From: Natronomonas moolapensis 8.8.11
GTDB lineage: Archaea; Halobacteriota; Halobacteria; Halobacteriales; Haloarculaceae
Direction: 5' to 3'
DNA: 64,000 nucleotides
Assembly: GCF_000591055.1 (NCBI RefSeq)
Contig: NC_020388.1
Span: 496,001 to 560,000, forward strand
Below the pieces are notes generated by a model. That model saw only the letters and a list, made by a program, of their open reading frames with translations, was not told where the DNA came from and did no database searches. Position 1 is the stretch's first letter; the number at the start of each line of letters is the position of its first letter. Below, piece after piece: positions 1-64,000 of the stretch. A program made the translations under genes and the position numbers.

Positions 1-87
1 TACGTAGCGAGTGTCTTAAAACTACCGTACACGGTGGGAAATCCAGCCGTACTATCGTCGGTGGATGTGTACGCTATTGTCCGCTTG

Positions 88-109
88 ACCCGCGCCTGAA
101 GACGCGGGT
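88..109. repeat. GC-rich hairpin, possible IS end remnant
   Basis: Seven-base perfect arms (88-94 and 103-109) enclose an 8-base loop. The reverse complement resembles the right-end hairpin of the IS200/IS605 derivative at 32658-32677, but the tail that ends such elements (ggatgtcac) is missing. It may be a decayed element end or chance. Confidence 0.3.
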
Positions 110-220
110 ATGCGCTCGCACTATGTATCACGGAGCGCTCGCCGCGGGAACGCAGTACCGGCATCGAACTCGTGGCCATGACCCTATATCGCTATATGAG
201 TCAATACTTTATTTCCGGGG

Positions 221-358
221 ATGGATGCACCCATCATTAGCCAGCCAGTGTTGCCGGTCGTTGCGTCCACGTTCGGACTGGTCGGATCGATCTGCTTCCT
301 GACCGGTTTCGGGCTGAAATTGTACGGCTATCTCGCCGAGTGCGCGGTGAGGGAGTAG
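221..358 (+). CDS. Small hydrophobic protein, 45 aa, unknown
   Basis: An open frame starts at ATG 221 and ends at TAG 356. The product has one hydrophobic stretch (residues about 10-35, VLPVVASTFGLVGSICFLTG) that could span the membrane once, and a short polar tail. No family is recognised. An AT-rich segment (about 185-215, with tatatcgctatatgag) lies just upstream and could hold a promoter. It is the only plausible gene between the window start and tRNA-Phe, but the call rests on composition alone. Confidence 0.3.
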   Translation: MDAPIISQPVLPVVASTFGLVGSICFLTGFGLKLYGYLAECAVRE

Positions 359-456
359 CCGTCCCGCTCTCTTGATCCGTCGTCGGGGACCGGGACAGCA
401 CCGTTCCCTGACAGTGATGTAGCTCGCCTCGTGACGGGGATCCCCGCGCCGCCTTT

Positions 457-472
457 CGAAACCCTTTTTGAT
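457..472 (+). promoter_or_regulatory. BRE/TATA box of tRNA-Phe
   Basis: A purine-rich BRE-like cgaaa is followed by ctttttgat, 26-34 bp before the tRNA. This is the usual place for an archaeal promoter of a tRNA with little or no leader. Confidence 0.6.
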
Positions 473-497
473 AGCCTGGGTGTCGGATAGGATACGA

Positions 498-571
498 GCC
501 GCCTTAGCTCAGACTGGGAGAGCACTCGACTGAAGATCGAGCTGTCCCCGGTTCAAATCCGGGAGGCGGCA
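498..571 (+). tRNA. tRNA-Phe (anticodon GAA)
   Basis: The cloverleaf is complete. The 7-bp acceptor stem pairs GCCGCCT (498-504) with AGGCGGC (564-570), and the discriminator is A571. The D-arm begins TAGCTC, the anticodon arm reads CGACTGAAGATCG with GAA in the loop, and the T-loop is GGTTCAAATCC. CCA is not encoded, as is common in archaea. No intron is seen. tRNA 3' ends are common integration sites, and the DNA that follows (about 571-5920) is accessory in character, but no convincing second attachment copy was found. Confidence 0.97.
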
Positions 572-612
572 TCCGGTCTCTACTCGGACAATATTCGACG
601 GACAGCGTAGCC

Positions 613-634
613 TTCAGGCGGTTTGACGCCTGAA
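613..634. repeat. 8-bp-arm stem-loop after tRNA-Phe
   Basis: Perfect arms ttcaggcg (613-620) and cgcctgaa (627-634) enclose a 6-base loop. It sits in the 209-bp gap between the tRNA and the end of the DNA methylase gene. It could be a processing or termination signal or a transposon-end relic. No other feature is seen in this gap. Confidence 0.4.
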
Positions 635-780
635 ACTGTCCCGTGATTTCGTCCGGGAGCCGGGCGCGCCCCGACGTCGTCAAGCGTTTCATCTTCATTT
701 GAACACGGTAGATACTTCAAGATATGCCGGTGCACGGCAGGAAATCGGCGGGAAGGAACTCTCAGGAGGAGACTGTCGGC

Positions 781-3438
781 TTAGAAATCTCCGAGGGTAG
801 AGTCGGCCCCGAGGATACGCCGGTAGGTATCGTCGCCGGTCGCGTCAGCTAGCCCTTCGCAGAGCTCGCGGAGTTCGTCATCGACATCCCACTTGGAGAG
901 ATAATTTTGAGTGGACTTGCCCTGTTCATAGCGGTAGCGTAGGAATTGGGCCTTATCAAGAGCGTTCAGGGATTCGTCGTCGCCGTTGATTCGCTCTTGG
1001 ACGTAGGCCATTCGTTTCTCATCATCCCAAGTACCGAGAATGAATTTCCCTTTTTTTCTCCGGTAAAGCTTCATATCCCTCATTTGCTCAGGGCTAGCAT
1101 TTGTCCCCCGAGTAAGCTTGTTCAAATCATCGTAGCTCGCATCAGGTATTTCAAGCAGATCGAGGAAGACGTCAATTTCCCCGAGATCACTACCCTCTTG
1201 GATTATACCATAGATCTCATCAACGACCTCTTTAGCAGACATCGATTCTCCCCCCCGTCGAACCTTTCCGTGGTGCTTGGAATACTCTTGGAAACAACGG
1301 CCCATCTCAATTACACCGATGTCACCGGCTGAAAGCTCGCGTTCATTTTTCAGCTGTTTATGTGTCTCCTTTGCCGTCCGGAAAATATTCCGGCGAAGGG
1401 AGTTCCAACTAATTGGTTCCCGATTCTCCGAGGGCCTTGCCACGATTATTATATCAAATGAAACGGATTCCCCCTTTTCGAGCTTATCTAAATCCGCGGT
1501 TATGGGATATGCCCCGGTCACCTCGAATCCAACGTTACACAGGGACTCTAGGACTTGGCCCCAAGATTCTGATCCGCTGTGATGGTATGTGAATACTAAC
1601 GTTCCATCATCTTTGAGGGCAGTAATCACATTGCTGAAAACTTCCGTAAGTTCTTCCTCAAATTCCTGTTCTCCTTTCCCCTCAAACGGATTCGCAACTA
1701 TACTGTCGCTTCTTGGCGTGGCTTCTCCTTGGAAAGCCTCATATTCATCTCCTAATACAATCTTTTGCCATACATAAAAGAAGTCGGCCAATTCGGAATA
1801 GATGATATTATCGTAATATGGCGGATCCGTAATAACCGCATCAAATTCATTCTCATAGTCCAAATCCTTTGAATCACCTTGGAAGACAGTCGTGTTTTCT
1901 CCAACAGGTTGATTAAATGAATTTGATTTTACCATTTCTCCTTCAGAATCAGGATATCGATCAAAGGGGGCAGAACCATATTCTACACCTTTTTTCATAC
2001 GTTTATAAGAACGTTTAAAATCGCGAGATCCCTCTTTCGCACCCCACGGGTTATTCTCCGCAGGCCGCTTTGGGGGATCAAATGAATTTGATTTAAATAG
2101 ATTTGCTATTGCATTTGATCCGGTTTGATAAGTATTCATCATATTACTTCCTCGGAGAGAATCGCTGAAGCAAAGAAGCATAAATTCCTTAATATTTTGA
2201 TCCTCGATTTGATCAATTGCCTTCAGAAGCTTACTCAGGGATAACAGTTGTCGTTCGCTAAACATATCTTCCCATTTCGAGTAACCGTGATCAAACACGG
2301 GGTTACGGTCACTAATCATATGACCGGGACGAAGAGCTTCATCAGGAGTGTATGATTTTAGCTCGGGGCTATTTTCCCACTCCTTCTTTGCTTCTTCAAA
2401 TAAATTGAGATCCACTTCAGAAGTGGATTTATACCCTTTGTAATCGCCTTTATTAAGGTCACTTCGTTTGTCGCATTCTTCGCAGAAGTATTCCAATCCA
2501 TACAATTTGAGATTGAATCCGTCTTGTTCTCCAATAGCGTCAGTAACTGAGTAGATTTGACCGCAATTTTGACAAGCATATTTTGAACCACCGGACGCAG
2601 AAGTACCATTGCTCGGATTGAATGTATTTCCACATTCGCTACAGTCACACTCCGATCGCCAATTATCTACATACTCGAATGAGTTACATTCAGGACAGAG
2701 GACAATTTGTTCCCCTTTGTGATCGTAGCGACCTTTCGCAACTCGGTAGTCGTTGAACAACGGTACAGAATTACCGCAGGAAGAACAATCTAATTCTTTC
2801 ACCCAAAAATAACAGATCACTTCAGCTTCGTGATCGTCGTTGGGACAAGAAGTTTTAAAATACTGCTTAATTTCATCCTCAACCCTCGTCAAGGATTCAT
2901 ATGCCTCTTCTATATCCGCTAGGTCAGTTTGGCCGGTATCAACCTCTTTTTTGGAAACGAACCACGCCACAGGATTCAGATCATAACCAACAACTTCTGC
3001 ACCGAAACGTGAGGATTCTATAACGCTCGTTCCACCCCCCATAAACGGATCCAATATCTTCTTTCCATCAACACGGACATCGTTTGAATAGAGCTCCCAA
3101 AGAGAGTCCGGATTTTCGAGATTAACCTGATCAATCAATTCTGCTAAGCCATCATATTCCCCATCAAAATTGCTCAGAGTCCCGTTCTCTCCCGGCTCAT
3201 AGACACTCACATTGGTTTCATCATCCAATAGTGTGTAGAGCGAGATTGTTCGGAATGTACATCCCAGTCTTCGAGCCCACCACTTGTGCATCGTGTAGAT
3301 AGGTCGGTAGTACCGCTTTGCGATACCTCGTGCCTCTTTCTCAGCGATTTCATTCACTCGTTCAATAGGGAAGCCCCGGTGAATTGGGGGTTCCTTCCGC
3401 TCACTTCGCTTAGCAGAGCGACCCGGTTCCTGAGACAT
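781..3438 (-). CDS. DUF1156-type DNA methyltransferase with zinc ribbons
   Basis: An 885-aa predicted SAM-dependent DNA methylase. The N-terminus has the DUF1156 signature around RPIYTMHKWWARRLG (residues 45-59). Motif I is DPFMGGGT at 130-137, and the catalytic motif DPPYYDN at 538-544 indicates amino-group (N6-A or N4-C) methylation. Between them lie five CxxC pairs (about C218/221, 248/251, 266/269, 289/292, 319/322), so the inserted region probably binds zinc and may recognise DNA. DUF1156 methylases often belong to anti-phage operons, but here no nuclease, helicase or DUF499/DUF3780 partner is next to it. The gene is far more AT-rich than the chromosome, especially at 1900-2900, which points to horizontal transfer. 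It may be a solitary methylase or the remainder of a lost system. Confidence 0.9.
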   Translation of the reverse strand: MSQEPGRSAKRSERKEPPIHRGFPIERVNEIAEKEARGIAKRYYRPIYTMHKWWARRLGCTFRTISLYTLLDDETNVSVYEPGENGTLSNFDGEYDGLAELIDQVNLENPDSLWELYSNDVRVDGKKILDPFMGGGTSVIESSRFGAEVVGYDLNPVAWFVSKKEVDTGQTDLADIEEAYESLTRVEDEIKQYFKTSCPNDDHEAEVICYFWVKELDCSSCGNSVPLFNDYRVAKGRYDHKGEQIVLCPECNSFEYVDNWRSECDCSECGNTFNPSNGTSASGGSKYACQNCGQIYSVTDAIGEQDGFNLKLYGLEYFCEECDKRSDLNKGDYKGYKSTSEVDLNLFEEAKKEWENSPELKSYTPDEALRPGHMISDRNPVFDHGYSKWEDMFSERQLLSLSKLLKAIDQIEDQNIKEFMLLCFSDSLRGSNMMNTYQTGSNAIANLFKSNSFDPPKRPAENNPWGAKEGSRDFKRSYKRMKKGVEYGSAPFDRYPDSEGEMVKSNSFNQPVGENTTVFQGDSKDLDYENEFDAVITDPPYYDNIIYSELADFFYVWQKIVLGDEYEAFQGEATPRSDSIVANPFEGKGEQEFEEELTEVFSNVITALKDDGTLVFTYHHSGSESWGQVLESLCNVGFEVTGAYPITADLDKLEKGESVSFDIIIVARPSENREPISWNSLRRNIFRTAKETHKQLKNERELSAGDIGVIEMGRCFQEYSKHHGKVRRGGESMSAKEVVDEIYGIIQEGSDLGEIDVFLDLLEIPDASYDDLNKLTRGTNASPEQMRDMKLYRRKKGKFILGTWDDEKRMAYVQERINGDDESLNALDKAQFLRYRYEQGKSTQNYLSKWDVDDELRELCEGLADATGDDTYRRILGADSTLGDF

Positions 3439-3569
3439 TGGAATATGTCCATCAATCCATCCGAGTGTGATAAATCCCGCCGACTACCCTCACCGCGACT
3501 GCGTCTTTGAGTGTAAGGTACCCCGATGAAGCGAGCCTTCACTTATAAGCCAACATAATCTGCATATGG

Positions 3570-3716
3570 ATGACGCTCTCCGAAAACCGGACGACGTTAG
3601 CCTGTCAGAAGAGTACGCTACGTGATCTTCGTCGGTTGAAGCGTGGCGGAATCAGTTACGACGAACTCCTACAGAGGATGATTGAGCAATATGAGCCGCA
3701 GGATACCCGCAGGTGA
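3570..3716 (+). CDS. VapB-like antitoxin, 48 aa
   Basis: A 48-aa frame from ATG 3570 to TGA 3714. The pattern NRTTLACQKSTLRDLRRLKR, then GGISYDELLQRMIEQYEP, matches the small haloarchaeal VapB-like antitoxins (a strand followed by helices, typically ending in a 'YDELLxRMIxxYEP' helix). A TATA-like cttataag lies about 25 bp upstream (3542-3549). The next frame starts inside its stop (TGATG), as in toxin-antitoxin pairs, but no recognisable PIN toxin follows. ATG 3566 opens a different frame that stops after 19 codons and is not used here. The family call is inferred from a short pattern. Confidence 0.55.
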   Translation: MTLSENRTTLACQKSTLRDLRRLKRGGISYDELLQRMIEQYEPQDTRR

Positions 3717-3850
3717 TGAACACGAATACTGAATGGGAGTTAAGACGGGCGACTTGGAACCCCGACCGCCTTCTCCCTGCTGATGACCGCCACAAACTCA
3801 CTTACACAAACCAACTGTGCCAGTGGAATCTACTACTTCAGACTCTATAA
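3716..3850 (+). CDS. Short frame after antitoxin, unknown (44 aa)
   Basis: ATG 3716 overlaps the stop of the antitoxin-like gene by one base, and the frame ends at TAA 3848, 20 bp before the IS6 end. The product is rich in W, N and L (for example TNQLCQWNLLLQTL) and matches no family I recognise. It could be a small partner gene, or what remains of a longer gene cut when the insertion sequence arrived. Its position is the main support. Confidence 0.3.
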   Translation: MNTNTEWELRRATWNPDRLLPADDRHKLTYTNQLCQWNLLLQTL

Positions 3851-3869
3851 TAGCACCGAGTACCTCAGA

Positions 3870-4566
3870 TGTAGTGTTCAGATAAGCTGATTCCATGCGA
3901 AGCTGAATGATCTGAGCCAATCATCGGCGGTATCTGCTCTGGCGTTGCTGAAACAGTTTGAGAAACTGGTAGTTCGCCGTTTTACCTCTCGAAATATATG
4001 TTCAACGCTGTTCCGATTTCCGTGTTTTTCATATCTGAAATCGAGGCCGTGACGCTGACAGGCATCTTGTAATGAGTGCGAGCCATCGACGAGAAACACG
4101 GCGTCGGAGATGTCGTGTTTCTCGGAGAGTTCCGTCAGAAATGAATGAGCGAGAACCTTCGTTGTCGTTGGTTCAAGCTTTGTATGTAGCAATTCGTTTG
4201 TTTCGGGATCGACAGCAGCATACAGCCAGTATTGCTCATCGTTCAGTTGGATCACCGTCTCGTCAACCGCAATGTGATCCGGGCACCGACCAGATTGGGG
4301 TTGTAGATCGGCCTTATGAACCCAATTATGGACGGTGGATCGAGCCCGTTCGACACCGAATATTTCAAGAATAGAAACAGTATTCGAGAGTGATAGTCCA
4401 GCCAGATGGAGCTGAATACTGAGCTTCATCAGAAACTTCGGTGTCGCTTCTCGTTCAACAAACTCTAAGTCGATCTCGTCTAAATACCCGTTGAGGCGGT
4501 CGTTTTCGGGCATAGATCACTCAGAAAACGAACCGCCTCATCCTTCATCCTTATCTAAACACCGCC
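3870..4566 (-). mobile_element. IS6-family insertion sequence, copy 1
   Basis: The element is about 697 bp. The ends are inverted repeats sharing gtgtt[c/t]agataag (3874-3886 on +, 4550-4562 on -), with outer bases tgta and ggcg. The transposase fills it and its TGA lies inside the left repeat. Coordinates follow from alignment with the second copy at 28350-30114. The flanking octamers acctcaga and tacatatc differ, so no target duplication is visible; the copy has either recombined or lost a flank. Confidence 0.85.
3878..4513 (-). CDS. IS6-family transposase
   Basis: A 211-aa DDE transposase of the short haloarchaeal IS6 type. Residues 1-70 form the N-terminal HTH-like region (STVHNWVHKADLQ). 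The catalytic triad is visible as D84 (DHIAVDETVIQL), D143 (AVFLVDGSHS) and E171 (NRNSVEHIFREVKRR). The length is normal and the frame is intact, so it may be active. It is about 90% identical by eye to the pieces of the interrupted transposase at 28402-30106. Confidence 0.92.
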   Translation of the reverse strand: MPENDRLNGYLDEIDLEFVEREATPKFLMKLSIQLHLAGLSLSNTVSILEIFGVERARSTVHNWVHKADLQPQSGRCPDHIAVDETVIQLNDEQYWLYAAVDPETNELLHTKLEPTTTKVLAHSFLTELSEKHDISDAVFLVDGSHSLQDACQRHGLDFRYEKHGNRNSVEHIFREVKRRTTSFSNCFSNARADTADDWLRSFSFAWNQLI

Positions 4567-4645
4567 TACATATCCGTGTACATAATTAAGTACATGAGTA
4601 CCCGCCTGGCTTCTGGTATCGCTCAGAACTCACCAAAATGCGGCC

Positions 4646-5155
4646 CTACTCACGTTCCGTGGCAGTGGAATCGAGTCCGGCGGGTCGTCCCTGCTCCCAC
4701 TCGACAGCGAGGACCGCGTCTCGAAGCGCGTTGAGTCTGCGCTCGACGACGTCCAGTGGATGTGAGTCGATGAACTCCGCTGGTTCGTGCGCGACAGATG
4801 TCGCGCCGTCGTTGACTTGCAGATGAACTGGCCCGAGGTCGTCATACGTGTCGTCTTGATGCCAGCCGACCAGCAGACTGCGGTCTGGCCCGATCCAGTT
4901 GAACCAGCAGTACTCGTACGGCTCCCCAGTCTGCAGTTGAAACCCGATCTCTATCCGCGCGGCCGTCACCGGGTACTCGACGTCGTCCAAGAACTGCCGC
5001 GGATTCACATCGACAACAACCCGGTACGGGCCTGCTTCCCGCGGCTCAGCACGCCGCCGTCGAACATTCTCGAACGTACCGTTAAGCCGATTCTGAATGC
5101 AGTCGTGGAGCCGCTTGTTCTGCAAGTTCGCCCGGTTAGCGAGGAAGACAACCAT
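4646..5155 (-). CDS. TumE-like partner of DUF7342 regulator
   Basis: A 169-aa soluble protein. The central part (residues about 45-130) has YRVVVDVNPRQFLDDVEYPV, EYCWFNWIGPDRSLLVGWHQ and DDTYDDLGPVHLQVND. This resembles the compact TumE/DUF6516-like proteins found beside HTH genes in archaea, which are predicted toxins. Its ATG (5153-5155) overlaps the TAA of the upstream HTH gene (TAATG), so the two are translationally coupled. The N-terminal 40 residues are basic and unlike the rest. Toxin activity is an inference from gene arrangement; the fold assignment is tentative. Confidence 0.6.
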   Translation of the reverse strand: MVVFLANRANLQNKRLHDCIQNRLNGTFENVRRRRAEPREAGPYRVVVDVNPRQFLDDVEYPVTAARIEIGFQLQTGEPYEYCWFNWIGPDRSLLVGWHQDDTYDDLGPVHLQVNDGATSVAHEPAEFIDSHPLDVVERRLNALRDAVLAVEWEQGRPAGLDSTATERE

Positions 5156-5694
5156 TAGGCGAGTGTCGAGGGAGAATCAGTCCGCGGTGAAGAGAGTTCC
5201 ACGACGTCATCATATAGTTGGAGGGCGTGCTTCACGAGCCCGAGTTCCGTGTTGATCGCTTCCCACGTGGCGATCACGTTGCGACGCTCACGAAGCTCCT
5301 CGGCCGAGAACTCCTCGTCAGCGAGTTGGTCCCGGAACTCGTCAAGTGAACTGACGTCGTACTCCGCAGCCACTTCTTCCTGTTCCTGCTTCAGTTCTGT
5401 GAGTTGGCTCTCCAGTTCGTCGCGCGAGTGAGCCTCGATCAGATCCGTCACTTCGTCGAAGAGCATCCGCACGGGACTCAGGTCGTAGGCTTTCGTCCCG
5501 TCGACGGTCGTTTCCGTGACCCAGTCGTCACTCTGCAGTCGCTGGAGTTCGTCGTCGGCCGTCGCGCGCGAGACCTCTGCCCGGTCCGCGATTTCTTGCA
5601 CCGGCGTTGGTTTCTCCAGGAGTTCCACGACGTGCCGGATGCGCTCACGCCCGCTCAGTGTCTCCGTCCACGATCCCGAATTCGGGTCAGTCAT
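5155..5694 (-). CDS. Winged-helix regulator, DUF7342 type
   Basis: A 179-aa protein. Residues 10-75 form a winged helix: SGRERIRHVVELLEKPTPVQ, then EIADRAEVSRATADDELQRL as the recognition part and a wing around WVTETTVDGTKAYDL. Residues 85-165 are a long helical or coiled-coil segment (RDELESQLTELKQEQEEVAA) ending in VKHALQLYDDVVEL. The architecture matches the haloarchaeal DUF7342 family. It is first gene of a two-gene operon with the TumE-like protein and is probably its antitoxin or autoregulator. A TATA-like stretch (about 5722-5735, aaataatttatgttaac on +) lies upstream. Confidence 0.8.
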   Translation of the reverse strand: MTDPNSGSWTETLSGRERIRHVVELLEKPTPVQEIADRAEVSRATADDELQRLQSDDWVTETTVDGTKAYDLSPVRMLFDEVTDLIEAHSRDELESQLTELKQEQEEVAAEYDVSSLDEFRDQLADEEFSAEELRERRNVIATWEAINTELGLVKHALQLYDDVVELSSPRTDSPSTLA

Positions 5695-5730
5695 CCTAGT
5701 ATGTTTTCGATCGTCTGGTTCAAATAATTT

Positions 5731-5919
5731 ATGTTAACTCAAATATTCAGCGCGGACTACAACGGCGCGAAAAACGTCGCATTGCGGTATATCCGGAAGC
5801 GACGACACAGACTGCGTTCCTCGCCCACGCCGGAGCGCGGACGCCTTCGACAGCGACGGTTTCCAGTGGCCAGAAAATCTCCGAGTTGCTTCAATGCCAG
5901 TAGACGTGCGTACACATGA
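5731..5919 (+). pseudogene. TnpB C-terminal remnant (IS200/IS605)
   Basis: The frame encodes FSADYNGAKNVALRYIRKRR followed by a basic tail, which matches the end of TnpB nucleases. There the RuvC-III aspartate lies in an ADxNAAxNIxxR motif after the zinc finger. Only this last part remains: the zinc-finger cysteines, the rest of RuvC and the N-terminus are missing, and the downstream tail is degenerate. The ATG at 5731 is incidental. No right-end hairpin with ggatgtcac is seen before 6038, and 5920-6038 holds no gene. Confidence 0.55.
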
Positions 5920-6038
5920 TGAGATGGTGAACGGCGACGGCTATCGGCCACCCGTCGACAGTTGATCGCCGGGGATCCACATCAAAACCCCTCACTCAAG
6001 AATCGCAGCGCGCATGCGCCGAAGGAGCAAGAAGAATA

Positions 6039-6761
6039 TCAAAAGTCGGTGAGTTTGTCTCGCCGGTACAGATCGAGTTCGCTCACCATCGACGGGGACC
6101 GGGTGGCCGCGAACACGATAGCCTCGGCGACCTCCTCGGGTTCGGTGACCTCGCCGGCCTCGAAGCGCTCCTCGAAACTCTCGCCGCTCTCGGAGCCGAA
6201 CTCGGTGCGGACCTCCGAGGGGTTGACCACCGTCACCGCGACGTCGTCGCCGGCCTGCGCGGAGAGGCTCTTTGCGAACCCGCGGGTCCACCACTTCGTC
6301 GCCGCGTAGACGGGGTTGAACGAGCGGGGGAACTGCCCGGCGAAACTGCCGACGAACACCGCCGTCCCGCCGGACTCTTTTAAATGCGGGAGGGCGGCCC
6401 GCGCGGCGAAGAACATCCCGTCGACGTTCGTCTCCATCATCTCCCGGTACGACTCCATCGAGAGGTCTGCAACCGAACTGCCGCGCCCCACCCCGGCGTT
6501 GTTGACGAGGACGTCGATCCCGCCGAAACGCTCGACGGTCGTCTCGATCAGCGCCTCGACGTCGTCCGCCTCGCGGACGTCGGTCGGGACGGCGACCGCG
6601 TCCGTATCGAGGCGGTCGGCGAGGGCCGCGATCCGGTCCTCGCTGCGGGCCGCCAGCGCGAGGGTTGCCCCCTCGGCCGCCATCGCGTCCGCGGTCGCCC
6701 GCCCGATTCCGCTGCTCGCGCCGGTGATGAGTACCGTGCGTCCGTCGAGGTCGTCCGTCAT
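6039..6761 (-). CDS. SDR-family oxidoreductase
   Basis: A 240-aa classical short-chain dehydrogenase/reductase that uses NAD(P)H in the cytoplasm. It shows the nucleotide motif TGASSGIG (13-20), NNAG around residue 85, a catalytic Ser in VFVGSFAG, and YAATK as the YxxxK pair. Start ATG 6761 gives MTDDLDGRTVLITGASSG. An upstream in-frame ATG at 6878 would add 39 basic residues foreign to the family, and a TATA-like tctta and the promoter lie within that stretch. The substrate cannot be told. It marks the return to core DNA after the accessory block. Confidence 0.88.
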   Translation of the reverse strand: MTDDLDGRTVLITGASSGIGRATADAMAAEGATLALAARSEDRIAALADRLDTDAVAVPTDVREADDVEALIETTVERFGGIDVLVNNAGVGRGSSVADLSMESYREMMETNVDGMFFAARAALPHLKESGGTAVFVGSFAGQFPRSFNPVYAATKWWTRGFAKSLSAQAGDDVAVTVVNPSEVRTEFGSESGESFEERFEAGEVTEPEEVAEAIVFAATRSPSMVSELDLYRRDKLTDF

Positions 6762-6883
6762 ACGCGCTCTATCGGCAGTGACCGTCTTAAGTACCGAGGA
6801 ACGCCCGATCGGACGCACGAGTATATTGACACCCATAGACAAACGCGGACAACGACTAAGCGAAACGCCCGACACCACCGAGT

Positions 6884-7015
6884 ATGGGACACAGCGCTCT
6901 TATCTGTGCGTCCTGTCACACCGAAGTATCGCTCTCCGCTGCCCACGACGCGGCCGCCGACACGCCGGCGTCGATGCGGTGTCCCGACTGCCGCGGGCGA
7001 GACTTCGGAATCTGA
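6884..7015 (+). CDS. CPxCG-type zinc microprotein, 43 aa
   Basis: A 43-aa frame from ATG 6884 to TGA 7013. It carries two zinc knuckles, CASCH at residues 8-12 and CPDCRGRD at 33-40, like the many CPxCG-related small proteins of haloarchaea. It lies between the SDR gene, transcribed away from it, and the MFS gene. These proteins are soluble and mostly of unknown function, some regulatory. The start is the only ATG that includes both knuckles. Confidence 0.65.
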   Translation: MGHSALICASCHTEVSLSAAHDAAADTPASMRCPDCRGRDFGI

Positions 7016-7063
7016 TCGGGGACGCCGAAGAGACCGCGAGGCGGTGTGATCGAGCGACCTGAG

Positions 7064-8242
7064 TCAAAACCCCGTGCCGAGGAGTTCGTTCGCGGAGAGC
7101 AATGCGAACGCGGCCGCGAACAGCGCCCCCAGTGACGCGAAGGAGACACCCCAGCCGAACAGGTCGGCCGCGAGGCCGACGCCGACTGAACCGGCGGCAC
7201 CGACGACTGTGTAGGCCGTCCGAACGAGGCCGAACCCAGCGCCGCGCTCGGCGTCGCCGAGGACGTCGATGAACCGGGGGTCGACCGCCGAGAAGAAGCT
7301 GGAGCCGACGCCGGCCAACAGGACGGCGACGGCGACGAGAGGGCGCTCCCCGCCGAGGGGAGCCACGAGCGCCGCCATCCCGACCGCGCCCGCGAGCATC
7401 GCGGCCCCGATGGCGACGTCGCGGCCGAGGCGATCCGAGAGCCGACCGACGGCGACCTGCCCCCCGGTACGGACGAGAAAGAACGCCGAGAACACGGCAC
7501 CGGCCGCCGCGGGCGAGTAGCCGCGAAACTCGATCAAAAACGTGGGCAAAAACGACATGAGTCCCTGGACGGCGTACGTCCCGATCATCGCGACGGCGAG
7601 GGGGAGGAGGATCGCGGGCCGCGAGAGGAGCTCGACCAGCGGGCCGAGCCTGAGCCGTTCGCGCATCGGTTGGTTCGGGCGGCGTGGCTCGGTCGGCTTG
7701 ACGCGCCCGGCGAACAGCACGAAAACCGGAACGCCGACGAGCGCCGCGAGCGCGACTGCCGGCCGCCACCCGTACCGGACGCCGACCCACGCAGCGGCCA
7801 CGGGCGCGACGAGACCGGCGAGGGGGCCGCCGACGGAGTGGAGCCCCACGGCGGTACCGAGGTCGTCGAACGTCCGCGAAAGGAGCGCCGTCGCCACCGC
7901 GTAGTGGAGACCGGCGACGAGTCCGAGGAGCGCCGCCGCCACGACGAACGCCGGGAACGCCGGGGCGAAAGCGAGGAGGACGCTCGCGGCGGTCGTCCCG
8001 CCGACCGCGACGAGGATCACGCGTCGTTCGCCGTAGCGGTCGGCCAGGATGCCGCTCGGGAACTGCGAGAGGCCGTACGCGAGCCACATCCCGGACAGGG
8101 CGACCCCGATGGCCGTGTTCGAGACGCCGAACTCGGCGACGACGAACGGCACGACCGGGCTGATCGCCAGCCGAGCGAAGTACGTCACAAAGAACGCGAG
8201 CGTACACAGCGACAACACGGTGTGGCGATACTGCCAGGTCAT
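7064..8242 (-). CDS. MFS transporter
   Basis: A 392-aa major facilitator with about 12 membrane segments. The loop 2-3 signature is present as GILADRYGERRVIL, and a related GRLSDRLGRDVAIG appears in the second half, as expected for duplicated MFS halves. The start at ATG 8242 (MTWQYRHTVLSLCTLAFF) puts the first helix at the terminus; an upstream GTG/ATG at 8317 would add 25 polar residues. A drug or organic-anion substrate is possible, but nothing in the sequence fixes it. Confidence 0.85.
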   Translation of the reverse strand: MTWQYRHTVLSLCTLAFFVTYFARLAISPVVPFVVAEFGVSNTAIGVALSGMWLAYGLSQFPSGILADRYGERRVILVAVGGTTAASVLLAFAPAFPAFVVAAALLGLVAGLHYAVATALLSRTFDDLGTAVGLHSVGGPLAGLVAPVAAAWVGVRYGWRPAVALAALVGVPVFVLFAGRVKPTEPRRPNQPMRERLRLGPLVELLSRPAILLPLAVAMIGTYAVQGLMSFLPTFLIEFRGYSPAAAGAVFSAFFLVRTGGQVAVGRLSDRLGRDVAIGAAMLAGAVGMAALVAPLGGERPLVAVAVLLAGVGSSFFSAVDPRFIDVLGDAERGAGFGLVRTAYTVVGAAGSVGVGLAADLFGWGVSFASLGALFAAAFALLSANELLGTGF

Positions 8243-8483
8243 CGATCCAGCCGGCCGGGCGACAGCGCGAGGCTCATCGCTCCGGCCGCCTCGACGATCC
8301 GGCGCTGGCGACGTCATCCGAGGTCTCGTTCAGGACCGAACACACGACCGGGCGTACGTCATGGGGCGGAATATACACACCGATACCGACGTTCGGGGGA
8401 CCGGTCCGTCGCCGGCCACAGGCGAGCCCGCGGTGGAGGCCCGGTCGCCGTGTAATTAAGACGCCGAGGGCCGAAGGCCGGAC

Positions 8484-9155
8484 ATGAAGATCGCCCTGCT
8501 GTCCGACGTCCACGCGAACCTCCCGGCGCTCGAGGCCGTCCTGGATGACCTCCCGCCGGTCGATACGATCGTGTGTGCGGGCGACGTCGTCGGCTACAAC
8601 CCCTGGCCGCGCGAGTGCGTCGAACGGGTTAGATCGGTCGCGTCGGCGGTCGTCCGGGGGAACCACGACCGAATGGTCGATACCCCGAGTCGGTACGCTC
8701 ACAACGAAATGGCGCTTGCGGGGCTCGAACACGCCGCCGCCGAACTCTCGGCGACCCACCGGGAGTGGCTGCGGAGCCTCCCAAACCGGGCGGAGATCGC
8801 CGACGGTGCCTACCGACTGGTCCACAGTCACCCGGATCCGGACGAACTCGACTCGTACGTGTATCCGGAGGACGTCGCCGGGCTGCGGCCGTATCTCGAC
8901 GACCACGACGGCCTCGTGATCGGACACACCCACGTCCAACACCGGGCGACAGTCGACGGGCGGGTGATCGTCAACCCCGGCAGCGTCGGCCAGCCGCGCG
9001 ACGGCGACCCCGACGCCGCCTACGCCGTCCTGGATACGGATCGAAACGACGTCGAGCTCCGTCGGACGGCCTACGACGTCGACCGCGTCCGGCGCAAAAT
9101 CGAAGCCGAGGGGCTGCCATCCCGGACGGCCGAACGGCTCGAACAAGGGCGGTAA
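8484..9155 (+). CDS. Metallophosphoesterase, YfcE/MJ0936 type
   Basis: A 223-aa calcineurin-like phosphoesterase. The metal ligands of the family are present: D8 and H10 in LLSDVHANL, D34 in CAGDVVGYN, N-H in VRGNHDRM, H in RLVHSHPD, and the pair in VIGHTHVQH. The C-terminal VNPGSVGQPRDGD is typical of the YfcE/MJ0936 branch, which hydrolyses phosphodiesters with Mn or similar metals. The natural substrate is unknown. ATG 8484 directly precedes the first strand, MKIALLSDVH. Confidence 0.9.
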   Translation: MKIALLSDVHANLPALEAVLDDLPPVDTIVCAGDVVGYNPWPRECVERVRSVASAVVRGNHDRMVDTPSRYAHNEMALAGLEHAAAELSATHREWLRSLPNRAEIADGAYRLVHSHPDPDELDSYVYPEDVAGLRPYLDDHDGLVIGHTHVQHRATVDGRVIVNPGSVGQPRDGDPDAAYAVLDTDRNDVELRRTAYDVDRVRRKIEAEGLPSRTAERLEQGR

Positions 9156-9221
9156 GCCGGGCCGCAGTCGACGGCTCGGAACAAACGGGTCGCGGCCGCT
9201 CGTAGTCAGGTCGCTCGGACT

Positions 9222-9728
9222 TCAGGACGCGTCCCCGGCCGCGACGTAGTGGGCGAGCGCAACGGGCACCGCGTAGACGACGTGCATCGCTGCGCTGATA
9301 AGCGTGCCCGGGATGGCGAGGTTCGGAAACGGTGGCGCGCCGCCGAATCCCATCGTCGAGAGCCAAAGCGGCATCACGAACACCGGCAGTGCCGTCGTTG
9401 CGACGCCGTAGCCGACGCCCAGACCGACCGCGCCGCCGAGGCGTCGGGCGCTCTGCCGGAGCGATCGGACGTTCTCGACGCCGAGGACGTAGCCGACGCC
9501 CAACACGACGCCGTGATACTGGTGGAAGGCCCACCCGATGGTGGGTGCTGGTCCCTCGAAGCCGTACATCGCCGGGATGCCCATCTGCATGGTCCCGGGG
9601 TTCAGCGTCTGCATCAGTACGCCCATCAACAGACTGCCGACGAACCCGCCGGCGGCGCCGGCGACGAGTCGCTTCGGGGTCGTGTTTGCGATTCCTGTGC
9701 GTCCGGTGGTCGCTGTCTGGGTCGACAT
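9222..9728 (-). CDS. Integral membrane protein, unknown
   Basis: A 168-aa protein with about four membrane segments: LVAGAAGGFVGSLLMGVLMQ, YHGVVLGVGYVLGV, a long glycine-rich stretch near GLGVGYGVATTALPVFVMPL, and a C-terminal one ending VPVALAHYVAAG. A conserved-looking HQYHG pair and the PTIGWAFHQ loop recall small haloarchaeal membrane families of unknown function (DUF6789-like). Start ATG 9728 is chosen because residues upstream (from 9788) are polar and have no match to a signal peptide. Confidence 0.7.
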   Translation of the reverse strand: MSTQTATTGRTGIANTTPKRLVAGAAGGFVGSLLMGVLMQTLNPGTMQMGIPAMYGFEGPAPTIGWAFHQYHGVVLGVGYVLGVENVRSLRQSARRLGGAVGLGVGYGVATTALPVFVMPLWLSTMGFGGAPPFPNLAIPGTLISAAMHVVYAVPVALAHYVAAGDAS

Positions 9729-9932
9729 CGGGTGAACGGAGTCGACACGGGGACAAATAGCCGGGTCGGCCGTGCCCGAACGCTGCATTTCCAGGGCGGG
9801 ATATAAATACGGAGGGAAGCACCGACGGCGGTGTCACACACAGCTACACTCGTCGGTGGACGGCGATGTGGCGCCCGCCGGCGGTTCCGGGGCCAACGTC
9901 GCGGCGCTCGACTCGCGGCGGCGGCGGTCCGA

Positions 9933-10073
9933 TCAGAGGTCGCGCGAGCGGCCGAGATGTAGCAGTTCGCCGCCGCAGTCCGCACACACGCCTGACTCGA
10001 CGGTCTCCGCCCGGGAGCCGCACTCGAAACATTCGTATAGTTCTGATTCAGATACGGTCTTGTTCGGTCGCAT
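9933..10073 (-). CDS. Rubrerythrin-like zinc microprotein (DUF7129-like), 46 aa
   Basis: A 46-aa frame from ATG 10073. It has two zinc knuckles, YECFECGSRAE and VCADCGGELLHLG, which is the layout of the small haloarchaeal 'rubrerythrin-like domain' / DUF7129 proteins. It is probably soluble and binds one zinc. A TATA-like stretch (agggtatatg on -) lies just upstream. The function of the family is not known. Confidence 0.7.
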   Translation of the reverse strand: MRPNKTVSESELYECFECGSRAETVESGVCADCGGELLHLGRSRDL

Positions 10074-10150
10074 ATACCCTTTTACTCCCCGGAACGTCTT
10101 ATTTCGACCCCTAATACACCTAGTAGCGTGTAAACGAGTGCCCCGGTGGA

Positions 10151-10228
10151 ATGGACGAACGTGTGATTACGGTACCGATGGGAGAGATGCGGGCGATTAA
10201 GTCGCTCGACGCCAAGCTATCGGTATGA
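10151..10228 (+). CDS. Possible 25-aa upstream ORF of ilvD
   Basis: The frame runs from ATG 10151 to TGA 10226, whose last bases overlap the ilvD start (ATGA). The peptide begins [20 protein letters not shown]. It has no run of Ile/Val/Leu codons, so it is not an obvious attenuation leader. A TATA-like gcgattaag at 10192-10200 lies inside it and suggests that ilvD can be transcribed leaderless, without this frame. It is listed because of the exact overlap. Confidence 0.25.
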
Positions 10229-11982
10229 GCCAGCAGACACCGCCCGAGAGAGAGCCCGGCCGGTACGGGAAAGACGAGAGCCTTCGGAGCCGCGACGTGA
10301 CCGAGGGCGCCGACCGCGCTCCCCATCGGGCGATGTTCCGCGCGATGGGGTTCGACGACGAGGATCTCTCCTCGCCGATCGTCGGCGTGCCGAACCCCGC
10401 CGCCGACATCACGCCGTGTAACGTCCATCTGGACGACGTTGCGGATTCGGCGATCGATGGGATCGACGAGGCCGGCGGGATGCCGATCGAGTTCGGCACC
10501 GTCACTATCTCCGATGCGATCTCGATGGGGACCGAGGGAATGAAAGCCAGCCTCATCTCCCGGGAGGTCATCGCCGATTCCGTCGAGTTGGTCTCCTTCG
10601 GCGAGCGGATGGACGCTCTGGTGACCGTCGCCGGCTGTGACAAGAACCTCCCCGGCATGATGATGGCCTCGATCCGGACGGATCTGCCCTCGGTGTTCCT
10701 CTACGGCGGGTCGATCATGCCCGGCGAGCACGACGGCCGCGACGTGACGATCGTGCAGGTCTTCGAGGGTGTCGGCGCCTACGCCCAAGGCGAGATGAGC
10801 GGCGAGGAACTCGACGACCTCGAGCGACACGCCTGCCCGGGTGCGGGCTCGTGTGGCGGGATGTTCACCGCGAACACGATGGCCTCCATCTCCGAGGCGC
10901 TCGGGCTCGCGCCGCTGGGGAGCGCCTCCGCCCCCGCCGAGGACCACGAACGCTACGCGATCGCCCGCCGGGCGGGCGAGCTTGCCGTCGACGTCGTCGA
11001 GGCCGACCGCCGCCCCTCCGACATCATCTCCAAGCGGTCCTTCGAGAACGCCATCGCCCTGCAGACCGCCATCGGCGGCTCGACGAACGGCGTGTTGCAC
11101 CTGCTGGCCCTCGCCGCCGAGGCGGGCGTCGAGCTCTCTATCGAGGAGTTCGACGAGATCTCGAGGCGGACGCCGAAGATCGCCGACCTCCAGCCCGGCG
11201 GCGACCGCGTGATGAACGATCTCCACGAGATCGGCGGCGTGCCGGTCGTCGTCCGGCGGCTGCTCGAGGCCGACCTGTTCCACGGCGACGCGATGACGGT
11301 CACCGGCCGGACGATCGAGGAGGAACTCGCCGTTCTCGAGGAGGAACACGGCCTCCCCACCGACGAGGAGATCGAGGCGGAGTTCCTCTACACGGTCGAA
11401 GAACCCAAGCAGGCCGAGGGCGCGATCAAGATCCTCGAGGGCAACCTCGCGCCCGACGGCGCCGTGTTGAAAGTGACCGGCGACGACGAGTTCTACCACG
11501 AAGGCCCGGCCCGGATCTTCGAGAACGAGGAGGACGCGATGGCCTACGTCCAGGGAGGCGACATCGAGTCGGGCGACGTCATCGTCATCAGAAACGAGGG
11601 CCCGAAGGGTGGCCCCGGGATGCGGGAGATGCTCGGTGTCACCGCCGCCGTCGTCGGCGCAGGCCACGAGGACGACGTGGCACTGCTCACCGACGGGCGC
11701 TTCTCCGGTGGAACCCGTGGCCCGATGATCGGCCACGTCGCCCCCGAGGCGTTCGTCGGCGGTCCCATCGCCGCCCTCGAGGACGGCGATCACGTCACCG
11801 TCGACATCCCAGATCGAACCCTCGAGGTCGACCTCCCCGAGGCGGAACTCGAGGCCCGCCTCGACGCGTTCGAACAGCCCGCCCCCGCCTACGACGGCGG
11901 CGTCCTCCGGAAGTACGGCGACGCGTTCGGCTCCGCCGCCAACGGCGCGGTCACGAACCCCGGCGTCAAACGCGACGAGTAA
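10225..11982 (+). CDS. ilvD: Dihydroxy-acid dehydratase
   Basis: A 585-aa enzyme that dehydrates 2,3-dihydroxy-isovalerate and 2,3-dihydroxy-3-methylvalerate to 2-oxo acids, the third common step to valine, isoleucine and leucine. Fe-S ligands appear in [10 protein letters not shown] (about residue 136) and [11 protein letters not shown] (about 210); another marker is [12 protein letters not shown] near residue 490. The length is typical. The start ATG lies 25-30 bp after a TATA-like gcgattaag, consistent with a leaderless mRNA. No other ilv gene is in the window, so the pathway is scattered. Confidence 0.97.
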
Positions 11983-11998
11983 GTAGCTGACGGCGGAC

Positions 11999-14203
11999 TC
12001 AGTCGTCGGCCGGTGCGGTGTCGGTTCCCGACCCCGTCTCGCCCGGAACGGCCTCGTCGCTTCCTGCTTCGAGCGCCTCGACGAGCAACTCGGCGACGTC
12101 GACGATCTCGATCGACGCCTCGAAACCGCCCGTCTTGCGGCCGTCCTCGTACATCGTCATGCACATCGGACAAGCGACGACGAACTTCTCGACCGCGCGG
12201 CCGGCGTCGGTGTCCTCCAGCGCCTCCCGGAGACGCTCCTCGCTCGGTTTTTCCTCCTCCTCAAGTTCCATCCACAGCCCGCCCCCGCCGCCCCCACAGC
12301 AGAAACTGTTCGCCCGGTTGCGCGGCATCTCGTGGAGTTCACACCCCGTCGCCCGGATCAGCTCCCGCGGCGCCTCGTACTCGTCGTTGTACCGGCCCAA
12401 GTGACACGGGTCGTGGTACGTCACCGTGTAGTCGAGTTCGGTCCCGTCCAACCCGAGTCGGCCCGCCCCCACCAACTCCTCGACGGCCTGCGTCCAGTGG
12501 TACACGTCGATCTCGCCGTCGGCGTTCCACGAGCCCTCGACGTCGAACTCCATCATCGGGTCGTCCGCGAACGCCTCGAAATCGACCTCCGGGTACTCGT
12601 TTTTGAACGTGTTGTACGAGTGTGGGTCCGTACAGACGATCGTCTCGAACTCGCAGGCCTCGAAGGAGTCGATCAGCGTCCCCGCCTGCTCGATGTAGAG
12701 GAACTCCTCGCCGACGCGACGGACGTCGTTGCCGTCGTACACCTCCTCGTCGTAGAGGATCCCGACCTCGACGTCGGCCGCCTCGAAGATCTTCGCCAGC
12801 GACCGGGCGACCTTCTTGTTGCGGTCGTCGTAGGAGGGGTAATCGCCGACGTACCACAGGTACTCCACCTCCGTCTCGCGGGCGTCGGCCACCTCGAATT
12901 CGAGGTCGTCGGTCCACTCGCCCCGGGCGGACGGCGACTCGCCGAAGGTGTTGCCCTTCGTCATCACGTTCTGGAAGACGTCTTGGAGGCTCGGCTGGAT
13001 GTCGCCCTGGTCGGTCAGTTGGCGGTTCAATCGCGTGAAGCTCTTGAGGTGTTCGATCTCGACGGGGCAGGCGTCCATACAGGCCATACACGACATACAC
13101 GACTCCATCGTCGAGCGGTCGATGACGCCGCCGTCGGCGACGATTTCCTTGGTGTCGCCGCCCTCCCGTTCGAGCGATTCCCGGTACGCCTTCAGGTCGA
13201 GGATGACGTCTCTGGGATCGAGCGGCCGCCCGGAGGCCTTCGCCGGACAGACCGACGAACAGCGACCGCACTTGGTGCAGGCGTCCTGGTCGAGCAACTC
13301 CTTCCAGGAGAAATCGTCGATCGACTCGGCGTTGGTGGCGTCGAGGTCCGCGGGGACGCCGGGCAGGCGGGCGCCCGCCTTCTCGTCTCTCGTGACGACG
13401 TTGGCGAATGACGAGAGCATATGGAAGGGTTTGGCGTAGGGGATGGCGGCGATGAAGAGAAACGCCAACAGGGCGTGAGACCACCACGCCAGCGGGTAGA
13501 CGGTGGCTGCCATCGCGGCGTCGACGCCGAGGCCGGCGAGTCCGATCGCCGTTGCGGTGCCGACGAAGCTGACGGGTTCGACGGTGGGGATCGCCTCGCC
13601 GGAGCCGAGGATGCGCAGTCCCTCGAGCAGGAAGCCGCCGGCCCCGAGCGCGAACAGCGACCACACGAGGAAGTCGTCCTCCCAGTCGGTGTGTTTGCCG
13701 TGGAGACGGTCGGTGCGGGCGACGTAGCGCCGCCAGATAGCGATCGAGAGGCCGGCGACGAACAGCAGTCCGAGCGCGTCGGTGACGAGTTGATAGGAGA
13801 GATAGAACTCGCCGACCCAGAAGGACTGCCGATCGCCGAGGGCGACGGTGAGCACGCGGTACCACTCGTCGATAAAGAGGATCGTGGTGGCGATCAACAG
13901 CGCGAGAAATCCCCAGAGGATGAACGCGTGCATGAGGCCGCCGACCAGATCGCGGTTGAACTGCTTTTCGTTGGAGCCGACGATCTTCGCGGCGGCGGCG
14001 ATCCGACCCGGGAGGTCGTCGAGGCGGTCGAACCAGTCGTCGGTACCGCGGGCGTAGCGGGCGAAGCGGTCGTACGTGCCGTAGGCGAAGACGACGACGG
14101 CGACGGTCGCGAGGAAATAAAAGAGGGCCTTCTCGTGCGTGGAGATGAGCCAGAAGGTCTCGCGGGTGACTTCCTCGCCCTGGAGTGGAACCACCGGGGG
14201 CAT
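11999..14203 (-). CDS. Membrane-bound heterodisulfide reductase-like Fe-S oxidoreductase
   Basis: A 734-aa fusion. Residues 1-300 form a NarI-like membrane domain with about six helices (haem-b-type quinone module). Two [4Fe-4S] motifs follow, CTKCGRCSSVCP and CMSCMACMDACP. The C-terminus has CCG-type cysteine domains ending in RANSFCCGGGGGGLWM, as in HdrD/GlpC. It probably passes electrons between a soluble donor, such as a flavoprotein dehydrogenase, and menaquinone at the membrane. Start ATG 14203 gives MPPVVPLQGEEVTRETF. A TATA-like taataaagctt (14226-14240 region) lies upstream. No dehydrogenase partner is adjacent. Confidence 0.9.
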   Translation of the reverse strand: MPPVVPLQGEEVTRETFWLISTHEKALFYFLATVAVVVFAYGTYDRFARYARGTDDWFDRLDDLPGRIAAAAKIVGSNEKQFNRDLVGGLMHAFILWGFLALLIATTILFIDEWYRVLTVALGDRQSFWVGEFYLSYQLVTDALGLLFVAGLSIAIWRRYVARTDRLHGKHTDWEDDFLVWSLFALGAGGFLLEGLRILGSGEAIPTVEPVSFVGTATAIGLAGLGVDAAMAATVYPLAWWSHALLAFLFIAAIPYAKPFHMLSSFANVVTRDEKAGARLPGVPADLDATNAESIDDFSWKELLDQDACTKCGRCSSVCPAKASGRPLDPRDVILDLKAYRESLEREGGDTKEIVADGGVIDRSTMESCMSCMACMDACPVEIEHLKSFTRLNRQLTDQGDIQPSLQDVFQNVMTKGNTFGESPSARGEWTDDLEFEVADARETEVEYLWYVGDYPSYDDRNKKVARSLAKIFEAADVEVGILYDEEVYDGNDVRRVGEEFLYIEQAGTLIDSFEACEFETIVCTDPHSYNTFKNEYPEVDFEAFADDPMMEFDVEGSWNADGEIDVYHWTQAVEELVGAGRLGLDGTELDYTVTYHDPCHLGRYNDEYEAPRELIRATGCELHEMPRNRANSFCCGGGGGGLWMELEEEEKPSEERLREALEDTDAGRAVEKFVVACPMCMTMYEDGRKTGGFEASIEIVDVAELLVEALEAGSDEAVPGETGSGTDTAPADD

Positions 14204-14253
14204 ACGAAGGAGACCGGATGGGACCCGCTTAAGCTTTATTACACGGTCGTTCG

Positions 14254-14964
14254 TTACTGGACCAGCGGCGCGAGCGCCGCGAGGCCCAACGCCGCCGCGA
14301 CGACGAACGCACCCGCGTCGGGCCGCGAGAACCGCATCCCGGGCAACGTCGGGTTCCACGAGAAACACCGCGCCCGCAGCGCGAGCGAGAACCGATCAGC
14401 CCGTTCGACGGCGCGGCCCAACGCCGCGACGGCGAGGGTACTCATCCGCTCGGGGACCGGGCGCTCGGTCCCGAGCCGCGACCGGTGGGCGTCCCGGATC
14501 CTCGCGAGGTCGGCCTGCAGGACCGGCAGGAACCGAAAGACGAACGCGACGCCCAGCCCGAGGAACTGCCCCGTCCGTCCCGGGACCGTCCGCTGGATGG
14601 CCGCCCGCGAATCCCGGACGGGCGTGGTGCGGACGTAAGCCGCGGCGACGACCACCACGAGCAGGGTGCGGTAGCCGGCGAGCGCGGGTGTGACGGCGTC
14701 GGCGGGGACGAACCCGCCCCAGTCGAACCCCTCGATCAGCGGGGCGGCGACGACAAAGGGCACGACGAACCGGAGTTCCCAAAGCGCCCGCCGGGGGTCG
14801 GTACGGGCGAGCGCCAACACGAGCCCCGTCACGGCCGTCAGCGCTGCCAGACCCCGCGGCGTCGTGTGGGCGAAGGCGGCCGCCGCGAACCCGACTTGGA
14901 CAGCGAGCTTCGAGCGGGGGTCGAGTCGGTGAGCGAGGGAGTCACCCGGCTCGTAGCTCAACAC
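14254..14964 (-). CDS. bioN: Biotin ECF transporter T component (EcfT/BioN)
   Basis: A 236-aa CbiQ/EcfT protein with five or six membrane segments and the cytoplasmic coupling helices. The conserved start SLAHRLDPRSKLAVQ and the motif DAHRSRLG near residue 165 stand for the Ala-Arg-rich coupling motifs that grip the ATPase. It starts 7 bases inside the end of the ATPase gene, so the two are co-translated. Together with bioM and bioY it forms the BioMNY biotin importer. Confidence 0.9.
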   Translation of the reverse strand: MLSYEPGDSLAHRLDPRSKLAVQVGFAAAAFAHTTPRGLAALTAVTGLVLALARTDPRRALWELRFVVPFVVAAPLIEGFDWGGFVPADAVTPALAGYRTLLVVVVAAAYVRTTPVRDSRAAIQRTVPGRTGQFLGLGVAFVFRFLPVLQADLARIRDAHRSRLGTERPVPERMSTLAVAALGRAVERADRFSLALRARCFSWNPTLPGMRFSRPDAGAFVVAAALGLAALAPLVQ

Positions 14965-15653
14965 GGCCGGACGCCGAACTTGGCGAGCCGTTCGTCCGCC
15001 GGGCTGTCGGTTTCGATCGCGACCGTCCCCCCGGAGAGCACGGCGATGCGGTCGGCGAGGTCGCCCACCTCCCCGAGGTCGTGTGTGACGACGATCACGC
15101 TCGTCCCCGCCGCCGAGAGCGCCTCCAGCCGCCGGTGGACCGACCGCCGCGCCGGGTGATCGAGCCCCCCGAAGGGCTCGTCGAGCACGAGGTGGTCGGG
15201 TTCCATGGCGAGCGCGCCCGCGATCGCGACGCGAGCCTGTTGGCCCCCCGAGAGCCGGTCGATGCGAGCCCCACGGCGGTCGGCCATCCCCACGGCTTCG
15301 AGGGCCGCCCCGACCCGGCGGTCGATCTCCTCGCGGTCCAACCCCAGGTTCTCCGGACCGAAGGCGACGTCCGCGCCGACGGTCGCGGCGACGAAACAGT
15401 CCCGAGGGTTCTGAAACACCATGCCGACGGACGTGCGGGCCGCGACAGGGTTCTCAGAGACATCGATCCCGTCGACGCGGACGCTCCCCGACTCGGGCTC
15501 GAGGAGTCCGTTGAACTGGCGGACGAGCGTCGTCTTCCCGGAGCCGTTCGCCCCCGCGACGACGAGGAACTCGCCGTCAGCGATCCGGATTGACAGCCCC
15601 TCGAGGACCGTCGTGTCGCCGCGTTCGGCCCGGAGGTCCCGGACCGTTATCAT
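14958..15653 (-). CDS. bioM: Biotin ECF transporter ATPase (EcfA/BioM)
   Basis: A 231-aa ABC ATPase. It has Walker A GANGSGKTT (34-42), Q-loop FQNPRDCF, signature LSGGQQARVAIAG, Walker B HLVLDEPFGG and switch THDLGEVGDL. This is the energy-coupling ATPase of the ECF family. Start ATG 15653 overlaps the bioY stop (ATGA), which sets the start; a longer frame upstream runs antiparallel through bioY and is not real. Confidence 0.94.
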   Translation of the reverse strand: MITVRDLRAERGDTTVLEGLSIRIADGEFLVVAGANGSGKTTLVRQFNGLLEPESGSVRVDGIDVSENPVAARTSVGMVFQNPRDCFVAATVGADVAFGPENLGLDREEIDRRVGAALEAVGMADRRGARIDRLSGGQQARVAIAGALAMEPDHLVLDEPFGGLDHPARRSVHRRLEALSAAGTSVIVVTHDLGEVGDLADRIAVLSGGTVAIETDSPADERLAKFGVRPC

Positions 15654-16234
15654 GCGGCGCCCATCGCGTCGCTCCTGAGTATCCCGATCGCCGCAGCCAT
15701 CTTCGCCGCTTCGGCGGGGAGGAAGACGGCCGCCCCCGTGATCACGGCGGTTCGGAGCGTCATATCGAGGTTCCACCACAGGAACGGGACGCCGATCCCG
15801 TAGATGACGACCGTGGCGGCGACCATCGCTGCGAGCATCCGGACGACCGGCGTTTCGGCGAGCGACCCCACTCGGAGCCCCCCGTGGGCGATCGCACCGA
15901 CGACGGCGGCCGCGACGGCGTACGAGAGCAGATACCCGCCCGTCGGGCCGAGCAACACGCCAATCCCGGCCCCGCCGCCCGCGAACACCGGCGCGCCGAC
16001 CGCCCCGGCGAGGAGATACAGCACCATCGACGCACCGCCCCACAGCGGGCCGAGGAACAGCCCGGCGAGAAAGACTCCGAGTACCTGCAGCGTGACCGGG
16101 GCTGGCGACAGCGGATAGGGAAACGAGACGTACGAGAACGCGCCCATAAGCGCGGCAAAGAGCGCCGCACGCGCGATGTTTCCGGCTGTTTCGTCGCCGA
16201 CGAGTTCCACGTCGGCCGCCGTCGAGCTGTTCAT
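15650..16234 (-). CDS. bioY: Biotin transporter substrate-binding subunit BioY
   Basis: A 194-aa S component with six predicted helices. Family marks are FPYPLSPAPVTLQVLGVFLA (about 45-65), LAGAVGAPVFAGGGAGIGVL and GPTGGYLLSYAVAA. It binds biotin in the membrane and docks on BioN. It is first in the operon bioY-bioM-bioN. A perfect inverted repeat over the promoter (16249-16276) suggests control by biotin through a BirA-type repressor. Confidence 0.95.
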   Translation of the reverse strand: MNSSTAADVELVGDETAGNIARAALFAALMGAFSYVSFPYPLSPAPVTLQVLGVFLAGLFLGPLWGGASMVLYLLAGAVGAPVFAGGGAGIGVLLGPTGGYLLSYAVAAAVVGAIAHGGLRVGSLAETPVVRMLAAMVAATVVIYGIGVPFLWWNLDMTLRTAVITGAAVFLPAEAAKMAAAIGILRSDAMGAA

Positions 16235-16248
16235 ACCGTGGCGTGCTT

Positions 16249-16276
16249 GTCAACGATAATTAGTGTACTGGTTGAC
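16249..16276 (-). promoter_or_regulatory. bioY promoter with BirA-like operator
   Basis: Perfect 6-bp arms gtcaac (16249-16254) and gttgac (16271-16276) are 16 bp apart. Read on the coding strand they enclose the TATA-like ctaattatc, 22-30 bp before the bioY ATG. Two arms with a 14-16 bp spacer is the layout of BirA operators, so a bound repressor would block the promoter. The arm sequence differs from the bacterial consensus. The rest of the 16277-16458 gap shows nothing. Confidence 0.5.
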
Positions 16277-16458
16277 GGACGCTCCGGTCGGCTCCCGACC
16301 CGTAGGCTCGCAGTCCCGAACGCGACACGAACAGCAGCAGCCACGAGGCGCCGACACTCCCGATCGTCAGGACGGTCGCTCCGGTACTGGAACGTGCCGT
16401 CTGCCCGCGGCTGTCGCTATCGGGCGTTGTAGGGTCGGGAAGCCCGGGAACGAACGGC

Positions 16459-17097
16459 TCAGCCGCTAATGAACTTGTTGTCGCGCCAGTTGACGGTGTT
16501 TTCGGACTCGCGTTCCTGTGGATCGTCGACGACCTCGACGTTCGCGGATCGCTCCTCGCCGTCGACGATCTGAACCGCCTTGAGATCGTCGTCGACGGCG
16601 GCGATCGCGGTCAGCGTTCCCTTCTCCGCGAACTTCGCGAGACCACAGAGGACTTCGAACATCGGATACTGCAGCGCGGTGTTCTGGAGTACGGTCTCGC
16701 GGTCGCCTTTGAAACAGGCGTACTCGACGAGTTTCGAGTTGATTTCCGGTTCCTGTTCTTGCATCTGGGTGCCGTCGCTGAAATTCCCCCACTGTGGGCT
16801 GTCGTCGTCATCGTCACCGATCGAGGCCCCGGCGTCCGGTTCCGGCGGCGTCTCCTGCCAGCCGTCCTCGGTCTCGTAGAGCCGATTTTCGGTGATGCTC
16901 GCCTTCAGCTGTGCCGTCGGGGTGTACTTCGAAATGTTGTCCTCGGCGGCGACAGCGCTAACGATGAGCGTGTTGTTTCGTCTTGTCACGTCGACGTCCT
17001 CGATTTCGACCGGTAGCTCGTACCCATCGAAGAACTCGTGGACGTCTTCGAGTTGCAGTTCCAGCGTCGAGTGAAGTCTGTATACGCGACTGGTCAT
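16459..17097 (-). CDS. Uncharacterised haloarchaeal protein
   Basis: A 212-aa acidic soluble protein. The N-terminal half (MTSRVYRLHSTLELQLEDVH, then LPVEIEDVDVTRRNNTLIVS) looks like an alpha/beta domain. A low-complexity acidic linker around GDDDDDSPQWGNF follows. The C-terminal half (VEYACFKGDRETVLQNTALQ, YPMFEVLCGLAKFAEKGTLT) is conserved-looking. It may be a member of the large unnamed haloarchaeal DUF71xx families. Start ATG 17097 is preferred over 17181; the AT-rich stretch at 17155-17180 (taatatacgag) would serve as promoter. No function can be given. Confidence 0.75.
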   Translation of the reverse strand: MTSRVYRLHSTLELQLEDVHEFFDGYELPVEIEDVDVTRRNNTLIVSAVAAEDNISKYTPTAQLKASITENRLYETEDGWQETPPEPDAGASIGDDDDDSPQWGNFSDGTQMQEQEPEINSKLVEYACFKGDRETVLQNTALQYPMFEVLCGLAKFAEKGTLTAIAAVDDDLKAVQIVDGEERSANVEVVDDPQERESENTVNWRDNKFISG

Positions 17098-17339
17098 AGT
17101 ATCCCTGTCCCACAGCGGGGGTAGCGTGGTCCCCTGGCGCGAGTGGTCCACTGTAATATACGAGTTCATCACATATATCACCTGTCCTTCGATACGTGTG
17201 TCAGTGACACCCGTCCCCTCTCCGACGGTGTTCGACGCTCACCGGACGATCGGCGGTCAGCGCTCCTCGGCCCACGGTCGTTCGTCGAGGGAACATACCG
17301 GCCGGAAAGTTAAGCAGCCAGGGGGCGTACCATACATCG

Positions 17340-18386
17340 ATGACAGACGATTATCAGGTGACGGTCGTCGGTGGCGGCCCGGCCGGGCTGACGGCGGCAC
17401 TGTACGCGACCCGACTCGGACACGACACCGCGGTCATCAACCGCGGAGGCGGTCGCGCGGCGATGATGCTCGATACACACAACGTCATCGGCGTCACCGA
17501 AGACACCTCCGGCAACGAGTTCCTCGCGACGGCGATCGAACAGGTCCAAGAGTACGGCGGCGACTACGTCCAGGACCTGGTCACCGACATCGAACCGCTC
17601 GGCGACGACGAGGGGTTTCGGGTCACCGCCGGCAACACCGAGGTGACCACCGACCACGTCGTCCTCGCGACGGGCTTTTCGGACACGCGGCCGGACCCGC
17701 CGCTGCCCCGAACCGGGATGGGGCTGCACTGGTGTCTGCATTGTGATGCCTACATGTTCGTCGACGAACCGGTGTACGTGATGGGGACGGGGGATTCGGC
17801 CGCCCACGTCGCGATGATCATGCTGAACTTCACGCCCGACGTCGACATCCTCACCCGCGGCGACGACATCGAGTGGTCCGCGGAGACCGCCGAGACTCTC
17901 GAGAACCACCCGATCGACGTGATTCACGAGGACGTCGTCGGCATGGAAAAAAACGACGACGGCTGGCTCTCGGCGTTCGAGTTCGAGGACGGCACCGTCC
18001 GAGAGTACCGCGGCGGCTTCCCGATGTACGGCGCGGAGTACAACACCGACCTCGCGGAGTCGCTGGGCGTCGAATTGAACGACGACGGCACTGTCGCGGT
18101 CGACGACCACGGCCGGACGAGCGTCGACGGCGTCTACGCCGTCGGCGACGTGACGCCCGGACACAACCAGATCCCGACGGCGATGGGCGAGGGCGCCCGC
18201 TGTGGGATCGGCAACCACTACGACCTCCGGGCGTTCCCCCGCGACCTCGAGGCGATCGCCGAGCGCGGCCCCGTCACCGAGGCGGACGTGCCGGCGATTT
18301 CCGAGGAACTGCTGGCCCACGCCGTCGCCCACGAGGGCCACCCCGGCGGGCCGCGCGAGGAGCCCTCGGTCGCCAGCGACGACTGA
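17340..18386 (+). CDS. Thioredoxin-reductase-like flavoprotein
   Basis: A 348-aa two-dinucleotide-binding flavoprotein. The FAD motif is VVGGGPAGLTAALYATR (9-25), the redox pair is WCLHCDAY (about C131/C134), the NAD(P)H motif is VMGTGDSAAHVA, and the last FAD motif is VYAVGDVTPGHNQ. The order matches the thioredoxin/alkyl-hydroperoxide reductase class, with CLHC instead of the usual CATC. A C-terminal tail of about 45 residues is extra. It probably reduces a thioredoxin-like partner. Leaderless start ATG at 17340. Two genes on, a second, smaller flavoprotein lacks both the NAD(P)H domain and the cysteines. Confidence 0.85.
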   Translation: MTDDYQVTVVGGGPAGLTAALYATRLGHDTAVINRGGGRAAMMLDTHNVIGVTEDTSGNEFLATAIEQVQEYGGDYVQDLVTDIEPLGDDEGFRVTAGNTEVTTDHVVLATGFSDTRPDPPLPRTGMGLHWCLHCDAYMFVDEPVYVMGTGDSAAHVAMIMLNFTPDVDILTRGDDIEWSAETAETLENHPIDVIHEDVVGMEKNDDGWLSAFEFEDGTVREYRGGFPMYGAEYNTDLAESLGVELNDDGTVAVDDHGRTSVDGVYAVGDVTPGHNQIPTAMGEGARCGIGNHYDLRAFPRDLEAIAERGPVTEADVPAISEELLAHAVAHEGHPGGPREEPSVASDD

Positions 18387-18550
18387 CACAGCCCCGCTGC
18401 CGAAGCCGTGTCCCGAAATATAACTCCCGGAGACATCTTCTGGAGGTGTTCGTCCTCGCGCTCGCGAGGCAGCCGCTGGCGGTCGGTTCCCCTCGACCGA
18501 GGACGTGCCCGAACGGGTGTCGGTGGCGCCCGTCGAGGCCGGTGGGCTGG

Positions 18551-19519
18551 CTACCGATCCGCGCTGTCGGCCCCTGTGTCCTCGATGTGGTCGGCGACCG
18601 CCCCGATCGCGTCGAAGCCGTGGACCTCTCCTTTTAGTTCCGGTACGACCGCCAGCGGTTGCGAGAGCCGCTCGCGTGCGCTCTCGATTCGGTCTCGGTG
18701 GCGCCGATGGCGGCTCTGGCACCGCTCGCAGTCCGGCGAGGGATCCTCGAGCACTCTGTTGACGACGGCTCCACCGACGGGGACGTCGCAGGCGTCGAGC
18801 TCCGAGAGGAGTCGTTCGCTCTCGAGGATCGCCATCTCCTCCGGGACGAGCACGACCCGGAACTCCGTGCGGTCGGGGTCCCGAAGCGTCGCCCCGACGC
18901 GGGCCATCCGTTCCTGTACCGCCCCGAGATCGAGGTCGGGGCCGTCGTCGTCCGCGTCGCCGTCGTCGTCACCGGTCCCAAGGAACCCTCGGACGGACTC
19001 GGCGAGACTCGACACCTGCGATTTGACGGTCAGGAGCTTTCCCGCGGCCGACTCCATCACGTCCGGCAACTGCAACAGCCGAAGCGTGTGGCCCGTCGGC
19101 GCGGTGTCGAAGACGATACACTCGTATCGGGGGTCGTCCATGAAGTCGACGAAGAGATCCATCGCCGCCGCCTCGTCGGTTCCGGGGGCGACGCCGGCCT
19201 CGATGACGTCGTCGAGGTCGTCCCCGTCGAGGGTGATACCGAGGTCCTCGAGGTCTTCGAGGGCGGCGCCGATCTGCCCCCGGTACCGGCCGATCCGGTC
19301 TTCGGGATCGATCTCGACGGCCCACAACTCGAGCCCTTCGCGGACTCGCGTCGGTTCGGCCCCGATCGGCGCGTCGAAGACGTCCGACAGCGAGTGGGCC
19401 GGGTCGGTCGACACGACGAGCGTCGGCGTCCCCGTCCGAGCACGGCCGAGCGCGGTCGCGGCCGCACAGGTCGTCTTGCCGACGCCGCCTTTCCCGCCGT
19501 AGAGTACGTACTCGCTCAC
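18551..19519 (-). CDS. ArsA/Get3-family ATPase
   Basis: A 322-aa single-domain member. The deviant Walker A GGKGGVGKTT starts at residue 8, STDPAHSLSD is the switch I region, and VFDTAPTGHTLRLLQLP is switch II. An acidic insert (TGDDDGDADDDGPD) follows at about 195-215. The pair CERC near residue 280 matches the zinc-binding CxxC of Get3 dimers. Members target tail-anchored membrane proteins or, in two-domain form, extrude arsenite; no arsenic genes are near. Start GTG 19519 is set by homology; the frame continues upstream without similarity. Confidence 0.88.
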   Translation of the reverse strand: MSEYVLYGGKGGVGKTTCAAATALGRARTGTPTLVVSTDPAHSLSDVFDAPIGAEPTRVREGLELWAVEIDPEDRIGRYRGQIGAALEDLEDLGITLDGDDLDDVIEAGVAPGTDEAAAMDLFVDFMDDPRYECIVFDTAPTGHTLRLLQLPDVMESAAGKLLTVKSQVSSLAESVRGFLGTGDDDGDADDDGPDLDLGAVQERMARVGATLRDPDRTEFRVVLVPEEMAILESERLLSELDACDVPVGGAVVNRVLEDPSPDCERCQSRHRRHRDRIESARERLSQPLAVVPELKGEVHGFDAIGAVADHIEDTGADSADR

Positions 19520-19597
19520 GGTCGTACTGCGGCGCTTGGCGACAAAAGCCTCCCGTCGAACCGAGGCGCTTGTAATGAGGGCACCCGAACCCGGGGT

Positions 19598-20389
19598 ATG
19601 GACGATCCCGATACAGGGGCTGCCCCCGGGCGCGTCGTCGTGTCGGGCGGCGGCGTCGCCGGACTGAGCGCCGGTACGTTCCTCGCCCGGGCGGGGTTCG
19701 ATACAGTCGTGTTGAGCGGCGGCGAGTCGATCCTTCGGCGGAACGCACACCTCGAGAACGTCCCGGGGTTTCCGGCCGGCGTCAACCCCCGGCTGTTCGC
19801 CGACCTGCTCGAACGCGGGGCCGAACGGGGCGGCTGTCTCCTGGAGGAAGGACGCGTCGTCGGGCTTCGCCCCGACGACGGCGAGTTTCGGGTTCGGGTC
19901 GACCCCGACACCGGCGGTGGCGACAGCGGTGGCGACGCCGCAACGCTCGTCGCGGACTCCGTGCTCGCGGCGTCGTGGAGCGATCCCGAGTATCTCCGTG
20001 GGATCGACGCCGTCGGCCTCGTCGATCTCGGCTCGAAGACCTACGTCGACGTCGACGAGGGGGGTCGGACGGGCGTCGAGGGGCTGTACGCCGCCGGCCG
20101 GCTCGCCGGGAAGGCCCACCAGACAGTCGTCTGTGCGGGTCACGGCGCCGAGGTCGCGTTGGCACTGATCGAGGACTCCGAGGTCCCCTTCTATCACGAC
20201 TGGGTCGCCCCGGAGGGCTACTTCACCGATCGGGGACGCGAAGTGCCGCCCGGCTGCGAGGAGATCGACGCCGAGGAGCGCCGCCGCCGCGAGCGCGAGT
20301 CGATGGCGGTGATGGCCGAGGCGTTCGAGACGCCGCACGGTGACGAGCCGACGGCGCACCCGAGCCTCAGTGAGGAGGGCGCGGAGTAG
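19598..20389 (+). CDS. FAD-only flavoprotein, unknown
   Basis: A 263-aa protein. It has an N-terminal FAD motif VVVSGGGVAGLSAGTFLARA (13-32) and a matching C-terminal motif GVEGLYAAGRLAGKAHQTVV, as in thioredoxin-reductase-like enzymes. The NAD(P)H domain and CxxC pair of those enzymes are absent, so the two halves join directly. The last 60 residues (VPFYHDWVAPEGYFTDRGRE) are a distinct conserved-looking tail. It diverges from the Get3-like gene, so the two share a 78-bp promoter region. Redox activity would need another electron donor. Confidence 0.75.
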   Translation: MDDPDTGAAPGRVVVSGGGVAGLSAGTFLARAGFDTVVLSGGESILRRNAHLENVPGFPAGVNPRLFADLLERGAERGGCLLEEGRVVGLRPDDGEFRVRVDPDTGGGDSGGDAATLVADSVLAASWSDPEYLRGIDAVGLVDLGSKTYVDVDEGGRTGVEGLYAAGRLAGKAHQTVVCAGHGAEVALALIEDSEVPFYHDWVAPEGYFTDRGREVPPGCEEIDAEERRRRERESMAVMAEAFETPHGDEPTAHPSLSEEGAE

Positions 20390-20413
20390 AGAACGCGGGG
20401 CGACGCGTTCGGC

Positions 20414-21448
20414 CTACTTTATCGTGACGTGCTCGCTGTCCTTGTTGAGCGCCAGATTCGTCGCGATCTCGGCGTTCCGGACGGCGTACTGGGCGGTCTG
20501 GCCGAGGCTGACGAGCACCTCCCGCACGCGCAGGAGGTCCTCGTTCGGCATCTCCTCTAGATCGTCGAGGATCTCGATCTCGCGGTTTCTGATCTCCGCA
20601 AAGAGGTTCCGCGTCTCTATCGCCATGTCGTAATCGCGATGGACCGCGGCTCCGACTCCGAGTTCGGTGATCTCGTTGACTTGGTCGGTGAACTCCCGGA
20701 TGCGCCGCATCGTGGCGCTGTCGACGTTGAGCGTGTGGCCCTCGGTCTCGAGGACGATCTCGGCGATATCCTCGGCGTTGTCGGCGGTCAACTCGAGGTT
20801 CTTCGCGATCGAACGGTAGCCGATGAGCGGAAAGCCCGAGTCGAGACCGACCGCCCGCGCGAGGTTGGGGTTCTGGTAGGCGGTGAAGATGAGCCGCAAC
20901 AGGAGAACGAAGATCTTGTTCGCCTGGCGTTCGCGGTTCAGCGCCCGCTGTGCGAGATCGGGGTTGCCGTGGGCGAGCGCCTTGATCCCCTCGTTCCGCA
21001 TGGTCGACCCCGTCGATTCGAGCCGCTCGAGGAGGTTATCCAGCGTGAAGTCTTCCGGGTCGACCGAACACCGGATGGCGATCCGCTCGGGCGTTTCCTC
21101 GATGACGCCGAGACCCATCAGTTGCGTCTCGGCGTTGTAGACGGCGTTGATCTGTGCGGAGTCGAGAGTCCCGCCGCTTTCGACCTCGACGTGGATGATC
21201 CGACGACCGAGCACGTACTGGGCGACGATGGCGCGCTCGACGGAGTCAGCGTCGAGGTTCTGGGCGTGGATGACCGCCTCGCTCTCCTCTTTTTGTACCG
21301 ATTCGGGCATGACGGTCAGGGTCCCCTTGCTGCCCATCCGGAGCGACACCTCGTCGCCCTTCTCGACGCTTTGCTCGCTCGCCCACTCCGCGGGCAGCGT
21401 CATTGCGAGCGTCGACGGCCCCAACCGCTGTACCTTTCGTGTCTCCAT
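20414..21448 (-). CDS. AbrB-PhoU family phosphate regulator
   Basis: A 344-aa protein. Residues 1-50 form an AbrB/SpoVT swapped-hairpin DNA-binding domain (RKVQRLGPSTLAMTLPAEWA). Residues 110-340 hold two PhoU three-helix repeats (around GIKALAHGNPDLAQRALNRE and EITELGVGAAVHRDYDMAIE). It is a haloarchaeal phosphate-uptake regulator of the PhoU-like type that binds DNA itself. No pst genes are near. The AT-rich upstream region (21455-21500) has a strong TATA-like tatatagtgaata on the coding strand. Confidence 0.92.
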   Translation of the reverse strand: METRKVQRLGPSTLAMTLPAEWASEQSVEKGDEVSLRMGSKGTLTVMPESVQKEESEAVIHAQNLDADSVERAIVAQYVLGRRIIHVEVESGGTLDSAQINAVYNAETQLMGLGVIEETPERIAIRCSVDPEDFTLDNLLERLESTGSTMRNEGIKALAHGNPDLAQRALNRERQANKIFVLLLRLIFTAYQNPNLARAVGLDSGFPLIGYRSIAKNLELTADNAEDIAEIVLETEGHTLNVDSATMRRIREFTDQVNEITELGVGAAVHRDYDMAIETRNLFAEIRNREIEILDDLEEMPNEDLLRVREVLVSLGQTAQYAVRNAEIATNLALNKDSEHVTIK

Positions 21449-21667
21449 ATGCCTGCAAATGTTTTGCTATAACTTAATATTCACTATATATTTAACACAA
21501 TCGTCAAAGGTAGTTATATACGTTGGGGGAAGGCCGGCGGTCGGGAACGCCGCGATCCGAGATCGGCGGATGGGCGTTCCCGCGGGCCGGAGCGGGCACA
21601 CGCTCGGCCGTCCCCCGGGTTCCGTCCGTCCAGAGTACATATATACGCGCCCGCCCAACAACCTCGC

Positions 21668-22027
21668 GTGTCAGACCACTTCGATGGCGGGGGACTCGAG
21701 GCGGACGACATCGACGACACGCCCACGGTGACGTGCTCCCGATGCGAGGCGGAGTGGGACCTCGAGTACGAACTCGATACGCTTCGGGTCGGCAACCGGG
21801 CCCTCGAGCGGTTCGCGCTCGATCACAAGCGCCACGCCGGACACTTTCCCGACGAGGTCCTACCGTGGTGTGTCGCCTGCGAACAGTGCCCGGACGCCGA
21901 CGAGTTTCTCACCGAGCGCCCGGCGCGCCGCTGGGCGGAGACCCACGCCCGCCACACTGGCCACGAGGTGTCGCTCCGCCACGCCGACGGCGGATCGACG
22001 ACCGTCGACGCCGAGACGGATCGGTGA
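21668..22027 (+). CDS. Protein with two CxxC..HxxxH zinc modules
   Basis: A 119-aa protein from GTG 21668. It contains two copies of one module: CSRCEAEWDLEYE...DHKRHAGH (about residues 23-60) and CVACEQCPDADEF...THARHTGH (about 68-99). Each has CxxC, a helix of about 25-30 residues, then HxxxxxGH, so the protein probably folds as a tandem zinc finger. An upstream TATA-like tacatatatac at 21636-21646 supports this start. It could bind DNA, RNA or protein; no named family is recognised. Confidence 0.65.
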   Translation: MSDHFDGGGLEADDIDDTPTVTCSRCEAEWDLEYELDTLRVGNRALERFALDHKRHAGHFPDEVLPWCVACEQCPDADEFLTERPARRWAETHARHTGHEVSLRHADGGSTTVDAETDR

Positions 22028-22263
22028 ACGCCGCCAATCGCCCGCCCCGAGTGCCGTTTCGAGGGCCGGTATATTTTTATACCGATGCGGCAACAGCTAG
22101 CATGCAACCGGACGTGTCGCCCGGCCAACGCCAACAGGCACTCCGGAGATGGGAAGGAGCGCGCCCGAACGCGTGCCCGGCGGCGGCGACCGACCGTTTT
22201 CGACATCTCGAGTACACAGCCCCACGGCCACCCACGACGCGGTGATCCGCCTCGAGGGTCGGC

Positions 22264-24741
22264 TCACCGTTCTCGGAACCCCTCGAGGGCGTACTCCAGC
22301 ATCTCCGTGCCGACCGACCGGAACTCCTCGCGTTCGGCCTCGCCGAGCAACCCGCGGACGCTGTTCCAGGACTCCTTCGCGTAGCGCTCGTCACAGAGCA
22401 CCCGGATCCCGCGCTCGCCGGGACCGCGGATGACCCGTCCGACGGCCTGTCTGGCCTTCCGGACGGCCGGCACCGCCAGAGCGTACTTGAACCCGGCGTC
22501 GGACGCCGACGCGCCCGAGGCGCCGTCCGGGCTCCGCCCGGAGGTGCCCCCGAAAGCCCGATCGTAGGCGGTCCGGACCGCGCGGGTCCGGGGGCTGGCG
22601 GTGTTGATGATTGGGACGCCGCAGACGATCGCGGCCGAGAGCCGGTCGCCGCGGTAGTCGACGCCCTCCGTGAGCGTCCCGCGGAGGCTCGTCACCAGCA
22701 CCTTCGGCTCCCCCTCGAAGAACTCGCGTTTCAGCCGCTCGGTCGCCGTATCGTCAGTCGCCTCGTCGACCAAGACCGGCTTGTCGAGCTCCGAGAGCGT
22801 CTCGGCGGCCCACTCGGCCTCCCGGTAGGAGGGCATCCCGACCAACACGTTGCCCGGCGACGCCGCGACCTGTCGGATCGCCCGGGCGTGGGCCCGCCGC
22901 GTCGGCGTCGTCTCGTCGACGTCGCCGCGGTTCTCGTAGGTGAACTTCGGGGCGGCCAGCGCGAAGGAGGCGCGGTTCTCCTCGGGAAACTCGAGACCGT
23001 AGGTCCGCTCGACGACGGGGCGGCCGGTCTCGGACTCGAGGTGCTCGAGCCCTGTCACCTCGGTGAATACCTCGAGGGGCTCGAGAGTTGCGCTCATCAA
23101 CACCCCGCCGCCGAACTCGTCGAGCCGATCGCCGATCGCCCCCGCCGGCAGGCAGTTGTGGAGGCTGTAGGTCGCGGTGTAGGCCCGCTTCCACGACCCG
23201 GTTGGGCGGGTGTCGTCCCAGGTCCGTTCCAGTTCGATCTCCCGGAAGTAGTCGGTGTGATCCGCGGCGTGCCACTGCGTGAGCGTCCGCCCTACCGGCG
23301 GCGCGGCGCGGCGTTTGTCCTCCTCTTCGAGCGTGTCGAGGACCCGCCCCGCGACCGCACACACGCTCTCGGCGCGGTCCCAGACCCGCGCGTCGAAGCC
23401 GTTGTGCCCGGCCCACCGCGTCAGTTCGTCCGTTCCCGGCCGCTCGGGATCACGGAGCGGGATCTCGCGGTCCTCGAGGTCGGGGAGGCGCTCTTCCCAT
23501 CCGGGGCGGCCCTCGTCGAGGTGGCCGGTTACGCGGTCGTCGAGCCGATCGAGCAGCGCCGTCAGGAACCGCCGCGTGTCCCGGAGTTCGCCGACGGTCA
23601 CGTCCGATTCCGAAAGCGCCTCCCGGATCGTTTCGGCCCTTTCCTTTGCCTCGTCGCCGTACTGCGTTCCGGCGCCGGCCTCCTCGACCGCCGCTACCGG
23701 CTCGATCACGCGGGAGAGCTCGGTTTCGGCGTCCGAGAGCGCCCGGTCGGAGACGCCGTCGCCGACGAGGTCTCTGACCCGCGGTTCGAGCATATGTGCC
23801 TCATCGCAGACGACGAACGTCTTCTCGTCGATGAGGCCGCCGGTGAAGGATTCGACCGTCGTCGGATCGAAGGCGTGATAGTAGTTGCCGACGAGCACTT
23901 CGACGTTCGGCAAAAGCGCGCCCATCACCGAATGCGGGCAACTGCCGTGGCCGGCCGAGAGCCGGATCAACTCGTCGGTGCCGATGAGACCGCGGTCGGT
24001 CGGGTCGAAGGGGACGGCCTCGATCGGGTCGCCCTCCTCGGGCAGGTCCTCGAGAAAGCCCGCATAGAACGGGCAGTACTCGGTTCCTCCTTCGGAATCG
24101 GGGGTTTCCTCGGGGTACGGCGTCGGCTCGCCGGCGGCCTCGAGGAAGTCGGCCCCGTCGCCCGAATCGGCCAGCCCGACCTGCTGGCTCCTCGCGGCCC
24201 CCGCGAGCGAGGCGGCGGTCGTCTCGCCGTCGGCCAGCCCCCGGGTCCGCTCGCGGAGGCCCTCACAGCGCTCGTAGACGTTCGCGTCGTCGATGCCGCC
24301 CGCCCCCGCGACGTTGTACGGGCAGACGTCGGCTTTCCCCACGAGCGTCATCGCCGAGACCGGCCGCCACTCGTCGGGGAGGTTCGCGTTGATCGTCCGG
24401 AGGTCGGCCTCGAACTGTTTGAGTTGCTGTTTGACGCTCGTCAGCACGAAGACGCGCTCGAACGACGAGTCGGGGTCTCTAACCAACGAGAGCCCCGCGG
24501 TGAGCGCGAGCATCGTCTTGCCGGTGCCGCAGGCGCCCTCCAGGGCCAGAAAGCCCGACTCGACGGCGGTGTCGATCGCGGTTTCGATGCCGTCGACTTG
24601 GTCGTCGTAGGGCTCGTCGTGGCCGAAGATCGTCCGCCACTCGGGGTCCGGGGACACGAACGGAACTGACTCGGCTTCACTTAAAGACGTATCGACCACC
24701 CCCCTCGTCGGCTGGGGTCGGGGGACCGACCGGCGATCCAC
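22264..24741 (-). CDS. XPD/Rad3-type Fe-S helicase (DinG-like)
   Basis: An 825-aa superfamily 2 DNA helicase, 5'-3' type. It has Walker A GACGTGKTM (about 70-78), the DEAH box VVCDEAHML (about 325), and a C-terminal helicase half with TSLRGTLTEGVDYRGDRL and AVPAVRKARQAVGRVIRGPG. Cysteines in DVCPYNVAG, YERCEGL, EYCPFYAGF and GSCPHSVMG supply the [4Fe-4S] cluster between motifs Ia and II. It probably unwinds DNA in repair. The start may instead be GTG 24699, closer to the first conserved block; 24741 gives the longest frame. Confidence 0.9.
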   Translation of the reverse strand: MDRRSVPRPQPTRGVVDTSLSEAESVPFVSPDPEWRTIFGHDEPYDDQVDGIETAIDTAVESGFLALEGACGTGKTMLALTAGLSLVRDPDSSFERVFVLTSVKQQLKQFEADLRTINANLPDEWRPVSAMTLVGKADVCPYNVAGAGGIDDANVYERCEGLRERTRGLADGETTAASLAGAARSQQVGLADSGDGADFLEAAGEPTPYPEETPDSEGGTEYCPFYAGFLEDLPEEGDPIEAVPFDPTDRGLIGTDELIRLSAGHGSCPHSVMGALLPNVEVLVGNYYHAFDPTTVESFTGGLIDEKTFVVCDEAHMLEPRVRDLVGDGVSDRALSDAETELSRVIEPVAAVEEAGAGTQYGDEAKERAETIREALSESDVTVGELRDTRRFLTALLDRLDDRVTGHLDEGRPGWEERLPDLEDREIPLRDPERPGTDELTRWAGHNGFDARVWDRAESVCAVAGRVLDTLEEEDKRRAAPPVGRTLTQWHAADHTDYFREIELERTWDDTRPTGSWKRAYTATYSLHNCLPAGAIGDRLDEFGGGVLMSATLEPLEVFTEVTGLEHLESETGRPVVERTYGLEFPEENRASFALAAPKFTYENRGDVDETTPTRRAHARAIRQVAASPGNVLVGMPSYREAEWAAETLSELDKPVLVDEATDDTATERLKREFFEGEPKVLVTSLRGTLTEGVDYRGDRLSAAIVCGVPIINTASPRTRAVRTAYDRAFGGTSGRSPDGASGASASDAGFKYALAVPAVRKARQAVGRVIRGPGERGIRVLCDERYAKESWNSVRGLLGEAEREEFRSVGTEMLEYALEGFRER

Positions 24742-24792
24742 GGTGGCGACCCGTCCCGGTTGGCTTATCGGGCGCCGCTACCTACCCGGCGC

Positions 24793-25359
24793 ATGGAGTT
24801 CGACGTCGAGTCCTGGCGGGAGGAGCTCGTATCGTACCGCGAACAGAAAGACGAGCAGTTCGAGGTGCCGCACTCCTCGCCGCTCGGCCCGGAGGGACGC
24901 AAGGAGTTCGACGGCATCGAGTACTTCGAGCCTGACCCCGACTATCGCGTCGAGACAACGGTCGAGCTCGACGGGAGCGACGAGACGGTCGCGATGGAGA
25001 CGACGGCCGACGGCGAACAGCTCTACGAACGGACGGCGCGGCTACACTTCGAGGTGCCGAACGCCAGCGGAGAGCCGACCGAGGGGACCCTCGTCGGCTA
25101 CACCCGCGTCGACCAAGACGAGGGGTCGCTGTTCGTTCCGTTCCGCGACAAGACGACGGGCCAACAGACCTACCCGGCGGGTCGGTACATCGAACTACAC
25201 TACGAGGGGGCGCTCGATGACGGCGAGACGTTCCCGCTCGATTTTAACCTCGCGTACAACCCCTTTTGTGCGTACGCCGCCGCCTACGAGTGCCCGCTGC
25301 CGCCACGGGAGAACTGGCTCGAAATAGCGATCCCGGCCGGCGAGCGATACGAGGAGTGA
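24793..25359 (+). CDS. DUF1684 family protein
   Basis: A 188-aa protein. The beginning MEFDVESWREELVSYREQKD and the end PLDFNLAYNPFCAYAAAYEC, with CPLPPRENWLEIAI, match DUF1684. The family has a conserved DFNxxYNPxC..Y segment and is of unknown biochemical function. It is full length and soluble. Start ATG 24793 is placed directly before the family's first helix. It diverges from the helicase gene with about 50 bp between, so they may share a promoter region. Confidence 0.88.
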   Translation: MEFDVESWREELVSYREQKDEQFEVPHSSPLGPEGRKEFDGIEYFEPDPDYRVETTVELDGSDETVAMETTADGEQLYERTARLHFEVPNASGEPTEGTLVGYTRVDQDEGSLFVPFRDKTTGQQTYPAGRYIELHYEGALDDGETFPLDFNLAYNPFCAYAAAYECPLPPRENWLEIAIPAGERYEE

Positions 25360-25387
25360 GAGCGCTACCGGGGCGTCGCTTCGGGCG

Positions 25388-26734
25388 TCAGTAGTATCCG
25401 AGCGCCGACAGCTGTTCGCGCGTCGCCTCGGAGACACCGTCCCCCTCGATCGGCTCTCGGATCTCGTCGGCGTCGAGAGTAGCCGGGCCGCCGGTCGAAT
25501 CGGGCGCCTTCGGCCCGAAAGCAGTGTCGACGGCGCCGGGGTCGATCGCCGGCCCCAACTCGACGGCGCCCGCTTCCGGAATCCGGCAGGCGGTCGCCGT
25601 TAGCCCCCATCGGTACCACTTCTCGACGCTGCCGGGGCGTTCGGGGTCCGCAACGTACACCGCGCGGCTCGTTGCGGTGTAGGGTTCGACCCGGTCGCAG
25701 GCACGCTCGAACCGTTCGCGAAGCTCGCCCGTGACGGGCTGTTTCGTCGCGTAGACGGTGTCCGCCGCGAACCCACACGAGCGGTCGACTCGCCCGAGTG
25801 CGACCTCCGGGAACGCCGTCAGCGCGGCGGGCCGATCGATCCGGCGCGGATCGGTCTGCCCGGGTGCACTGACGACGAGTGGAACGTGCAACAGCGATTC
25901 GCTCATCGGCACAATATGCGATACCGCCCGCGGTTCGCCCGGGAGGAGACCGCGTTCGCCGAACCCATCGCCGTGATCGCCACAGATCACGACGAGTGTC
26001 TCCGAGAACGATCCCCGTCGCTCGAGCGTCCCGATGAGCTCCTGGACGATCGCGTCGTCTTGTCTGATCCCGCCGTCGTACAGCGATTCGAGCGCATCGA
26101 GCTCCTCGAAGGAACGCTCGCCGCCGTGAAACGCCCACTCCCAGCGAACCGGCAAAGAGTGCTGTATCTCGCGCGCTCGACCGTCGCCCCATCGGTCGAA
26201 CTCCGCGCGTGGTTCGAAGGGCCGGTGGGCGTCCATGAGGTTCACGCAGGCGGCCCAGGGACCGTCCCGGTCGTCGAGCCACGAGACGAACGCGTCGACG
26301 TAGTAGAAGCCGTCCGGGCCGGGATTCGATGACGTCGTGTCGTAGCGGTCGTCGTACGCCTCGGGGACCGTCCGAACCGTCCCGAACGCCTCGTTCAGAC
26401 CGACGTCGTGGGCGGCGACGAACCCGTTTTCGGTGAACAGCCCCGTCTCGTACCCGCCGTCCTCGAGTGCGTCGAATACCGTGTTGCCCGGGCGGAGCCG
26501 GTCGTGGACAGTGACGCGGTGTTCGTGCGTTTCGAGGCCGGTGAAGAGACTCACGTGGCTCGGCAGACTCCAGTTCGAGGGCGCCCGCGCCTGGGTGTAG
26601 ACGGTCGCGCGGTCGGCGAAGGACCGAAGAAACGGCGTCGTCTCCCGCTCGTAGCCGTACAGCGAACAGTTCCGCGCTCGCACGGAGTCGAGGACGACCA
26701 GGAGGACGTTCGGCTCGTCAGTCGGATCGGGCAT
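25388..26734 (-). CDS. Sulfatase-like hydrolase (alkaline phosphatase fold)
   Basis: A 448-aa protein of the sulfatase/phosphodiesterase superfamily. It begins PNVLLVVLDSVRARN with the metal aspartate, then SNWSLPSHVSLFTG, where the catalytic Cys/Ser motif of sulfatases (C/SxPxR) would be. It reads SLPSH, so the canonical Arg is missing. The second metal site is VVICGDHGDGFGERGLLPGE. No signal peptide or membrane helix is seen, so it is probably cytoplasmic or peripheral. Haloarchaea use such enzymes near cell-surface glycan genes, but none are here. Start ATG 26734 lies 25-30 bp after TATA-like catataaac; 26866 is too far upstream. Confidence 0.85.
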   Translation of the reverse strand: MPDPTDEPNVLLVVLDSVRARNCSLYGYERETTPFLRSFADRATVYTQARAPSNWSLPSHVSLFTGLETHEHRVTVHDRLRPGNTVFDALEDGGYETGLFTENGFVAAHDVGLNEAFGTVRTVPEAYDDRYDTTSSNPGPDGFYYVDAFVSWLDDRDGPWAACVNLMDAHRPFEPRAEFDRWGDGRAREIQHSLPVRWEWAFHGGERSFEELDALESLYDGGIRQDDAIVQELIGTLERRGSFSETLVVICGDHGDGFGERGLLPGEPRAVSHIVPMSESLLHVPLVVSAPGQTDPRRIDRPAALTAFPEVALGRVDRSCGFAADTVYATKQPVTGELRERFERACDRVEPYTATSRAVYVADPERPGSVEKWYRWGLTATACRIPEAGAVELGPAIDPGAVDTAFGPKAPDSTGGPATLDADEIREPIEGDGVSEATREQLSALGYY

Positions 26735-26853
26735 ATTCGAGTCCCGCCTGACGCGCTCATATCCGTTTATATGTGCCGACTGGTCGGGAACATAGCGGTA
26801 TCGAGCGGTTCGTACTGCTCCATTCGTTCCGGCGCGGGTGACCGGGAGATCAC

Positions 26854-26939
26854 CTATAGTAACCATCGCAAGTGATTACACATCGATCGCACTGCCATCG
26901 TGCGATCGAGTGTGCAGTGTCTTCCGATCGCTACTATAG
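26854..26939. repeat. 86-bp imperfect palindrome (MITE-like)
   Basis: The ends ctatag...ctatag form an imperfect inverted repeat centred on 26896. The inner arms (26879-26892 and 26900-26914) match at 14 of 15 positions with one indel around a 7-base loop, and the outer arms match at ctatagta. It fills the space between two divergent promoters (sulfatase-like gene and DHFR). No clear target duplication is seen. It has the form of a small palindromic repeat element or a cruciform regulatory site. Confidence 0.55.
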
Positions 26940-26989
26940 CCCGCTAACGCCGTAGAAAAGCGTATGCCGCCGCGGCCCAACGGTTCGGC

Positions 26990-27472
26990 ATGGAGATAGT
27001 GTCGGTCGCCGCGGTCGCCGAAAACGGCGTGATCGGCCGCGACGGCGAACTCCCCTGGGAGTCGATCCCCGTGGACAAACGACAGTACCGCGAACGGGTC
27101 GCCGACGGGCCGGTGATCCTCGGCCGGCGAACGTTCGAGTCGATGCGAGAGGACCTACCGGGGCGGGCACAGGTCGTCTTGAGCCGAACGGAGCGGTCCT
27201 ACAACGTCGCCACCGCCCGCCACGCCGCCGACGTCGATGCGGCGCTGGAAGTCGCTGCGTCGCTCGGCTACCCGAGCGTCTACGTCCTCGGCGGGGGCGA
27301 GGTGTACGAGTTGCTTCAACCCCACGTCGACCGAATGGCGCTGAGCCGTGTCCACGGCAGCTACGACGGCGACAGCCACTACCCGGAGTGGGACGCCGAC
27401 GAGTGGGAACTCGAGCGCGAGACGCCGTACGATCGGTTCACGTTGGAGGAGTGGCGGCGGATCGGGCGATGA
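26990..27472 (+). CDS. folA: Dihydrofolate reductase
   Basis: A 160-aa enzyme that reduces dihydrofolate to tetrahydrofolate with NADPH, serving thymidylate and purine synthesis. Family marks are IGRDGELPW (16-24), [20 protein letters not shown], and [18 protein letters not shown]. The acidic active-site residue sits in the helix with VDKRQY, as in other haloarchaeal DHFRs. No thymidylate synthase is adjacent. Confidence 0.95.
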
Positions 27473-27541
27473 CCGCGCGGCGGCGTCCCAATCCACGGCG
27501 GCGTCGGGGCAGAACGACCCCGGCGGGGCGACCGGGCCGAC

Positions 27542-28222
27542 CTACGGGACCACACCGACCGTCAGAAGCGTCCCGTACTCGCGGTAACGTTCGATCATGT
27601 CCGTCCGGCGCTCCCACTCGTCCGTCGGGAACTCGCTTTCCGGGGGGATCTCCGTCTCGCGGTCGGGGATCGTGTCCTGTTCGGCGACGTGGAAGCCGGC
27701 CTCGCGGAACGCCTCGCGGTACTCCCCGTAGTCCCACCGCGTCATTTCGATCGAGATGTTCTCCTGCCACCCGTGGGTGTGGACGTTCTCCTCGAAGTAG
27801 TTGACGGCACAGTAGAACGTGCCGCCGGGCCGGAGGACGCGCCGGAGTTCACACAGCGTGCTGTGAGGATCGGGCGCGTAGTAGAACGCCTCCATCGAGA
27901 ACGCGTGGTCGACGCTGTCGTCGACGAAGGGTAGCGAGTCGAAGTCGCCGAGGACGTAGCCCACCGCCGGGTCGTCGGTGTAGCTCCGGGCGTTGCGCAC
28001 CATCTCGGGCGCGCCGTCGAGGCCGTAAACGCGGGCGGCATCCGTCGCTTCCCGGAGCGCCCGGCCGGCGTAGCCGCTGCCACAGCCCAGATCGAGGACC
28101 GTCTCGCCCGCCTCGACGGGCATCCGCGCGAGGGCGTGCTTCGCTGTGTGCCAGTGTCGCCGTTCCATCCCGCGGTCGCGGCCGTCGGCCGCCCACGCGT
28201 CGAACTCCGCACGAACGCTCAT
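27542..28222 (-). CDS. Class I SAM-dependent methyltransferase
   Basis: A 226-aa Rossmann-fold methyltransferase. Motif I is VLDLGCGSGYAGRALRE (42-58), followed by VYGLDGAPEMV, a DFDSLPFVDDSVDHAFSMEA segment, and ELRRVLRPGGTFYCAVNYFE. This is the pattern of the UbiE/small-molecule class. The substrate is unknown. Convergent with folA, with about 70 bp between the stops. The region upstream (28223-28349) is the original promoter region of the lipoprotein gene now at 30123. Confidence 0.85.
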   Translation of the reverse strand: MSVRAEFDAWAADGRDRGMERRHWHTAKHALARMPVEAGETVLDLGCGSGYAGRALREATDAARVYGLDGAPEMVRNARSYTDDPAVGYVLGDFDSLPFVDDSVDHAFSMEAFYYAPDPHSTLCELRRVLRPGGTFYCAVNYFEENVHTHGWQENISIEMTRWDYGEYREAFREAGFHVAEQDTIPDRETEIPPESEFPTDEWERRTDMIERYREYGTLLTVGVVP

Positions 28223-28341
28223 AGCTGGAACACGGCCCGAAGGGATTAAACGGCCCCGATCGGGCGCGAGCCGTCGCGGTGTGGGGGCGGCCGCTTCGAC
28301 AGCCGCCCCGGGCGGTAGAATTAGTACGGACCGTATACATC

Positions 28342-28349
28342 CTCTCAGC
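28342..28349 (+). repeat. IS6 target-site duplication, left copy
   Basis: The octamer ctctcagc lies directly before the IS6 left end and recurs exactly at 30115-30122 after the right end. Eight bases is the usual IS6-family duplication, so this records a single simple insertion. Confidence 0.9.
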
Positions 28350-28588
28350 GGCGGTGTTCAGATAAGGATGAAGGGTGAGGCGGTGCGTTTTTTGAGTGTC
28401 TATGCCAGAAAACGCCCGCCTCAACGACAATTTAGACGAGATCGACTTAGAGTTTGTTGAACGAGAAGCGACACCACGATTTCTGATGAAGCTTAGTATT
28501 CAGCTCCATCTCGCTGGATTATCACTTTCGAATACTGTTTCTATTCTTGAATTATTTGGTGTCAATCGTGCTCGGTCAACTGTGCATA

Positions 28589-29655
28589 TACTGACGGCTA
28601 AACTTATTTGTGTATAGAGCTTGTTTTTACGGTATGGACTACTTGGAGAAGATCACTGTTGACGAACTCCAAGAGATTTTAGCCGAAGTTGATGAAAAGA
28701 AACCAGTTCAGAGAATTCTTGCCGGTATCGCCTACAAGGACGGTGTCGAGCAGCAGACAATTGCGGAGCGGCATGATGTCCATCCAAACACGGTTCGTAA
28801 CTGGCTGATCCGACTCGAACGGCTCGACTCAGAGCCGTTCGAGTCGGTCGTCTACGATGATCCTCGCCCCGGCCAATCACGCGAACTTGACGAAGCTGAC
28901 CACGACCAATTCATCGAAGCTCTCCACGATTCTCCCAAAGAAGTTGGACTTGATGCGCGTGCGTGGACGGTTCCGCTAGCCCAGCAGTATCTTGAAGATG
29001 AGTTCGATATTGAGTACTGCCGCCGTCATATCCGGCGATTGATGTCCGAGGCCGGGCTGTCCTGGAAGACAGCCCGGCCAGAGTACGTCAAAGCTGATGA
29101 ACGAGCTCAGGATGCGTTCCGCAAAGGCTTCAAAAAAAGACGGACGATCTGGACGACGACTACACAATCATAGCAATCGACCAGACACGCCAAGAGATCA
29201 CGACGGATCTTGTCCACGCGTGGTTTCCAGAAAAAACGCGCCCGACACTCCCGGTGTCGGGCGCGTGGGAGAGTCTCAAACTGCTGGGCGGTGTCACCGC
29301 CAGCGGTGACACCTTCTTTCTGAAGTGTGAAGACAACTTTACCGCTGACATCACGACGCGGTTACTGGACGCACTCCAGACCGAGTTCGGCGAGAAAATC
29401 TGTGTTGTCCTGGACAATGCCCCGTATTTCGCGGCGAACGATGTCCACGACTACGTTGAAGACACACCGATCGAACTGTGCCACCTTCCGCGGGGTTCAC
29501 CGGAGCTGAACCCCGCGGAAGGGTGCTGGCAGAAACTCAATCAGCGGCTTGGTAACCAACTTTTCGAAGAACTTGATGAACTGAGAGAAGCCGTCTTCGA
29601 TGCGCTTGCGTCTATAGACCCACCAAACATCTATAATTATCTCTGTCCGTGAGTA
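28589..29655 (+). mobile_element. IS630-family element nested in IS6
   Basis: About 1067 bp with short inverted ends tactgacgg (28589-28597) and ccgtgagta (29647-29655). TA dinucleotides flank it (28587-28588 and 29656-29657), the typical IS630/Tc1 target duplication. The element itself begins and ends in TA, so the edges could shift by two bases. Confidence 0.88.
28634..29652 (+). CDS. IS630-family transposase, -1 frameshift
   Basis: Two frames make one transposase of about 339 aa. The first (ATG 28634 to 29173) has the HTH region IAERHDVHPNTVRNWLIRLE and the linker up to FRKGFKK. A run of seven A (29132-29138) allows a -1 slip into the second frame. That frame reads DDYTIIAIDQTRQE (first Asp), CVVLDNAPYFAAND (second Asp) and GSPELNPAEGCWQKLNQRLG (Glu). 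Frameshifting at A-runs is known in IS630 elements. A stand-alone start for the second frame (29254) would miss the first Asp, so a frameshift is needed for activity. A simple mutation in the A-run is the alternative. Confidence 0.85.
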
Positions 29656-30114
29656 TAATTGGGTTCAGAAAGCAGATCTACAGCCTGAGTCTGGTCAAAA
29701 TCCGGATCACGTCGCCGTTGACGAGACGGTGATCCGGCTCAATGATGAACAATATTGGCTGTACGCGGCTGTCGATCCTGAAACAAACGAATTGCTATAC
29801 ACAACGCTTGAACCAACCACAAACAGCGTAATTGCTCACGCGTTCTTTGCTGAACTCCGCGAGAAACACGACGTAGAACACGCCGTGTTTCTCATCGATG
29901 GCTCGCACTCATTGAAGGACGCTTGCCGCCGTCACAGTCTCGATTTTAAATATGAAAAACATGGAAATCGGAATAGCGTCGAACGTGTCTTTCGAGAGAT
30001 AAAACGTAGAACTACCAGCTTCTCAAACTGCTTCAGCAACGCCGAAGCAGATACCGCCGACAATTGGCTTCGATCATTCGCCTTCGCATGGAATCAGCTT
30101 ATCTGAACACTACC

Positions 30115-30122
30115 CTCTCAGC
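30115..30122 (+). repeat. IS6 target-site duplication, right copy
   Basis: The second ctctcagc ends at the base before the lipoprotein ATG (30123). The insertion therefore left the coding region intact but moved it 1.77 kb from its original upstream sequence. Confidence 0.9.
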
Positions 30123-31376
30123 ATGGGGGACAGACAGACGCGGCGGCGATACCTGTGTGCGCTCGGGACTGTCGGGGTCACCGGCCTCGCAGGCTGCGGC
30201 GATGGAGACGGGAACGCACCGAACGGCGACGGGAGCGGCGGAACCGACACCCCCGGGGTCGCGACCGAGAACGATCAGCCGACCGAGGAACCGGAGCCGA
30301 CGCCGGACGACCCCGACGACGCCGCCGGGTCGGAGACGGACGTGCCGATGCTGGGGTACGATCCCGCACGGACGAGCGCGCCGCCCGGGGCGACCGGGCC
30401 GACCGAACCGGTCGTCGAGCGGTGGCAGACCGAACTGGACGGGCAACTCCTCTCGTCGCCGGCGGTCGTCGACGGGAGGGTGTACATCGGCGGCTCCGAC
30501 CAGGACGTCCGGGCGCTCGCCGCCAACGACGGGGCCGAAGCCTGGAGCTTCGGGACCGACGGCGAGGTTCGCTCGACGCCGGCGGTGGCCGACGGGACCG
30601 TGTACGTCGGTAGCGACGGCGGCAACGTCTACGCGATCGACGCCGAGGACGGCACCGAGACGTGGGTCTTCGAGACGAACGACCGGGTCCGGAGTTCGCC
30701 GGCGGTGGTCGACGGGACCGTCTACGTCGGCGGCGATGACGGCAACGTTTACGCGATTGACGCCACGGACGGCACCGACGAGTGGCACTTCGAAGTCGGC
30801 CTCGCCGTCCGGTCGTCGCCGGCGGTGGTCGACGGGACGGTCTACGTCGGCAGCCGGAGCCGGAGGGTCCACGCCCTCGACAGCGCCACGGGCGAACAAC
30901 GGTGGGCGGTGCGGGTCGACGGGACAGTCACGTCGGCACCGACGGTCGCCGACGGAACGGTGTACGTCGGCACCGACAGCGGCTCGGTGACGGCTCTGGA
31001 GACGAACGAGGGGACCGAAGTCTGGAGCCGTTCGCTGGGCGAGGACGTCGCGGCCTCGCCGGCGATCACCGAGGGGCGACTCTACGCGTGCGGCGCGAAC
31101 GGCCGGATCGTATCGCTGGACGCCGAAACCGGCGACCGGGGCTGGTCGACGGAGATCCCCGGTCCTATCACCACCGCGCCGGCTGTCGTCAGCGCGACGG
31201 TCTACGTCGGCAATCAGGGCTCTCGCGTCCACGCCCTGGCGACCGACGACGGCCAGGAACGGTGGACACACGAACTCGACGGCGCGGTGCGGTCCACCCC
31301 CGCGGTCGTCGGCGGAAGCGTCTACGTCGGCAGCTTCGAGGGATCGGTGTACGCCCTCGAAGCGGAGGCGGCGTAG
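30123..31376 (+). CDS. Tat lipoprotein with PQQ-like beta-propeller
   Basis: A 417-aa exported protein. The N-terminus has a twin-arginine region QTRRRYLCALG and a lipobox TGLAGC at about residue 21, so it is probably a Tat-secreted lipoprotein. A Thr/Glu/Asp-rich linker follows (to about residue 80). From there about eight repeats of the form VYVGSDGGNVYAIDAEDGTE (PQQ/BamB-like) build a beta-propeller. It may bind ligands or other surface proteins; the motifs of quinoprotein dehydrogenases are absent. Its promoter is now separated from it by the IS6/IS630 pair. Confidence 0.88.
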   Translation: MGDRQTRRRYLCALGTVGVTGLAGCGDGDGNAPNGDGSGGTDTPGVATENDQPTEEPEPTPDDPDDAAGSETDVPMLGYDPARTSAPPGATGPTEPVVERWQTELDGQLLSSPAVVDGRVYIGGSDQDVRALAANDGAEAWSFGTDGEVRSTPAVADGTVYVGSDGGNVYAIDAEDGTETWVFETNDRVRSSPAVVDGTVYVGGDDGNVYAIDATDGTDEWHFEVGLAVRSSPAVVDGTVYVGSRSRRVHALDSATGEQRWAVRVDGTVTSAPTVADGTVYVGTDSGSVTALETNEGTEVWSRSLGEDVAASPAITEGRLYACGANGRIVSLDAETGDRGWSTEIPGPITTAPAVVSATVYVGNQGSRVHALATDDGQERWTHELDGAVRSTPAVVGGSVYVGSFEGSVYALEAEAA

Positions 31377-31389
31377 CGCCCCGACGAGT

Positions 31390-31635
31390 TCACCCGAGAA
31401 TCCGCCCGCCACGGGCGGCAACGCTGAACGTCACGTACACCTCATGGCCGGATCTGCACACGACCTTGCGTGTCTTGGTCCGCCGAGGACCGCTTCGGTC
31501 ACCGACGGGTCTGCGTGCGACGGCCTCGATCGTCGCGTCGTTCGGCAGCCCCATGACCAGTGGTTTCGCACACGTCGGGCACTCGAGTCCGTCGTCCGAA
31601 AGGCGTGTGCCGGACGGGCCGTCGAGACTGTACAT
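31390..31635 (-). CDS. Small zinc-binding protein, 81 aa, unknown
   Basis: The product starts at ATG 31635 and has ECPTCAKPLVMG near residue 18 and KVVCRSGHEVYVTF near residue 60. It is probably a zinc site made by CxxC and a later C..H. An AT-rich TATA-like gattattaatATG lies directly at the start, consistent with a leaderless or very short leader; a start 8 codons upstream falls inside that promoter. It is convergent with the propeller gene. No function is known. Confidence 0.6.
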   Translation of the reverse strand: MYSLDGPSGTRLSDDGLECPTCAKPLVMGLPNDATIEAVARRPVGDRSGPRRTKTRKVVCRSGHEVYVTFSVAARGGRILG

Positions 31636-31787
31636 ATTAATAATCACGGTAACCGGCAATATAAGCGTGGCGGCGACCCAGCGCCCGGGACGGCTCGCTG
31701 CCTCCAGCTACGCTCCGCGGGGGCGACTGCGCCGCGGGCTCCGTTTCGAAGTCCACTCGCGACGGTCGGACCGCGCTCGGGGGCCGA

Positions 31788-32297
31788 TCAGACGTTTTCG
31801 CCCTGGTACGATCCGTCGTAGGTCCCTTCGTGGTCGGCCTCGGCGAGGACGAACTGCGCGATCCGTGCGCCGGCTTCGATCTCGACGTCGTGATACACTT
31901 CGAGGAGCCCCTCGCCTTTCCCCTCGTAGCCGGCGTCCCACACCGCGGTCTCGAGCATACAGGCGTTCCGCAACAGCGACGACCGCGGATAAATAAACCC
32001 GACGTGGCCCTCGGGGATCGCGACCGTCTCGCCGTAACGGACGACGTAGCCACCCGGTGGCAAGCGATAGACTGCGGTCCCGTCGTCACCGCCGCCGGCC
32101 ACCTCGGCGGCGTCCGGACCGTCGGCGGCCGGATCGAGCGCGTCCCGGTCGCCGATCCGCTTGCCGTCGCGACCGATCCGCCCCGGTTCGTTCGGCTCGA
32201 ACACCGCCTCGACCGTCAGGTCGACGCCGTTCGGCTGTCGCTGTGCGTCGGTCGTCGGGTCGACGTGCTCGGCGACGAACGCCCCACTCCGGTACAT
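31788..32297 (-). CDS. dut: dUTPase / dCTP deaminase family protein
   Basis: A 169-aa trimeric nucleotide hydrolase of the dUTPase/Dcd family. Marks are QPNGVDLTVEAVFE (motif 1-like), GFIYPRSSLLRNACMLETAV (PRSS motif) and WDAGYEGKGEGLLEVYHDVE. The C-terminus is AQFVLAEADHEGTYDGSYQG. Haloarchaeal members are annotated as dUTP nucleotidohydrolase; they keep uracil out of DNA and supply dUMP. A small insert rich in G and D (PAADGPDAAEVAGGGDDG) is lineage-specific. Which activity dominates cannot be read from sequence. Confidence 0.82.
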   Translation of the reverse strand: MYRSGAFVAEHVDPTTDAQRQPNGVDLTVEAVFEPNEPGRIGRDGKRIGDRDALDPAADGPDAAEVAGGGDDGTAVYRLPPGGYVVRYGETVAIPEGHVGFIYPRSSLLRNACMLETAVWDAGYEGKGEGLLEVYHDVEIEAGARIAQFVLAEADHEGTYDGSYQGENV

Positions 32298-32370
32298 ACC
32301 GACCGCTGCGCCCGGAGCATCATAGCCGTTGCGCTCGGCGACTCGACGATTTATAGAGATACAAGGAGAA

Positions 32371-32687
32371 TACTGGTGGCTTTAGCCACCAGATGAATCC
32401 GACAAAAGTTTATGTACAGACACAGTACGTATAATTGTGTGTGGGGAACTGGCAGTTGACTCGGTGTTTGCCACGGTTTCTAACCGGAATCAAAAAGTAA
32501 GCCGACCACGCCGACAGTCGTAAAACAATCAGGTAACTCGAAGCCCTTCAGCGGGTACGAGTAACGGCTTCGTGGCAGAGCCACTGGCTGACTGTCCAGC
32601 AAACCTGAGACTCCCAACGTTCAGGATTGACCTGCCCGGTCAACACCGGGTGGGAGGCCCGCGCTTTTAGGCGCGGGAGGATGTCAC
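32371..32687 (+). mobile_element. Non-coding IS200/IS605 derivative with possible omega-RNA
   Basis: The left end has the hairpin tggtggctttagccacca (32374-32391). The right end has a 7-bp-arm hairpin (cccgcgc 32658-32664 and gcgcggg 32671-32677), and then the tail aggatgtcac (32678-32687), which is typical of haloarchaeal tnpB elements. No tnpA or tnpB frame lies between. The 32500-32660 part can fold into several stem-loops (for example cggtcaacaccg around 32637) as the guide-RNA region upstream of a tnpB right end does. A TATA-like acgtataattg (32427-32437) could drive a transcript. It explains the otherwise gene-free 32298-32725 gap. Confidence 0.55.
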
Positions 32688-32725
32688 TACTCGCGAATCG
32701 TCTATTTTAGCGCGAGGAAAGACCC

Positions 32726-32953
32726 ATGAAGAAGAACGTCGGCGGCACGGATCGCGTTGTCCGCCTCGTGCTCGGATCCGCATTGATCGTAGCGGGAATC
32801 GCCGGCTACGCGGGGCTGCTCCCCCTAGCGGCCGGCTCGCTACCGCAAGCACTCACCGCGGTGGTCGTGTTCGTGCTCGGGGCGGTCCTGCTCGCCACCG
32901 GCCTCATCCGGAGATGTCCCCTGAACCGGCTTGTCGGGCTCGATACGTACTAG
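32726..32953 (+). CDS. DUF2892 (YgaP-like) membrane protein
   Basis: A 75-aa protein with two membrane helices (RLVLGSALIVAGIAGYAGLL and ALTAVVVFVLGAVLLATGLI). It starts MKKNVGGTDRVVRLVLG and ends CPLNRLVGLDTY, the typical DUF2892 layout with N-terminal NxGxxDRxxR and C-terminal CPxxxxxG. In bacteria such domains are fused to rhodanese (YgaP); here it stands alone with no sulfur gene nearby. A TATA-like tctattttag at 32700-32709 lies before it. Confidence 0.88.
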   Translation: MKKNVGGTDRVVRLVLGSALIVAGIAGYAGLLPLAAGSLPQALTAVVVFVLGAVLLATGLIRRCPLNRLVGLDTY

Positions 32954-33048
32954 CGAGGGGAGACCCGCGGGTCTGCGCCCGCCGCTGTACCGTTTCGACG
33001 GGAGGGCCGAACGCCTGTGGGGTCGGGACTGCGCCCCTCGTGGTGTCG

Positions 33049-33309
33049 TTACGGTCGCGTGGGAACGCCGCCGGCGGGCGCGTCGGGGGGCGTGACGTTC
33101 TTGCGGGCGTCGAAGCCGTCCGCCAGTTCGTATTCGACGACCCCGTAGGCCGCCAGTTTCGGGAGGGCCACGTAGTGTAGTCGGATCGACAACCGCCGCC
33201 CGACCCCGGCCCCGGGATCGGCGGTCACCCACTCAGCCTCCGTCGTCGGTCCGGCGGCGGCCACGTCGGTCGCTTCCGTCCGGAGCGCCGCCTCGACGAG
33301 GTCGGTCAC
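33049..33309 (-). pseudogene. DUF7344-like winged-helix protein, N-terminus lost
   Basis: The frame from GTG 33309 encodes the second half of a DUF7344 domain: SIRLHYVALPKLAAYGVVEY resembles the LxHxxLPKLxxxGxVxYD block. In-frame homology continues upstream of the GTG as NRIRRHCLGRLYEDPGG (to about 33357), but a TAG at about 33367 blocks it and no start codon lies between. Either the gene has lost its beginning or translation starts at the GTG with half a domain. These domains are usually DNA-binding regulators. Confidence 0.5.
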
Positions 33310-33440
33310 GTTCGCCGTCCCGCCCGGATCCTCGTACAGCCGTCCGAGGCAGTGCCGCCGGATTCGGTTGTGGATATGTTCCCCGTACTACCGCACCTGT
33401 CGAACGAGTGATACCGGATCGGCCGACGCGCCGACGTGGC

Positions 33441-33839
33441 CTACCTCGAGTTGTATCCGAAGGGGACGGACGACGCCTGTTCCATCGCGACGACGGTTCC
33501 CGTCAGCCCCACGTCGAGAGCGAGTCGCTGCGCCGCCAGCATCGAGCGGACGCCGGCGGCCATCGGCGCTGGCGATGCGTCCTCGGACGTCCTCGAGACG
33601 GCGTCGCGGAGGTCGGCTACCGAGGCCGCGTCCGGATCGACTCTCAGAGTGAGCTCCTCGTCGCCGTCGTCGATCGTGACGCGGATGCCCGAGGCGTCAT
33701 CGGCAGCGTCCGTCTCGGCGTCCGCATCTGCGTTCGCCTCCGCGTCCGCATCCGTCTCGGCGTCCGAGTCCGCGTCCGCCGGTCGTTCGGCCGGCGTCTC
33801 CCCCTCGCCGAGGTGTGCGTAGCGCTCCTCCTTGGACAT
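33441..33839 (-). CDS. Acidic partner protein of ParA, 132 aa
   Basis: It overlaps the ParA stop by one base (TGATG), so it is co-translated. The N-terminus MSKEERYAHLGEGETPAERP is followed by an Ala/Asp/Glu repeat (about residues 22-48, for example DADAEANADADAETDA). A globular part then has IRVTIDDGDEELTLRVDPDA and ASVADLRDAVSR, and a helical end with VRSMLAAQRLALDVGLTGTV. It has no ParB domain. It may be an adaptor or activator for the ParA-like ATPase. The acidic repeat is encoded by a simple gcgtcc-like DNA repeat (about 33705-33780). Confidence 0.7.
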   Translation of the reverse strand: MSKEERYAHLGEGETPAERPADADSDAETDADAEANADADAETDAADDASGIRVTIDDGDEELTLRVDPDAASVADLRDAVSRTSEDASPAPMAAGVRSMLAAQRLALDVGLTGTVVAMEQASSVPFGYNSR

Positions 33840-34672
33840 CAGTCGGTCACCTCCGGTCGTCGTTCGGCCGATCCCTGCGCCGAGACGGTCGCCGCGAGCT
33901 CGCGGTAGGCGTCCAGCAAGGCCTCCTGGTACGGACGCAGGCCGTACGCCTCGGCGTACCGGAAGACGTCGAGTTGTGCGTCCCACGCCCGTTCTAGCAC
34001 GTTGTAATCGGGAACCGTGACCGGGAGTACCTCGACGCCGTCGGTGTCCGCCTCGAGCGCGTCGCGGACCTCGCGGTTCAGACTCGATCCGTCGACCTTG
34101 TTCGGCAACACGCCGAGCACGTCGAGCGTGAACTCGGGTTGGGCTCGCCGTAGCTGGGACTCGAGCGCGTCGACGGTGTCCAACACGCCGGAGATGGACT
34201 GTTGGCCCTTTCGGGTCATCTCCATCGGGATCAACACGTTCCCGGTGGCGATGAGCGCGTTGTCCACCAGCAGGTTGAGCGTGGCTGGCGGGTCGACGAC
34301 GACGTGGTCGTACCCCTCCGCGACGGGATCGAGCGCCGACCGGAGGAGGAACTCGGCCGTCGAGATCCCTTCGGCGCGGACGGTGCTCTCCAGGGAGGCG
34401 AGCGATTCGTGCCCCGGCACCAGATCGAACGGCTCGTCCTCGATGACGACCTCGTTCAGCGCGGCGTCGCCCGAGAGCACGTCCGTGATCGTCGCGCTGT
34501 CGGCGGTCGTTGCGTCCGGATACCCCGCGTGCGCCGAGAGGCTGGCCGGTTGTGGGTCCAGGTCCACGAGGAGCGTCTTCTCGCCCCGGCGCCCGAGCGC
34601 GGCACCGAGGTTGATCGCCGTGGTGGTCTTTCCGACGCCCCCGCTCTCGGACCATATCACCAGTTTCGTCAT
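33839..34672 (-). CDS. ParA/Soj-family ATPase
   Basis: A 277-aa deviant-Walker ATPase. It begins MTKLVIWSESGGVGKTTTAI with the signature Lys pair, then LLVDLDPQPASLSAHAGYP, HVVVDPPATLNLLVDNAL (Walker B) and LGVLPNKVDGSSLNREVRD. Such enzymes move or place chromosomes, plasmids or protein clusters by cycling on DNA. The partner downstream is a small acidic protein, not ParB. Start ATG 34672 sits at the first strand; the longer frame to 34771 adds 33 basic residues. No plasmid genes are around it, so it is a chromosomal ParA. Confidence 0.88.
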   Translation of the reverse strand: MTKLVIWSESGGVGKTTTAINLGAALGRRGEKTLLVDLDPQPASLSAHAGYPDATTADSATITDVLSGDAALNEVVIEDEPFDLVPGHESLASLESTVRAEGISTAEFLLRSALDPVAEGYDHVVVDPPATLNLLVDNALIATGNVLIPMEMTRKGQQSISGVLDTVDALESQLRRAQPEFTLDVLGVLPNKVDGSSLNREVRDALEADTDGVEVLPVTVPDYNVLERAWDAQLDVFRYAEAYGLRPYQEALLDAYRELAATVSAQGSAERRPEVTD

Positions 34673-34795
34673 CTCTCTGTTCGTGTCAGGTACCGCTCGC
34701 CGCTGTCTTGTCAATGTGTGGGTCACGCGGCCGGGTCGTTGCTCCTCCGAGCGACGGACCGGTCGCCCCAAACGCGCTCGACGCCGGATCGTCGC

Positions 34796-36244
34796 TCAGA
34801 ACGCGACGAAACCCCCGTCCGCGAGGAAAAAGACGGCGTAATATACGACGAGCGCGAGCGCCAGGAGCCACTGCCCCGGTGTGACCTGCCGCCCCTCGCC
34901 GACCGCGAGTTTGACGATCGGGTAGCTGAGGATGCCCGCCGCGAGCCCCTCGGCGATCGACGTCGTCAGCGGCATCACGGTGATCGTGAGTCCGGCTGGG
35001 ATCGCCCAGGTGGGGTCGTCCCACTCGATGTCGGCGACGCCCTGCAGCATGATGATCCCCACGACGACCAAGGCGATGTAGGTCGCATACAGCGGGAGCA
35101 GGCTGATGAGCGGGACGATCGCGAGCGCCGCGAGGAAGAAGAGGCCGACCACGAGGGCGGTAAAGCCGGTCCGGCCGCCCTCCTCGATCCCCGTCGAGGA
35201 CTCGATGTACGTCGTCACGGTCGAGGTCCCGAGCATCGCGCCGACGGTCGTCCCGACCGCGTCGGCCATCAGCGGCTTGTCCATCTCCGGGAGGTCCCCC
35301 GAATCGTCGAGAAAACCCGCGACCCCGGAGACGCCGATAAGCGTGCCGGCGGTGTCGAAGAAGTCGACGACGAAGAAGGTAAACACGACGAGCGCGAAGA
35401 CGACCGGGTCCTCCGTGATCCCGCCGAGACCGTCGAGGAACCCCTCGACGAGCGGCAGGAAGTTGTACTGGACGTCGAAGAGGTAGGTGCTGAACCCGAC
35501 GTCGCGAATGACTCCGATCGTGTTCGGCGGGGCGAAGGTGCCCTCCTGACCGGGGACGAACAGCGCAACCAGCCAGCCGACGACCGAGGTGGCGAGGATA
35601 CCGAGGACGATCGAGCCCTTGATCCCGCGCGCGTAGAGAAACAGCGTCACCGCGAGGCCGGCGACGGCGACGATGGCCGTCGGCTCGAGGAGGAAGTTCC
35701 CCAACTGGACGAGCGTCCCGCCCGGGTACTCGGCGACGACGTTCATTTCTTGGAGACCGAGGAACAGAAGGAAGATTCCGATCCCGGCCCCGACGGCAAA
35801 TTTGACCGGCTCTGGGAACAATTCGATGACGTAGCGCCGCGCCCCGACGAGCGTCAACGCGATGAACAGGACCCCTTCGACGAACACCGCGGCCAGCGCC
35901 ACCTGCCAGGGAACGCCCAACCCGAGCACGACGGTGAACGCGAAAAAGGCGTTCAACCCCATCCCCGGCGCCAGCCCGAAGGGCCGCTTCGCGTAGACGG
36001 CCATCACGGCGATCCCGACGACCGACGCGATGATCGTGACGACCGCGAGCATCTGGATGACGTCCGCTTGGCTCATCCCCGCCGGCGGGTCGGTCATGAT
36101 CGCCTCCGAGAGGATCACTGGGTTGACGACGATGACGTACGCCATCGCGAGAAACGTCGTCGCCCCGGCAAGCGTCTCGGTTCGGAAGTCGGTGTCGTGC
36201 GCCTCGAAATCAAAGTAATCGGCGAGTGAGTCAGCGACGCCCAT
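34796..36244 (-). CDS. NCS2 purine permease, AzgA/PbuG type
   Basis: A 482-aa permease with about 12-14 helices. The family start is present: TLAGATTFLAMAYVIVVNPV (24-43), then MGLNAFFAFTVVLG and AVGAGIGIFLLFLGLQ. VDFFDTAGTLIGVS and SVTTYIESSTGIEEGGRTG-like segments (TSTVTTYIESSTG) match the adenine/guanine/hypoxanthine branch of proton symporters. It stands next to gfcR and pyrE. The AT-rich gap 36245-36378 carries a TATA-like cacttatatttt on the coding strand. Confidence 0.9.
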   Translation of the reverse strand: MGVADSLADYFDFEAHDTDFRTETLAGATTFLAMAYVIVVNPVILSEAIMTDPPAGMSQADVIQMLAVVTIIASVVGIAVMAVYAKRPFGLAPGMGLNAFFAFTVVLGLGVPWQVALAAVFVEGVLFIALTLVGARRYVIELFPEPVKFAVGAGIGIFLLFLGLQEMNVVAEYPGGTLVQLGNFLLEPTAIVAVAGLAVTLFLYARGIKGSIVLGILATSVVGWLVALFVPGQEGTFAPPNTIGVIRDVGFSTYLFDVQYNFLPLVEGFLDGLGGITEDPVVFALVVFTFFVVDFFDTAGTLIGVSGVAGFLDDSGDLPEMDKPLMADAVGTTVGAMLGTSTVTTYIESSTGIEEGGRTGFTALVVGLFFLAALAIVPLISLLPLYATYIALVVVGIIMLQGVADIEWDDPTWAIPAGLTITVMPLTTSIAEGLAAGILSYPIVKLAVGEGRQVTPGQWLLALALVVYYAVFFLADGGFVAF

Positions 36245-36378
36245 ATTTCACGTTTGAGCACACCGCCTATCGAAAATATAAGTGTTTTCGTCGAAGTTCG
36301 GGAATATATATGCAAAAATATGTGTATTCGGCCCGCAATGGGGACCACGGTCCCGACGGCGCAGCGATCCGCCGTCCG

Positions 36379-37095
36379 CTACTGCTCGAGGTCGACCAGC
36401 GCGTCGACGGGCGCGCCGGTGTGTGCGCGCGCCCGGTCGATGCCCTCCTCGCCGACCGCGATGAGCGCGAACACGCCGGCCACTTCGGCGTCGGCCGCCG
36501 CGGCGATCTCGAGGAGGAGTTCCTGCGTCTCGCCCGACCGGATGAGGTCGTCGACGACGAGCACCGACTCACCCGCCGAGACCGCGTTCGCCGGGAGGTA
36601 GTAGTCGATCTCGATCCCCGAGGCGAGGCGCTGTCGGGCCTCGATGAACTCCTCGACTGCGGTCTCGCGCGATTGCTTAGCGTAGACACACCGGGCCCCG
36701 AAGTGACGCGCCATCGCCGCCGCCAGCGTGATTCCGTCCGTCGCGGCCGTCAACACCGCATCCGGTGGGTCGATCGAGAGCATCTCGACGGCCACGGGCG
36801 GAACGAGCGACAGGAACGCCTGATCGAAGACGAGTTGCGAGTTGTCGACGTATCCCTCGCCGTCGACCTCGATGCGGGCGTCGAGTTCCTCGGCCAGCAG
36901 GTCCGCGCCGACGCCGGAGACGATCTCGCGGGCGCGTCGTTCGCCGGGGAGGACGTGGCCGTTCACGTACCGATTTAAATCCCCCGCCGGCAGCCCCGTC
37001 TCCGCGGCGAGTTCCTCGTAGGTGCGCGTCCCCTTTCGGGTCCGCAACACGTCCACGGCGCGCAACTGGAGGGCCGCCTTTTCCGAGCGGTTCAT
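36379..37095 (-). CDS. gfcR: GfcR-type regulator (HTH plus phosphoribosyltransferase fold)
   Basis: A 238-aa regulator. Residues 10-60 form an HTH (TRTYEELAAETGLPAGDLNR). Residues 85-225 have the phosphoribosyltransferase fold with the PRPP loop VLVVDDLIRSGETQELL. This matches GfcR of haloarchaea, which activates sugar-catabolism genes, and relates to the PurR/PyrE-like proteins. Start ATG 37095 gives MNRSEKAALQLRAVDVLRTR; the longer frame to 37146 enters the upstream region. Here its neighbours are a purine permease and pyrE, not sugar genes, so a nucleotide-linked role is also possible. Confidence 0.85.
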   Translation of the reverse strand: MNRSEKAALQLRAVDVLRTRKGTRTYEELAAETGLPAGDLNRYVNGHVLPGERRAREIVSGVGADLLAEELDARIEVDGEGYVDNSQLVFDQAFLSLVPPVAVEMLSIDPPDAVLTAATDGITLAAAMARHFGARCVYAKQSRETAVEEFIEARQRLASGIEIDYYLPANAVSAGESVLVVDDLIRSGETQELLLEIAAAADAEVAGVFALIAVGEEGIDRARAHTGAPVDALVDLEQ

Positions 37096-37180
37096 GTCCA
37101 CCACTGGATCATCGCACGTGTTTGAATACTTCGGTGTCGATATCACCGGATATGCCCAAAAAAGTGCGTACTTCGCGCGC

Positions 37181-37708
37181 TCACTCGCCGCGGTCGGCCA
37201 GCAGTTCCGAGGCGGTCAAAAGCGCCTCCAACTCGACGTCGTGTTCGGCGAGGTTCGACGTGGCCCCCTCCTCGCGGTCGACGACAACGAGGACGCGCTC
37301 GATCACTGCCCCGGCCGCCCGGAGCGCCTCGACGGCATCGATCGCGCTTTGGCCCGTCGTGGCGATGTCCTCGAGGACGACGACCGCCTCGCCGGCCTCG
37401 ACGTCGCCCTCGATCCGGTTGCCGGTGCCGTACTCCTTGGCCGCCTTTCTGACGATGACGTAGGGGCGGTCCGTCTCGACCGCCGTCGTCGCGACCAGCG
37501 GGACCGCACCCAGCGCGACGCCAGCGAGACGCTCGTCGCCGACCCGGTCGGCGAAGGCCGACGCGATGAGCCCCAGACAGCGCGGGTCCGTCTCGAAGAC
37601 GTACTTGTCGACGTAGTACTCCGACGTGCCGCCGTGTGAGAGTTCGAACTCCCCGAACCTGACGGCGTCGGCGTCCCGAAGCGCGTCGATGAGTTCCCGG
37701 TTGACCAT
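37181..37708 (-). CDS. pyrE: Orotate phosphoribosyltransferase
   Basis: A 175-aa enzyme joining orotate and PRPP to OMP in UMP synthesis. Marks are [19 protein letters not shown], the flexible-loop lysines in [16 protein letters not shown], and the PRPP motif [20 protein letters not shown]. This is the common archaeal PyrE form (the type used as pyrE2 in haloarchaea). It is separated from gfcR by 85 bp and from aIF1A by 68 bp. Confidence 0.94.
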
Positions 37709-37776
37709 ACCACCACCTCGGCCCTACCTGGCAAAAACCGCGCGGAATCGAGTCGGGCCGGACGGGAACGGAGCGA

Positions 37777-38070
37777 TCACACCGAGTCGGTGATGTGGCC
37801 TTCCTCGCGGAGCTGGTCGGCCTCCTGTTTCTCGTAGCGCCAGCTGATGTCGGCCTTCTCGTCTTGCCAGTCCCACGGCTCAACCAACACGACGTCGTCC
37901 TCGCGGATCCAGATGCGCTTTTGCATCCGCCCCGGGATCCGGGCGGTTCGCTCGGTTCCGTCCATACAGCGCACCTTCACCCGGTTCGCGCCGAGCATGT
38001 CCGTGACGACGGCGAACAACTCATCGTCCTCGGGCATCCTGAGGTTCTTTCGTCCCCCGTTGTCGCTCAT
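37777..38070 (-). CDS. eif1A: Translation initiation factor aIF1A
   Basis: A 97-aa S1/OB-fold factor that binds the A-site of the small subunit during initiation. It has the family blocks [39 protein letters not shown] and [19 protein letters not shown]. It is full length. A TATA-like ttaataaag about 25-30 bp before the ATG (38101-38113 region on -) fits a short leader. Confidence 0.96.
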
Positions 38071-38379
38071 AGCGGGGCGTTGGACAGGGACCCGTTTAAG
38101 ACTTTATTAATCTAAAACAGCCGATCTGGGGCCTAAACCGATGGTTTCGGAGCGTTCCCGCAAAAGCGTGTCACCATCTCCGGGCGGCACCCCCCGAGAT
38201 TTATTACAGGTGTCCGGAGTGTCGCCCCCACAGACGTTCCGGTCCCGGCGCGGTCGGGAAGGCCGGCTTCATACTGACGAACAAACGAACGGACACACGA
38301 CACACGAGGCGCACGCCGTTCGACGGCGCGACCGGCGGCTCACTCGTGCCTCGGTGTCATGTGAGTTCGTCCATCAGCA
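38071..38379. other. 309-bp gap without a convincing gene
   Basis: It holds the aIF1A promoter (ttaataaag near 38105) and a second AT-rich spot, gagatttattac (38195-38206). The + strand frame 38141-38458 is basic, Ser/Arg-rich and runs over the end of the DUF5808 gene, so it is rejected as coding. A small RNA cannot be excluded. Confidence 0.4.
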
Positions 38380-38655
38380 TCAGTCGACGACGACCTCGAC
38401 CGGTTCCTCGCCGTCGTCTTCCTCGTCGACCGCGCCGACCGAGCCCTTCTGTTGGTAGAACAGCGCCGCCGCGACGCCCAATACGAGCCACGACCGCCAG
38501 TTCGCCAGGTTCAGCGTGTACCCGATGCCAAAGGGCTTTTTGACCAACATCCCGCCGCCGGGTTGCCAGTACGCCGAGAGCATCCGCCCGAGGGAGGGCC
38601 GCTCGAAGTTGTACGGGACGCCGAACAGTTCGCCGGACTGTGGCTTGTCGGTCAT
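38380..38655 (-). CDS. DUF5808 domain protein
   Basis: A 91-aa protein. The DUF5808 core FGVPYNFERPSLGRMLSAYW (11-30) is followed by MLVKKPFGIGYTLNLANWRS, which has the conserved KPFGxGxxxN block. A membrane helix WLVLGVAAALFYQQKG comes next, then an acidic tail. The function is unknown. ATG 38655 is set by the domain start; the longer frame upstream overlaps the antisense of a non-coding stretch. Confidence 0.8.
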   Translation of the reverse strand: MTDKPQSGELFGVPYNFERPSLGRMLSAYWQPGGGMLVKKPFGIGYTLNLANWRSWLVLGVAAALFYQQKGSVGAVDEEDDGEEPVEVVVD

Positions 38656-38756
38656 GTGATCGGATAGGACGGCCCCCGACTTATAGGCTCGGCCTTCGTT
38701 CTGCGGTGGCACCGCTCCCGCCGGCAGGGACCGCGTCTCCCCGATCGACGCACGTC

Positions 38757-40436
38757 TTACCGATACCGCCCGCGCGTCTCGATCTCGCGCAGGCGATCGA
38801 GCACGCGCCCGTCGCCGGCGCCGCGGTACGCGCCCTCGAAGGCATCGAGCAGGCCGCCCGGGTCGGCCGCCGTGCCGGCGAGCGCGCCCTCGAAGACGTG
38901 GAGGTCCATCGCGTAGTCCTCGACGTGGTCGGTGTAGTACCCGAGCCCGAAATCGATGAGGTAGACGCGTTCTCCGCCGACCCGGACGTTCCGCGGTGTC
39001 GGATCCCCGTGGACGAAGCCGGCGCCGTGACACCGCGCCAGGTGGCGGCCGACCGACCGGACGCTGTGCTCCGAGACCGCCTCGCTCAGGTCGGCCGTCC
39101 CGACGAACTCGAACTCGAGGCGGCCGGCCTCGGGGGCGACGTCGAGGACGACCGGCGTCGGAACGCCGACGCGGCGCGCCTCGCTCGTGAGGCGGGCCTC
39201 CGAGCGCGTCCGCTCTCGCCGGAGCCGCGCGTCGAGTTCGGGGTGGCGATACGCCTTCGAGAGCCGCCGTTTGTACACGAGGCCGTCACCGGGGTTCATT
39301 TCGACGACCGCCTCGGCACCCTGGGTCCGATCTGTCTCCGAAGCCGAGGTCGGAGCCGAGTTCGGGCCCGCCCCCGGAGTCGGAGTCGCCCCGTTCCCCC
39401 CGTCCCCGTCGTCGCGCCACGTTACCGGGACCTCGTCCGGACGGAAGTCGGGACGGACCCGCGACTCGGCGATCGACACCGTGTCGCCGGCCTCGTACAT
39501 CCGTGCGCCGAGGATCGCAATCATCCCCGCGTTGTCCCGTAGAAACCGCGGTTCGGGGGCATAAAACGACGCGCCACGCTCTTCGCACATCGTCGCCAGC
39601 ATCTCCCGGAGCCGGTCGTTCTGGCCGACGCCGCCGCCCAACACGAGTTCGTCGCCCCCGGCCAACGACAGGGCGCGCTCGGCGACCTCGGTGAGCATCG
39701 CGAACGTCGTCTCCTGGAGGCCACAGCAGACGTCCGCGACGGGCGTCCCGTCGTCGACGGCTGCCTTTGCCGCCGAGGTGATCCCCGAAAAGGAGAAGTC
39801 CATCCCCTTGACGACGTGGGGCAACTCGACGTACTCGCCCGTCGCCGCCTCCCGTTCGACCTTCGGGCCGCCGGGGTGGCTCCAGCCGACGTGGCGGGTG
39901 AACTTGTCGATCGCGTTGCCGATGCCCGTGTCCATCGTCTCGCCGAGCACCCGATAGCGACCGTCGTGGTGGCCGAGCACGTGGGCGTTGGCCCCCGAGG
40001 CGTTCAGACACACCGGGTCCGAGAAGCCGGCGTAGTGCCGGCCGACCTCGAGGTGGGCGAGCATGTGGTTGACGCCGACGAGCGGGACGCCGAGCGCGCC
40101 GGCGAGCGCGCGCGCGGCGGTCGCGGCGATCCGCAGACACGGTCCGAGTCCCGGCCCCCGCGAGAAGGCGATGGCGTCGAGGCTCTCGCTCGCCGGCCCG
40201 TACGTCGACTCCACGAAGGCGATAGCCGCCTCGACCATCTCCGGGACGGCGTTCCGCATGTGCTCGGCCGCCTCGCGCGGGTGAAGCCCGCCGCTGTCGG
40301 GTTCGTAAGCGTCCGAGAAGATCCGCACGTCGCCGGTCGCCGCGTCGGCCTCGGAGTCAGCCCCGAGCCCCCCGTCGTCGAAGACAGCCGCGCTGGCACA
40401 CCAGGCGGTCCCCTCGATGCCGAGCACGCGGGTCAC
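38757..40436 (-). CDS. kae1-bud32: Kae1-Bud32 fusion (tRNA t6A synthesis)
   Basis: A 559-aa bifunctional protein of the KEOPS complex. Residues 1-325 are Kae1/TsaD, threonylcarbamoyl transferase for tRNA position 37, with the metal motif HMLAHLEVGRH and VLGGGVGQNDRLREML. A linker of about 30 variable residues follows (TPTPGAGPNSAPTSASETDR). The rest is Bud32, an atypical kinase with LVYKRRLSKAYRHPELD, FVHGDPTPRNVRV and YLIDFGLGYYTD. The fusion is common in euryarchaea. It starts 3 bp after the S27ae stop, so it belongs to the ribosomal-protein operon. Confidence 0.97.
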   Translation of the reverse strand: MTRVLGIEGTAWCASAAVFDDGGLGADSEADAATGDVRIFSDAYEPDSGGLHPREAAEHMRNAVPEMVEAAIAFVESTYGPASESLDAIAFSRGPGLGPCLRIAATAARALAGALGVPLVGVNHMLAHLEVGRHYAGFSDPVCLNASGANAHVLGHHDGRYRVLGETMDTGIGNAIDKFTRHVGWSHPGGPKVEREAATGEYVELPHVVKGMDFSFSGITSAAKAAVDDGTPVADVCCGLQETTFAMLTEVAERALSLAGGDELVLGGGVGQNDRLREMLATMCEERGASFYAPEPRFLRDNAGMIAILGARMYEAGDTVSIAESRVRPDFRPDEVPVTWRDDGDGGNGATPTPGAGPNSAPTSASETDRTQGAEAVVEMNPGDGLVYKRRLSKAYRHPELDARLRRERTRSEARLTSEARRVGVPTPVVLDVAPEAGRLEFEFVGTADLSEAVSEHSVRSVGRHLARCHGAGFVHGDPTPRNVRVGGERVYLIDFGLGYYTDHVEDYAMDLHVFEGALAGTAADPGGLLDAFEGAYRGAGDGRVLDRLREIETRGRYR

Positions 40437-40439
40437 GGC

Positions 40440-40574
40440 CTACTCGAATTCGGTGTAGCCGCACTGCCCGCAGTGCTTCCGGTCGCCGTACTCTCCGAGA
40501 AACGTGTCGCCACAGCGGGGACAGTGCTCGCGGTCCGTCGTACCGTCCTCGTTGTAGAGTTCGTAACGCGCCAT
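40440..40574 (-). CDS. rps27ae: Ribosomal protein S27ae
   Basis: A 44-aa small-subunit zinc protein, [20 protein letters not shown] at the start. Two zinc pairs are visible, CPRCG and CGQCG, and the end is YTEFE. This is the archaeal S27ae without the ubiquitin part of eukaryotes. The start directly follows the S24e stop, with no gap. Confidence 0.95.
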
Positions 40575-40886
40575 TCAGGCCTCCTCCGGCTCGGGGTCGT
40601 CGACCTCGGTCTCGAGTTTGTTCCGCTCGAGGGCGTGGCCTTGCTCGACCGCCGTGGCGTCCTCGGCGTCGTCGTAGACCTTCGCGTAGCCGACGGTCTT
40701 TCGCATCCCGTACTTCGTGTCGAGTTTCCGGATGACGACCTCGCCGGCGTCCTTGTTGAGCTTCGCGGCTAGGGAGTCCCGAACCGAGAGCCGGGAGGGG
40801 GTGGCCTCCTCGTGTGTCAACTGAAACCGGACGTCGGTCCGGTGGAGCATCGGGTTTTCGTCCTCGTCGATGATGTCGAGTTCCAT
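40575..40886 (-). CDS. rps24e: Ribosomal protein S24e
   Basis: A 103-aa small-subunit protein. It shows the S24e pattern: MLHRTDVRFQLTHEEATPSR, then RDSLAAKLNKDAGEVVIRKL and YGMRKTVGYAKVYDD. It begins an operon S24e-S27ae-Kae1/Bud32. A TATA-like ccttttaggcg about 35 bp before the ATG (40915-40926 on +, read in reverse) gives it its own promoter, separate from the upstream DPCK gene. Confidence 0.96.
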   Translation of the reverse strand: MELDIIDEDENPMLHRTDVRFQLTHEEATPSRLSVRDSLAAKLNKDAGEVVIRKLDTKYGMRKTVGYAKVYDDAEDATAVEQGHALERNKLETEVDDPEPEEA

Positions 40887-41049
40887 GGTTACGTTGCTAC
40901 GACATTTCGGCGAAACGCCTAAAAGGATTTCGAAGCCGCAGACGGACGCTGCGGGGCAATTCGCCGATCACGTCCGCGCTGACGCGGCGCACGACGTCGA
41001 ACGGCGGCCTCGATTCGGGCGCTCCGCCCGAAACGGCTCGAGGACGCAC

Positions 41050-41586
41050 CTACGACAGGATTGCCGCAATCCTGTCGTAATCGCTTTGCATCCCCTCGAT
41101 GAGTTCCCGACACCGCACCCGACTCTCCTCCTCGACCGGCACGAGGACCATCCCTTCGTCGGGCTGGCCGTAGACGACCGACGCGTCGTCGGGCGCGCCG
41201 ACGACGGCCGGCAGCGAGGCGAGGTCTTCCTCGCCGTCGACGACGACGACGGTCGATCCGGGGGCCTCGAGCGCCGACGCGAGCGCCTCGAGGAGGTCGT
41301 CGGTGATCGTCGACTGGGGGTTCGCGACGTCGATCCGGTCGTCGAACGCCTCGATCGCGCCGAGCACCTCCCGCTCGACGCGTTCGCGTTTCGTCTTCCC
41401 GTCGACGACGGCGACGTCCGGGCGACGCCCGGCTTCGAGGAGGTGGTACGTGACGATGTCGCCGACCGCGACGAGCGGCTCGCCGGCGTCGGCCAGTAGG
41501 GCGTCGGCGTCGGTGTACACCGCCCCGAGCGGCTCCTTGAGCTCCGCGCGCATCCCCGTCGGTAGCTTCGCGAGTATGGTCGACAT
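41050..41586 (-). CDS. GTP-dependent dephospho-CoA kinase (DUF359)
   Basis: A 178-aa archaeal enzyme that makes CoA from dephospho-CoA with GTP. Marks are VAVGDIVTYHLLEAG, PDVAVVDGKTKRE, VANPQSTITDDLLEAL, and VVVDGEEDLASLPAVVGAPD. It lacks the P-loop of bacterial CoaE, as known for this family. It starts 1 bp after spt4. Its last nine codons (YDRIAAILS) lie inside a 29-bp palindrome (41051-41079). Confidence 0.93.
   Translation of the reverse strand: MSTILAKLPTGMRAELKEPLGAVYTDADALLADAGEPLVAVGDIVTYHLLEAGRRPDVAVVDGKTKRERVEREVLGAIEAFDDRIDVANPQSTITDDLLEALASALEAPGSTVVVVDGEEDLASLPAVVGAPDDASVVYGQPDEGMVLVPVEEESRVRCRELIEGMQSDYDRIAAILS
41051..41079. repeat. 29-bp perfect palindrome at DPCK 3' end
   Basis: The arms tacgacaggattg (41051-41063) and caatcctgtcgta (41067-41079) are exact, with a c-c-g centre. 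It covers the last nine codons and touches the stop of the DPCK gene. In RNA it makes a very stable stem; in DNA it could be a protein site. Confidence 0.7.
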
Positions 41587-41587
41587 C

Positions 41588-41785
41588 TCAGCGGACCTTC
41601 AGCGCGTAGCGGCCGGCCTCGGTGACCTCCATCGCCTCGGCGATCTCGCTCTCCTCGGGGTGGGCGATGACGACGTAGCCGGCCCAGTCCTCGGTGAGCG
41701 AGTTCGACCCGCAGGCCGGGCACTGTTCGTCCCCTTCGACGTCGAGCACGCGGTGGCAATCCCGACAGACGAGACGGGTCGCCAT
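41588..41785 (-). CDS. spt4: Transcription elongation factor Spt4
   Basis: A 65-aa zinc protein (formerly RpoE''). Zinc ligands are in LVCRDCHRVLD and QCPACGSNSLTEDWAGYVV. It pairs with Spt5 to make RNA polymerase processive. It directly follows rpo7 with no gap, the usual archaeal order. Confidence 0.96.
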   Translation of the reverse strand: MATRLVCRDCHRVLDVEGDEQCPACGSNSLTEDWAGYVVIAHPEESEIAEAMEVTEAGRYALKVR

Positions 41786-42355
41786 CTAATCACCCGCCTG
41801 CGCCTCGCGGCGCTTGCGCTCCTCCTCGAGCCAGCCGTGTTTGCCGAGTCCCGGCTGTTTCGCGGTCAGGCCGATCTTCGAGTCGCGGGGGTTCCGCTCG
41901 TCGACGCTCTTCGTGACGATCCGCGCCCGGACGGCGTCGCCGACGCTCAGTACGCGGTTCGAGTCCCGCGAGGCGAGCTGTTGGTTCTCGCCGTCGTAGG
42001 CCAGATACTCGTCGGATATCTGGGAGACGTGGAGGAGTCCGTCGACCGGGCCGATCCCGACGAAGGCGCCGAAGTTGACGACCTCGACGACCTCGCCGTC
42101 GACGACCTCCTGCATCTGTGGATCGAACGTGACCGCGTCGAAGTCGGCCTCGTAGTAGACGCCGGGGCGATTCGGGAGGACGGCCCCGTCGCCGATCTCG
42201 TGGACGTTCGTCACGCTCACGATGCTGCCGATGTCCTCGTCCATCTGTCCTTCGAGCTTGTCCTGTAGCAACCGCCTGACGAGCTCGGGCGACACGTCAG
42301 CGAGGTGTCTGGGGGGAACCTCGACCGTATCCTTGAGTCTGACCCGCTTGTACAT
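41786..42355 (-). CDS. rpo7: RNA polymerase subunit Rpo7 (E')
   Basis: A 189-aa stalk subunit that pairs with Rpo4. The N-terminal RNP domain has MYKRVRLKDTVEVPPRHLAD and the C-terminal S1 domain has GVVEVVNFGAFVGIGPVDGL-like sequence (EVVEVVNFGAFVGIGPVDGL) and LLHVSQISDEYLAYD. It ends in a basic helix EEERKRREAQ. It starts 1 bp after the PIN-domain gene. Confidence 0.96.
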   Translation of the reverse strand: MYKRVRLKDTVEVPPRHLADVSPELVRRLLQDKLEGQMDEDIGSIVSVTNVHEIGDGAVLPNRPGVYYEADFDAVTFDPQMQEVVDGEVVEVVNFGAFVGIGPVDGLLHVSQISDEYLAYDGENQQLASRDSNRVLSVGDAVRARIVTKSVDERNPRDSKIGLTAKQPGLGKHGWLEEERKRREAQAGD

Positions 42356-42356
42356 A

Positions 42357-42740
42357 TTAGGGTTGAGTGATTTCGAATTTGGTTCGCCCGCGTAAACAGA
42401 TTACGGGAACGTTCGCTTCCAGCAGCCGCCCTCTGAGGGGCATATCGCTCGTGACCGCGTAGTCGATCTCGGCACGCCGACCGACCTCGAGTACGGCGTC
42501 GTCGGCGTAGGCCGCGTCGTGGGCGATCGGTTCGCACTCCCGTCGCGCCAGGTCGGCGCCGACGCTTGCGGCTTTCGCGGCCTCGCCGCCGCCCGCCGAG
42601 AGGCGGTCGAGTTCGGCCAACACCGCGTCGGGGACGACGGTCTCGTACTCCCCGAGGAGCCGATCGAGCTCCGCGAAGGTCCGGACGCCGACCTCGACGG
42701 GGGCCATGAGCGCGTTCGAGTCGAGCACGGCGCGGGTCAC
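42357..42740 (-). CDS. PIN-domain RNase-like protein (Fcf1/VapC type)
   Basis: A 127-aa PIN fold. Acidic active-site residues are in [23 protein letters not shown], and [10 protein letters not shown] with [14 protein letters not shown]. This archaeal gene sits between aIF2-gamma and rpo7 in many genomes, so it is a housekeeping nuclease rather than a mobile toxin; Fcf1-like rRNA processing is a possible role. GTG 42740 overlaps the aIF2-gamma stop (GTGA). Confidence 0.88.
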
Positions 42741-43966
42741 CGCAGCGTTCCGACCCCGATGAGCCGCCAGCGCGCGCCGACGCGGCGGTTGATCGCTATC
42801 TTCGCGCCTCCGGGGGCACAGACGGGGCGTTTCAGTCGGACCTCGCACTCCTCGTCGCGGGCACTCGTGACCGAACCGACCGTCGTCGCCGTCCCGACCG
42901 TGAGCATCAGCGGCTCGCCGGTGCTTATCGGCTCGATCTCGTCGGCGTCCTCGCCGACGACGCGCTCGAGCAACTCGACGTCCATCACGAACGACTCCCG
43001 CGTCGGCGGCAGCGACCCCGGCGGCCCCGCGACCTGCCCGGCCAACGCGTCGCCCTTCGTGAGCGATGGGTCGAGCCCCGTGCCGACGCCGAGCAGCCCA
43101 CCCGGCGAGACCGAATCGACGAACTCGCCGCCAGCCTGCAGCGACCGGACGGTCGTCTCGACGGGGCGGTACTCCGATTGCCCGCCCTCCTCGACCTCGC
43201 GGCCGGGTTTGATTTCGATCCCCTCGTCGGCCTCCAGGCGCCCCTGCGTGAGCGAGCCACCGATGACGCCGCCGACGAGGTCCTCGTGGGTCGTCCCCGG
43301 GCGGTTGATATCGAACGACCGGGCGACCTGCATCCGGGCGTCGGCGTCGGGGTCGCGCTCCGGCGTCGGGATCTCCTCCTCGATCGTCTCGATCAACAGA
43401 TCGACATTGACGTCGCGCTGGGCGGAGATCGGCACGATCGGAGCTGACTCGGCGACGGTCCCCTCGACGAACGACCGGATCTGTTCGTGATTCTCGACCG
43501 CCTGCTCGCGGTCGACGAGGTCGATCTTGTTCTGGGCGATAACGATGTTCTCGATGCCGATGATGTCCAGCGCCATCAGGTGCTCTTCGGTCTGTGCGCG
43601 CGGGACAGGCTCGTTGGCCGCGACGACCAACACCGCGCCGTCCATGATCGCCGCACCCGAGAGCATCGTCGCCATCAGCGTCTCGTGGCCCGGCGCGTCG
43701 ACGAACGACACCGTCCGGAGGTGCTCGCTCTCGGAGCCGTCCGGACAGGTCTCCTCGACCGTGTATCGCTCGGGCGCGTCGAGGCCCGGACACTCCCGGA
43801 ACGTGGCGTCTGCGTAGCCGAGGCGGATGGAGATGCCGCGTTTCATCTCCTCGGAGTGCTGGTCCGTCCACTCACCGGAGAGCGACTCGACGAGCGTCGT
43901 CTTCCCGTGGTCGACGTGGCCGACCAGTCCGATGTTCACCTCCGGTTGTCGGTGTTTCTGCGTCAT
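42737..43966 (-). CDS. eif2G: Translation initiation factor aIF2-gamma
   Basis: A 409-aa GTPase that brings Met-tRNAi to the ribosome. G1 is [20 protein letters not shown]3 [16 protein letters not shown]4 [10 protein letters not shown], and G5 PISAQRDVN. Domains II and III follow with [19 protein letters not shown]. It is full length. It heads the operon aIF2-gamma, PIN, rpo7, spt4, DPCK, with overlaps or 1-bp gaps throughout. Confidence 0.97.
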
Positions 43967-44086
43967 TTAGTAATGACGTGAACATCTGCCCGTGCGCCTG
44001 ATAAACCTACTGTTCCGTCCGCCGCGCACGCCCGGTATCCGCGCTGCGCGTCCGTCCGCCGGCCGTTCGGTGGGGCCGCCGACGGC

Positions 44087-44665
44087 TCAGAAGTCGCTCT
44101 CGACGCTGCCGTCGGCGTCGAGGTAGACGATCCCGTCGAAGAGTGACTTGAACGCCTCGACGTCGGCCTCGTCGTGGACTTCCTCCGAGAGGTGGAACAA
44201 CCCGACGGCGTCGTACTCTTCGAGCAACGCGAGCAGCTCCTCGACCGTCTCGATGGCGCGCTCGTCGTCGGCGTAGTAGGCCAACTCCGTCACCGAATCG
44301 AGGCTGATCCGTCGTTTGCCGTCGTTGTCCTCGAGGAACCGCCGAGTCGTCTCGGTGATGCCCGCCAAGTCGTCGGGTGAGGAGACGTAGGAGACGTGCT
44401 CGGAGGAACGGCGCGAGTAGCCCCGCTCGACGGACAGCGTATCGAGGATGTCTGCCTTCGTCTCGTCGACGTCGTAGTACTCCAGTTTCTGTTGTACCTC
44501 GCGGGCGGTCGTCCGCGTCGAAATCACCAGGATTCGGTCGGTGTCGGTCTTCAAAAAGTCCGTGTCGATTCGGTCGGTTTCACCGGTGCTCGGGTGGATC
44601 AACAGGACGCCCGTGCCGCCGGGAATCGTCGCCGGCGCGTTCTCGATAGCGAGGTCGTAGTCCAT
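44087..44665 (-). CDS. RecA-superfamily-like protein, DUF7090 type
   Basis: A 192-aa protein. It begins DYDLAIENAPATIPGGTGVL and has ILVISTRTTAREVQQKLEYY, RISLDSVTELAYYADDERAI and DAVGLFHLSEEVHDEADVEA. It looks like the KaiC/RecA core fold, but the P-loop GxxxxGKT is missing (GGTGVLL stands there), so ATP binding is doubtful. Haloarchaeal homologues are annotated DUF7090 or 'HTR-like'. ATG 44665 is preferred over GTG 44674. Confidence 0.78.
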   Translation of the reverse strand: MDYDLAIENAPATIPGGTGVLLIHPSTGETDRIDTDFLKTDTDRILVISTRTTAREVQQKLEYYDVDETKADILDTLSVERGYSRRSSEHVSYVSSPDDLAGITETTRRFLEDNDGKRRISLDSVTELAYYADDERAIETVEELLALLEEYDAVGLFHLSEEVHDEADVEAFKSLFDGIVYLDADGSVESDF

Positions 44666-44788
44666 AGGGGACACCGGGAGCGGCGGTACCTTAAATTGTG
44701 TTTGTCCTCCACCACGGTTGCCGGAACCGGGACGCGCCTCGAGAACGCCGCCCGGGAAGCCGAGCGCTCCAGCCGATGCGGCGTCACA

Positions 44789-45688
44789 TCAGCTCTCGCC
44801 GGGCGGCGAGAGGTTCCGGCCGAACTCGTCGAACTCCTCGAAGGGCTCGGGAAACTCATCGGGCAGCCGTCGGCGCTCGCGATTGTCGACGAGCGGGCCG
44901 AGGTCGTCGGCGACGTCCTCCCATCCGGGTTTGATCTTGACGCTTTTCGCGGGCGAGCCGGCCGCAATGTGGTGGGCCGGCACGTCGCCGAGTGTGGTCG
45001 CGCCCGACCCGACCATCGCGTTCTCGCCGATCCGACAGCCGGCGCTGATCATCGAGCCGTAGCCGAGCCGGACGTCTTCGCCGAGGATCGTCTCGTAGGT
45101 CGTCACGTCCGTCTGGTCGACGGTGTCGTGGGCATGGGTGTGAACGTGGCTCCGGTCGGCGATCGAGACGCGGTCGCCGATCGACAACCGACCACGGTCG
45201 TCCAACAGAACGTCGTTGTGGACGACGACGTCGTCGCCCATCTCGATGTTGTGCCCGCACTGGATCTTGATCCCGCCGAACAGCCGAAGCCCCTCGCCCG
45301 CCTCGGCGAAGAGGTGATTCGCGAGGGTCTGCCGGAACGGGAGCGCGAACGCGAGGTCGTTCGACAGCGGCGAGCGGTCGAAGCCGTTCCAGAGATACCG
45401 GATGCACTTGGCCTCCCGGAGCGCTGAGAGCTCCTGCTCGGCCCAGTGTTCGGTCTCGATGAGCGCGTTCCGGGGGTCGTAGCTCCGGACCCGCATCCGC
45501 GTCATCGGGGGCAGCGACTCGCCCGACCGATAGCGGTCGTATGCCTCCCGGTCCCCGAAGAGATCGGCGAGGAGCTCCCCGACCGCGTCGGCGGTGTCGG
45601 GCCCGGAGAGCCGCTCGTCGACGTACTCGATGGTCTCGTCGATCGACGCCCGGACCGGCGCCGGTACGTCGACGTGCCGTTTGGTCAT
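44789..45688 (-). CDS. Hexapeptide-repeat acyltransferase
   Basis: A 299-aa protein. Residues 120-260 form a left-handed beta-helix with hexapeptide turns (IQCGHNIEMGDDVVVHNDVL, DRVSIADRSHVHTHAHDT, LGYGSMISAGCRIGENAMVG). The family's catalytic-type His appear in HVHTHAHD. The N-terminal 110 residues are helical (VRASIDETIEYVDERLSG). Members acetylate sugars or other metabolites with acetyl-CoA. The substrate is not clear. An AT-rich promoter region (about 45740-45800, catatatgctta) lies upstream. Confidence 0.85.
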   Translation of the reverse strand: MTKRHVDVPAPVRASIDETIEYVDERLSGPDTADAVGELLADLFGDREAYDRYRSGESLPPMTRMRVRSYDPRNALIETEHWAEQELSALREAKCIRYLWNGFDRSPLSNDLAFALPFRQTLANHLFAEAGEGLRLFGGIKIQCGHNIEMGDDVVVHNDVLLDDRGRLSIGDRVSIADRSHVHTHAHDTVDQTDVTTYETILGEDVRLGYGSMISAGCRIGENAMVGSGATTLGDVPAHHIAAGSPAKSVKIKPGWEDVADDLGPLVDNRERRRLPDEFPEPFEEFDEFGRNLSPPGES

Positions 45689-45871
45689 GGACGGCCCCCG
45701 AGCGAGAACGTCCGCCGCGTCACGCCGCTGTCCTCTCTACTTGGCAAAAAGTGGTCATTCAAGCGCATATATGCTTATCGTAATAACGTACAATAGTTTT
45801 TTGGACTCAAACATACACGATCCAACGCAAATCCGGGCAAAAATTGCATGAAGTCGTCCGTCAGACGACCG

Positions 45872-47281
45872 TTATACGTCCGGAAAGTACCGTCCGTGGA
45901 ACCCGAACGGCTCGGCGTGGGGGAGCCATGCCCGCGCCTCGACGTCGAGTGTCGCCGCGTCGAAGATCAAAAGCGCCGTCCGTTCGCGGTCGACGTCTAG
46001 CGCCGTCGCCACCACCACGCCGTCGTCCTCCGCGTCTCCGTCCGGACGCTGGATCGGGATCGGTTCCTCGACGTACACCGACCGCTCCCACCATTCCCGG
46101 GCGGTCCCCGAGGCGCAGTCGACCTTCACGAGGCCGTTGGCCCCCTCGCGGTCGGTCGCCTGCCCGTAGGCGTAGCGGTGCCGCCGCCCGACGCGGGATC
46201 GCACGCTCCTGGGAAGTTCGATCCCGCCGTCGTACAGGCGGGTGCGGTCGACGGCGTTCGTGACCGGATCGATCCGATACCGCACGAGCCGACCGTCGGG
46301 TACGTCGGGGAAGCCGACGCCGTCGAGGGCAGCCAACGAGAGCGAATCGACGATGTCGGCGTCCGGAAACTCCACGAGATCGAGGACGATCCCGTCGTCG
46401 AGGTATGCGTTGACGTGATGGAAGGTGAACGCGGCCTCCACCGTCGGATCGGCGAGGAGGTCGCCGCTGTCCCGGTCGACGACGAGCACCCGTGTCGGCC
46501 GGTCCGGATTCCACTTGAGCAAGTCGATCGCGCCGTCGGAAAAGGGATTCAGCGCCCGGAGGACCGACAGTTCCAGCGGCGACTCGACGAGGAGGACGTG
46601 GTCGGCGGTGACGCTGCAGTCGTGGATGTAGGCGGGACCGTCGGCCTCGATAGAGGCGATCAACTCGCGGCGGCGGCTCCCCTTGGGGACCCGATAGACG
46701 TGATACTGCGGCGGCATCCCGAACTGGGTGGCGAAGCCGACCACCTCCTCGCGGTGGGGATCGTCGACGAGGTGGGCGGCGGTGAGGTGTTCCGTCACGC
46801 CGTCCTCGAAGCTGAACTCGCCGCGCGTCGCCAGCGTCTCCGGGTCGAAGGCGACCCGCCGCGGAGCCTCGGTCAGCGCGACGTACTCGCCGTCGATCCG
46901 AGCGACGTGGACGTTCGCGTTGTCGGTCGGCTCCGGGAGCCCGAACGAGGCGACGGTCTCGAGGAACCGTCGCCAGCCCCGCGTGTCGGTGCCGAACTGC
47001 CCGGTGAGTCGCCCCTCGGCCGCGTCGGCGTAGGCGTCGGTGCGCAGGAAGCGATTCGAGTAGCGCACCTCGCCGTCGTCGAAGGCGTACCGGCGCAGCA
47101 TCGCCAGCCCGTCGAACCAGTGGTTGACGCGGCTGTCGCCGGCCTCGAAGCGCCCGGGACCGTTCCGGACGAGCGTCCCCGAGAGCCACTCGGGGATCGA
47201 CCCCTCGACTGTCGGGCGGTAGTCGTCGTACTCGGACTCGAGCGATCTGAACCCCGGGCCGGGGGCTGGCTGCTCCGTCAT
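45872..47281 (-). CDS. Carotenoid oxygenase family protein
   Basis: A 469-aa seven-bladed propeller enzyme. The start MTEQPAPGPGFRSLESEYDD and the pattern GTLVRNGPGRFEAGDSRVNH, with HWFDGLAMLRRYAF, fit carotenoid cleavage dioxygenases. The four iron His sit in TAAHLVDD, YIHDCSVT, TFHHVNAYL and GFHGRYFPD. It may cleave beta-carotene or apocarotenoids in the membrane; haloarchaea make retinal with Brp/Blh instead, so this is an additional activity. Start ATG 47281 is set by homology; the longer frame to 47431 covers the divergent promoter region. Confidence 0.88.
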   Translation of the reverse strand: MTEQPAPGPGFRSLESEYDDYRPTVEGSIPEWLSGTLVRNGPGRFEAGDSRVNHWFDGLAMLRRYAFDDGEVRYSNRFLRTDAYADAAEGRLTGQFGTDTRGWRRFLETVASFGLPEPTDNANVHVARIDGEYVALTEAPRRVAFDPETLATRGEFSFEDGVTEHLTAAHLVDDPHREEVVGFATQFGMPPQYHVYRVPKGSRRRELIASIEADGPAYIHDCSVTADHVLLVESPLELSVLRALNPFSDGAIDLLKWNPDRPTRVLVVDRDSGDLLADPTVEAAFTFHHVNAYLDDGIVLDLVEFPDADIVDSLSLAALDGVGFPDVPDGRLVRYRIDPVTNAVDRTRLYDGGIELPRSVRSRVGRRHRYAYGQATDREGANGLVKVDCASGTAREWWERSVYVEEPIPIQRPDGDAEDDGVVVATALDVDRERTALLIFDAATLDVEARAWLPHAEPFGFHGRYFPDV

Positions 47282-47404
47282 ACCGCCGTTCGGGGCGCGA
47301 TCGAAATCAATACTGTGCCGCACGCCCGCTGTCGGTGCGTTCGTGTGGGTTCCGTACTGCCCTGGAACACAACCCTTAGGCGTGTTCGTAGCCAACTGTA
47401 CGGT

Positions 47405-48145
47405 ATGAGTGACGAAGAGCCATCGGACCACGAGTTCTCCGGGGGCCAGGGCTTCGACGACCCCTATGAGGGGTTCGACCTCGACCCGCCCGAGCTCGAC
47501 GTCGATCCGGGAATGGTCGACCCGGTCGACTCCCGCGTCGTCGCCGACACGCTCGATCGCCGCCAGGTCCCGACCGAGGCGGTCGACGCCGAGGAACTGC
47601 TCGAGGTCGGCATCGAGTATATGCGGATCAAGCGCTTCGAGCAGGCGACGGACGCCCTAGAGCGGGCCGCACAGTTCGCCGACGGCGACGGGATCACACA
47701 GGAGGCCTGGACCAACAAGGGGGCGGCCCACGCCGAGATGGGGGAGTTCCAGGCCGCCATCGACGCCTATCGCGAGGCTCTGCGGGTCGACAGCGACTCC
47801 GAACACGCCGCGAGCGCCGAGACGAATCTCGCGTACGCGCTGTGGCAAGACGGCCAAAGTGAGCAGGCGCTCGAACACGCCGAGCGAGCGGTCGAACTCG
47901 ACCCCCGATTCCCACAGGGGTGGTACAACCGCGGGTTCTTCTTGCTCGAACGCGGTCTCGCCGAGGACGCGGTCTCCTGTTTCGACAACGCGGTCCGACT
48001 CGGCTACCGCAACGCGGACGTCTTAGAAGAGAAGGCCCGCGCCCTGGAGGAACTCGGCGAGGACGAACGCGCCGAGGAACTCGCCGAGGAGGCCGAAGAG
48101 CTGCGCGGGGCGGCCGAAGAGCAGCTCGTCGAAGACCGCGGATGA
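47405..48145 (+). CDS. TPR-repeat protein
   Basis: A 246-aa protein. An acidic N-terminus (about 60 residues, PYEGFDLDPPELDVDPGMVD) is followed by about four TPR units (LEVGIEYMRIKRFEQATDAL, WTNKGAAHAEMGEFQAAIDA, NLAYALWQDGQSEQALEHAE, WYNRGFFLLERGLAEDAVSC). It ends in a Glu-rich helix. It is a protein-protein scaffold with unknown partners. ATG 47405; it is translated with the DUF424 gene, which starts in its stop codon. Confidence 0.87.
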   Translation: MSDEEPSDHEFSGGQGFDDPYEGFDLDPPELDVDPGMVDPVDSRVVADTLDRRQVPTEAVDAEELLEVGIEYMRIKRFEQATDALERAAQFADGDGITQEAWTNKGAAHAEMGEFQAAIDAYREALRVDSDSEHAASAETNLAYALWQDGQSEQALEHAERAVELDPRFPQGWYNRGFFLLERGLAEDAVSCFDNAVRLGYRNADVLEEKARALEELGEDERAEELAEEAEELRGAAEEQLVEDRG

Positions 48146-48441
48146 CGGCGATGCTCCTCTGCGAACGTTCGACTCCGGAGGGGCTGTTAGTCTCCGTCTG
48201 TGACGCCGACATCCTGGGTGAGACGTTCGAGGACGGCTCGCTCTCGTTGACGGTCGATCCGGAGTTCTACGACGGCGAGGCGGCGACGGAGTCGGAGGTC
48301 GCAGCGAGCCTCGCGTCGGCGTCGGTCGCGAACCTCGTCGGCACCGAGACCGTGGGGGCGGCGATCGAGGCGGGCTTCGTCGACGAGGCGAACGTCCTCG
48401 AACTCGAGGGGACCCTGCACGCGCAGTACCTCCGGATGTGA
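48142..48441 (+). CDS. DUF424 family protein
   Basis: A 99-aa archaeal protein. DUF424 marks are VSVCDADILGETFEDGSLSL, FYDGEAATESEVAASLASAS and NLVGTETVGAAIEAGFVDEA. The family is nearly universal in archaea and thought to act in information processing, but no activity is proven. Its start overlaps the TPR gene stop (ATGA). Confidence 0.9.
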   Translation: MTAMLLCERSTPEGLLVSVCDADILGETFEDGSLSLTVDPEFYDGEAATESEVAASLASASVANLVGTETVGAAIEAGFVDEANVLELEGTLHAQYLRM

Positions 48442-48448
48442 CGTTCGG

Positions 48449-48540
48449 CCCCGGTCTCACCCTCGACCGTCGGGACCGAATCGGGAGCGTCCGACCCCGG
48501 TCTCACCCTCGACCGCCGGGACCGAACCGGGAGCGTCCGA
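48449..48540 (+). repeat. 46-bp tandem duplication
   Basis: Two copies (48449-48494 and 48495-48540) differ at two positions, both t to c. It follows the DUF424 stop by 7 bp and lies before the SppA gene. It may be a recent slippage duplication, or a terminator-like repeat; the unit itself has no clear hairpin. Confidence 0.85.
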
Positions 48541-48613
48541 CCCCGATGCCGGCCGGCCCGAGCCTCCGCGATCCCCCTGTTATTAAGGGCTGTGACCCAT
48601 AGCCGAATCCGGA

Positions 48614-49606
48614 ATGTCTTCCAACCGATTCGACAGCCCTCTCACGCCGCGGCGACAACTCGTCGTGGTCGTGGTCGCTGCCGCGTTGATCGGAGCCGTG
48701 TTCGCTCCGATCGTTTACGCGAACGCGAACGAACCCAGCGGCACGGTCGCCGTCGTCGAAATCGAGGGGCCGGTCAACACCGCCCTCGCGGACGACGTCG
48801 AGAACGAACTCGCGGAGGTACGCAACAACGGCTCCGTCGAAGCCGTCGTGCTCAAGATGGACACCGGCGGCGGTGCGCCGGTCGCCTCCGAGCGGATGTA
48901 CAAGGCCGTCCAGCGAACGAGCCAACAGATGCCGGTGATCGCGAGTGTCCAGGCGATCAGCGCCTCCGGGGGCTACTACGCGATGGCCCCCGCCGACGAC
49001 ATCTACGTGTTGCCGACCTCGACGGTCGGCTCTATCGGGCTGAACGCCCCGGCTCCGCGGACGACCCCACCGGTACAGGGTCCGAGCGGTCCCGACAAGG
49101 CCGGCGGCAACGAGATCCAGGGGTGGGCCCGACAGCAGACGCTCGCGGACACGTTCATCAACGCGATGATGGCCGAGCGCGGCGACCGGTTCGAGCTCTC
49201 CCGCGAGGAGGTCGCCCACGCGGACGTCTATCTCGGCACCAAGGCGGTGCAGAACGGCTTCGCCGACGAGATCGGCTCGCTCAACGAAGCGATCCACGAG
49301 GCCGCCACGCGGGCCGGAATAAGCAACTACAGCGTCGACACGCGCGAAACCGGTCCCGACGGCGGGCTCCCCTTCCTCGTTCGGACCGACCGACAGGTCG
49401 TTGCGATCCACTCGAACGACCCCGGCTACGCCGACGTCGAGCCGATGGGTATCGCCTACGTCCACTGGGAGTCGGTCCCCCACGTCGACACGATCGAGCG
49501 CTTCTCGGAGGACTCCCTCCCCGTCGAGGGGACCGCAAACGCCGGGGCCGGTGGCGCGAACGCGACGGACGACATCGCCGCGGCCCGAGGGGGTGAGCGT
49601 TCGTGA
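48614..49606 (+). CDS. SppA-like signal peptide peptidase (S49)
   Basis: A 330-aa membrane protease. An N-terminal helix (QLVVVVVAAALIGAVFAPIV) anchors it. The ClpP-like fold has VAVVEIEGPVNTALADDVEN, the nucleophile Ser in QAISASGGYYAMAPADDIY, and the general-base Lys in DVYLGTKAVQNGFADEIGS. Archaeal SppA cleaves residual signal peptides in or near the membrane. The extracytoplasmic C-terminus (after about 240) is longer than in short homologues. It overlaps the DUF4350 gene by GTGA. Confidence 0.9.
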   Translation: MSSNRFDSPLTPRRQLVVVVVAAALIGAVFAPIVYANANEPSGTVAVVEIEGPVNTALADDVENELAEVRNNGSVEAVVLKMDTGGGAPVASERMYKAVQRTSQQMPVIASVQAISASGGYYAMAPADDIYVLPTSTVGSIGLNAPAPRTTPPVQGPSGPDKAGGNEIQGWARQQTLADTFINAMMAERGDRFELSREEVAHADVYLGTKAVQNGFADEIGSLNEAIHEAATRAGISNYSVDTRETGPDGGLPFLVRTDRQVVAIHSNDPGYADVEPMGIAYVHWESVPHVDTIERFSEDSLPVEGTANAGAGGANATDDIAAARGGERS

Positions 49607-50673
49607 ACCACACAGAACGGCTCGCGGTCGCCTTCGTGGCGACGCTCGCGGTGATGGTCGTCGGCGCGACGCTCGTCGGCTTCATCTCCGCCGACGGGGC
49701 CGCGCCGGCCCCCGAGATCGAGAACGACCACTACACCGACGAGGATCTGGTCCACGACGACACGCCCGGCGAGGCCGACGTGACGATGTCGAGCAACCAG
49801 CCGTCACGGACCGTCCTCGTCGATCCCGGTGTCGAGGCTACCGGTGCCGCGCCGGCCAACCCGCTTGCGCTGCTCGGTCTCGGTAGCCCCGGGGTCGCCG
49901 ATCGAGACATCCGTCCGCTCGCGAACGTTTTGATCGAGAACGGCCACGAGGTCCGCGTCCACGCGCCGTCGGCCGGCGGTGCCACCCGCCCCGGCCCGTC
50001 CGGACAGAACGGCGGCGAGACGCAACTCGGCACCGAACTCGAGGAAGCGGACGCCTTCGTCACGTTCGATTCGGAGTACTCCGAGGCCGAGCGCGAGGCC
50101 ATCGAGTCCTTCGTCGACGACGGTGGCACGGTCGTCTCGATGACCGATCCCGACGAGGCGTTCGACCAGCCGGGTGCCGCCGCGTTCGATTCGACCCTCG
50201 GCGTCTCGACCCAGCCGGGGTACGTCTACAACCTGGCCGAGAACGATCTGAACTACCAGCGCGTCTACGCCGAACCGGCCGGCGAGTCGGGCCTCACCGA
50301 CGGCGTCGACCGGGTGGTCTTCCCGTCGGCGACGCCGGTCGGTGCCGCCGCCGGCACCGAGGCGTTCCGCCCGATCGAGGGGACCCAGCTCTCGACGACG
50401 CGCGCGCCGACCGACGCGCCGCTCGTCGTCAGGGACGGCGGCGTGATCAAGATCGGCGACGCCGACTTCCTCTCGCCGGAGAACGCCCAACGGGCCGACA
50501 ACGACGTGTTGATCGGTAACCTTGCAGACGAACTAGTGGCCTCGGGCGCGGCCGGCGCGGCGCCGGGGACGTTCCCCGTCGGCGGTCCGGCTGGCGGTTC
50601 ACCGCCAGCCGGCGGTCCCGTCGTCGGGGAGCCGCCCGAGACGCCTGCCGACGGAACCGACGCGGCGACCTGA
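49603..50673 (+). CDS. DUF4350-like membrane-anchored protein
   Basis: A 356-aa protein with one N-terminal helix (LAVAFVATLAVMVVGATLVG) and an outside domain. It has SRTVLVDPGVEATGAAPANP, RDIRPLANVLIENGHEVRVH and LEEADAFVTFDSEYSEAERE with FVDDGGTVVSMTDPDEAFDQ, a DUF4350/glutamine-amidotransferase-like Rossmann pattern lacking catalytic residues. The end is Gly/Pro rich. GTG 49603 overlaps sppA, so both probably act at the cell surface. The last 25 codons overlap the histidine kinase gene on the other strand. Confidence 0.75.
   Translation: MNHTERLAVAFVATLAVMVVGATLVGFISADGAAPAPEIENDHYTDEDLVHDDTPGEADVTMSSNQPSRTVLVDPGVEATGAAPANPLALLGLGSPGVADRDIRPLANVLIENGHEVRVHAPSAGGATRPGPSGQNGGETQLGTELEEADAFVTFDSEYSEAEREAIESFVDDGGTVVSMTDPDEAFDQPGAAAFDSTLGVSTQPGYVYNLAENDLNYQRVYAEPAGESGLTDGVDRVVFPSATPVGAAAGTEAFRPIEGTQLSTTRAPTDAPLVVRDGGVIKIGDADFLSPENAQRADNDVLIGNLADELVASGAAGAAPGTFPVGGPAGGSPPAGGPVVGEPPETPADGTDAAT
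50587..50612. repeat. 12-bp-arm hairpin over convergent gene ends
   Basis: Arms ccggctggcggt (50587-50598) and accgccagccgg (50601-50612) enclose two bases. The stop codon of the histidine kinase (50599-50601 on -) is at its centre, and on the + strand it encodes part of the Gly/Pro tail of the DUF4350 protein. Confidence 0.65.
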
Positions 50674-52260
50674 CGCCGCGCCGAACCCCCGCGACCCGCC
50701 CCGTTGTCGGTCGGGTCGGTCCCCGCTTTCGTCTCGGTCCCCGCCGAATCGGAACTCGAAACGCACACCGCCCGCGGAGCCCTCGGCGAGTCGCACCGAC
50801 CAGCCGTGGGCGTCGGCGATCCGCCTGACGATCGGGAGACCGAAGCCGGTCCCGTCGTCGTGGTCGGTGTAGCCGACCTCGAAGACCCGCTCGCGGTCGG
50901 CCTCCGGGACGCCGGGGCCGTCGTCCTCGACGAAAAAGCCCTCGTCGGGGAGCGGACCGACCCGGATCTCCGGGTCGGGAGCGGCGTGTACGACGGCGTT
51001 TCGCAGCAAGTTCTCCAGGAGCTGTCGCAGCCGGTCGGCGTCGGCCTCGAGCGTGAGATCCACCATCGTGAGCGTCGCCCCTTCGACCTCGATGTTTTTC
51101 CAGGCATCCTCGGCGACTGCGGCCAGCGAGACTGGCTCGGTTTCGCCGACATCCCGGCCCTGTTTTGCGAGATCGAGGAGGTCGTCGATGAGCGACTCCA
51201 TATCGTCGAGCGCGTCGGTCGCCGCCTGCAGGTGCGCTTCGTCGCCATCCTCGCGGGCGAGTTCGATCCGGCCCTTCGCGACCGACAGCGGATTCCGGAG
51301 GTCGTGGCTGACGACGGAGGTGAACTCCCCGAGGCGTTCGTTCTGTCTTTCGAGTCGCCGCCGCTGCGTTCGGAGCGTCTGCTCGCGGTCGGCCCGGACC
51401 AGCGCGGCCTCGGTAGCCGTCCCGAGCAACCCGGCGACCGTCTCCTCGAGGTCGTCGAAACGGCTCGGCTCGGTCGAGCCGAAGTTCATTACTCCGACGT
51501 CGCCGAGCGGGACGACGATCTCCGAACAGACGATTGTGTCCGGGTTGTGGCGGGACTCGTGCGCCGAGAGGTCGTCATAGCGCTTGATTTCGCCGGATTC
51601 GAAGGCGGCCCACGAGAGGCTGTTCCCCGGACGATACGTCGGCGGCGTCTCGAAGGCGTCGGCCGCGGGGTCGGCGACCGTGGCCGGCCGGAGCGCCTCG
51701 GCGTCCTCGTCGTAGAGCCAGATGCCCGTCAGCGGGATCTCCAACACATCGTTGGCGATCTCCACCGCGCGCGAACAGACCTCATCGACGGTCGTCGCCC
51801 CGGAAAGCGCCGCGGTCGCCTCCTGAAGCGAGCTGATGTAGTCGGCCTTCTGTCGGTTCAACGCGTCGTAACGACCGGTGACAGCCCCGACGAGTGAGCC
51901 GCCGGTGGCGGTGACAGCGACGACGTATCCCGATCCGTGGAGGGGATCGCCCTTGGCCAGTTGGTGGGCCACGACGAGCAGCGAGACACAGGCCAGCGCC
52001 ACTCCGCCGATATAGCCCCACGCGACCGTCGTGGTGATCGCGGCCGCGTCGAGTCGGCTCCGGTAAAGCAGCGGCCCACCGGCTGCGAGCGCCGCCGCGA
52101 GAAACAGCGGGAACACGCCGCCGAAGAGCATCTCCGAGAGCGGAAGCTCGCCCGTTATGATGTGGTTGAGATGGACCGCTGCGAGCGCGAGACCCAGCGC
52201 GCTCATCGCGGCTGCCCCGATCGGCCTCGGGACCGACACTCGCTCGTCCGTGGCGTCCAT
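50599..52260 (-). CDS. Sensor histidine kinase (membrane, GAF, HisKA)
   Basis: A 553-aa kinase. Residues 10-125 hold four membrane helices (MASE-like sensor). A GAF domain follows (about 150-290, LQEATAALSGATTVDEVCSR). The HisKA box is FTSVVSHDLRNPLSVAKGRI with the phosphorylated His, and the ATPase boxes are N LLENLLRNAVVHA, G1 FVEDDGPGVPEADRE and G2 DGTGFGLPIVRRIADAHGWS. The last 45 residues after RFEFRFGG are variable and overlap the DUF4350 gene by 75 bp. No response regulator is adjacent. ATG 52260 is leaderless. Confidence 0.9.
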   Translation of the reverse strand: MDATDERVSVPRPIGAAAMSALGLALAAVHLNHIITGELPLSEMLFGGVFPLFLAAALAAGGPLLYRSRLDAAAITTTVAWGYIGGVALACVSLLVVAHQLAKGDPLHGSGYVVAVTATGGSLVGAVTGRYDALNRQKADYISSLQEATAALSGATTVDEVCSRAVEIANDVLEIPLTGIWLYDEDAEALRPATVADPAADAFETPPTYRPGNSLSWAAFESGEIKRYDDLSAHESRHNPDTIVCSEIVVPLGDVGVMNFGSTEPSRFDDLEETVAGLLGTATEAALVRADREQTLRTQRRRLERQNERLGEFTSVVSHDLRNPLSVAKGRIELAREDGDEAHLQAATDALDDMESLIDDLLDLAKQGRDVGETEPVSLAAVAEDAWKNIEVEGATLTMVDLTLEADADRLRQLLENLLRNAVVHAAPDPEIRVGPLPDEGFFVEDDGPGVPEADRERVFEVGYTDHDDGTGFGLPIVRRIADAHGWSVRLAEGSAGGVRFEFRFGGDRDESGDRPDRQRGGSRGFGAASGRRVGSVGRRLGRLPDDGTAGWR

Positions 52261-52280
52261 TACCCTGTTTTTAGCCACAA

Positions 52281-52294
52281 ATTATATAAATAAT
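52281..52294 (-). promoter_or_regulatory. TATA box of histidine kinase
   Basis: On the coding strand it reads ttatttatataat, centred 28 bp before ATG 52260. This spacing places transcription start at the ATG and argues against the in-frame GTG at 52278. Confidence 0.65.
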
Positions 52295-52377
52295 GGCGGA
52301 TCGTCGCCGCGAAAACGCGGTCGCCGAACCTCGCCCCGACCGAAGGAGTAACACGCCTTCGATCCCAAAGGTAAGTG

Positions 52378-53619
52378 ATGAGTAAACAGGCCGAGACGCT
52401 CAATGTCGAGCGGATTCGAGAGGACTTCCCGATCCTCGAACGGGAGTTCGACGGTACCCAGCTCGTCTATCTCGACAACGCGGCCACGACCCACACCCCG
52501 GAGCCGGTCGTCGAGACGATCACCGACTACTACCGGACGTACAACGCAAACGTCCACCGCGGCATCCATCAACTGAGCCAGGAGGCCTCGATCGCCTACG
52601 AGGAGGCCCACGACCGCGTCGCCGAGTTCATCGGTGCCTCGGGTGGCCGCGAGGAGATCGTCTTCACGAAGAACACCACCGAATCGATGAACCTCGTCGC
52701 CTACGCGTGGGGCCTCAACGAACTCGGCCCCGGCGACGAGGTCGTGTTGACCGAGATGGAGCATCACGCCTCCCTCGTCACCTGGCAACAGATCGCGAAA
52801 CGGACGGGCGCGGAATGTAAGTACATCCCCATCACCGACGAGGGGCGCCTCGACATGGAGGCGGCCGACGAGTTGATCACCGACGACACGAAGATGGTGT
52901 CAGTCGTCCACGTCTCGAACACGCTGGGGACGATCAACCCCGTCTCCGAGCTCGCCGACGTCGCCCACGACCACGGCGCGTACATCTTCGTCGACGGGGC
53001 CCAGTCGGTTCCGAACCGGCCCGTCGACGTCGAGGCGATCGACGCGGACTTTCTCGCCTTCTCGGGGCACAAAATGGCCGGGCCGACCGGGATCGGCGTC
53101 CTCTACGGGAAGCGTCACATCCTGGAGGGGATGGAGCCGTACCTCTACGGCGGGGAGATGATCCTGAAAGTCGACTTCGAGGACTCGACGTGGAACGAGT
53201 TGCCCTGGAAGTACGAGGCCGGCACGCCCGTCATCTGTCAGGGGATCGCCCTCGCTTCGGCCTGTGATTATCTCGACGACATCGGTATGGAACGGATCGA
53301 ACGCCACGAGGCCGAGCTCGCCGCCTACGCCTACGATAGACTGCGCGAACACGACGACGTCGAGGTGTATGGCCCCCCCGGTGACGACCGCGGCGGGTTG
53401 GTCGCGTTCAACCTCGAGGGCGTCCACGCCCACGACCTCTCGAGCATCCTCAACGACAGCGCGGTGGCGGTCCGAGCCGGCGACCACTGCACCCAACCGC
53501 TCCACGACGTGCTCGGCGCAACCGCGTCGGCGCGGGCCTCCTTTTATATATACAACACGAGAGCGGAGGTCGACAGACTCGTCGAGGCGGTCGACGACGC
53601 CAGGCAGTTGTTCGCGTAA
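52378..53619 (+). CDS. sufS: Cysteine desulfurase SufS
   Basis: A 413-aa PLP enzyme that takes sulfur from cysteine for Fe-S clusters. The start MSKQAETLNVERIREDFPIL and YLDNAATTHTPEPVVETITD are typical. PLP-Lys is in FLAFSGHKMAGPTG, the persulfide Cys in RAGDHCTQPLHDVLG. The end RASFYIYNTRAEVDRLVEAV matches group II desulfurases. A GTG directly before the ATG is also possible. The stop begins a tandem repeat that leads to sufU, its sulfur acceptor. Confidence 0.96.
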   Translation: MSKQAETLNVERIREDFPILEREFDGTQLVYLDNAATTHTPEPVVETITDYYRTYNANVHRGIHQLSQEASIAYEEAHDRVAEFIGASGGREEIVFTKNTTESMNLVAYAWGLNELGPGDEVVLTEMEHHASLVTWQQIAKRTGAECKYIPITDEGRLDMEAADELITDDTKMVSVVHVSNTLGTINPVSELADVAHDHGAYIFVDGAQSVPNRPVDVEAIDADFLAFSGHKMAGPTGIGVLYGKRHILEGMEPYLYGGEMILKVDFEDSTWNELPWKYEAGTPVICQGIALASACDYLDDIGMERIERHEAELAAYAYDRLREHDDVEVYGPPGDDRGGLVAFNLEGVHAHDLSSILNDSAVAVRAGDHCTQPLHDVLGATASARASFYIYNTRAEVDRLVEAVDDARQLFA

Positions 53620-53719
53620 ATACCCCGGCGATCGGATAGGTTCGCCGTCTGATCGACATATAAATACCCCGGCGATCGGATAGGTTCGCCGTCTGATCGA
53701 TATATAAATACCCCGGCGA
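53617..53719 (+). repeat. 44-bp tandem repeats with TATA boxes before sufU
   Basis: Two full units (53617-53660, 53661-53704; one mismatch, c/t at the end) and 15 bases of a third. The first unit begins with the sufS stop TAA. Each junction forms a TATA-like catataaata or tatataaata (about 53656-53665 and 53700-53709). The last one lies about 55 bp before the sufU ATG, so it can serve as a promoter; the others are spare or tandem promoters. Confidence 0.85.
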
Positions 53720-53761
53720 CCGGTGGGCTTTTGCGTTTCACACCCGTTTTCAACGATAACG

Positions 53762-54181
53762 ATGGGACTCGGATCCGATATGTACCGGCAGCAGATCCTC
53801 GATCACTACAAGAACCCCCGCAACTACGGGGAACTCGAGGATCCCGACATCGAACACGTCGGCGAGAACCCGATGTGTGGCGACACGATCAAGATGTTCG
53901 TACAGCTCGAGGACGACGGTGACACGATCGAACGCGTGCGCTTCGTCGGTGACGGATGTGCGATCAGCCAGGCTTCCGCGAGTATGCTCTCGGGGGAGTT
54001 GCAGGGAAAGTCACTTGACACCGTCGAAGAGATGGACAGAGACGACGTCGTCGAGATGCTCGGCGTCGAACTCAGCCCGATGCGGATCAAATGCGCCGTT
54101 CTCGCGGAGAAGGTGGCCCAAGACGGTATTGCACTCCACAACGGCGAGGAGATCGACATCGAAAAGACCCAGACCGAGTAG
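53762..54181 (+). CDS. sufU: Fe-S scaffold SufU/IscU
   Basis: A 139-aa U-type scaffold. It starts MGLGSDMYRQQILDHYKNPR and has the three cluster Cys in GENPMCGDTIKMF, FVGDGCAISQASASM and RIKCAVLAEKVAQ. It receives sulfur from SufS upstream. The SufU-type length between the second and third Cys is seen. ATG 53762 is the family start; an upstream GTG at 53723 would add 13 residues. Confidence 0.95.
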   Translation: MGLGSDMYRQQILDHYKNPRNYGELEDPDIEHVGENPMCGDTIKMFVQLEDDGDTIERVRFVGDGCAISQASASMLSGELQGKSLDTVEEMDRDDVVEMLGVELSPMRIKCAVLAEKVAQDGIALHNGEEIDIEKTQTE

Positions 54182-54205
54182 CGCCTCCCGGCTCGAATTG
54201 ACCGC

Positions 54206-55102
54206 ATGGACGTCCTCGTCTTCGGCGCCGGCAGCCTCGGTAGCCTCCTCGGCGGCCTCCTCGCCCGCGAGCACGAAGTGACTCTCGTCGGCCGGGACCC
54301 GCATATGCGCGCCATCGACGAGGGCGGTCTCCACATCACGGGTGACGCCGAGGCGACAGTCCGCCCGACGGCCCGCCTCGACGCCCCCGAATCGGCCGAG
54401 TTGGCCGTCGTCTGCGTGAAGTCCTTCGACACCGGGGCGGCCGCCACCGCGCTCGCCGACTGCGCGCTCGACGCCTGTCTGTCCGTTCAAAACGGGATGG
54501 GCAACGAGGCGGTTCTCGCCGACCGACTCGAGTGTCCCGTCCTCGCCGGCACCTGCACGTACGGCGCCGTCCGACCCGAGCCCGGAACGGTCCGCTGTAC
54601 CGGGATCGGCGAGCTCACGATCGGGCCGCCGGAGGGCGGTACGAGCGCCCTCGTCGAGCGCGTCGGGCAGGTCTTCGAGGCGGCGTCGGTCGCCACGGCG
54701 GTCGTCGACGACATGCCGGCCCGACTCGTCGAGAAACTGGCCGTCAACGCCGGTATCAACGCGACGACCGCCCTCGCGCGCCTCGAAAACGGGGCCGTCA
54801 TCGGGGGCGACGCCGGGGCGCTCGCAGGGGCCGCCGCACGGGAGGCGGCCGCGGTCGCCCGCGCCGAGGGGATCGACCTGTCCGATCGGGCGGCCGAGCG
54901 GGCGCTGGAGTCGGTCGCCGCCGACACGGCGGCGAACACCTCCTCGATGCACCAAGATCTCCTCGCCGGCCGTCGCACGGAGGTCGACGCGATCAACGGC
55001 TACGTCGTAGGCCGGGCCGACGAACTCGGCGTCGACGCACCCGTCAACCGGACGTTCGCCCGGCTTCTCCGCGCCTGGGAGGCCGGACAGGGCCTCCGGT
55101 AG
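54206..55102 (+). CDS. panE: 2-dehydropantoate 2-reductase
   Basis: A 298-aa NADPH enzyme that reduces ketopantoate to pantoate for CoA synthesis. Rossmann motif VFGAGSLGSLLGGLLARE (5-22), the catalytic Lys in RLVEKLAVNAGINATTALAR, and SSMHQDLLAGRRTEVDAING near the end are typical. It starts 24 bp after sufU. Another CoA enzyme (DPCK) lies 13 kb away, not linked. Confidence 0.93.
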   Translation: MDVLVFGAGSLGSLLGGLLAREHEVTLVGRDPHMRAIDEGGLHITGDAEATVRPTARLDAPESAELAVVCVKSFDTGAAATALADCALDACLSVQNGMGNEAVLADRLECPVLAGTCTYGAVRPEPGTVRCTGIGELTIGPPEGGTSALVERVGQVFEAASVATAVVDDMPARLVEKLAVNAGINATTALARLENGAVIGGDAGALAGAAAREAAAVARAEGIDLSDRAAERALESVAADTAANTSSMHQDLLAGRRTEVDAINGYVVGRADELGVDAPVNRTFARLLRAWEAGQGLR

Positions 55103-55186
55103 CGGGCGTCTGGAGGCGTGCGTGCCTCGGCCGTCGCCCGGGCGTTCGGTGACCACGCTTAATTCGCTGGGCGACGATCCATCGGT

Positions 55187-56866
55187 ATGCTCCACGCCAC
55201 TGGGCCACTCTTGACCGTCGAGCTGGACGACTCGACGACCGTCGAGACGGATATCGAGGACGCCGCACGCCGGTACATCGGTGGCCGCGGCCTCGCGACG
55301 AAACTGGCCCACGACCGCACCCCGTTCGACGCCGACCCTCTCGGTCCCGAGAACCGCCTCGTGTTCACCACGGGACCGATGCAGGTCTCGACGATGAGTT
55401 TCACCGGCCGGACGAACTGTACGGCGGTCTCGCCGCTGACGGACGGCCTCTGCTCGTCGAACGCCGGCGGCTTCCTCTCGAGACACGTCGCCGATACGGG
55501 CTACAGCGCGATCGAGTTCGTCGGGGCGGCCGACGAACTCACCGTCGTCCACGTCACCGACGAGGGCGTCACCTTCGAGGCGGTCCCCGGCCTCGAGGGC
55601 GCGCCCGTCCCCGAGACAGCCGCCTATCTCGACGACGAACACGGCATCGGGAGCGACCGGACGGCGATCGTCGGCCCCGCTGGCGAGAACGAGGTCCGCT
55701 TCGCCTCGATCATGACGACCGAGGAGCGCGCGTTCGGCCGGGGCGGTCTCGGCGCAGTCCTCGGCTCGAAGAACGTCAAGGCACTCACCGTCGGCGGCGA
55801 CTCCCGGCCCGACCTCGAGCTTCCGGGGACGGCCGACGAGATCCACCGCGAGGCCGCCACCGACGACCACATCATGAAACGACAGGGGACCGTCTCGGTG
55901 CTGTCGTTGGCCAACGAGATGGACGGCCTGCCGTCGTATTATTTCTCTGAGCGGTCCTTCGAGGGAGCCGACGGGATCGACGGCGAGGCCGTCGAAGAAA
56001 AGAAGTATAAAAAAGGAACCTGCTCAGCGTGTGCGTTCGCCTGTAAGCTACCGACCCGCGACGAGGCCCGCGGCGTCGAGACCGAAGGTCCCGAATTCGA
56101 GGTCGCGATGGCGTTCGGTTCCAACGCCGGTGTCGACGACATCGTCGACGTGATGATCTCGAACGAACTGTGTGACCGTTACGGTCTCGATGCGATCTCG
56201 ACGGGAAACACGATCGCCGCCTACCTCGAAAGCGAGGAGGCGTTCGGCGACACCGAACTGATTCACGAACTCGTCGAAAAGATCGCCCGTCGCGAGGGGA
56301 TCGGCGACACCCTCGCGGGGGGCATCCACCGGGTTCACGGGGAGTTGGGCGTCGACGACTGGACGGTGAAGGGACTGGACTTCGCGGCCCACGAGGGGCG
56401 GCTTCTCCACGGCCAAGCACTGTCGTATGCGGTCGCGAACCGCGGCGCGGACCACATGTACGCGACGTTTTATTCGGTCGAGTACCCTCTCGTCGACGCC
56501 GCGGAGGCGATGGACCCGGCCGGGATGGCCGGCAAGGCCGAACGCCTCGTCGAACGCGAGAACCTGATGGCGCTGAACGACAGCGGCGTCGTCTGTAAGT
56601 TCTCCCGGGATTACATGACGCCCGAGCGCTACGAAATGCTGTTCGGGGCCGACTTCGAGGACCTGCTCGCGGTCGGCGCGCGAACCGTCACCCTCGAACG
56701 GCACTTCAACAACCGCCGGGGGTTCGACCGCGGCGACGATGCGCTCCCCTACGACATCCCCGACCTCGAGCGCGGCCTCGAGGAGTACTACGAGGCCCGC
56801 GGGTGGATCGACGGCGTCGTCCCCGAAGAGGCGCTCCCCGAGGACGCCGCCGAGCCGGCGGCCTGA
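55187..56866 (+). CDS. Aldehyde ferredoxin oxidoreductase (tungsten)
   Basis: A 559-aa AOR-family enzyme that oxidises aldehydes to acids with W-bispterin and a [4Fe-4S] cluster, passing electrons to ferredoxin. Marks are RYIGGRGLATKLAHDRTPFD, GRGGLGAVLGSKNVKALTVG, cluster Cys in GTCSACAFACKLP, and SGVVCKFSRDYMTPERYEML for the last ligand. It is somewhat shorter than the roughly 600-aa archaeal forms. A TATA-like cttaattcg 25-30 bp before the ATG supports the start. Confidence 0.93.
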   Translation: MLHATGPLLTVELDDSTTVETDIEDAARRYIGGRGLATKLAHDRTPFDADPLGPENRLVFTTGPMQVSTMSFTGRTNCTAVSPLTDGLCSSNAGGFLSRHVADTGYSAIEFVGAADELTVVHVTDEGVTFEAVPGLEGAPVPETAAYLDDEHGIGSDRTAIVGPAGENEVRFASIMTTEERAFGRGGLGAVLGSKNVKALTVGGDSRPDLELPGTADEIHREAATDDHIMKRQGTVSVLSLANEMDGLPSYYFSERSFEGADGIDGEAVEEKKYKKGTCSACAFACKLPTRDEARGVETEGPEFEVAMAFGSNAGVDDIVDVMISNELCDRYGLDAISTGNTIAAYLESEEAFGDTELIHELVEKIARREGIGDTLAGGIHRVHGELGVDDWTVKGLDFAAHEGRLLHGQALSYAVANRGADHMYATFYSVEYPLVDAAEAMDPAGMAGKAERLVERENLMALNDSGVVCKFSRDYMTPERYEMLFGADFEDLLAVGARTVTLERHFNNRRGFDRGDDALPYDIPDLERGLEEYYEARGWIDGVVPEEALPEDAAEPAA

Positions 56867-57010
56867 GCGTTCACCGCAGTCCGGGCTTTCTCACGTGGCG
56901 TCCGCTAGGCCCCTGGATCGTACACGGGCCAGCCGACCTCTCGGTCGAAGACCCCCGCCGGGCCGGCTGATCGGGAGACGAAACGCAACCGCAAAAAAAA
57001 CGCTCTGACG

Positions 57011-57370
57011 TCAGAACGGCGCTTCGGGGCCCTCGTCGTCGTCGCCGCCCCCCTCGCCGGGGAAGGACGGCGAAACCTGTCCGCCGGACATGCCCTCGCT
57101 GCCGCCGTCCATGCCGGTATCAGCGTGGACGGTATCAATCTCGGGGATCTCTTGGGTCATGCGGCTCTTGATGGCCTGGATCGTCATCGGGGAGATGCCG
57201 CAGCCCGAACACGCGCCGCCGAGCATGATCCTCACCTCACCGGCCTCGCGGTCGAGGTCTTGGATCGCCGCGCTGCCGCCGTGCATCTGGATCTGCGGGA
57301 AGTTTCGGCGCAGGAAGTTGCTGATTCGCTCGCGGAGTTCGTCGTCGGTGTCGGCCGTCTCAGTGCTCAT
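57011..57370 (-). CDS. NifU-domain Fe-S carrier
   Basis: A 119-aa protein with one NifU C-terminal domain: FLRRNFPQIQMHGGSAAIQD and the cluster pair in MLGGACSGCGISPMTIQAIK. The last 40 residues are Gly/Asp rich (GGSEGMSGGQVSPSFPGEGG). Such proteins carry [4Fe-4S] clusters to client enzymes. It lies 2.8 kb from sufU and is convergent with the aldehyde oxidoreductase, a cluster enzyme. Confidence 0.92.
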   Translation of the reverse strand: MSTETADTDDELRERISNFLRRNFPQIQMHGGSAAIQDLDREAGEVRIMLGGACSGCGISPMTIQAIKSRMTQEIPEIDTVHADTGMDGGSEGMSGGQVSPSFPGEGGGDDDEGPEAPF

Positions 57371-57439
57371 AGTCTCCGGTACGTAGCGCAGCCGTATGAA
57401 GATTTGCCTCCGGAGCAGGCCCAGCCGAGTCGGCTCAGG

Positions 57440-58720
57440 TCACGTCCCGTGTTGCCAGCTGTTCATGTACGCCGACTGTTCGTCGCTCAGCGCGTCGATC
57501 CCGATTCCCTCGGCGTCGAGTTTGATCTCGGCGACCTCCCGGTCGAGTTCGTCCGGGACCTCGTGGACGCCGGCGTCGTACGAATCGGCGTTTTCGACCA
57601 TCTCCCGGACGCAGACCGCCTGGACGCCGAAGCTCTGGTCCATCACCTCGACGGGGTGGCCCATCGCGACCGGTGAGGCGAGGTTGACCAGACGCCCCTC
57701 CGCGAGGACGTTGATCCGGCGGCCGTCCTCCATCTCGAACTCCTCGACGCCGTCGCGGACCTCGCGGCGGGCGACGGCCAGGTCGTCGAGCGAATCGAGG
57801 TCGATCTCGACGTTGAAATGGCCGGCGTTCGCGAGGACGACGCCGTCGGCCATCCGCTCGAAGTGCTCGCCGACGATCACGTCGCGGTTGCCCGTCGTCG
57901 TCACGAAGACGTCACCCTTCTCTGCGGCCTCGGCCATCGGGCAGACCTCGTAGCCCTCCATGTGGGCTTCCAGGGCGCGGCGGGGTTCGACCTCAGTGAC
58001 GATCACGTGGGCGTTCTGCCCCTTCGCCTTCTTGGCGACGCCCTTCCCGCAGTAGCCGTAGCCGGCGACGACGACGGTCTTGCCGGCGAACGAGAGGTTC
58101 GTCGTCATCGCGACGTTCGACAGCGAGGCCTCGCCGGTGCCGTGGACGTTGTCGAAAAGCCGCTTCATCGGCGTGTCGTTGACGGCGAACATCGGGTAGC
58201 GCAACTCGCCGTCGCTGTCCATCGCGCGCAGGCGGTGGACGCCCGTCGTCGTCTCCTCACAGCCTCCGAGGATCGAGTCGATCAACTCGGGGTACTCGTC
58301 GTGGATCGCCATCACGAGGTCGCCGCCGTCATCGACGGTGACCGTCGGCCCGTGATCCAGCGTGGCCTCGATGGCGGCGTAGTACGCCTCGTCGTCAACC
58401 TCCCGTTCGGCGTAGGAGGTGATCGCATCGTGGGCGTCGAGCGCCGCCGAGACGTCGTCGTGGGTCGACAGCGGATTACAGCCGGTGATGGCGACCTCCG
58501 CGCCGGCCTCCGCGATGACCTCCGTCAGGACCGCTGTCTTCGCCTCGACGTGCATCGCCATGGCGACCGTCTGGCCCTCGAGCGGACGTTCCTCGCCGAA
58601 CGTCTCGGCGATCGAGGTCATAATCGGCATGTGCTGGCGGGCCCACTCGATCTTCTTCCGGCCGGATTCACGCGCCCCGGACGGATCCGCCAGTCGGTCG
58701 GTGATCGTCGGATGGCTCAT
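57440..58720 (-). CDS. ahcY: Adenosylhomocysteinase
   Basis: A 426-aa NAD-dependent enzyme that splits S-adenosylhomocysteine to adenosine and homocysteine, clearing methylation by-product. Marks are AITGCNPLSTHDDVSAALDA, FAVNDTPMKRLFDNVHGTGE, VVVAGYGYCGKGVAKKAKGQ (NAD loop) and GNRDVIVGEHFERMADGVVL with NAGHFNVEIDLDSL. The start ATG 58720 gives MSHPTITDRL; the longer frame is not supported. It is full length. Confidence 0.96.
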   Translation of the reverse strand: MSHPTITDRLADPSGARESGRKKIEWARQHMPIMTSIAETFGEERPLEGQTVAMAMHVEAKTAVLTEVIAEAGAEVAITGCNPLSTHDDVSAALDAHDAITSYAEREVDDEAYYAAIEATLDHGPTVTVDDGGDLVMAIHDEYPELIDSILGGCEETTTGVHRLRAMDSDGELRYPMFAVNDTPMKRLFDNVHGTGEASLSNVAMTTNLSFAGKTVVVAGYGYCGKGVAKKAKGQNAHVIVTEVEPRRALEAHMEGYEVCPMAEAAEKGDVFVTTTGNRDVIVGEHFERMADGVVLANAGHFNVEIDLDSLDDLAVARREVRDGVEEFEMEDGRRINVLAEGRLVNLASPVAMGHPVEVMDQSFGVQAVCVREMVENADSYDAGVHEVPDELDREVAEIKLDAEGIGIDALSDEQSAYMNSWQHGT

Positions 58721-58802
58721 ACCTGTTGTGAGGGGCGAGCGCCGGAAAACGCTACCGAACGGCGGACGACGCGTCCGGTTCGGCCGGAGGGAGCCGCGTC
58801 GG

Positions 58803-59762
58803 TTAGCGACCCGGCGGACCGTTCCCCGGACCGGCGTCGCTGTTTCCGGGGGCGGTGCCGCTGTTCCCGGGGCCGCCCCCCGTCGACGCCTCCCCGTCGT
58901 CTCGATCCGCCCCCTCGACGCGCTCGTCAGCCCAGTCGTTGCCGTCGGATTCGTCGGCGTCGTCGCTCCCGTCGCTCTCGGCATCGCCGTCCTCGCTGCC
59001 GTCGTCGCTTCCGGGACCGGCGTGATCAGGCGGTCCGCCGTCGCCGCCGGGTCCGGCGTGTGCGGGTGGTCCGACTCGCCCGTCCGCTTCGGTTCCGTTC
59101 GCCGACTCGGTTCGGTCCTCGGCTGTCGCGTTCCCCGGACCCGCGTGTGCCGGCGGGTTACCGGGGTTGTTCGAGGTCGCGAACTCGGCGACGCGCTGGC
59201 CGACGGTCCCGTCGTCGACGTTCGAGAGCCCCCGAACGAACGCCACCACCTGGAACCCGAACGGCTGCTCCGTCCCGCGCTCGGCTATCGGACCGCTGTC
59301 GCTCTCGGAGCCGGCCGGAAGCGTCTCCCGCGTCGTCGCGGTCCGGTCGCCGACGGTCGCCCGAATCGTCACGTTCAGCCGCTCCTCGGGCGTCGGGGGT
59401 TCGACGGTACCGTCTTCCTCGGTGATGTACGTGCCGGCACCCGCGTACGCGTCGGCCCCGGCATCGACGCTCGCGTCCCCGGAAGCGGGGTCGTCGCCGT
59501 CGTCCGCCGTCTCGTTGCCGTCATCCGCCGTCTGGTTGTCGAGCGGGGCGTCTCTGTCGTCGACCAGCACGTTCACGGTGGCGTTCGCCACGCCCTCGCC
59601 ATTGTCGGTCACGGTCACGAGGACGCCGTCGTCCACCGAAGCGTCGACGGCCAGGCTCCCGTTCGACGATTTCGCGTCGGCGACCGCCAGCCCGGGTCCG
59701 ATCACCGACAGCGCCAGCAGCGCCGACAGCGCGACGGCGACCAGCCGTGTGTTTCGCTTCAT
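58803..59762 (-). CDS. Secreted acidic repeat protein
   Basis: A 319-aa protein with a Sec signal peptide (RLVAVALSALLALSVIGPGL, cleavage near AVADA). The middle has a beta-sandwich-like part (NGSLAVDASVDDGVLVTVTD). From about residue 190 it is low-complexity: repeats of PPAHAGPG and PPDHAGPG, and then Asp/Glu/Ser and Gly/Pro/Asn runs (GGGPGNSGTAPGNSDAGPGN). No anchor or LPxTG-like end is seen. It is probably a cell-surface or released protein; function unknown. Confidence 0.75.
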   Translation of the reverse strand: MKRNTRLVAVALSALLALSVIGPGLAVADAKSSNGSLAVDASVDDGVLVTVTDNGEGVANATVNVLVDDRDAPLDNQTADDGNETADDGDDPASGDASVDAGADAYAGAGTYITEEDGTVEPPTPEERLNVTIRATVGDRTATTRETLPAGSESDSGPIAERGTEQPFGFQVVAFVRGLSNVDDGTVGQRVAEFATSNNPGNPPAHAGPGNATAEDRTESANGTEADGRVGPPAHAGPGGDGGPPDHAGPGSDDGSEDGDAESDGSDDADESDGNDWADERVEGADRDDGEASTGGGPGNSGTAPGNSDAGPGNGPPGR

Positions 59763-59888
59763 GTTCGCCCGGCGCTACGCCGAGGACCAGATTAAACCGG
59801 GGCGCTCGTTCAGTCGGTTCACGCCGTTCGCCGGACGTCCGAGCCGAACGCAGGACGCGCGATATCGTTTATAATTGTCTCTGAGTGT

Positions 59889-61187
59889 TCATTCGTCCGA
59901 CTCGGCGCGTTCGATCAGCGACTTCGCGCGTCGTTCGGCCTCGCGCGTCACCGCCGCCTCGTCGAGTGTCAACAGCTCCCGGTCGCGGACGACGACCTCG
60001 CCGTCGACGACGGTGTGTCGGACGTCCGACCCCCGGACGGCGTAGGCGAGGTGGCTGAGGAGGTCGTGAACGGGCGTGAGGTGTGGCTCGTCGAGGTCGA
60101 CGACGACGAGGTCCGCGAGCGCGCCCGCCTCGATCCGCCCCGCCTCGAAGCCGAGCACGTCCGCCCCGCCCTCCGTCGCCGCCCGGACGACGTCGGGTGC
60201 GGCGACCGCCGCCGCGTCGTCAGCTTCGAGTTTGCCGACCATCGCGGCGTCTCGCAACTCGTCGAAGACGTCGAGGTCGTTGTTCGAGGCCGCGCCGTCG
60301 GTGCCGATCCCGACGGTCACGCCCGCATCGAGCATCGCCTGCACCGGGGCGATCCCGCTCGCGAGTTTCATGTTCGAAGCCGGGCAGTGGGCGACGCCGA
60401 CGCCGCGCTCGGCGAGCAGTTCGATCTCGGCCGCGTCGACGTGGACGCCGTGGGCGATGAAATCCCCGGCCTCGAGCAGCCCGAGGTCGTCGGCGTGTTC
60501 GAGCGGCCGGACGCCGTGCGCCTCGACGATGGGGTTGACCTCGTCCGCGGTTTCGTTGGCGTGGTAGTGCAGCGGCACCCCGGCCTCGCGGGCCCGTGGG
60601 GCGTACTCCTCGAGGAGGTCGGCGTCGACGGTCGTCAACGAGTGCGGCATCAGCGCGCTCCGTATCCGACCCGCCGCCGCGCCGTCGAGTTCGCGAGCGA
60701 CCGAGAGCCCCTCCTCGAAGTCCGCTCGCGCCTCGGCTTCGTCCTTGCCGACGGTCACGATTCCGTGGCCGACGCGCGCGCGGAGTCCGGCTTCGGCGAG
60801 GACCGCCGCCGCCGCCGGCACCTCGAAGTACATGTCGCCGAGCGCGGTCACGCCGTTTTTCAGCAGTTCCGCCGCGCCGAGGCGGGCCCCGGCGACGATG
60901 TCCTCCGGTTCGAGGGCGGCCTCGACCGGCCAGATGTCGTCCCGGAGCCACACGTCGAGGGGCTTGTCGTCAGCATACCCACGAAGCAGCGTCATCGCGG
61001 CGTGGCAGTGGGCGTTGACGAGGCCGGGGACGACGAGACACCCCTCGGCGTCGAGCGTTTCGTCGCCACGTGCGGTGTCGCCGGTTTCGAGGATCCGCCC
61101 GCGCTCGCGGTCGGCGAGGACGTCCGCCTCCCGGACCGTCATATCGGGGAACAACACCCGCCCGCCGGCGATCTGTAGCGCGCTCAT
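59889..61187 (-). CDS. mtaD: SAH/MTA-type deaminase (amidohydrolase)
   Basis: A 432-aa metal-dependent amidohydrolase. Metal and catalytic residues are visible in VPGLVNAHCHAAMTLLRGYA (HxH), LHYHANETADEV, IAHGVHVDAAEIELLAE and VGIGTDGAASNNDLDVFDEL. This matches 5-methylthioadenosine / S-adenosylhomocysteine deaminases, which in archaea also act on 5'-deoxyadenosine. It lies one gene from ahcY, and both handle SAM-derived nucleosides. Start ATG 61187 gives MSALQIAGGRVLFPD; the frame beyond is not part of the family. Confidence 0.88.
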   Translation of the reverse strand: MSALQIAGGRVLFPDMTVREADVLADRERGRILETGDTARGDETLDAEGCLVVPGLVNAHCHAAMTLLRGYADDKPLDVWLRDDIWPVEAALEPEDIVAGARLGAAELLKNGVTALGDMYFEVPAAAAVLAEAGLRARVGHGIVTVGKDEAEARADFEEGLSVARELDGAAAGRIRSALMPHSLTTVDADLLEEYAPRAREAGVPLHYHANETADEVNPIVEAHGVRPLEHADDLGLLEAGDFIAHGVHVDAAEIELLAERGVGVAHCPASNMKLASGIAPVQAMLDAGVTVGIGTDGAASNNDLDVFDELRDAAMVGKLEADDAAAVAAPDVVRAATEGGADVLGFEAGRIEAGALADLVVVDLDEPHLTPVHDLLSHLAYAVRGSDVRHTVVDGEVVVRDRELLTLDEAAVTREAERRAKSLIERAESDE

Positions 61188-61305
61188 ACGGACACGTTCG
61201 GTGGCGGTCGGGTTGAAACCCTCGGACGCGCCGCCCCGGGTCGGGCGATCGGACCCTGCATCTGCCCGACCGAAGCTACTTGATCGAGCCGGACGAGGTC
61301 GCGGC

Positions 61306-62595
61306 ATGGCGACGGCGTCGCTCCCGGAACCGACGGTGCTGGCCCACGCGAAGGAACGCCTCTTCGACAGCTCCGACGGGGCGGATACCTACGCGGTCTG
61401 TGACACTCAGTTCGCGGCCGAGGCGTGGCTGTCCGGTCGACCGATCCCCGAAGCGGTTCGCGAGCGGCTCGCGCCGTTCAACCACGTCAGGGTCGGCTCC
61501 GGCTATCCGGATCTCGTCGGGGCCGGGGTCCCGGACGCGGACCTGCTGGCCGTCGAGCGTCTCGGCGACCGACCGCCGCTCGTCGCCGTCGAGGCGAAGG
61601 GCCACACCGACGACGGCACCGTCGACGTCGAGCGCGGGATCGTTCAGGCCCACGACCGCCTCGGCGGTGCGAACGTCGCCTACGTCGCGGCTCCCGCGGA
61701 ATCGATCTCCCCGTCCGCGCGGACGCTCGCGGGCGAACTCAACGTTGGGGTGTTGGGCGTCGCGGCTGACGGCCAGGTCGAGCCGATCGAACGGCCACGC
61801 GTCGTCGGCCATCGAAGCGACGACGACGCGACGGCGATCCGATTTCAGGCGAGTGCCCGGGGTGTCACCGACGACTCCTTCGGGCTCAACCACCCGAAGA
61901 ACTACCTCGGATATCCGATCGCGCTCGCCGACCCGGGCGACACGGGAGCCGCGATGGAGTCACACGTCGTCGGTGCCGTCGGCGACGCCCGTCGCGGCGC
62001 GGCCGCGCTCGGGTTGATCGAGGAGCGCCCACACCGGACCGACCTCGCGCCCCTGGGCGAGGAAGTCGTCCGCTTTTCGCTGTCGCGGTACGGGTCGACC
62101 GGCGCGGCGCTTGAGGCGCTCGGTGAGTTCCGTCGATCCCGGAGCTGCTTTTATGAACTCGCGCCCGAGTGGGGGCTTTTAGCCCGTCGCGTCGTCTGGA
62201 CGTACCCTGCGACCCGGCTGCTCGTCGCGGAGCTCCAGGCGATGTTCGACGAGGGAATCGAATCGCCCTCGCTCGTCGAACTCGTCGAGTGGCTCTTCGT
62301 CCAGCACTCGACGTTCGCGATCGAGTTGTTCGTGCGGGGGACGGGCGACGCACGCGGGCGTGTACTCGGGGGATCCGGCGAACTACGGACCGACGCGCTC
62401 GAAGACGGCGACGTCTACCACGCCCCGACCGTCTTCCAGTTGAAGGCGATGTTGTATCACGCGGGGGTCGTGACTGAACGCGGCGCCGAGCCGACCCGAC
62501 TCGATCCGACGACGGACCGGTGGGCGCTTCGCGAGCCGGTGGTAGTGAGCAAAAACGGGGGCTGCGGGGCGGGCGGGGCGACAGACCGGGGCTGA
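61306..62595 (+). CDS. PD-(D/E)XK nuclease-like protein, uncharacterised
   Basis: A 429-aa protein. Residues 55-135 have RVGSGYPDLVGAG (PD at 68-69), PLVAVEAKGHTDD (E96-A-K98) and VERGIVQAHDRLGGANVAYV, which has the order of a PD-(D/E)XK nuclease fold with a following Gln helix. The second half (from about 210, VVGAVGDARRGAAALGLIEE, FSLSRYGSTGAALEALGEFR) looks like winged-helix and helical modules. No partner methylase is adjacent. It could be a repair or defence nuclease, or a domain that lost activity. It diverges from mtaD. Confidence 0.6.
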   Translation: MATASLPEPTVLAHAKERLFDSSDGADTYAVCDTQFAAEAWLSGRPIPEAVRERLAPFNHVRVGSGYPDLVGAGVPDADLLAVERLGDRPPLVAVEAKGHTDDGTVDVERGIVQAHDRLGGANVAYVAAPAESISPSARTLAGELNVGVLGVAADGQVEPIERPRVVGHRSDDDATAIRFQASARGVTDDSFGLNHPKNYLGYPIALADPGDTGAAMESHVVGAVGDARRGAAALGLIEERPHRTDLAPLGEEVVRFSLSRYGSTGAALEALGEFRRSRSCFYELAPEWGLLARRVVWTYPATRLLVAELQAMFDEGIESPSLVELVEWLFVQHSTFAIELFVRGTGDARGRVLGGSGELRTDALEDGDVYHAPTVFQLKAMLYHAGVVTERGAEPTRLDPTTDRWALREPVVVSKNGGCGAGGATDRG

Positions 62596-62697
62596 CCGAG
62601 GCGGGGGTCCACTCAAGACTGTTGACGGAAACGATGTGGAGACGAACGCGGCGAGCCGACCGCCCCGCTTTTTGTCGCCCTCGACGTGGGACCGGGC

Positions 62698-63144
62698 ATG
62701 GACGAGGAACTGCCGGAACCGGGGATCACCGCCGAGCGGACGTTCCGGGTCGAGCCGCGACACGCGACGGTTCTGTTCGGCGAGCAGACGGAGCCGCCGG
62801 GGCTGCCCGCAGCCGCCGACGCCGATCCGGACGAATCCATCGGGGTGTTGGGAACGCCACAGCTACTCGCCGAGGTTGAGTTCCTCGGCCGGGAGTCGCT
62901 GCGCGGGCACCTCCCCGAGAGCACTGGCGTGGTCGGCGTCGACGCCGAGGTGACACACAGCCGGGCCGTCCCGGTCGGCGAATCGGTCTCGGTGCGGACC
63001 GAGGTCACCGACGTAACTGACCGGACGATCACCGTCGCGGGCGACCTCTCGCTCGCCGATTCGGGGGCGTCCGTCGGCGACGTCCGCAACCGCCTCCGGG
63101 TCGTGCGCCGGGCGGCGTTCGCGAATCGGATTCCCTCGCGGTGA
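62698..63144 (+). CDS. Hotdog-fold thioesterase-like protein
   Basis: A 148-aa protein. ITAERTFRVEPRHATVLFGE, then GVLGTPQLLAEVEFLGRESL with HLPESTGVVGVDAEVTHSRA, and VRTEVTDVTDRTITVAGDLS follow the single-hotdog pattern of the fluoroacetyl-CoA thioesterase-like family. There the TP-x-L-x-x-x-E segment holds the active site. The acyl-CoA substrate is unknown. It is linked by GTGA to the JAMM-like gene. Confidence 0.78.
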   Translation: MDEELPEPGITAERTFRVEPRHATVLFGEQTEPPGLPAAADADPDESIGVLGTPQLLAEVEFLGRESLRGHLPESTGVVGVDAEVTHSRAVPVGESVSVRTEVTDVTDRTITVAGDLSLADSGASVGDVRNRLRVVRRAAFANRIPSR

Positions 63145-63644
63145 GAGACGAGCCCACGCACCGTCCCGGAAGCCGAAAGGATTGTACCGCGTCGCCGAGA
63201 CGTCTCCCCGTGGTCCCCAGGCCCGTTCGCGCTGTCTTGCTCCCCTCGCCGATCCGTCGGTCCGTCGAGAGCCACGTCGCCGCCGCTCATCCCCACGAGG
63301 CCGGTGGCTTTCTGCGGTGCGTTCGTCGCGGCGACAGACTCCGCGCCACTGGGCACGTGCCGGTCCGCAACGACTCTCCGATCCCGAAGCGCCGCTTCGA
63401 GACGACCGTCGACGACCGCGCGCCGCCGCCGCCGCGCGTCTTCTATCACTCCCATACGAGCCCCGCATCCATCTCCGGGCTGACGCCAGTCGACAAGCGC
63501 TCCATCCCCGAACCGTTCGCCCTCGTCGTCTTCGCGCCGCAGGAAGCCGCATTGAGCTACCGGGGGTTCAAGCGCGGCCTGCTCACGTGGCGCGAACTCC
63601 GCGTGGAGGCGGGATCGTCGCGGTCGCGACTCCCCCGCCTCTAG
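63141..63644 (+). CDS. JAMM/MPN-like metalloprotease domain, divergent
   Basis: A 167-aa protein from GTG 63141, which overlaps the thioesterase stop (GTGA). The JAMM elements are AAHPHEAGGFLRC (E53), YHSHTSPASISGLTPVD (H103, H105) and the Asp at 118. The spacing from the second His to the Asp is two residues longer than the usual HxHx7Sx2D, and Gly stands where Ser is expected. The N-terminal 30 residues are basic and weakly supported; a later start is possible. Active members remove ubiquitin-like (SAMP) proteins or cleave sulfur-carrier tails. Confidence 0.62.
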   Translation: MRDEPTHRPGSRKDCTASPRRLPVVPRPVRAVLLPSPIRRSVESHVAAAHPHEAGGFLRCVRRGDRLRATGHVPVRNDSPIPKRRFETTVDDRAPPPPRVFYHSHTSPASISGLTPVDKRSIPEPFALVVFAPQEAALSYRGFKRGLLTWRELRVEAGSSRSRLPRL

Positions 63645-63682
63645 TCGGGTCGTCGTCCGTTCGGCCCCCGCAGTGTATGAAC

Positions 63683-63725
63683 TGTATGTACACACCCATA
63701 CGGACACAGATATTTTGTACGTACA
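63683..63725 (+). promoter_or_regulatory. Two TGTAyGTACA sites upstream of symporter
   Basis: tgtatgtaca (63683-63692) and the perfect palindrome tgtacgtaca (63716-63725) are both followed by c-rich cacccc-like bases. They are 33 bp apart, three helical turns. The whole region 63645-63887 is AT-rich non-coding DNA upstream of the symporter, with no gene seen. This is the form of a paired operator. Confidence 0.4.
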
Positions 63726-63887
63726 CCCCTGCTACACAAGTAAATATACAAATACAGGCCAGAACTTTTTATTGGTGAATGTATTTCCATCTCTGTTGGG
63801 AATATGTACGCGAAAAAACGGATTAATTTCGATAGAGTAGACGAACACGTAATAAATTGGGTCGGATCGGCGGGGGGACGACCGCGA

Positions 63888-64000
63888 TGAGCGTCATCCT
63901 CTACGGGATCGTCGGCATCATCGTCGCGATGTTGGGCATCGGGTTCTACGTCGCCCGGAAGGTCAAAGGCGACAGCGTCAATTACATTGTCGCCGGCCGG
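63888..64000 (+). CDS. Sodium:solute symporter, N-terminal part
   Basis: The frame opens at ATG 63888 and runs off the window after 37 codons. It reads MSVILYGIVGIIVAMLGIGF, then YVARKVKGDSVNYIVAGR. A first helix followed by a loop with G-D-S..Y..AGR is the start of SSS-family symporters (proline, urea, acetate and similar types), where xYxxAGR is conserved before helix 2. The substrate cannot be told from this part. Confidence 0.72.

Follow-up and report, generated by a model that had tools for sequence, protein, structure and literature searches.

Transposase-free elements with IS605-type ends and omegaRNAs are both already known from haloarchaea. The former are the palindrome-associated elements (PATEs) of Haloquadratum walsbyi, which are multi-copy sequences without transposase genes or inverted terminal repeats, carrying near-terminal palindromes that resemble IS605-type transposons (Dyall-Smith et al. 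2011, PMC3119063). The latter include sot0042 (RF02656), a Halobacterium sotRNA, now named an omegaRNA (PMC12558985). In descriptions so far, TnpB and its omegaRNA work in cis, each transposon being protected by the nuclease that it encodes. The sequence that TnpA favours for insertion doubles as the TAM of TnpB, the right flank is written into the omegaRNA as its guide, and sites that are empty or from which the element has been excised are cut by TnpB, upon which the element is copied back (PMC11870625, PMC10278001). In ISDra2, whose omegaRNA sits in the tnpB transcript in cis, a pseudoknot takes in nucleotides -6 to -2, just ahead of the guide (PMC10097598).

Here we compare these systems with a locus in a window of 64,000 nucleotides (the whole stretch of DNA analysed; positions 496,001 to 560,000 of contig NC_020388.1) from Natronomonas moolapensis 8.8.11, a haloarchaeal genome of 2.91 Mb in a single contig. 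Coordinates are window positions, and all features of the element are on the + strand. The original prediction, made from the letters alone, placed a tnpB-less IS200/IS605 derivative at 32371-32687 and proposed that its RNA could load a TnpB encoded elsewhere or act as a decoy. Some distance away, positions 28610-30106 hold open-frame fragments resembling split transposase genes, including a DDE-like follow-on to a helix-turn-helix protein (29254-29652) and another transposase-like fragment (29729-30106).

A gene-less PATE present in 20 copies

The element spans positions 32355-32687 (333 bp) and has no coding genes; as predicted, neither tnpA nor tnpB lies within it. Genome searching recovered 20 full-length copies, 11 at 97–100% identity (family A) and 9 at 86–88% (family B), which disposes of the concern, raised with the prediction itself, that no other element with these ends might exist. 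The families were built from genome searches because a repeat search on the element gave nothing; the region contained no pair of inverted repeats. Once oriented, all 20 copies start with TTATAGAGAT and finish with GGATGTCAC (shared right terminus GATGTCAC), and they are embedded in unrelated flanks. Because both ends are common to 20/20 full copies, which diverge on either side, the left boundary was revised from the predicted 32371 to 32355; the right boundary had been placed exactly.

Adjoining the left end is the insertion target TTAT (32351-32354), the expected TAM, which precedes AGAGAT in 20/20 genome copies. It is also found, again at the left end, beside those tnpB elements whose left end is the same and beside most relatives from other species. 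Both hairpin ends and the tail named in the prediction were recovered, the left-end hairpin (CTGGTGGC-TTTA-GCCACCAG) at 32373-32392 and the right-end hairpin (P5, CCCGCGC...GCGCGGG) at 32658-32677. The left stem is compensated (CTGCGG:CCGCAG) in tnpB-only elements with the same left end. The right hairpin is followed by AGGATGTCAC, with the last base at 32687 and the tail 3' of the hairpin reading GGAGGATGTCAC; the terminal GGAUGUCAC (32679-32687) comprises the transposon-encoded motif that forms one side of a pseudoknot (PK1, see below) and the TCAC cleavage end. The left end is ~86% like that of tnpB elements coding for 446-aa proteins, and the right end is 78–87% like those of tnpB and tnpA+tnpB elements. 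The folding z-score was -4.8, with 0/100 shuffles equally stable.

No target duplication was seen at the 20 genome copies, and the element does not meet the classical MITE criteria (terminal inverted repeats and target duplication). It does meet those for a PATE: there is no transposase or tnpB gene, the near-terminal palindromes are as in IS605-type elements, and it is mobile with a fixed target beside the left end and no target duplication (judged from 20 copies, with the empty site not shown). A search for an empty site via the neighbouring dCTP deaminase gene yielded only relatives with a different downstream gene. The element is a tnpA-less, tnpB-less IS200/IS605 derivative, i.e. a PATE, and the movement in trans that had been proposed for it is supported by its 20 copies and its lack of genes of its own.

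Sequence homology of the interior to a haloarchaeal omegaRNA

At the Rfam gathering threshold only a tRNA was found, and the omegaRNA was missed. With the threshold lowered to E-values, and with genome-wide and tnpB-linked controls, RF02656 (sot0042) matched positions 32531-32677 over all 174 model positions (38.5 bits, E = 1.3e-8; genome-wide E = 1.9e-8), as the haloarchaeal covariance-model search suggested with the prediction would have it; RF02657 gave no match to the element. Across the genome, tnpB-linked copies scored 63–68 bits and all 20 short copies 24–42 bits. The gathering cut-off is 88 bits, and membership of RF02656 at that threshold is not met. As judged from these matches, the interior is a homologous relative of RF02656, not to be filed as a member, and the proposal that some 250 bp correspond to a structured 3' omegaRNA gains support from the full-model match and from the genome-wide ranking of all 20 copies.

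The reverse comparison agreed with this. A profile HMM of the element found the 3' ends of tnpB elements on the same strand and with the same right end (best E = 2.4e-12), with matches that begin no earlier than model position 85 and reach 251. At all 30 top-scoring RF02656 loci fetched from other haloarchaea, a tnpB gene (~430 aa when intact) is at least partly present and ends within the RNA. An omegaRNA in cis with an overlapping tnpB is not what we see in the element, and the TnpB genes near a few related loci are chance neighbours only. The likeness to the sot0042 omegaRNA (PMC12558985) extends to hairpins P2 and P3, the pseudoknot from the second-hairpin loop to the end, the stem TCCCA..GGGA, the right-end hairpin, the strand, and the 3' end. 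Unlike it, the element's RNA lies outside any tnpB gene, scores below the family's cut-off at 38.5 bits, and has an extra 5' domain; the long stem that sot0042 has 3' of P3 is replaced in the element by P1, the 5' strand of which precedes P2.

Evidence from covariation for a selected fold

We aligned 49 tnpB-less sequences with MAFFT, blind to structure, named the helices P1-P5 and two pseudoknots, and counted pairs. Overall, 90.6% of cells were paired, with changes on both sides in 213 cells versus 26–43 in controls with slid partners, and covariation was 0.318 versus 0.04–0.08. P1 joins GACAGUC (32513-32519) to GACUGUC (32590-32596; 92.7% paired, double changes in 4 pairs) and encloses two hairpins, P2 (ACUCG..CGAGU, 32536-32562; 87.3%, double changes in 5 pairs) and P3 (GGCUU-CGUGGCA-GAGCC, 32566-32582; 96.7%, double changes in 4/5 pairs), the second hairpin of the omegaRNA. 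P4 (CUCCCA...UGGGAG, 32611-32656) was 82.9% paired.

The P3 loop (UGGCA, 32573-32577; UGGC[A/G] in the alignment) pairs with the terminal [U/C]GUCA (32682-32686) in PK1, which was 97.6% paired, with the last pair being A-U in 35 sequences and G-C in 12. In PK2, the CC of AAACC (32604-32605) meets the GG at 32679-32680, in GGAGG, and the variable pair (C-G 33, G-C 13, U-G 3) was unpaired in none. PK1 is kept in 20/20 copies of this genome and in 31/31 tnpB-linked RNAs checked, in some of them as UGGCC:GGUCA. Its 3' side at 32682-32686 also occupies -6 to -2, so that, as in the ISDra2 omegaRNA (PMC10097598), the nucleotides just before the guide position pair with an upstream loop. The defining omegaRNA features of a pseudoknot from the second-hairpin loop to the element's 3' end, together with a right-end hairpin (PMC12558985), are both present.

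Ranking of column pairs by G-statistics was dominated by shared ancestry, and a tree-based count was used instead, with events counted by parsimony on a FastTree tree and P4 and P5 left out. By this count, double compensatory changes had arisen independently 32 times over 28 core pairs; sliding the partners by 1–6 columns gave 0–7, and 200 permutations of partners averaged 2.0, with none above 10. On this comparative evidence, the predicted fold is under selection within the tnpB-less clade.

A further helix within 32539-32572, CGAAGCC:GGCUUCG (7 bp), competes with the P3 stem GGCUU:GAGCC for a strand. It was 87% paired, with double changes in 3 pairs, and takes the form CGCUACC:GGUAGCG in many relatives; both alternatives covary, and the 7-bp helix may be a second conformation and a possible switch.

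Predicted promoter, transcript, and 5' domain

The predicted omegaRNA-like transcript body (32437-32687, start inferred) coincides with a block conserved in tnpB-less loci of other species. A TTYAH motif occurs at exactly -29 from the start of this conserved RNA in 21/43 elements, and within -36 to -24 in 25/43, against a background of 3.6% per window. This is the archaeal TATA spacing, and in the element itself the TATA-like box TTTATG (32409-32414) would serve as the promoter and predicts a start near 32436-32437, for which there are no transcript data. The internal acgtataattg (32427-32437), originally proposed as TATA-like, is probably not the promoter, given that it is TTTATG that has the conserved -29 spacing. 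TTTT near the element end was found in only 3/49 sequences; T-runs being so rare there, nothing obvious would stop transcription before the flank, which makes read-through into a guide plausible. By its place relative to the omegaRNA end, we infer the guide to be the right flank at 32688-32703, which differs in every copy.

The 5' domain (32437-32512) is closed in the alignment by P0 (GUGUGUGG:CCACGC; one pair covarying U-A/C-G and 100% paired), and it and its homologues hold CUGGCAGUUGACUCGGUGUUUGCC, the most conserved stretch of the lineage. The element HMM found no counterpart of this domain in tnpB omegaRNAs, where matches begin at model position 85 at the earliest. One frame is open in family B, and a hidden protein was considered and rejected: no conserved open frame exists among 54 sequences, the best one being open in only 10/54 (about 6% expected).

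A tnpB-less lineage across haloarchaea

Relatives of the interior were found in about 50 of the 392 genomes of the order that were searched, many of the weaker matches listed being IS605 right ends only. Almost all related loci that we fetched had no TnpB within 1.2–1.5 kb, with a few TnpB matches outside the element. When 84,980 bacterial and archaeal species genomes were searched for a 24-base core motif from the 5' domain, it turned up in 67 stretches, of which one is labelled uncultured archaeon and the others bear haloarchaeal record titles (Haloquadratum included); the motif was absent from the viral contigs and phages searched. Natronorubrum bangense and Haladaptatus halobius are among the named carriers. 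The interior also matched 15 haloarchaeal plasmids, mostly unannotated. In a tree of the shared 3' region, the 49 tnpB-less RNAs formed one clade (UFBoot 99), apart from all 37 other RNAs, which points to one old lineage and not to repeated recent deletions.

In keeping with a borrowed TnpB, RF02656 RNAs above the cut-off were present in 40/51 element-bearing genomes versus 22/51 sampled genomes without the element (Fisher p = 2.4e-4), a test confounded by overall transposon load; 5/51 element-bearing genomes had no RF02656 match at E 1e-15.

Like the H. walsbyi PATEs, the element is multi-copy, transposase-free, and bounded by near-terminal palindromes. Unlike them, described as core-deleted and degenerate (PMC3119063), it has an interior that resembles a selected omegaRNA, a promoter-like box of its own, and a lineage spread over many genera. 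In the open-access literature, the only literature searched, we found no report of PATEs carrying a selected omegaRNA.

Potential partners, proposed mechanism, and alternatives

In the N. moolapensis genome there are four Y1 tnpA genes, and the TnpB C-terminal domain is matched 22 times. Elements with a tnpB and this right end, which the prediction had suggested looking for, do exist in this genome, and the left end is common too: five intact tnpB-only elements of the 446-aa type (one of 425 aa) and one interrupted copy carry it (about 84–86% over 55 bases), and most of these have the right end as well. Two tnpA+tnpB elements have only the right end in common with the element, and at none of the four tnpA loci (0/4) is the left end similar. 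The resident TnpBs are of the TCAA-ending 446-aa type; the genome yielded no intact example of the closer, TCAC-ending type, and the TnpBs that are present may not recognise the element's RNA, with its extra 5' domain and different P1.

The simplest reading of the element is that it brings its own guide and borrows TnpB and TnpA, because loss of the nuclease has left the target TTAT, the motif at the end, and the core of the RNA in place. We consider it reasonably probable that it is a non-autonomous IS200/IS605 element (PATE) with a selected omegaRNA of its own, under its own promoter, and with TnpA and TnpB supplied in trans. To judge from the ends and the copy number, a Y1 TnpA encoded elsewhere would move the element via its end hairpins into TTAT. 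An RNA starting near 32437 would pass the right end into the flank, adopt the fold of a TnpB omegaRNA, including the pseudoknot between loop and end, and be loaded by a sot0042-clade TnpB from other elements, with whatever lies beyond 32687 as its guide. Excision, or a chromosome copy left unoccupied, would restore TTAT next to the flank, which the borrowed TnpB would cut, and recombination would then copy the element back, so that both TnpA and TnpB would be parasitised. What this scheme builds on is observed: the signature of mobility, homology to an omegaRNA, a fold and pseudoknot under selection within the tnpB-less clade, and a promoter-like box at fixed spacing; transcription, TnpB loading, targeting of the flank, cutting, and retention are inferred only, with no transcript, binding, or cleavage data.

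A decoy or regulatory role, also part of the original prediction, seems unlikely to us and is not excluded. The RNA would then load TnpB to titrate or inactivate it, limiting cutting and homing by autonomous elements, or otherwise regulate TnpB or TnpA; such binding would need the same conserved structure and pseudoknot, the conserved 5' domain without a counterpart in tnpB omegaRNAs could be read in this way, and a decoy function has been raised for circular omegaRNAs (PMC12558985). However, the 3' end is open to the flank without a conserved terminator and always stands at TTAT, as a guide function needs, and a decoy protecting the host would have no need for mobility at high copy number, although neither point is decisive.

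Core deletion of IS605-type transposons is a known origin of some PATEs (PMC3119063), and the element could likewise derive from a tnpB element by simple deletion, with its end hairpins serving for movement and its 3' RNA a functionless remnant. Its ends are indeed common to tnpB elements, and its 20 copies are mutually close and young. This sits poorly with a tnpB-less clade that is old and wide, with 32 independent double changes in internal helices away from the ends, and with a promoter-like box at fixed spacing, and we hold such a passive origin to be improbable and already strongly disfavoured. That the stretch might be a degraded tnpB, the outcome that would have counted against the prediction, is borne out only in that the 3' part descends from a tnpB 3' end; an ancient tnpB-less lineage with a selected RNA fold is no decaying pseudogene.

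Hairpins in single-stranded DNA take part in IS200/IS605 transposition, as do short guide sequences that pair with cleavage sites (IS608, ISDra2), and the conserved fold could in principle act as DNA in TnpA binding or in guiding the cleavage site. This is very doubtful, as P1, P2, P3, and PK1 lie 90–175 bases inside the right end and match tnpB-linked omegaRNA, where this stretch is known to be expressed as RNA (PMC12558985), the loop has its partner at -6 to -2, as in the pseudoknot of the ISDra2 omegaRNA (PMC10097598), and the promoter-like box is upstream of the fold.

Implications and further tnpB-less families

The comparison provides evidence that the guide RNA evolves apart from the nuclease in old gene-less lineages. 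Stand-alone omegaRNA loci, with the guide RNA away from the nuclease gene, have reportedly been described for IscB by Altae-Tran and colleagues in 2021. Unlike the element, those concern IscB and not TnpB and are not known to be a mobile, ancient multi-species lineage with covariation. We lean, by a small measure, towards the view that haloarchaea host several independent, long-lived, gene-less mobile lineages amounting to free-living guide-RNA genes: every copy would make its own omegaRNA, TnpB and TnpA from other elements would be a shared homing machine, and some lineages would have added a 5' RNA domain. Whether a guide RNA can act selfishly by itself becomes directly testable in haloarchaea, where many chromosome copies should reward homing. 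The lineages are also a natural parallel to the guide/nuclease split in CRISPR-Cas12, offer a set of omegaRNAs that nature has minimised and given a promoter of their own, and give a reason for the persistence of TnpB where most surrounding copies lack it.

Two further tnpB-less families exist, and for this reason tnpB was probably lost, with the omegaRNA retained, at least three times. The second family is widespread (loci L211-L226, seven genomes), multi-copy in several genera, with about 68–81 bits on RF02656, a UGGCA:UGUCA pseudoknot, and a different 5' domain (AUAUCGGGAUUCCCCGAUUCC..GGAACUCGGGGUGCAG); no TnpB was found upstream in the 16 loci checked, except for a short TnpB tail of an unrelated clade in L226. 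The third consists of three copies in the same genome (G000:C1 1680066, 2326523, and 2416094; L159, L160, and L162), nested among tnpB-linked omegaRNAs, with the end GGAGGUCAC and a compensated PK1 (UGGCC or UGGUC:GGUCA).

In two genomes, a tnpB-less omegaRNA element (L214, L076) lies just upstream of a tnpB of another clade (L044 type), in the same direction. Related RNAs at G000:C1 355082 and 2351065 (L023 and L022) have a very different left end (CAGGCGC..CCCACGA..TCGTGGGATACGCGC), and across species the same RNA core is found on at least three left-end types.
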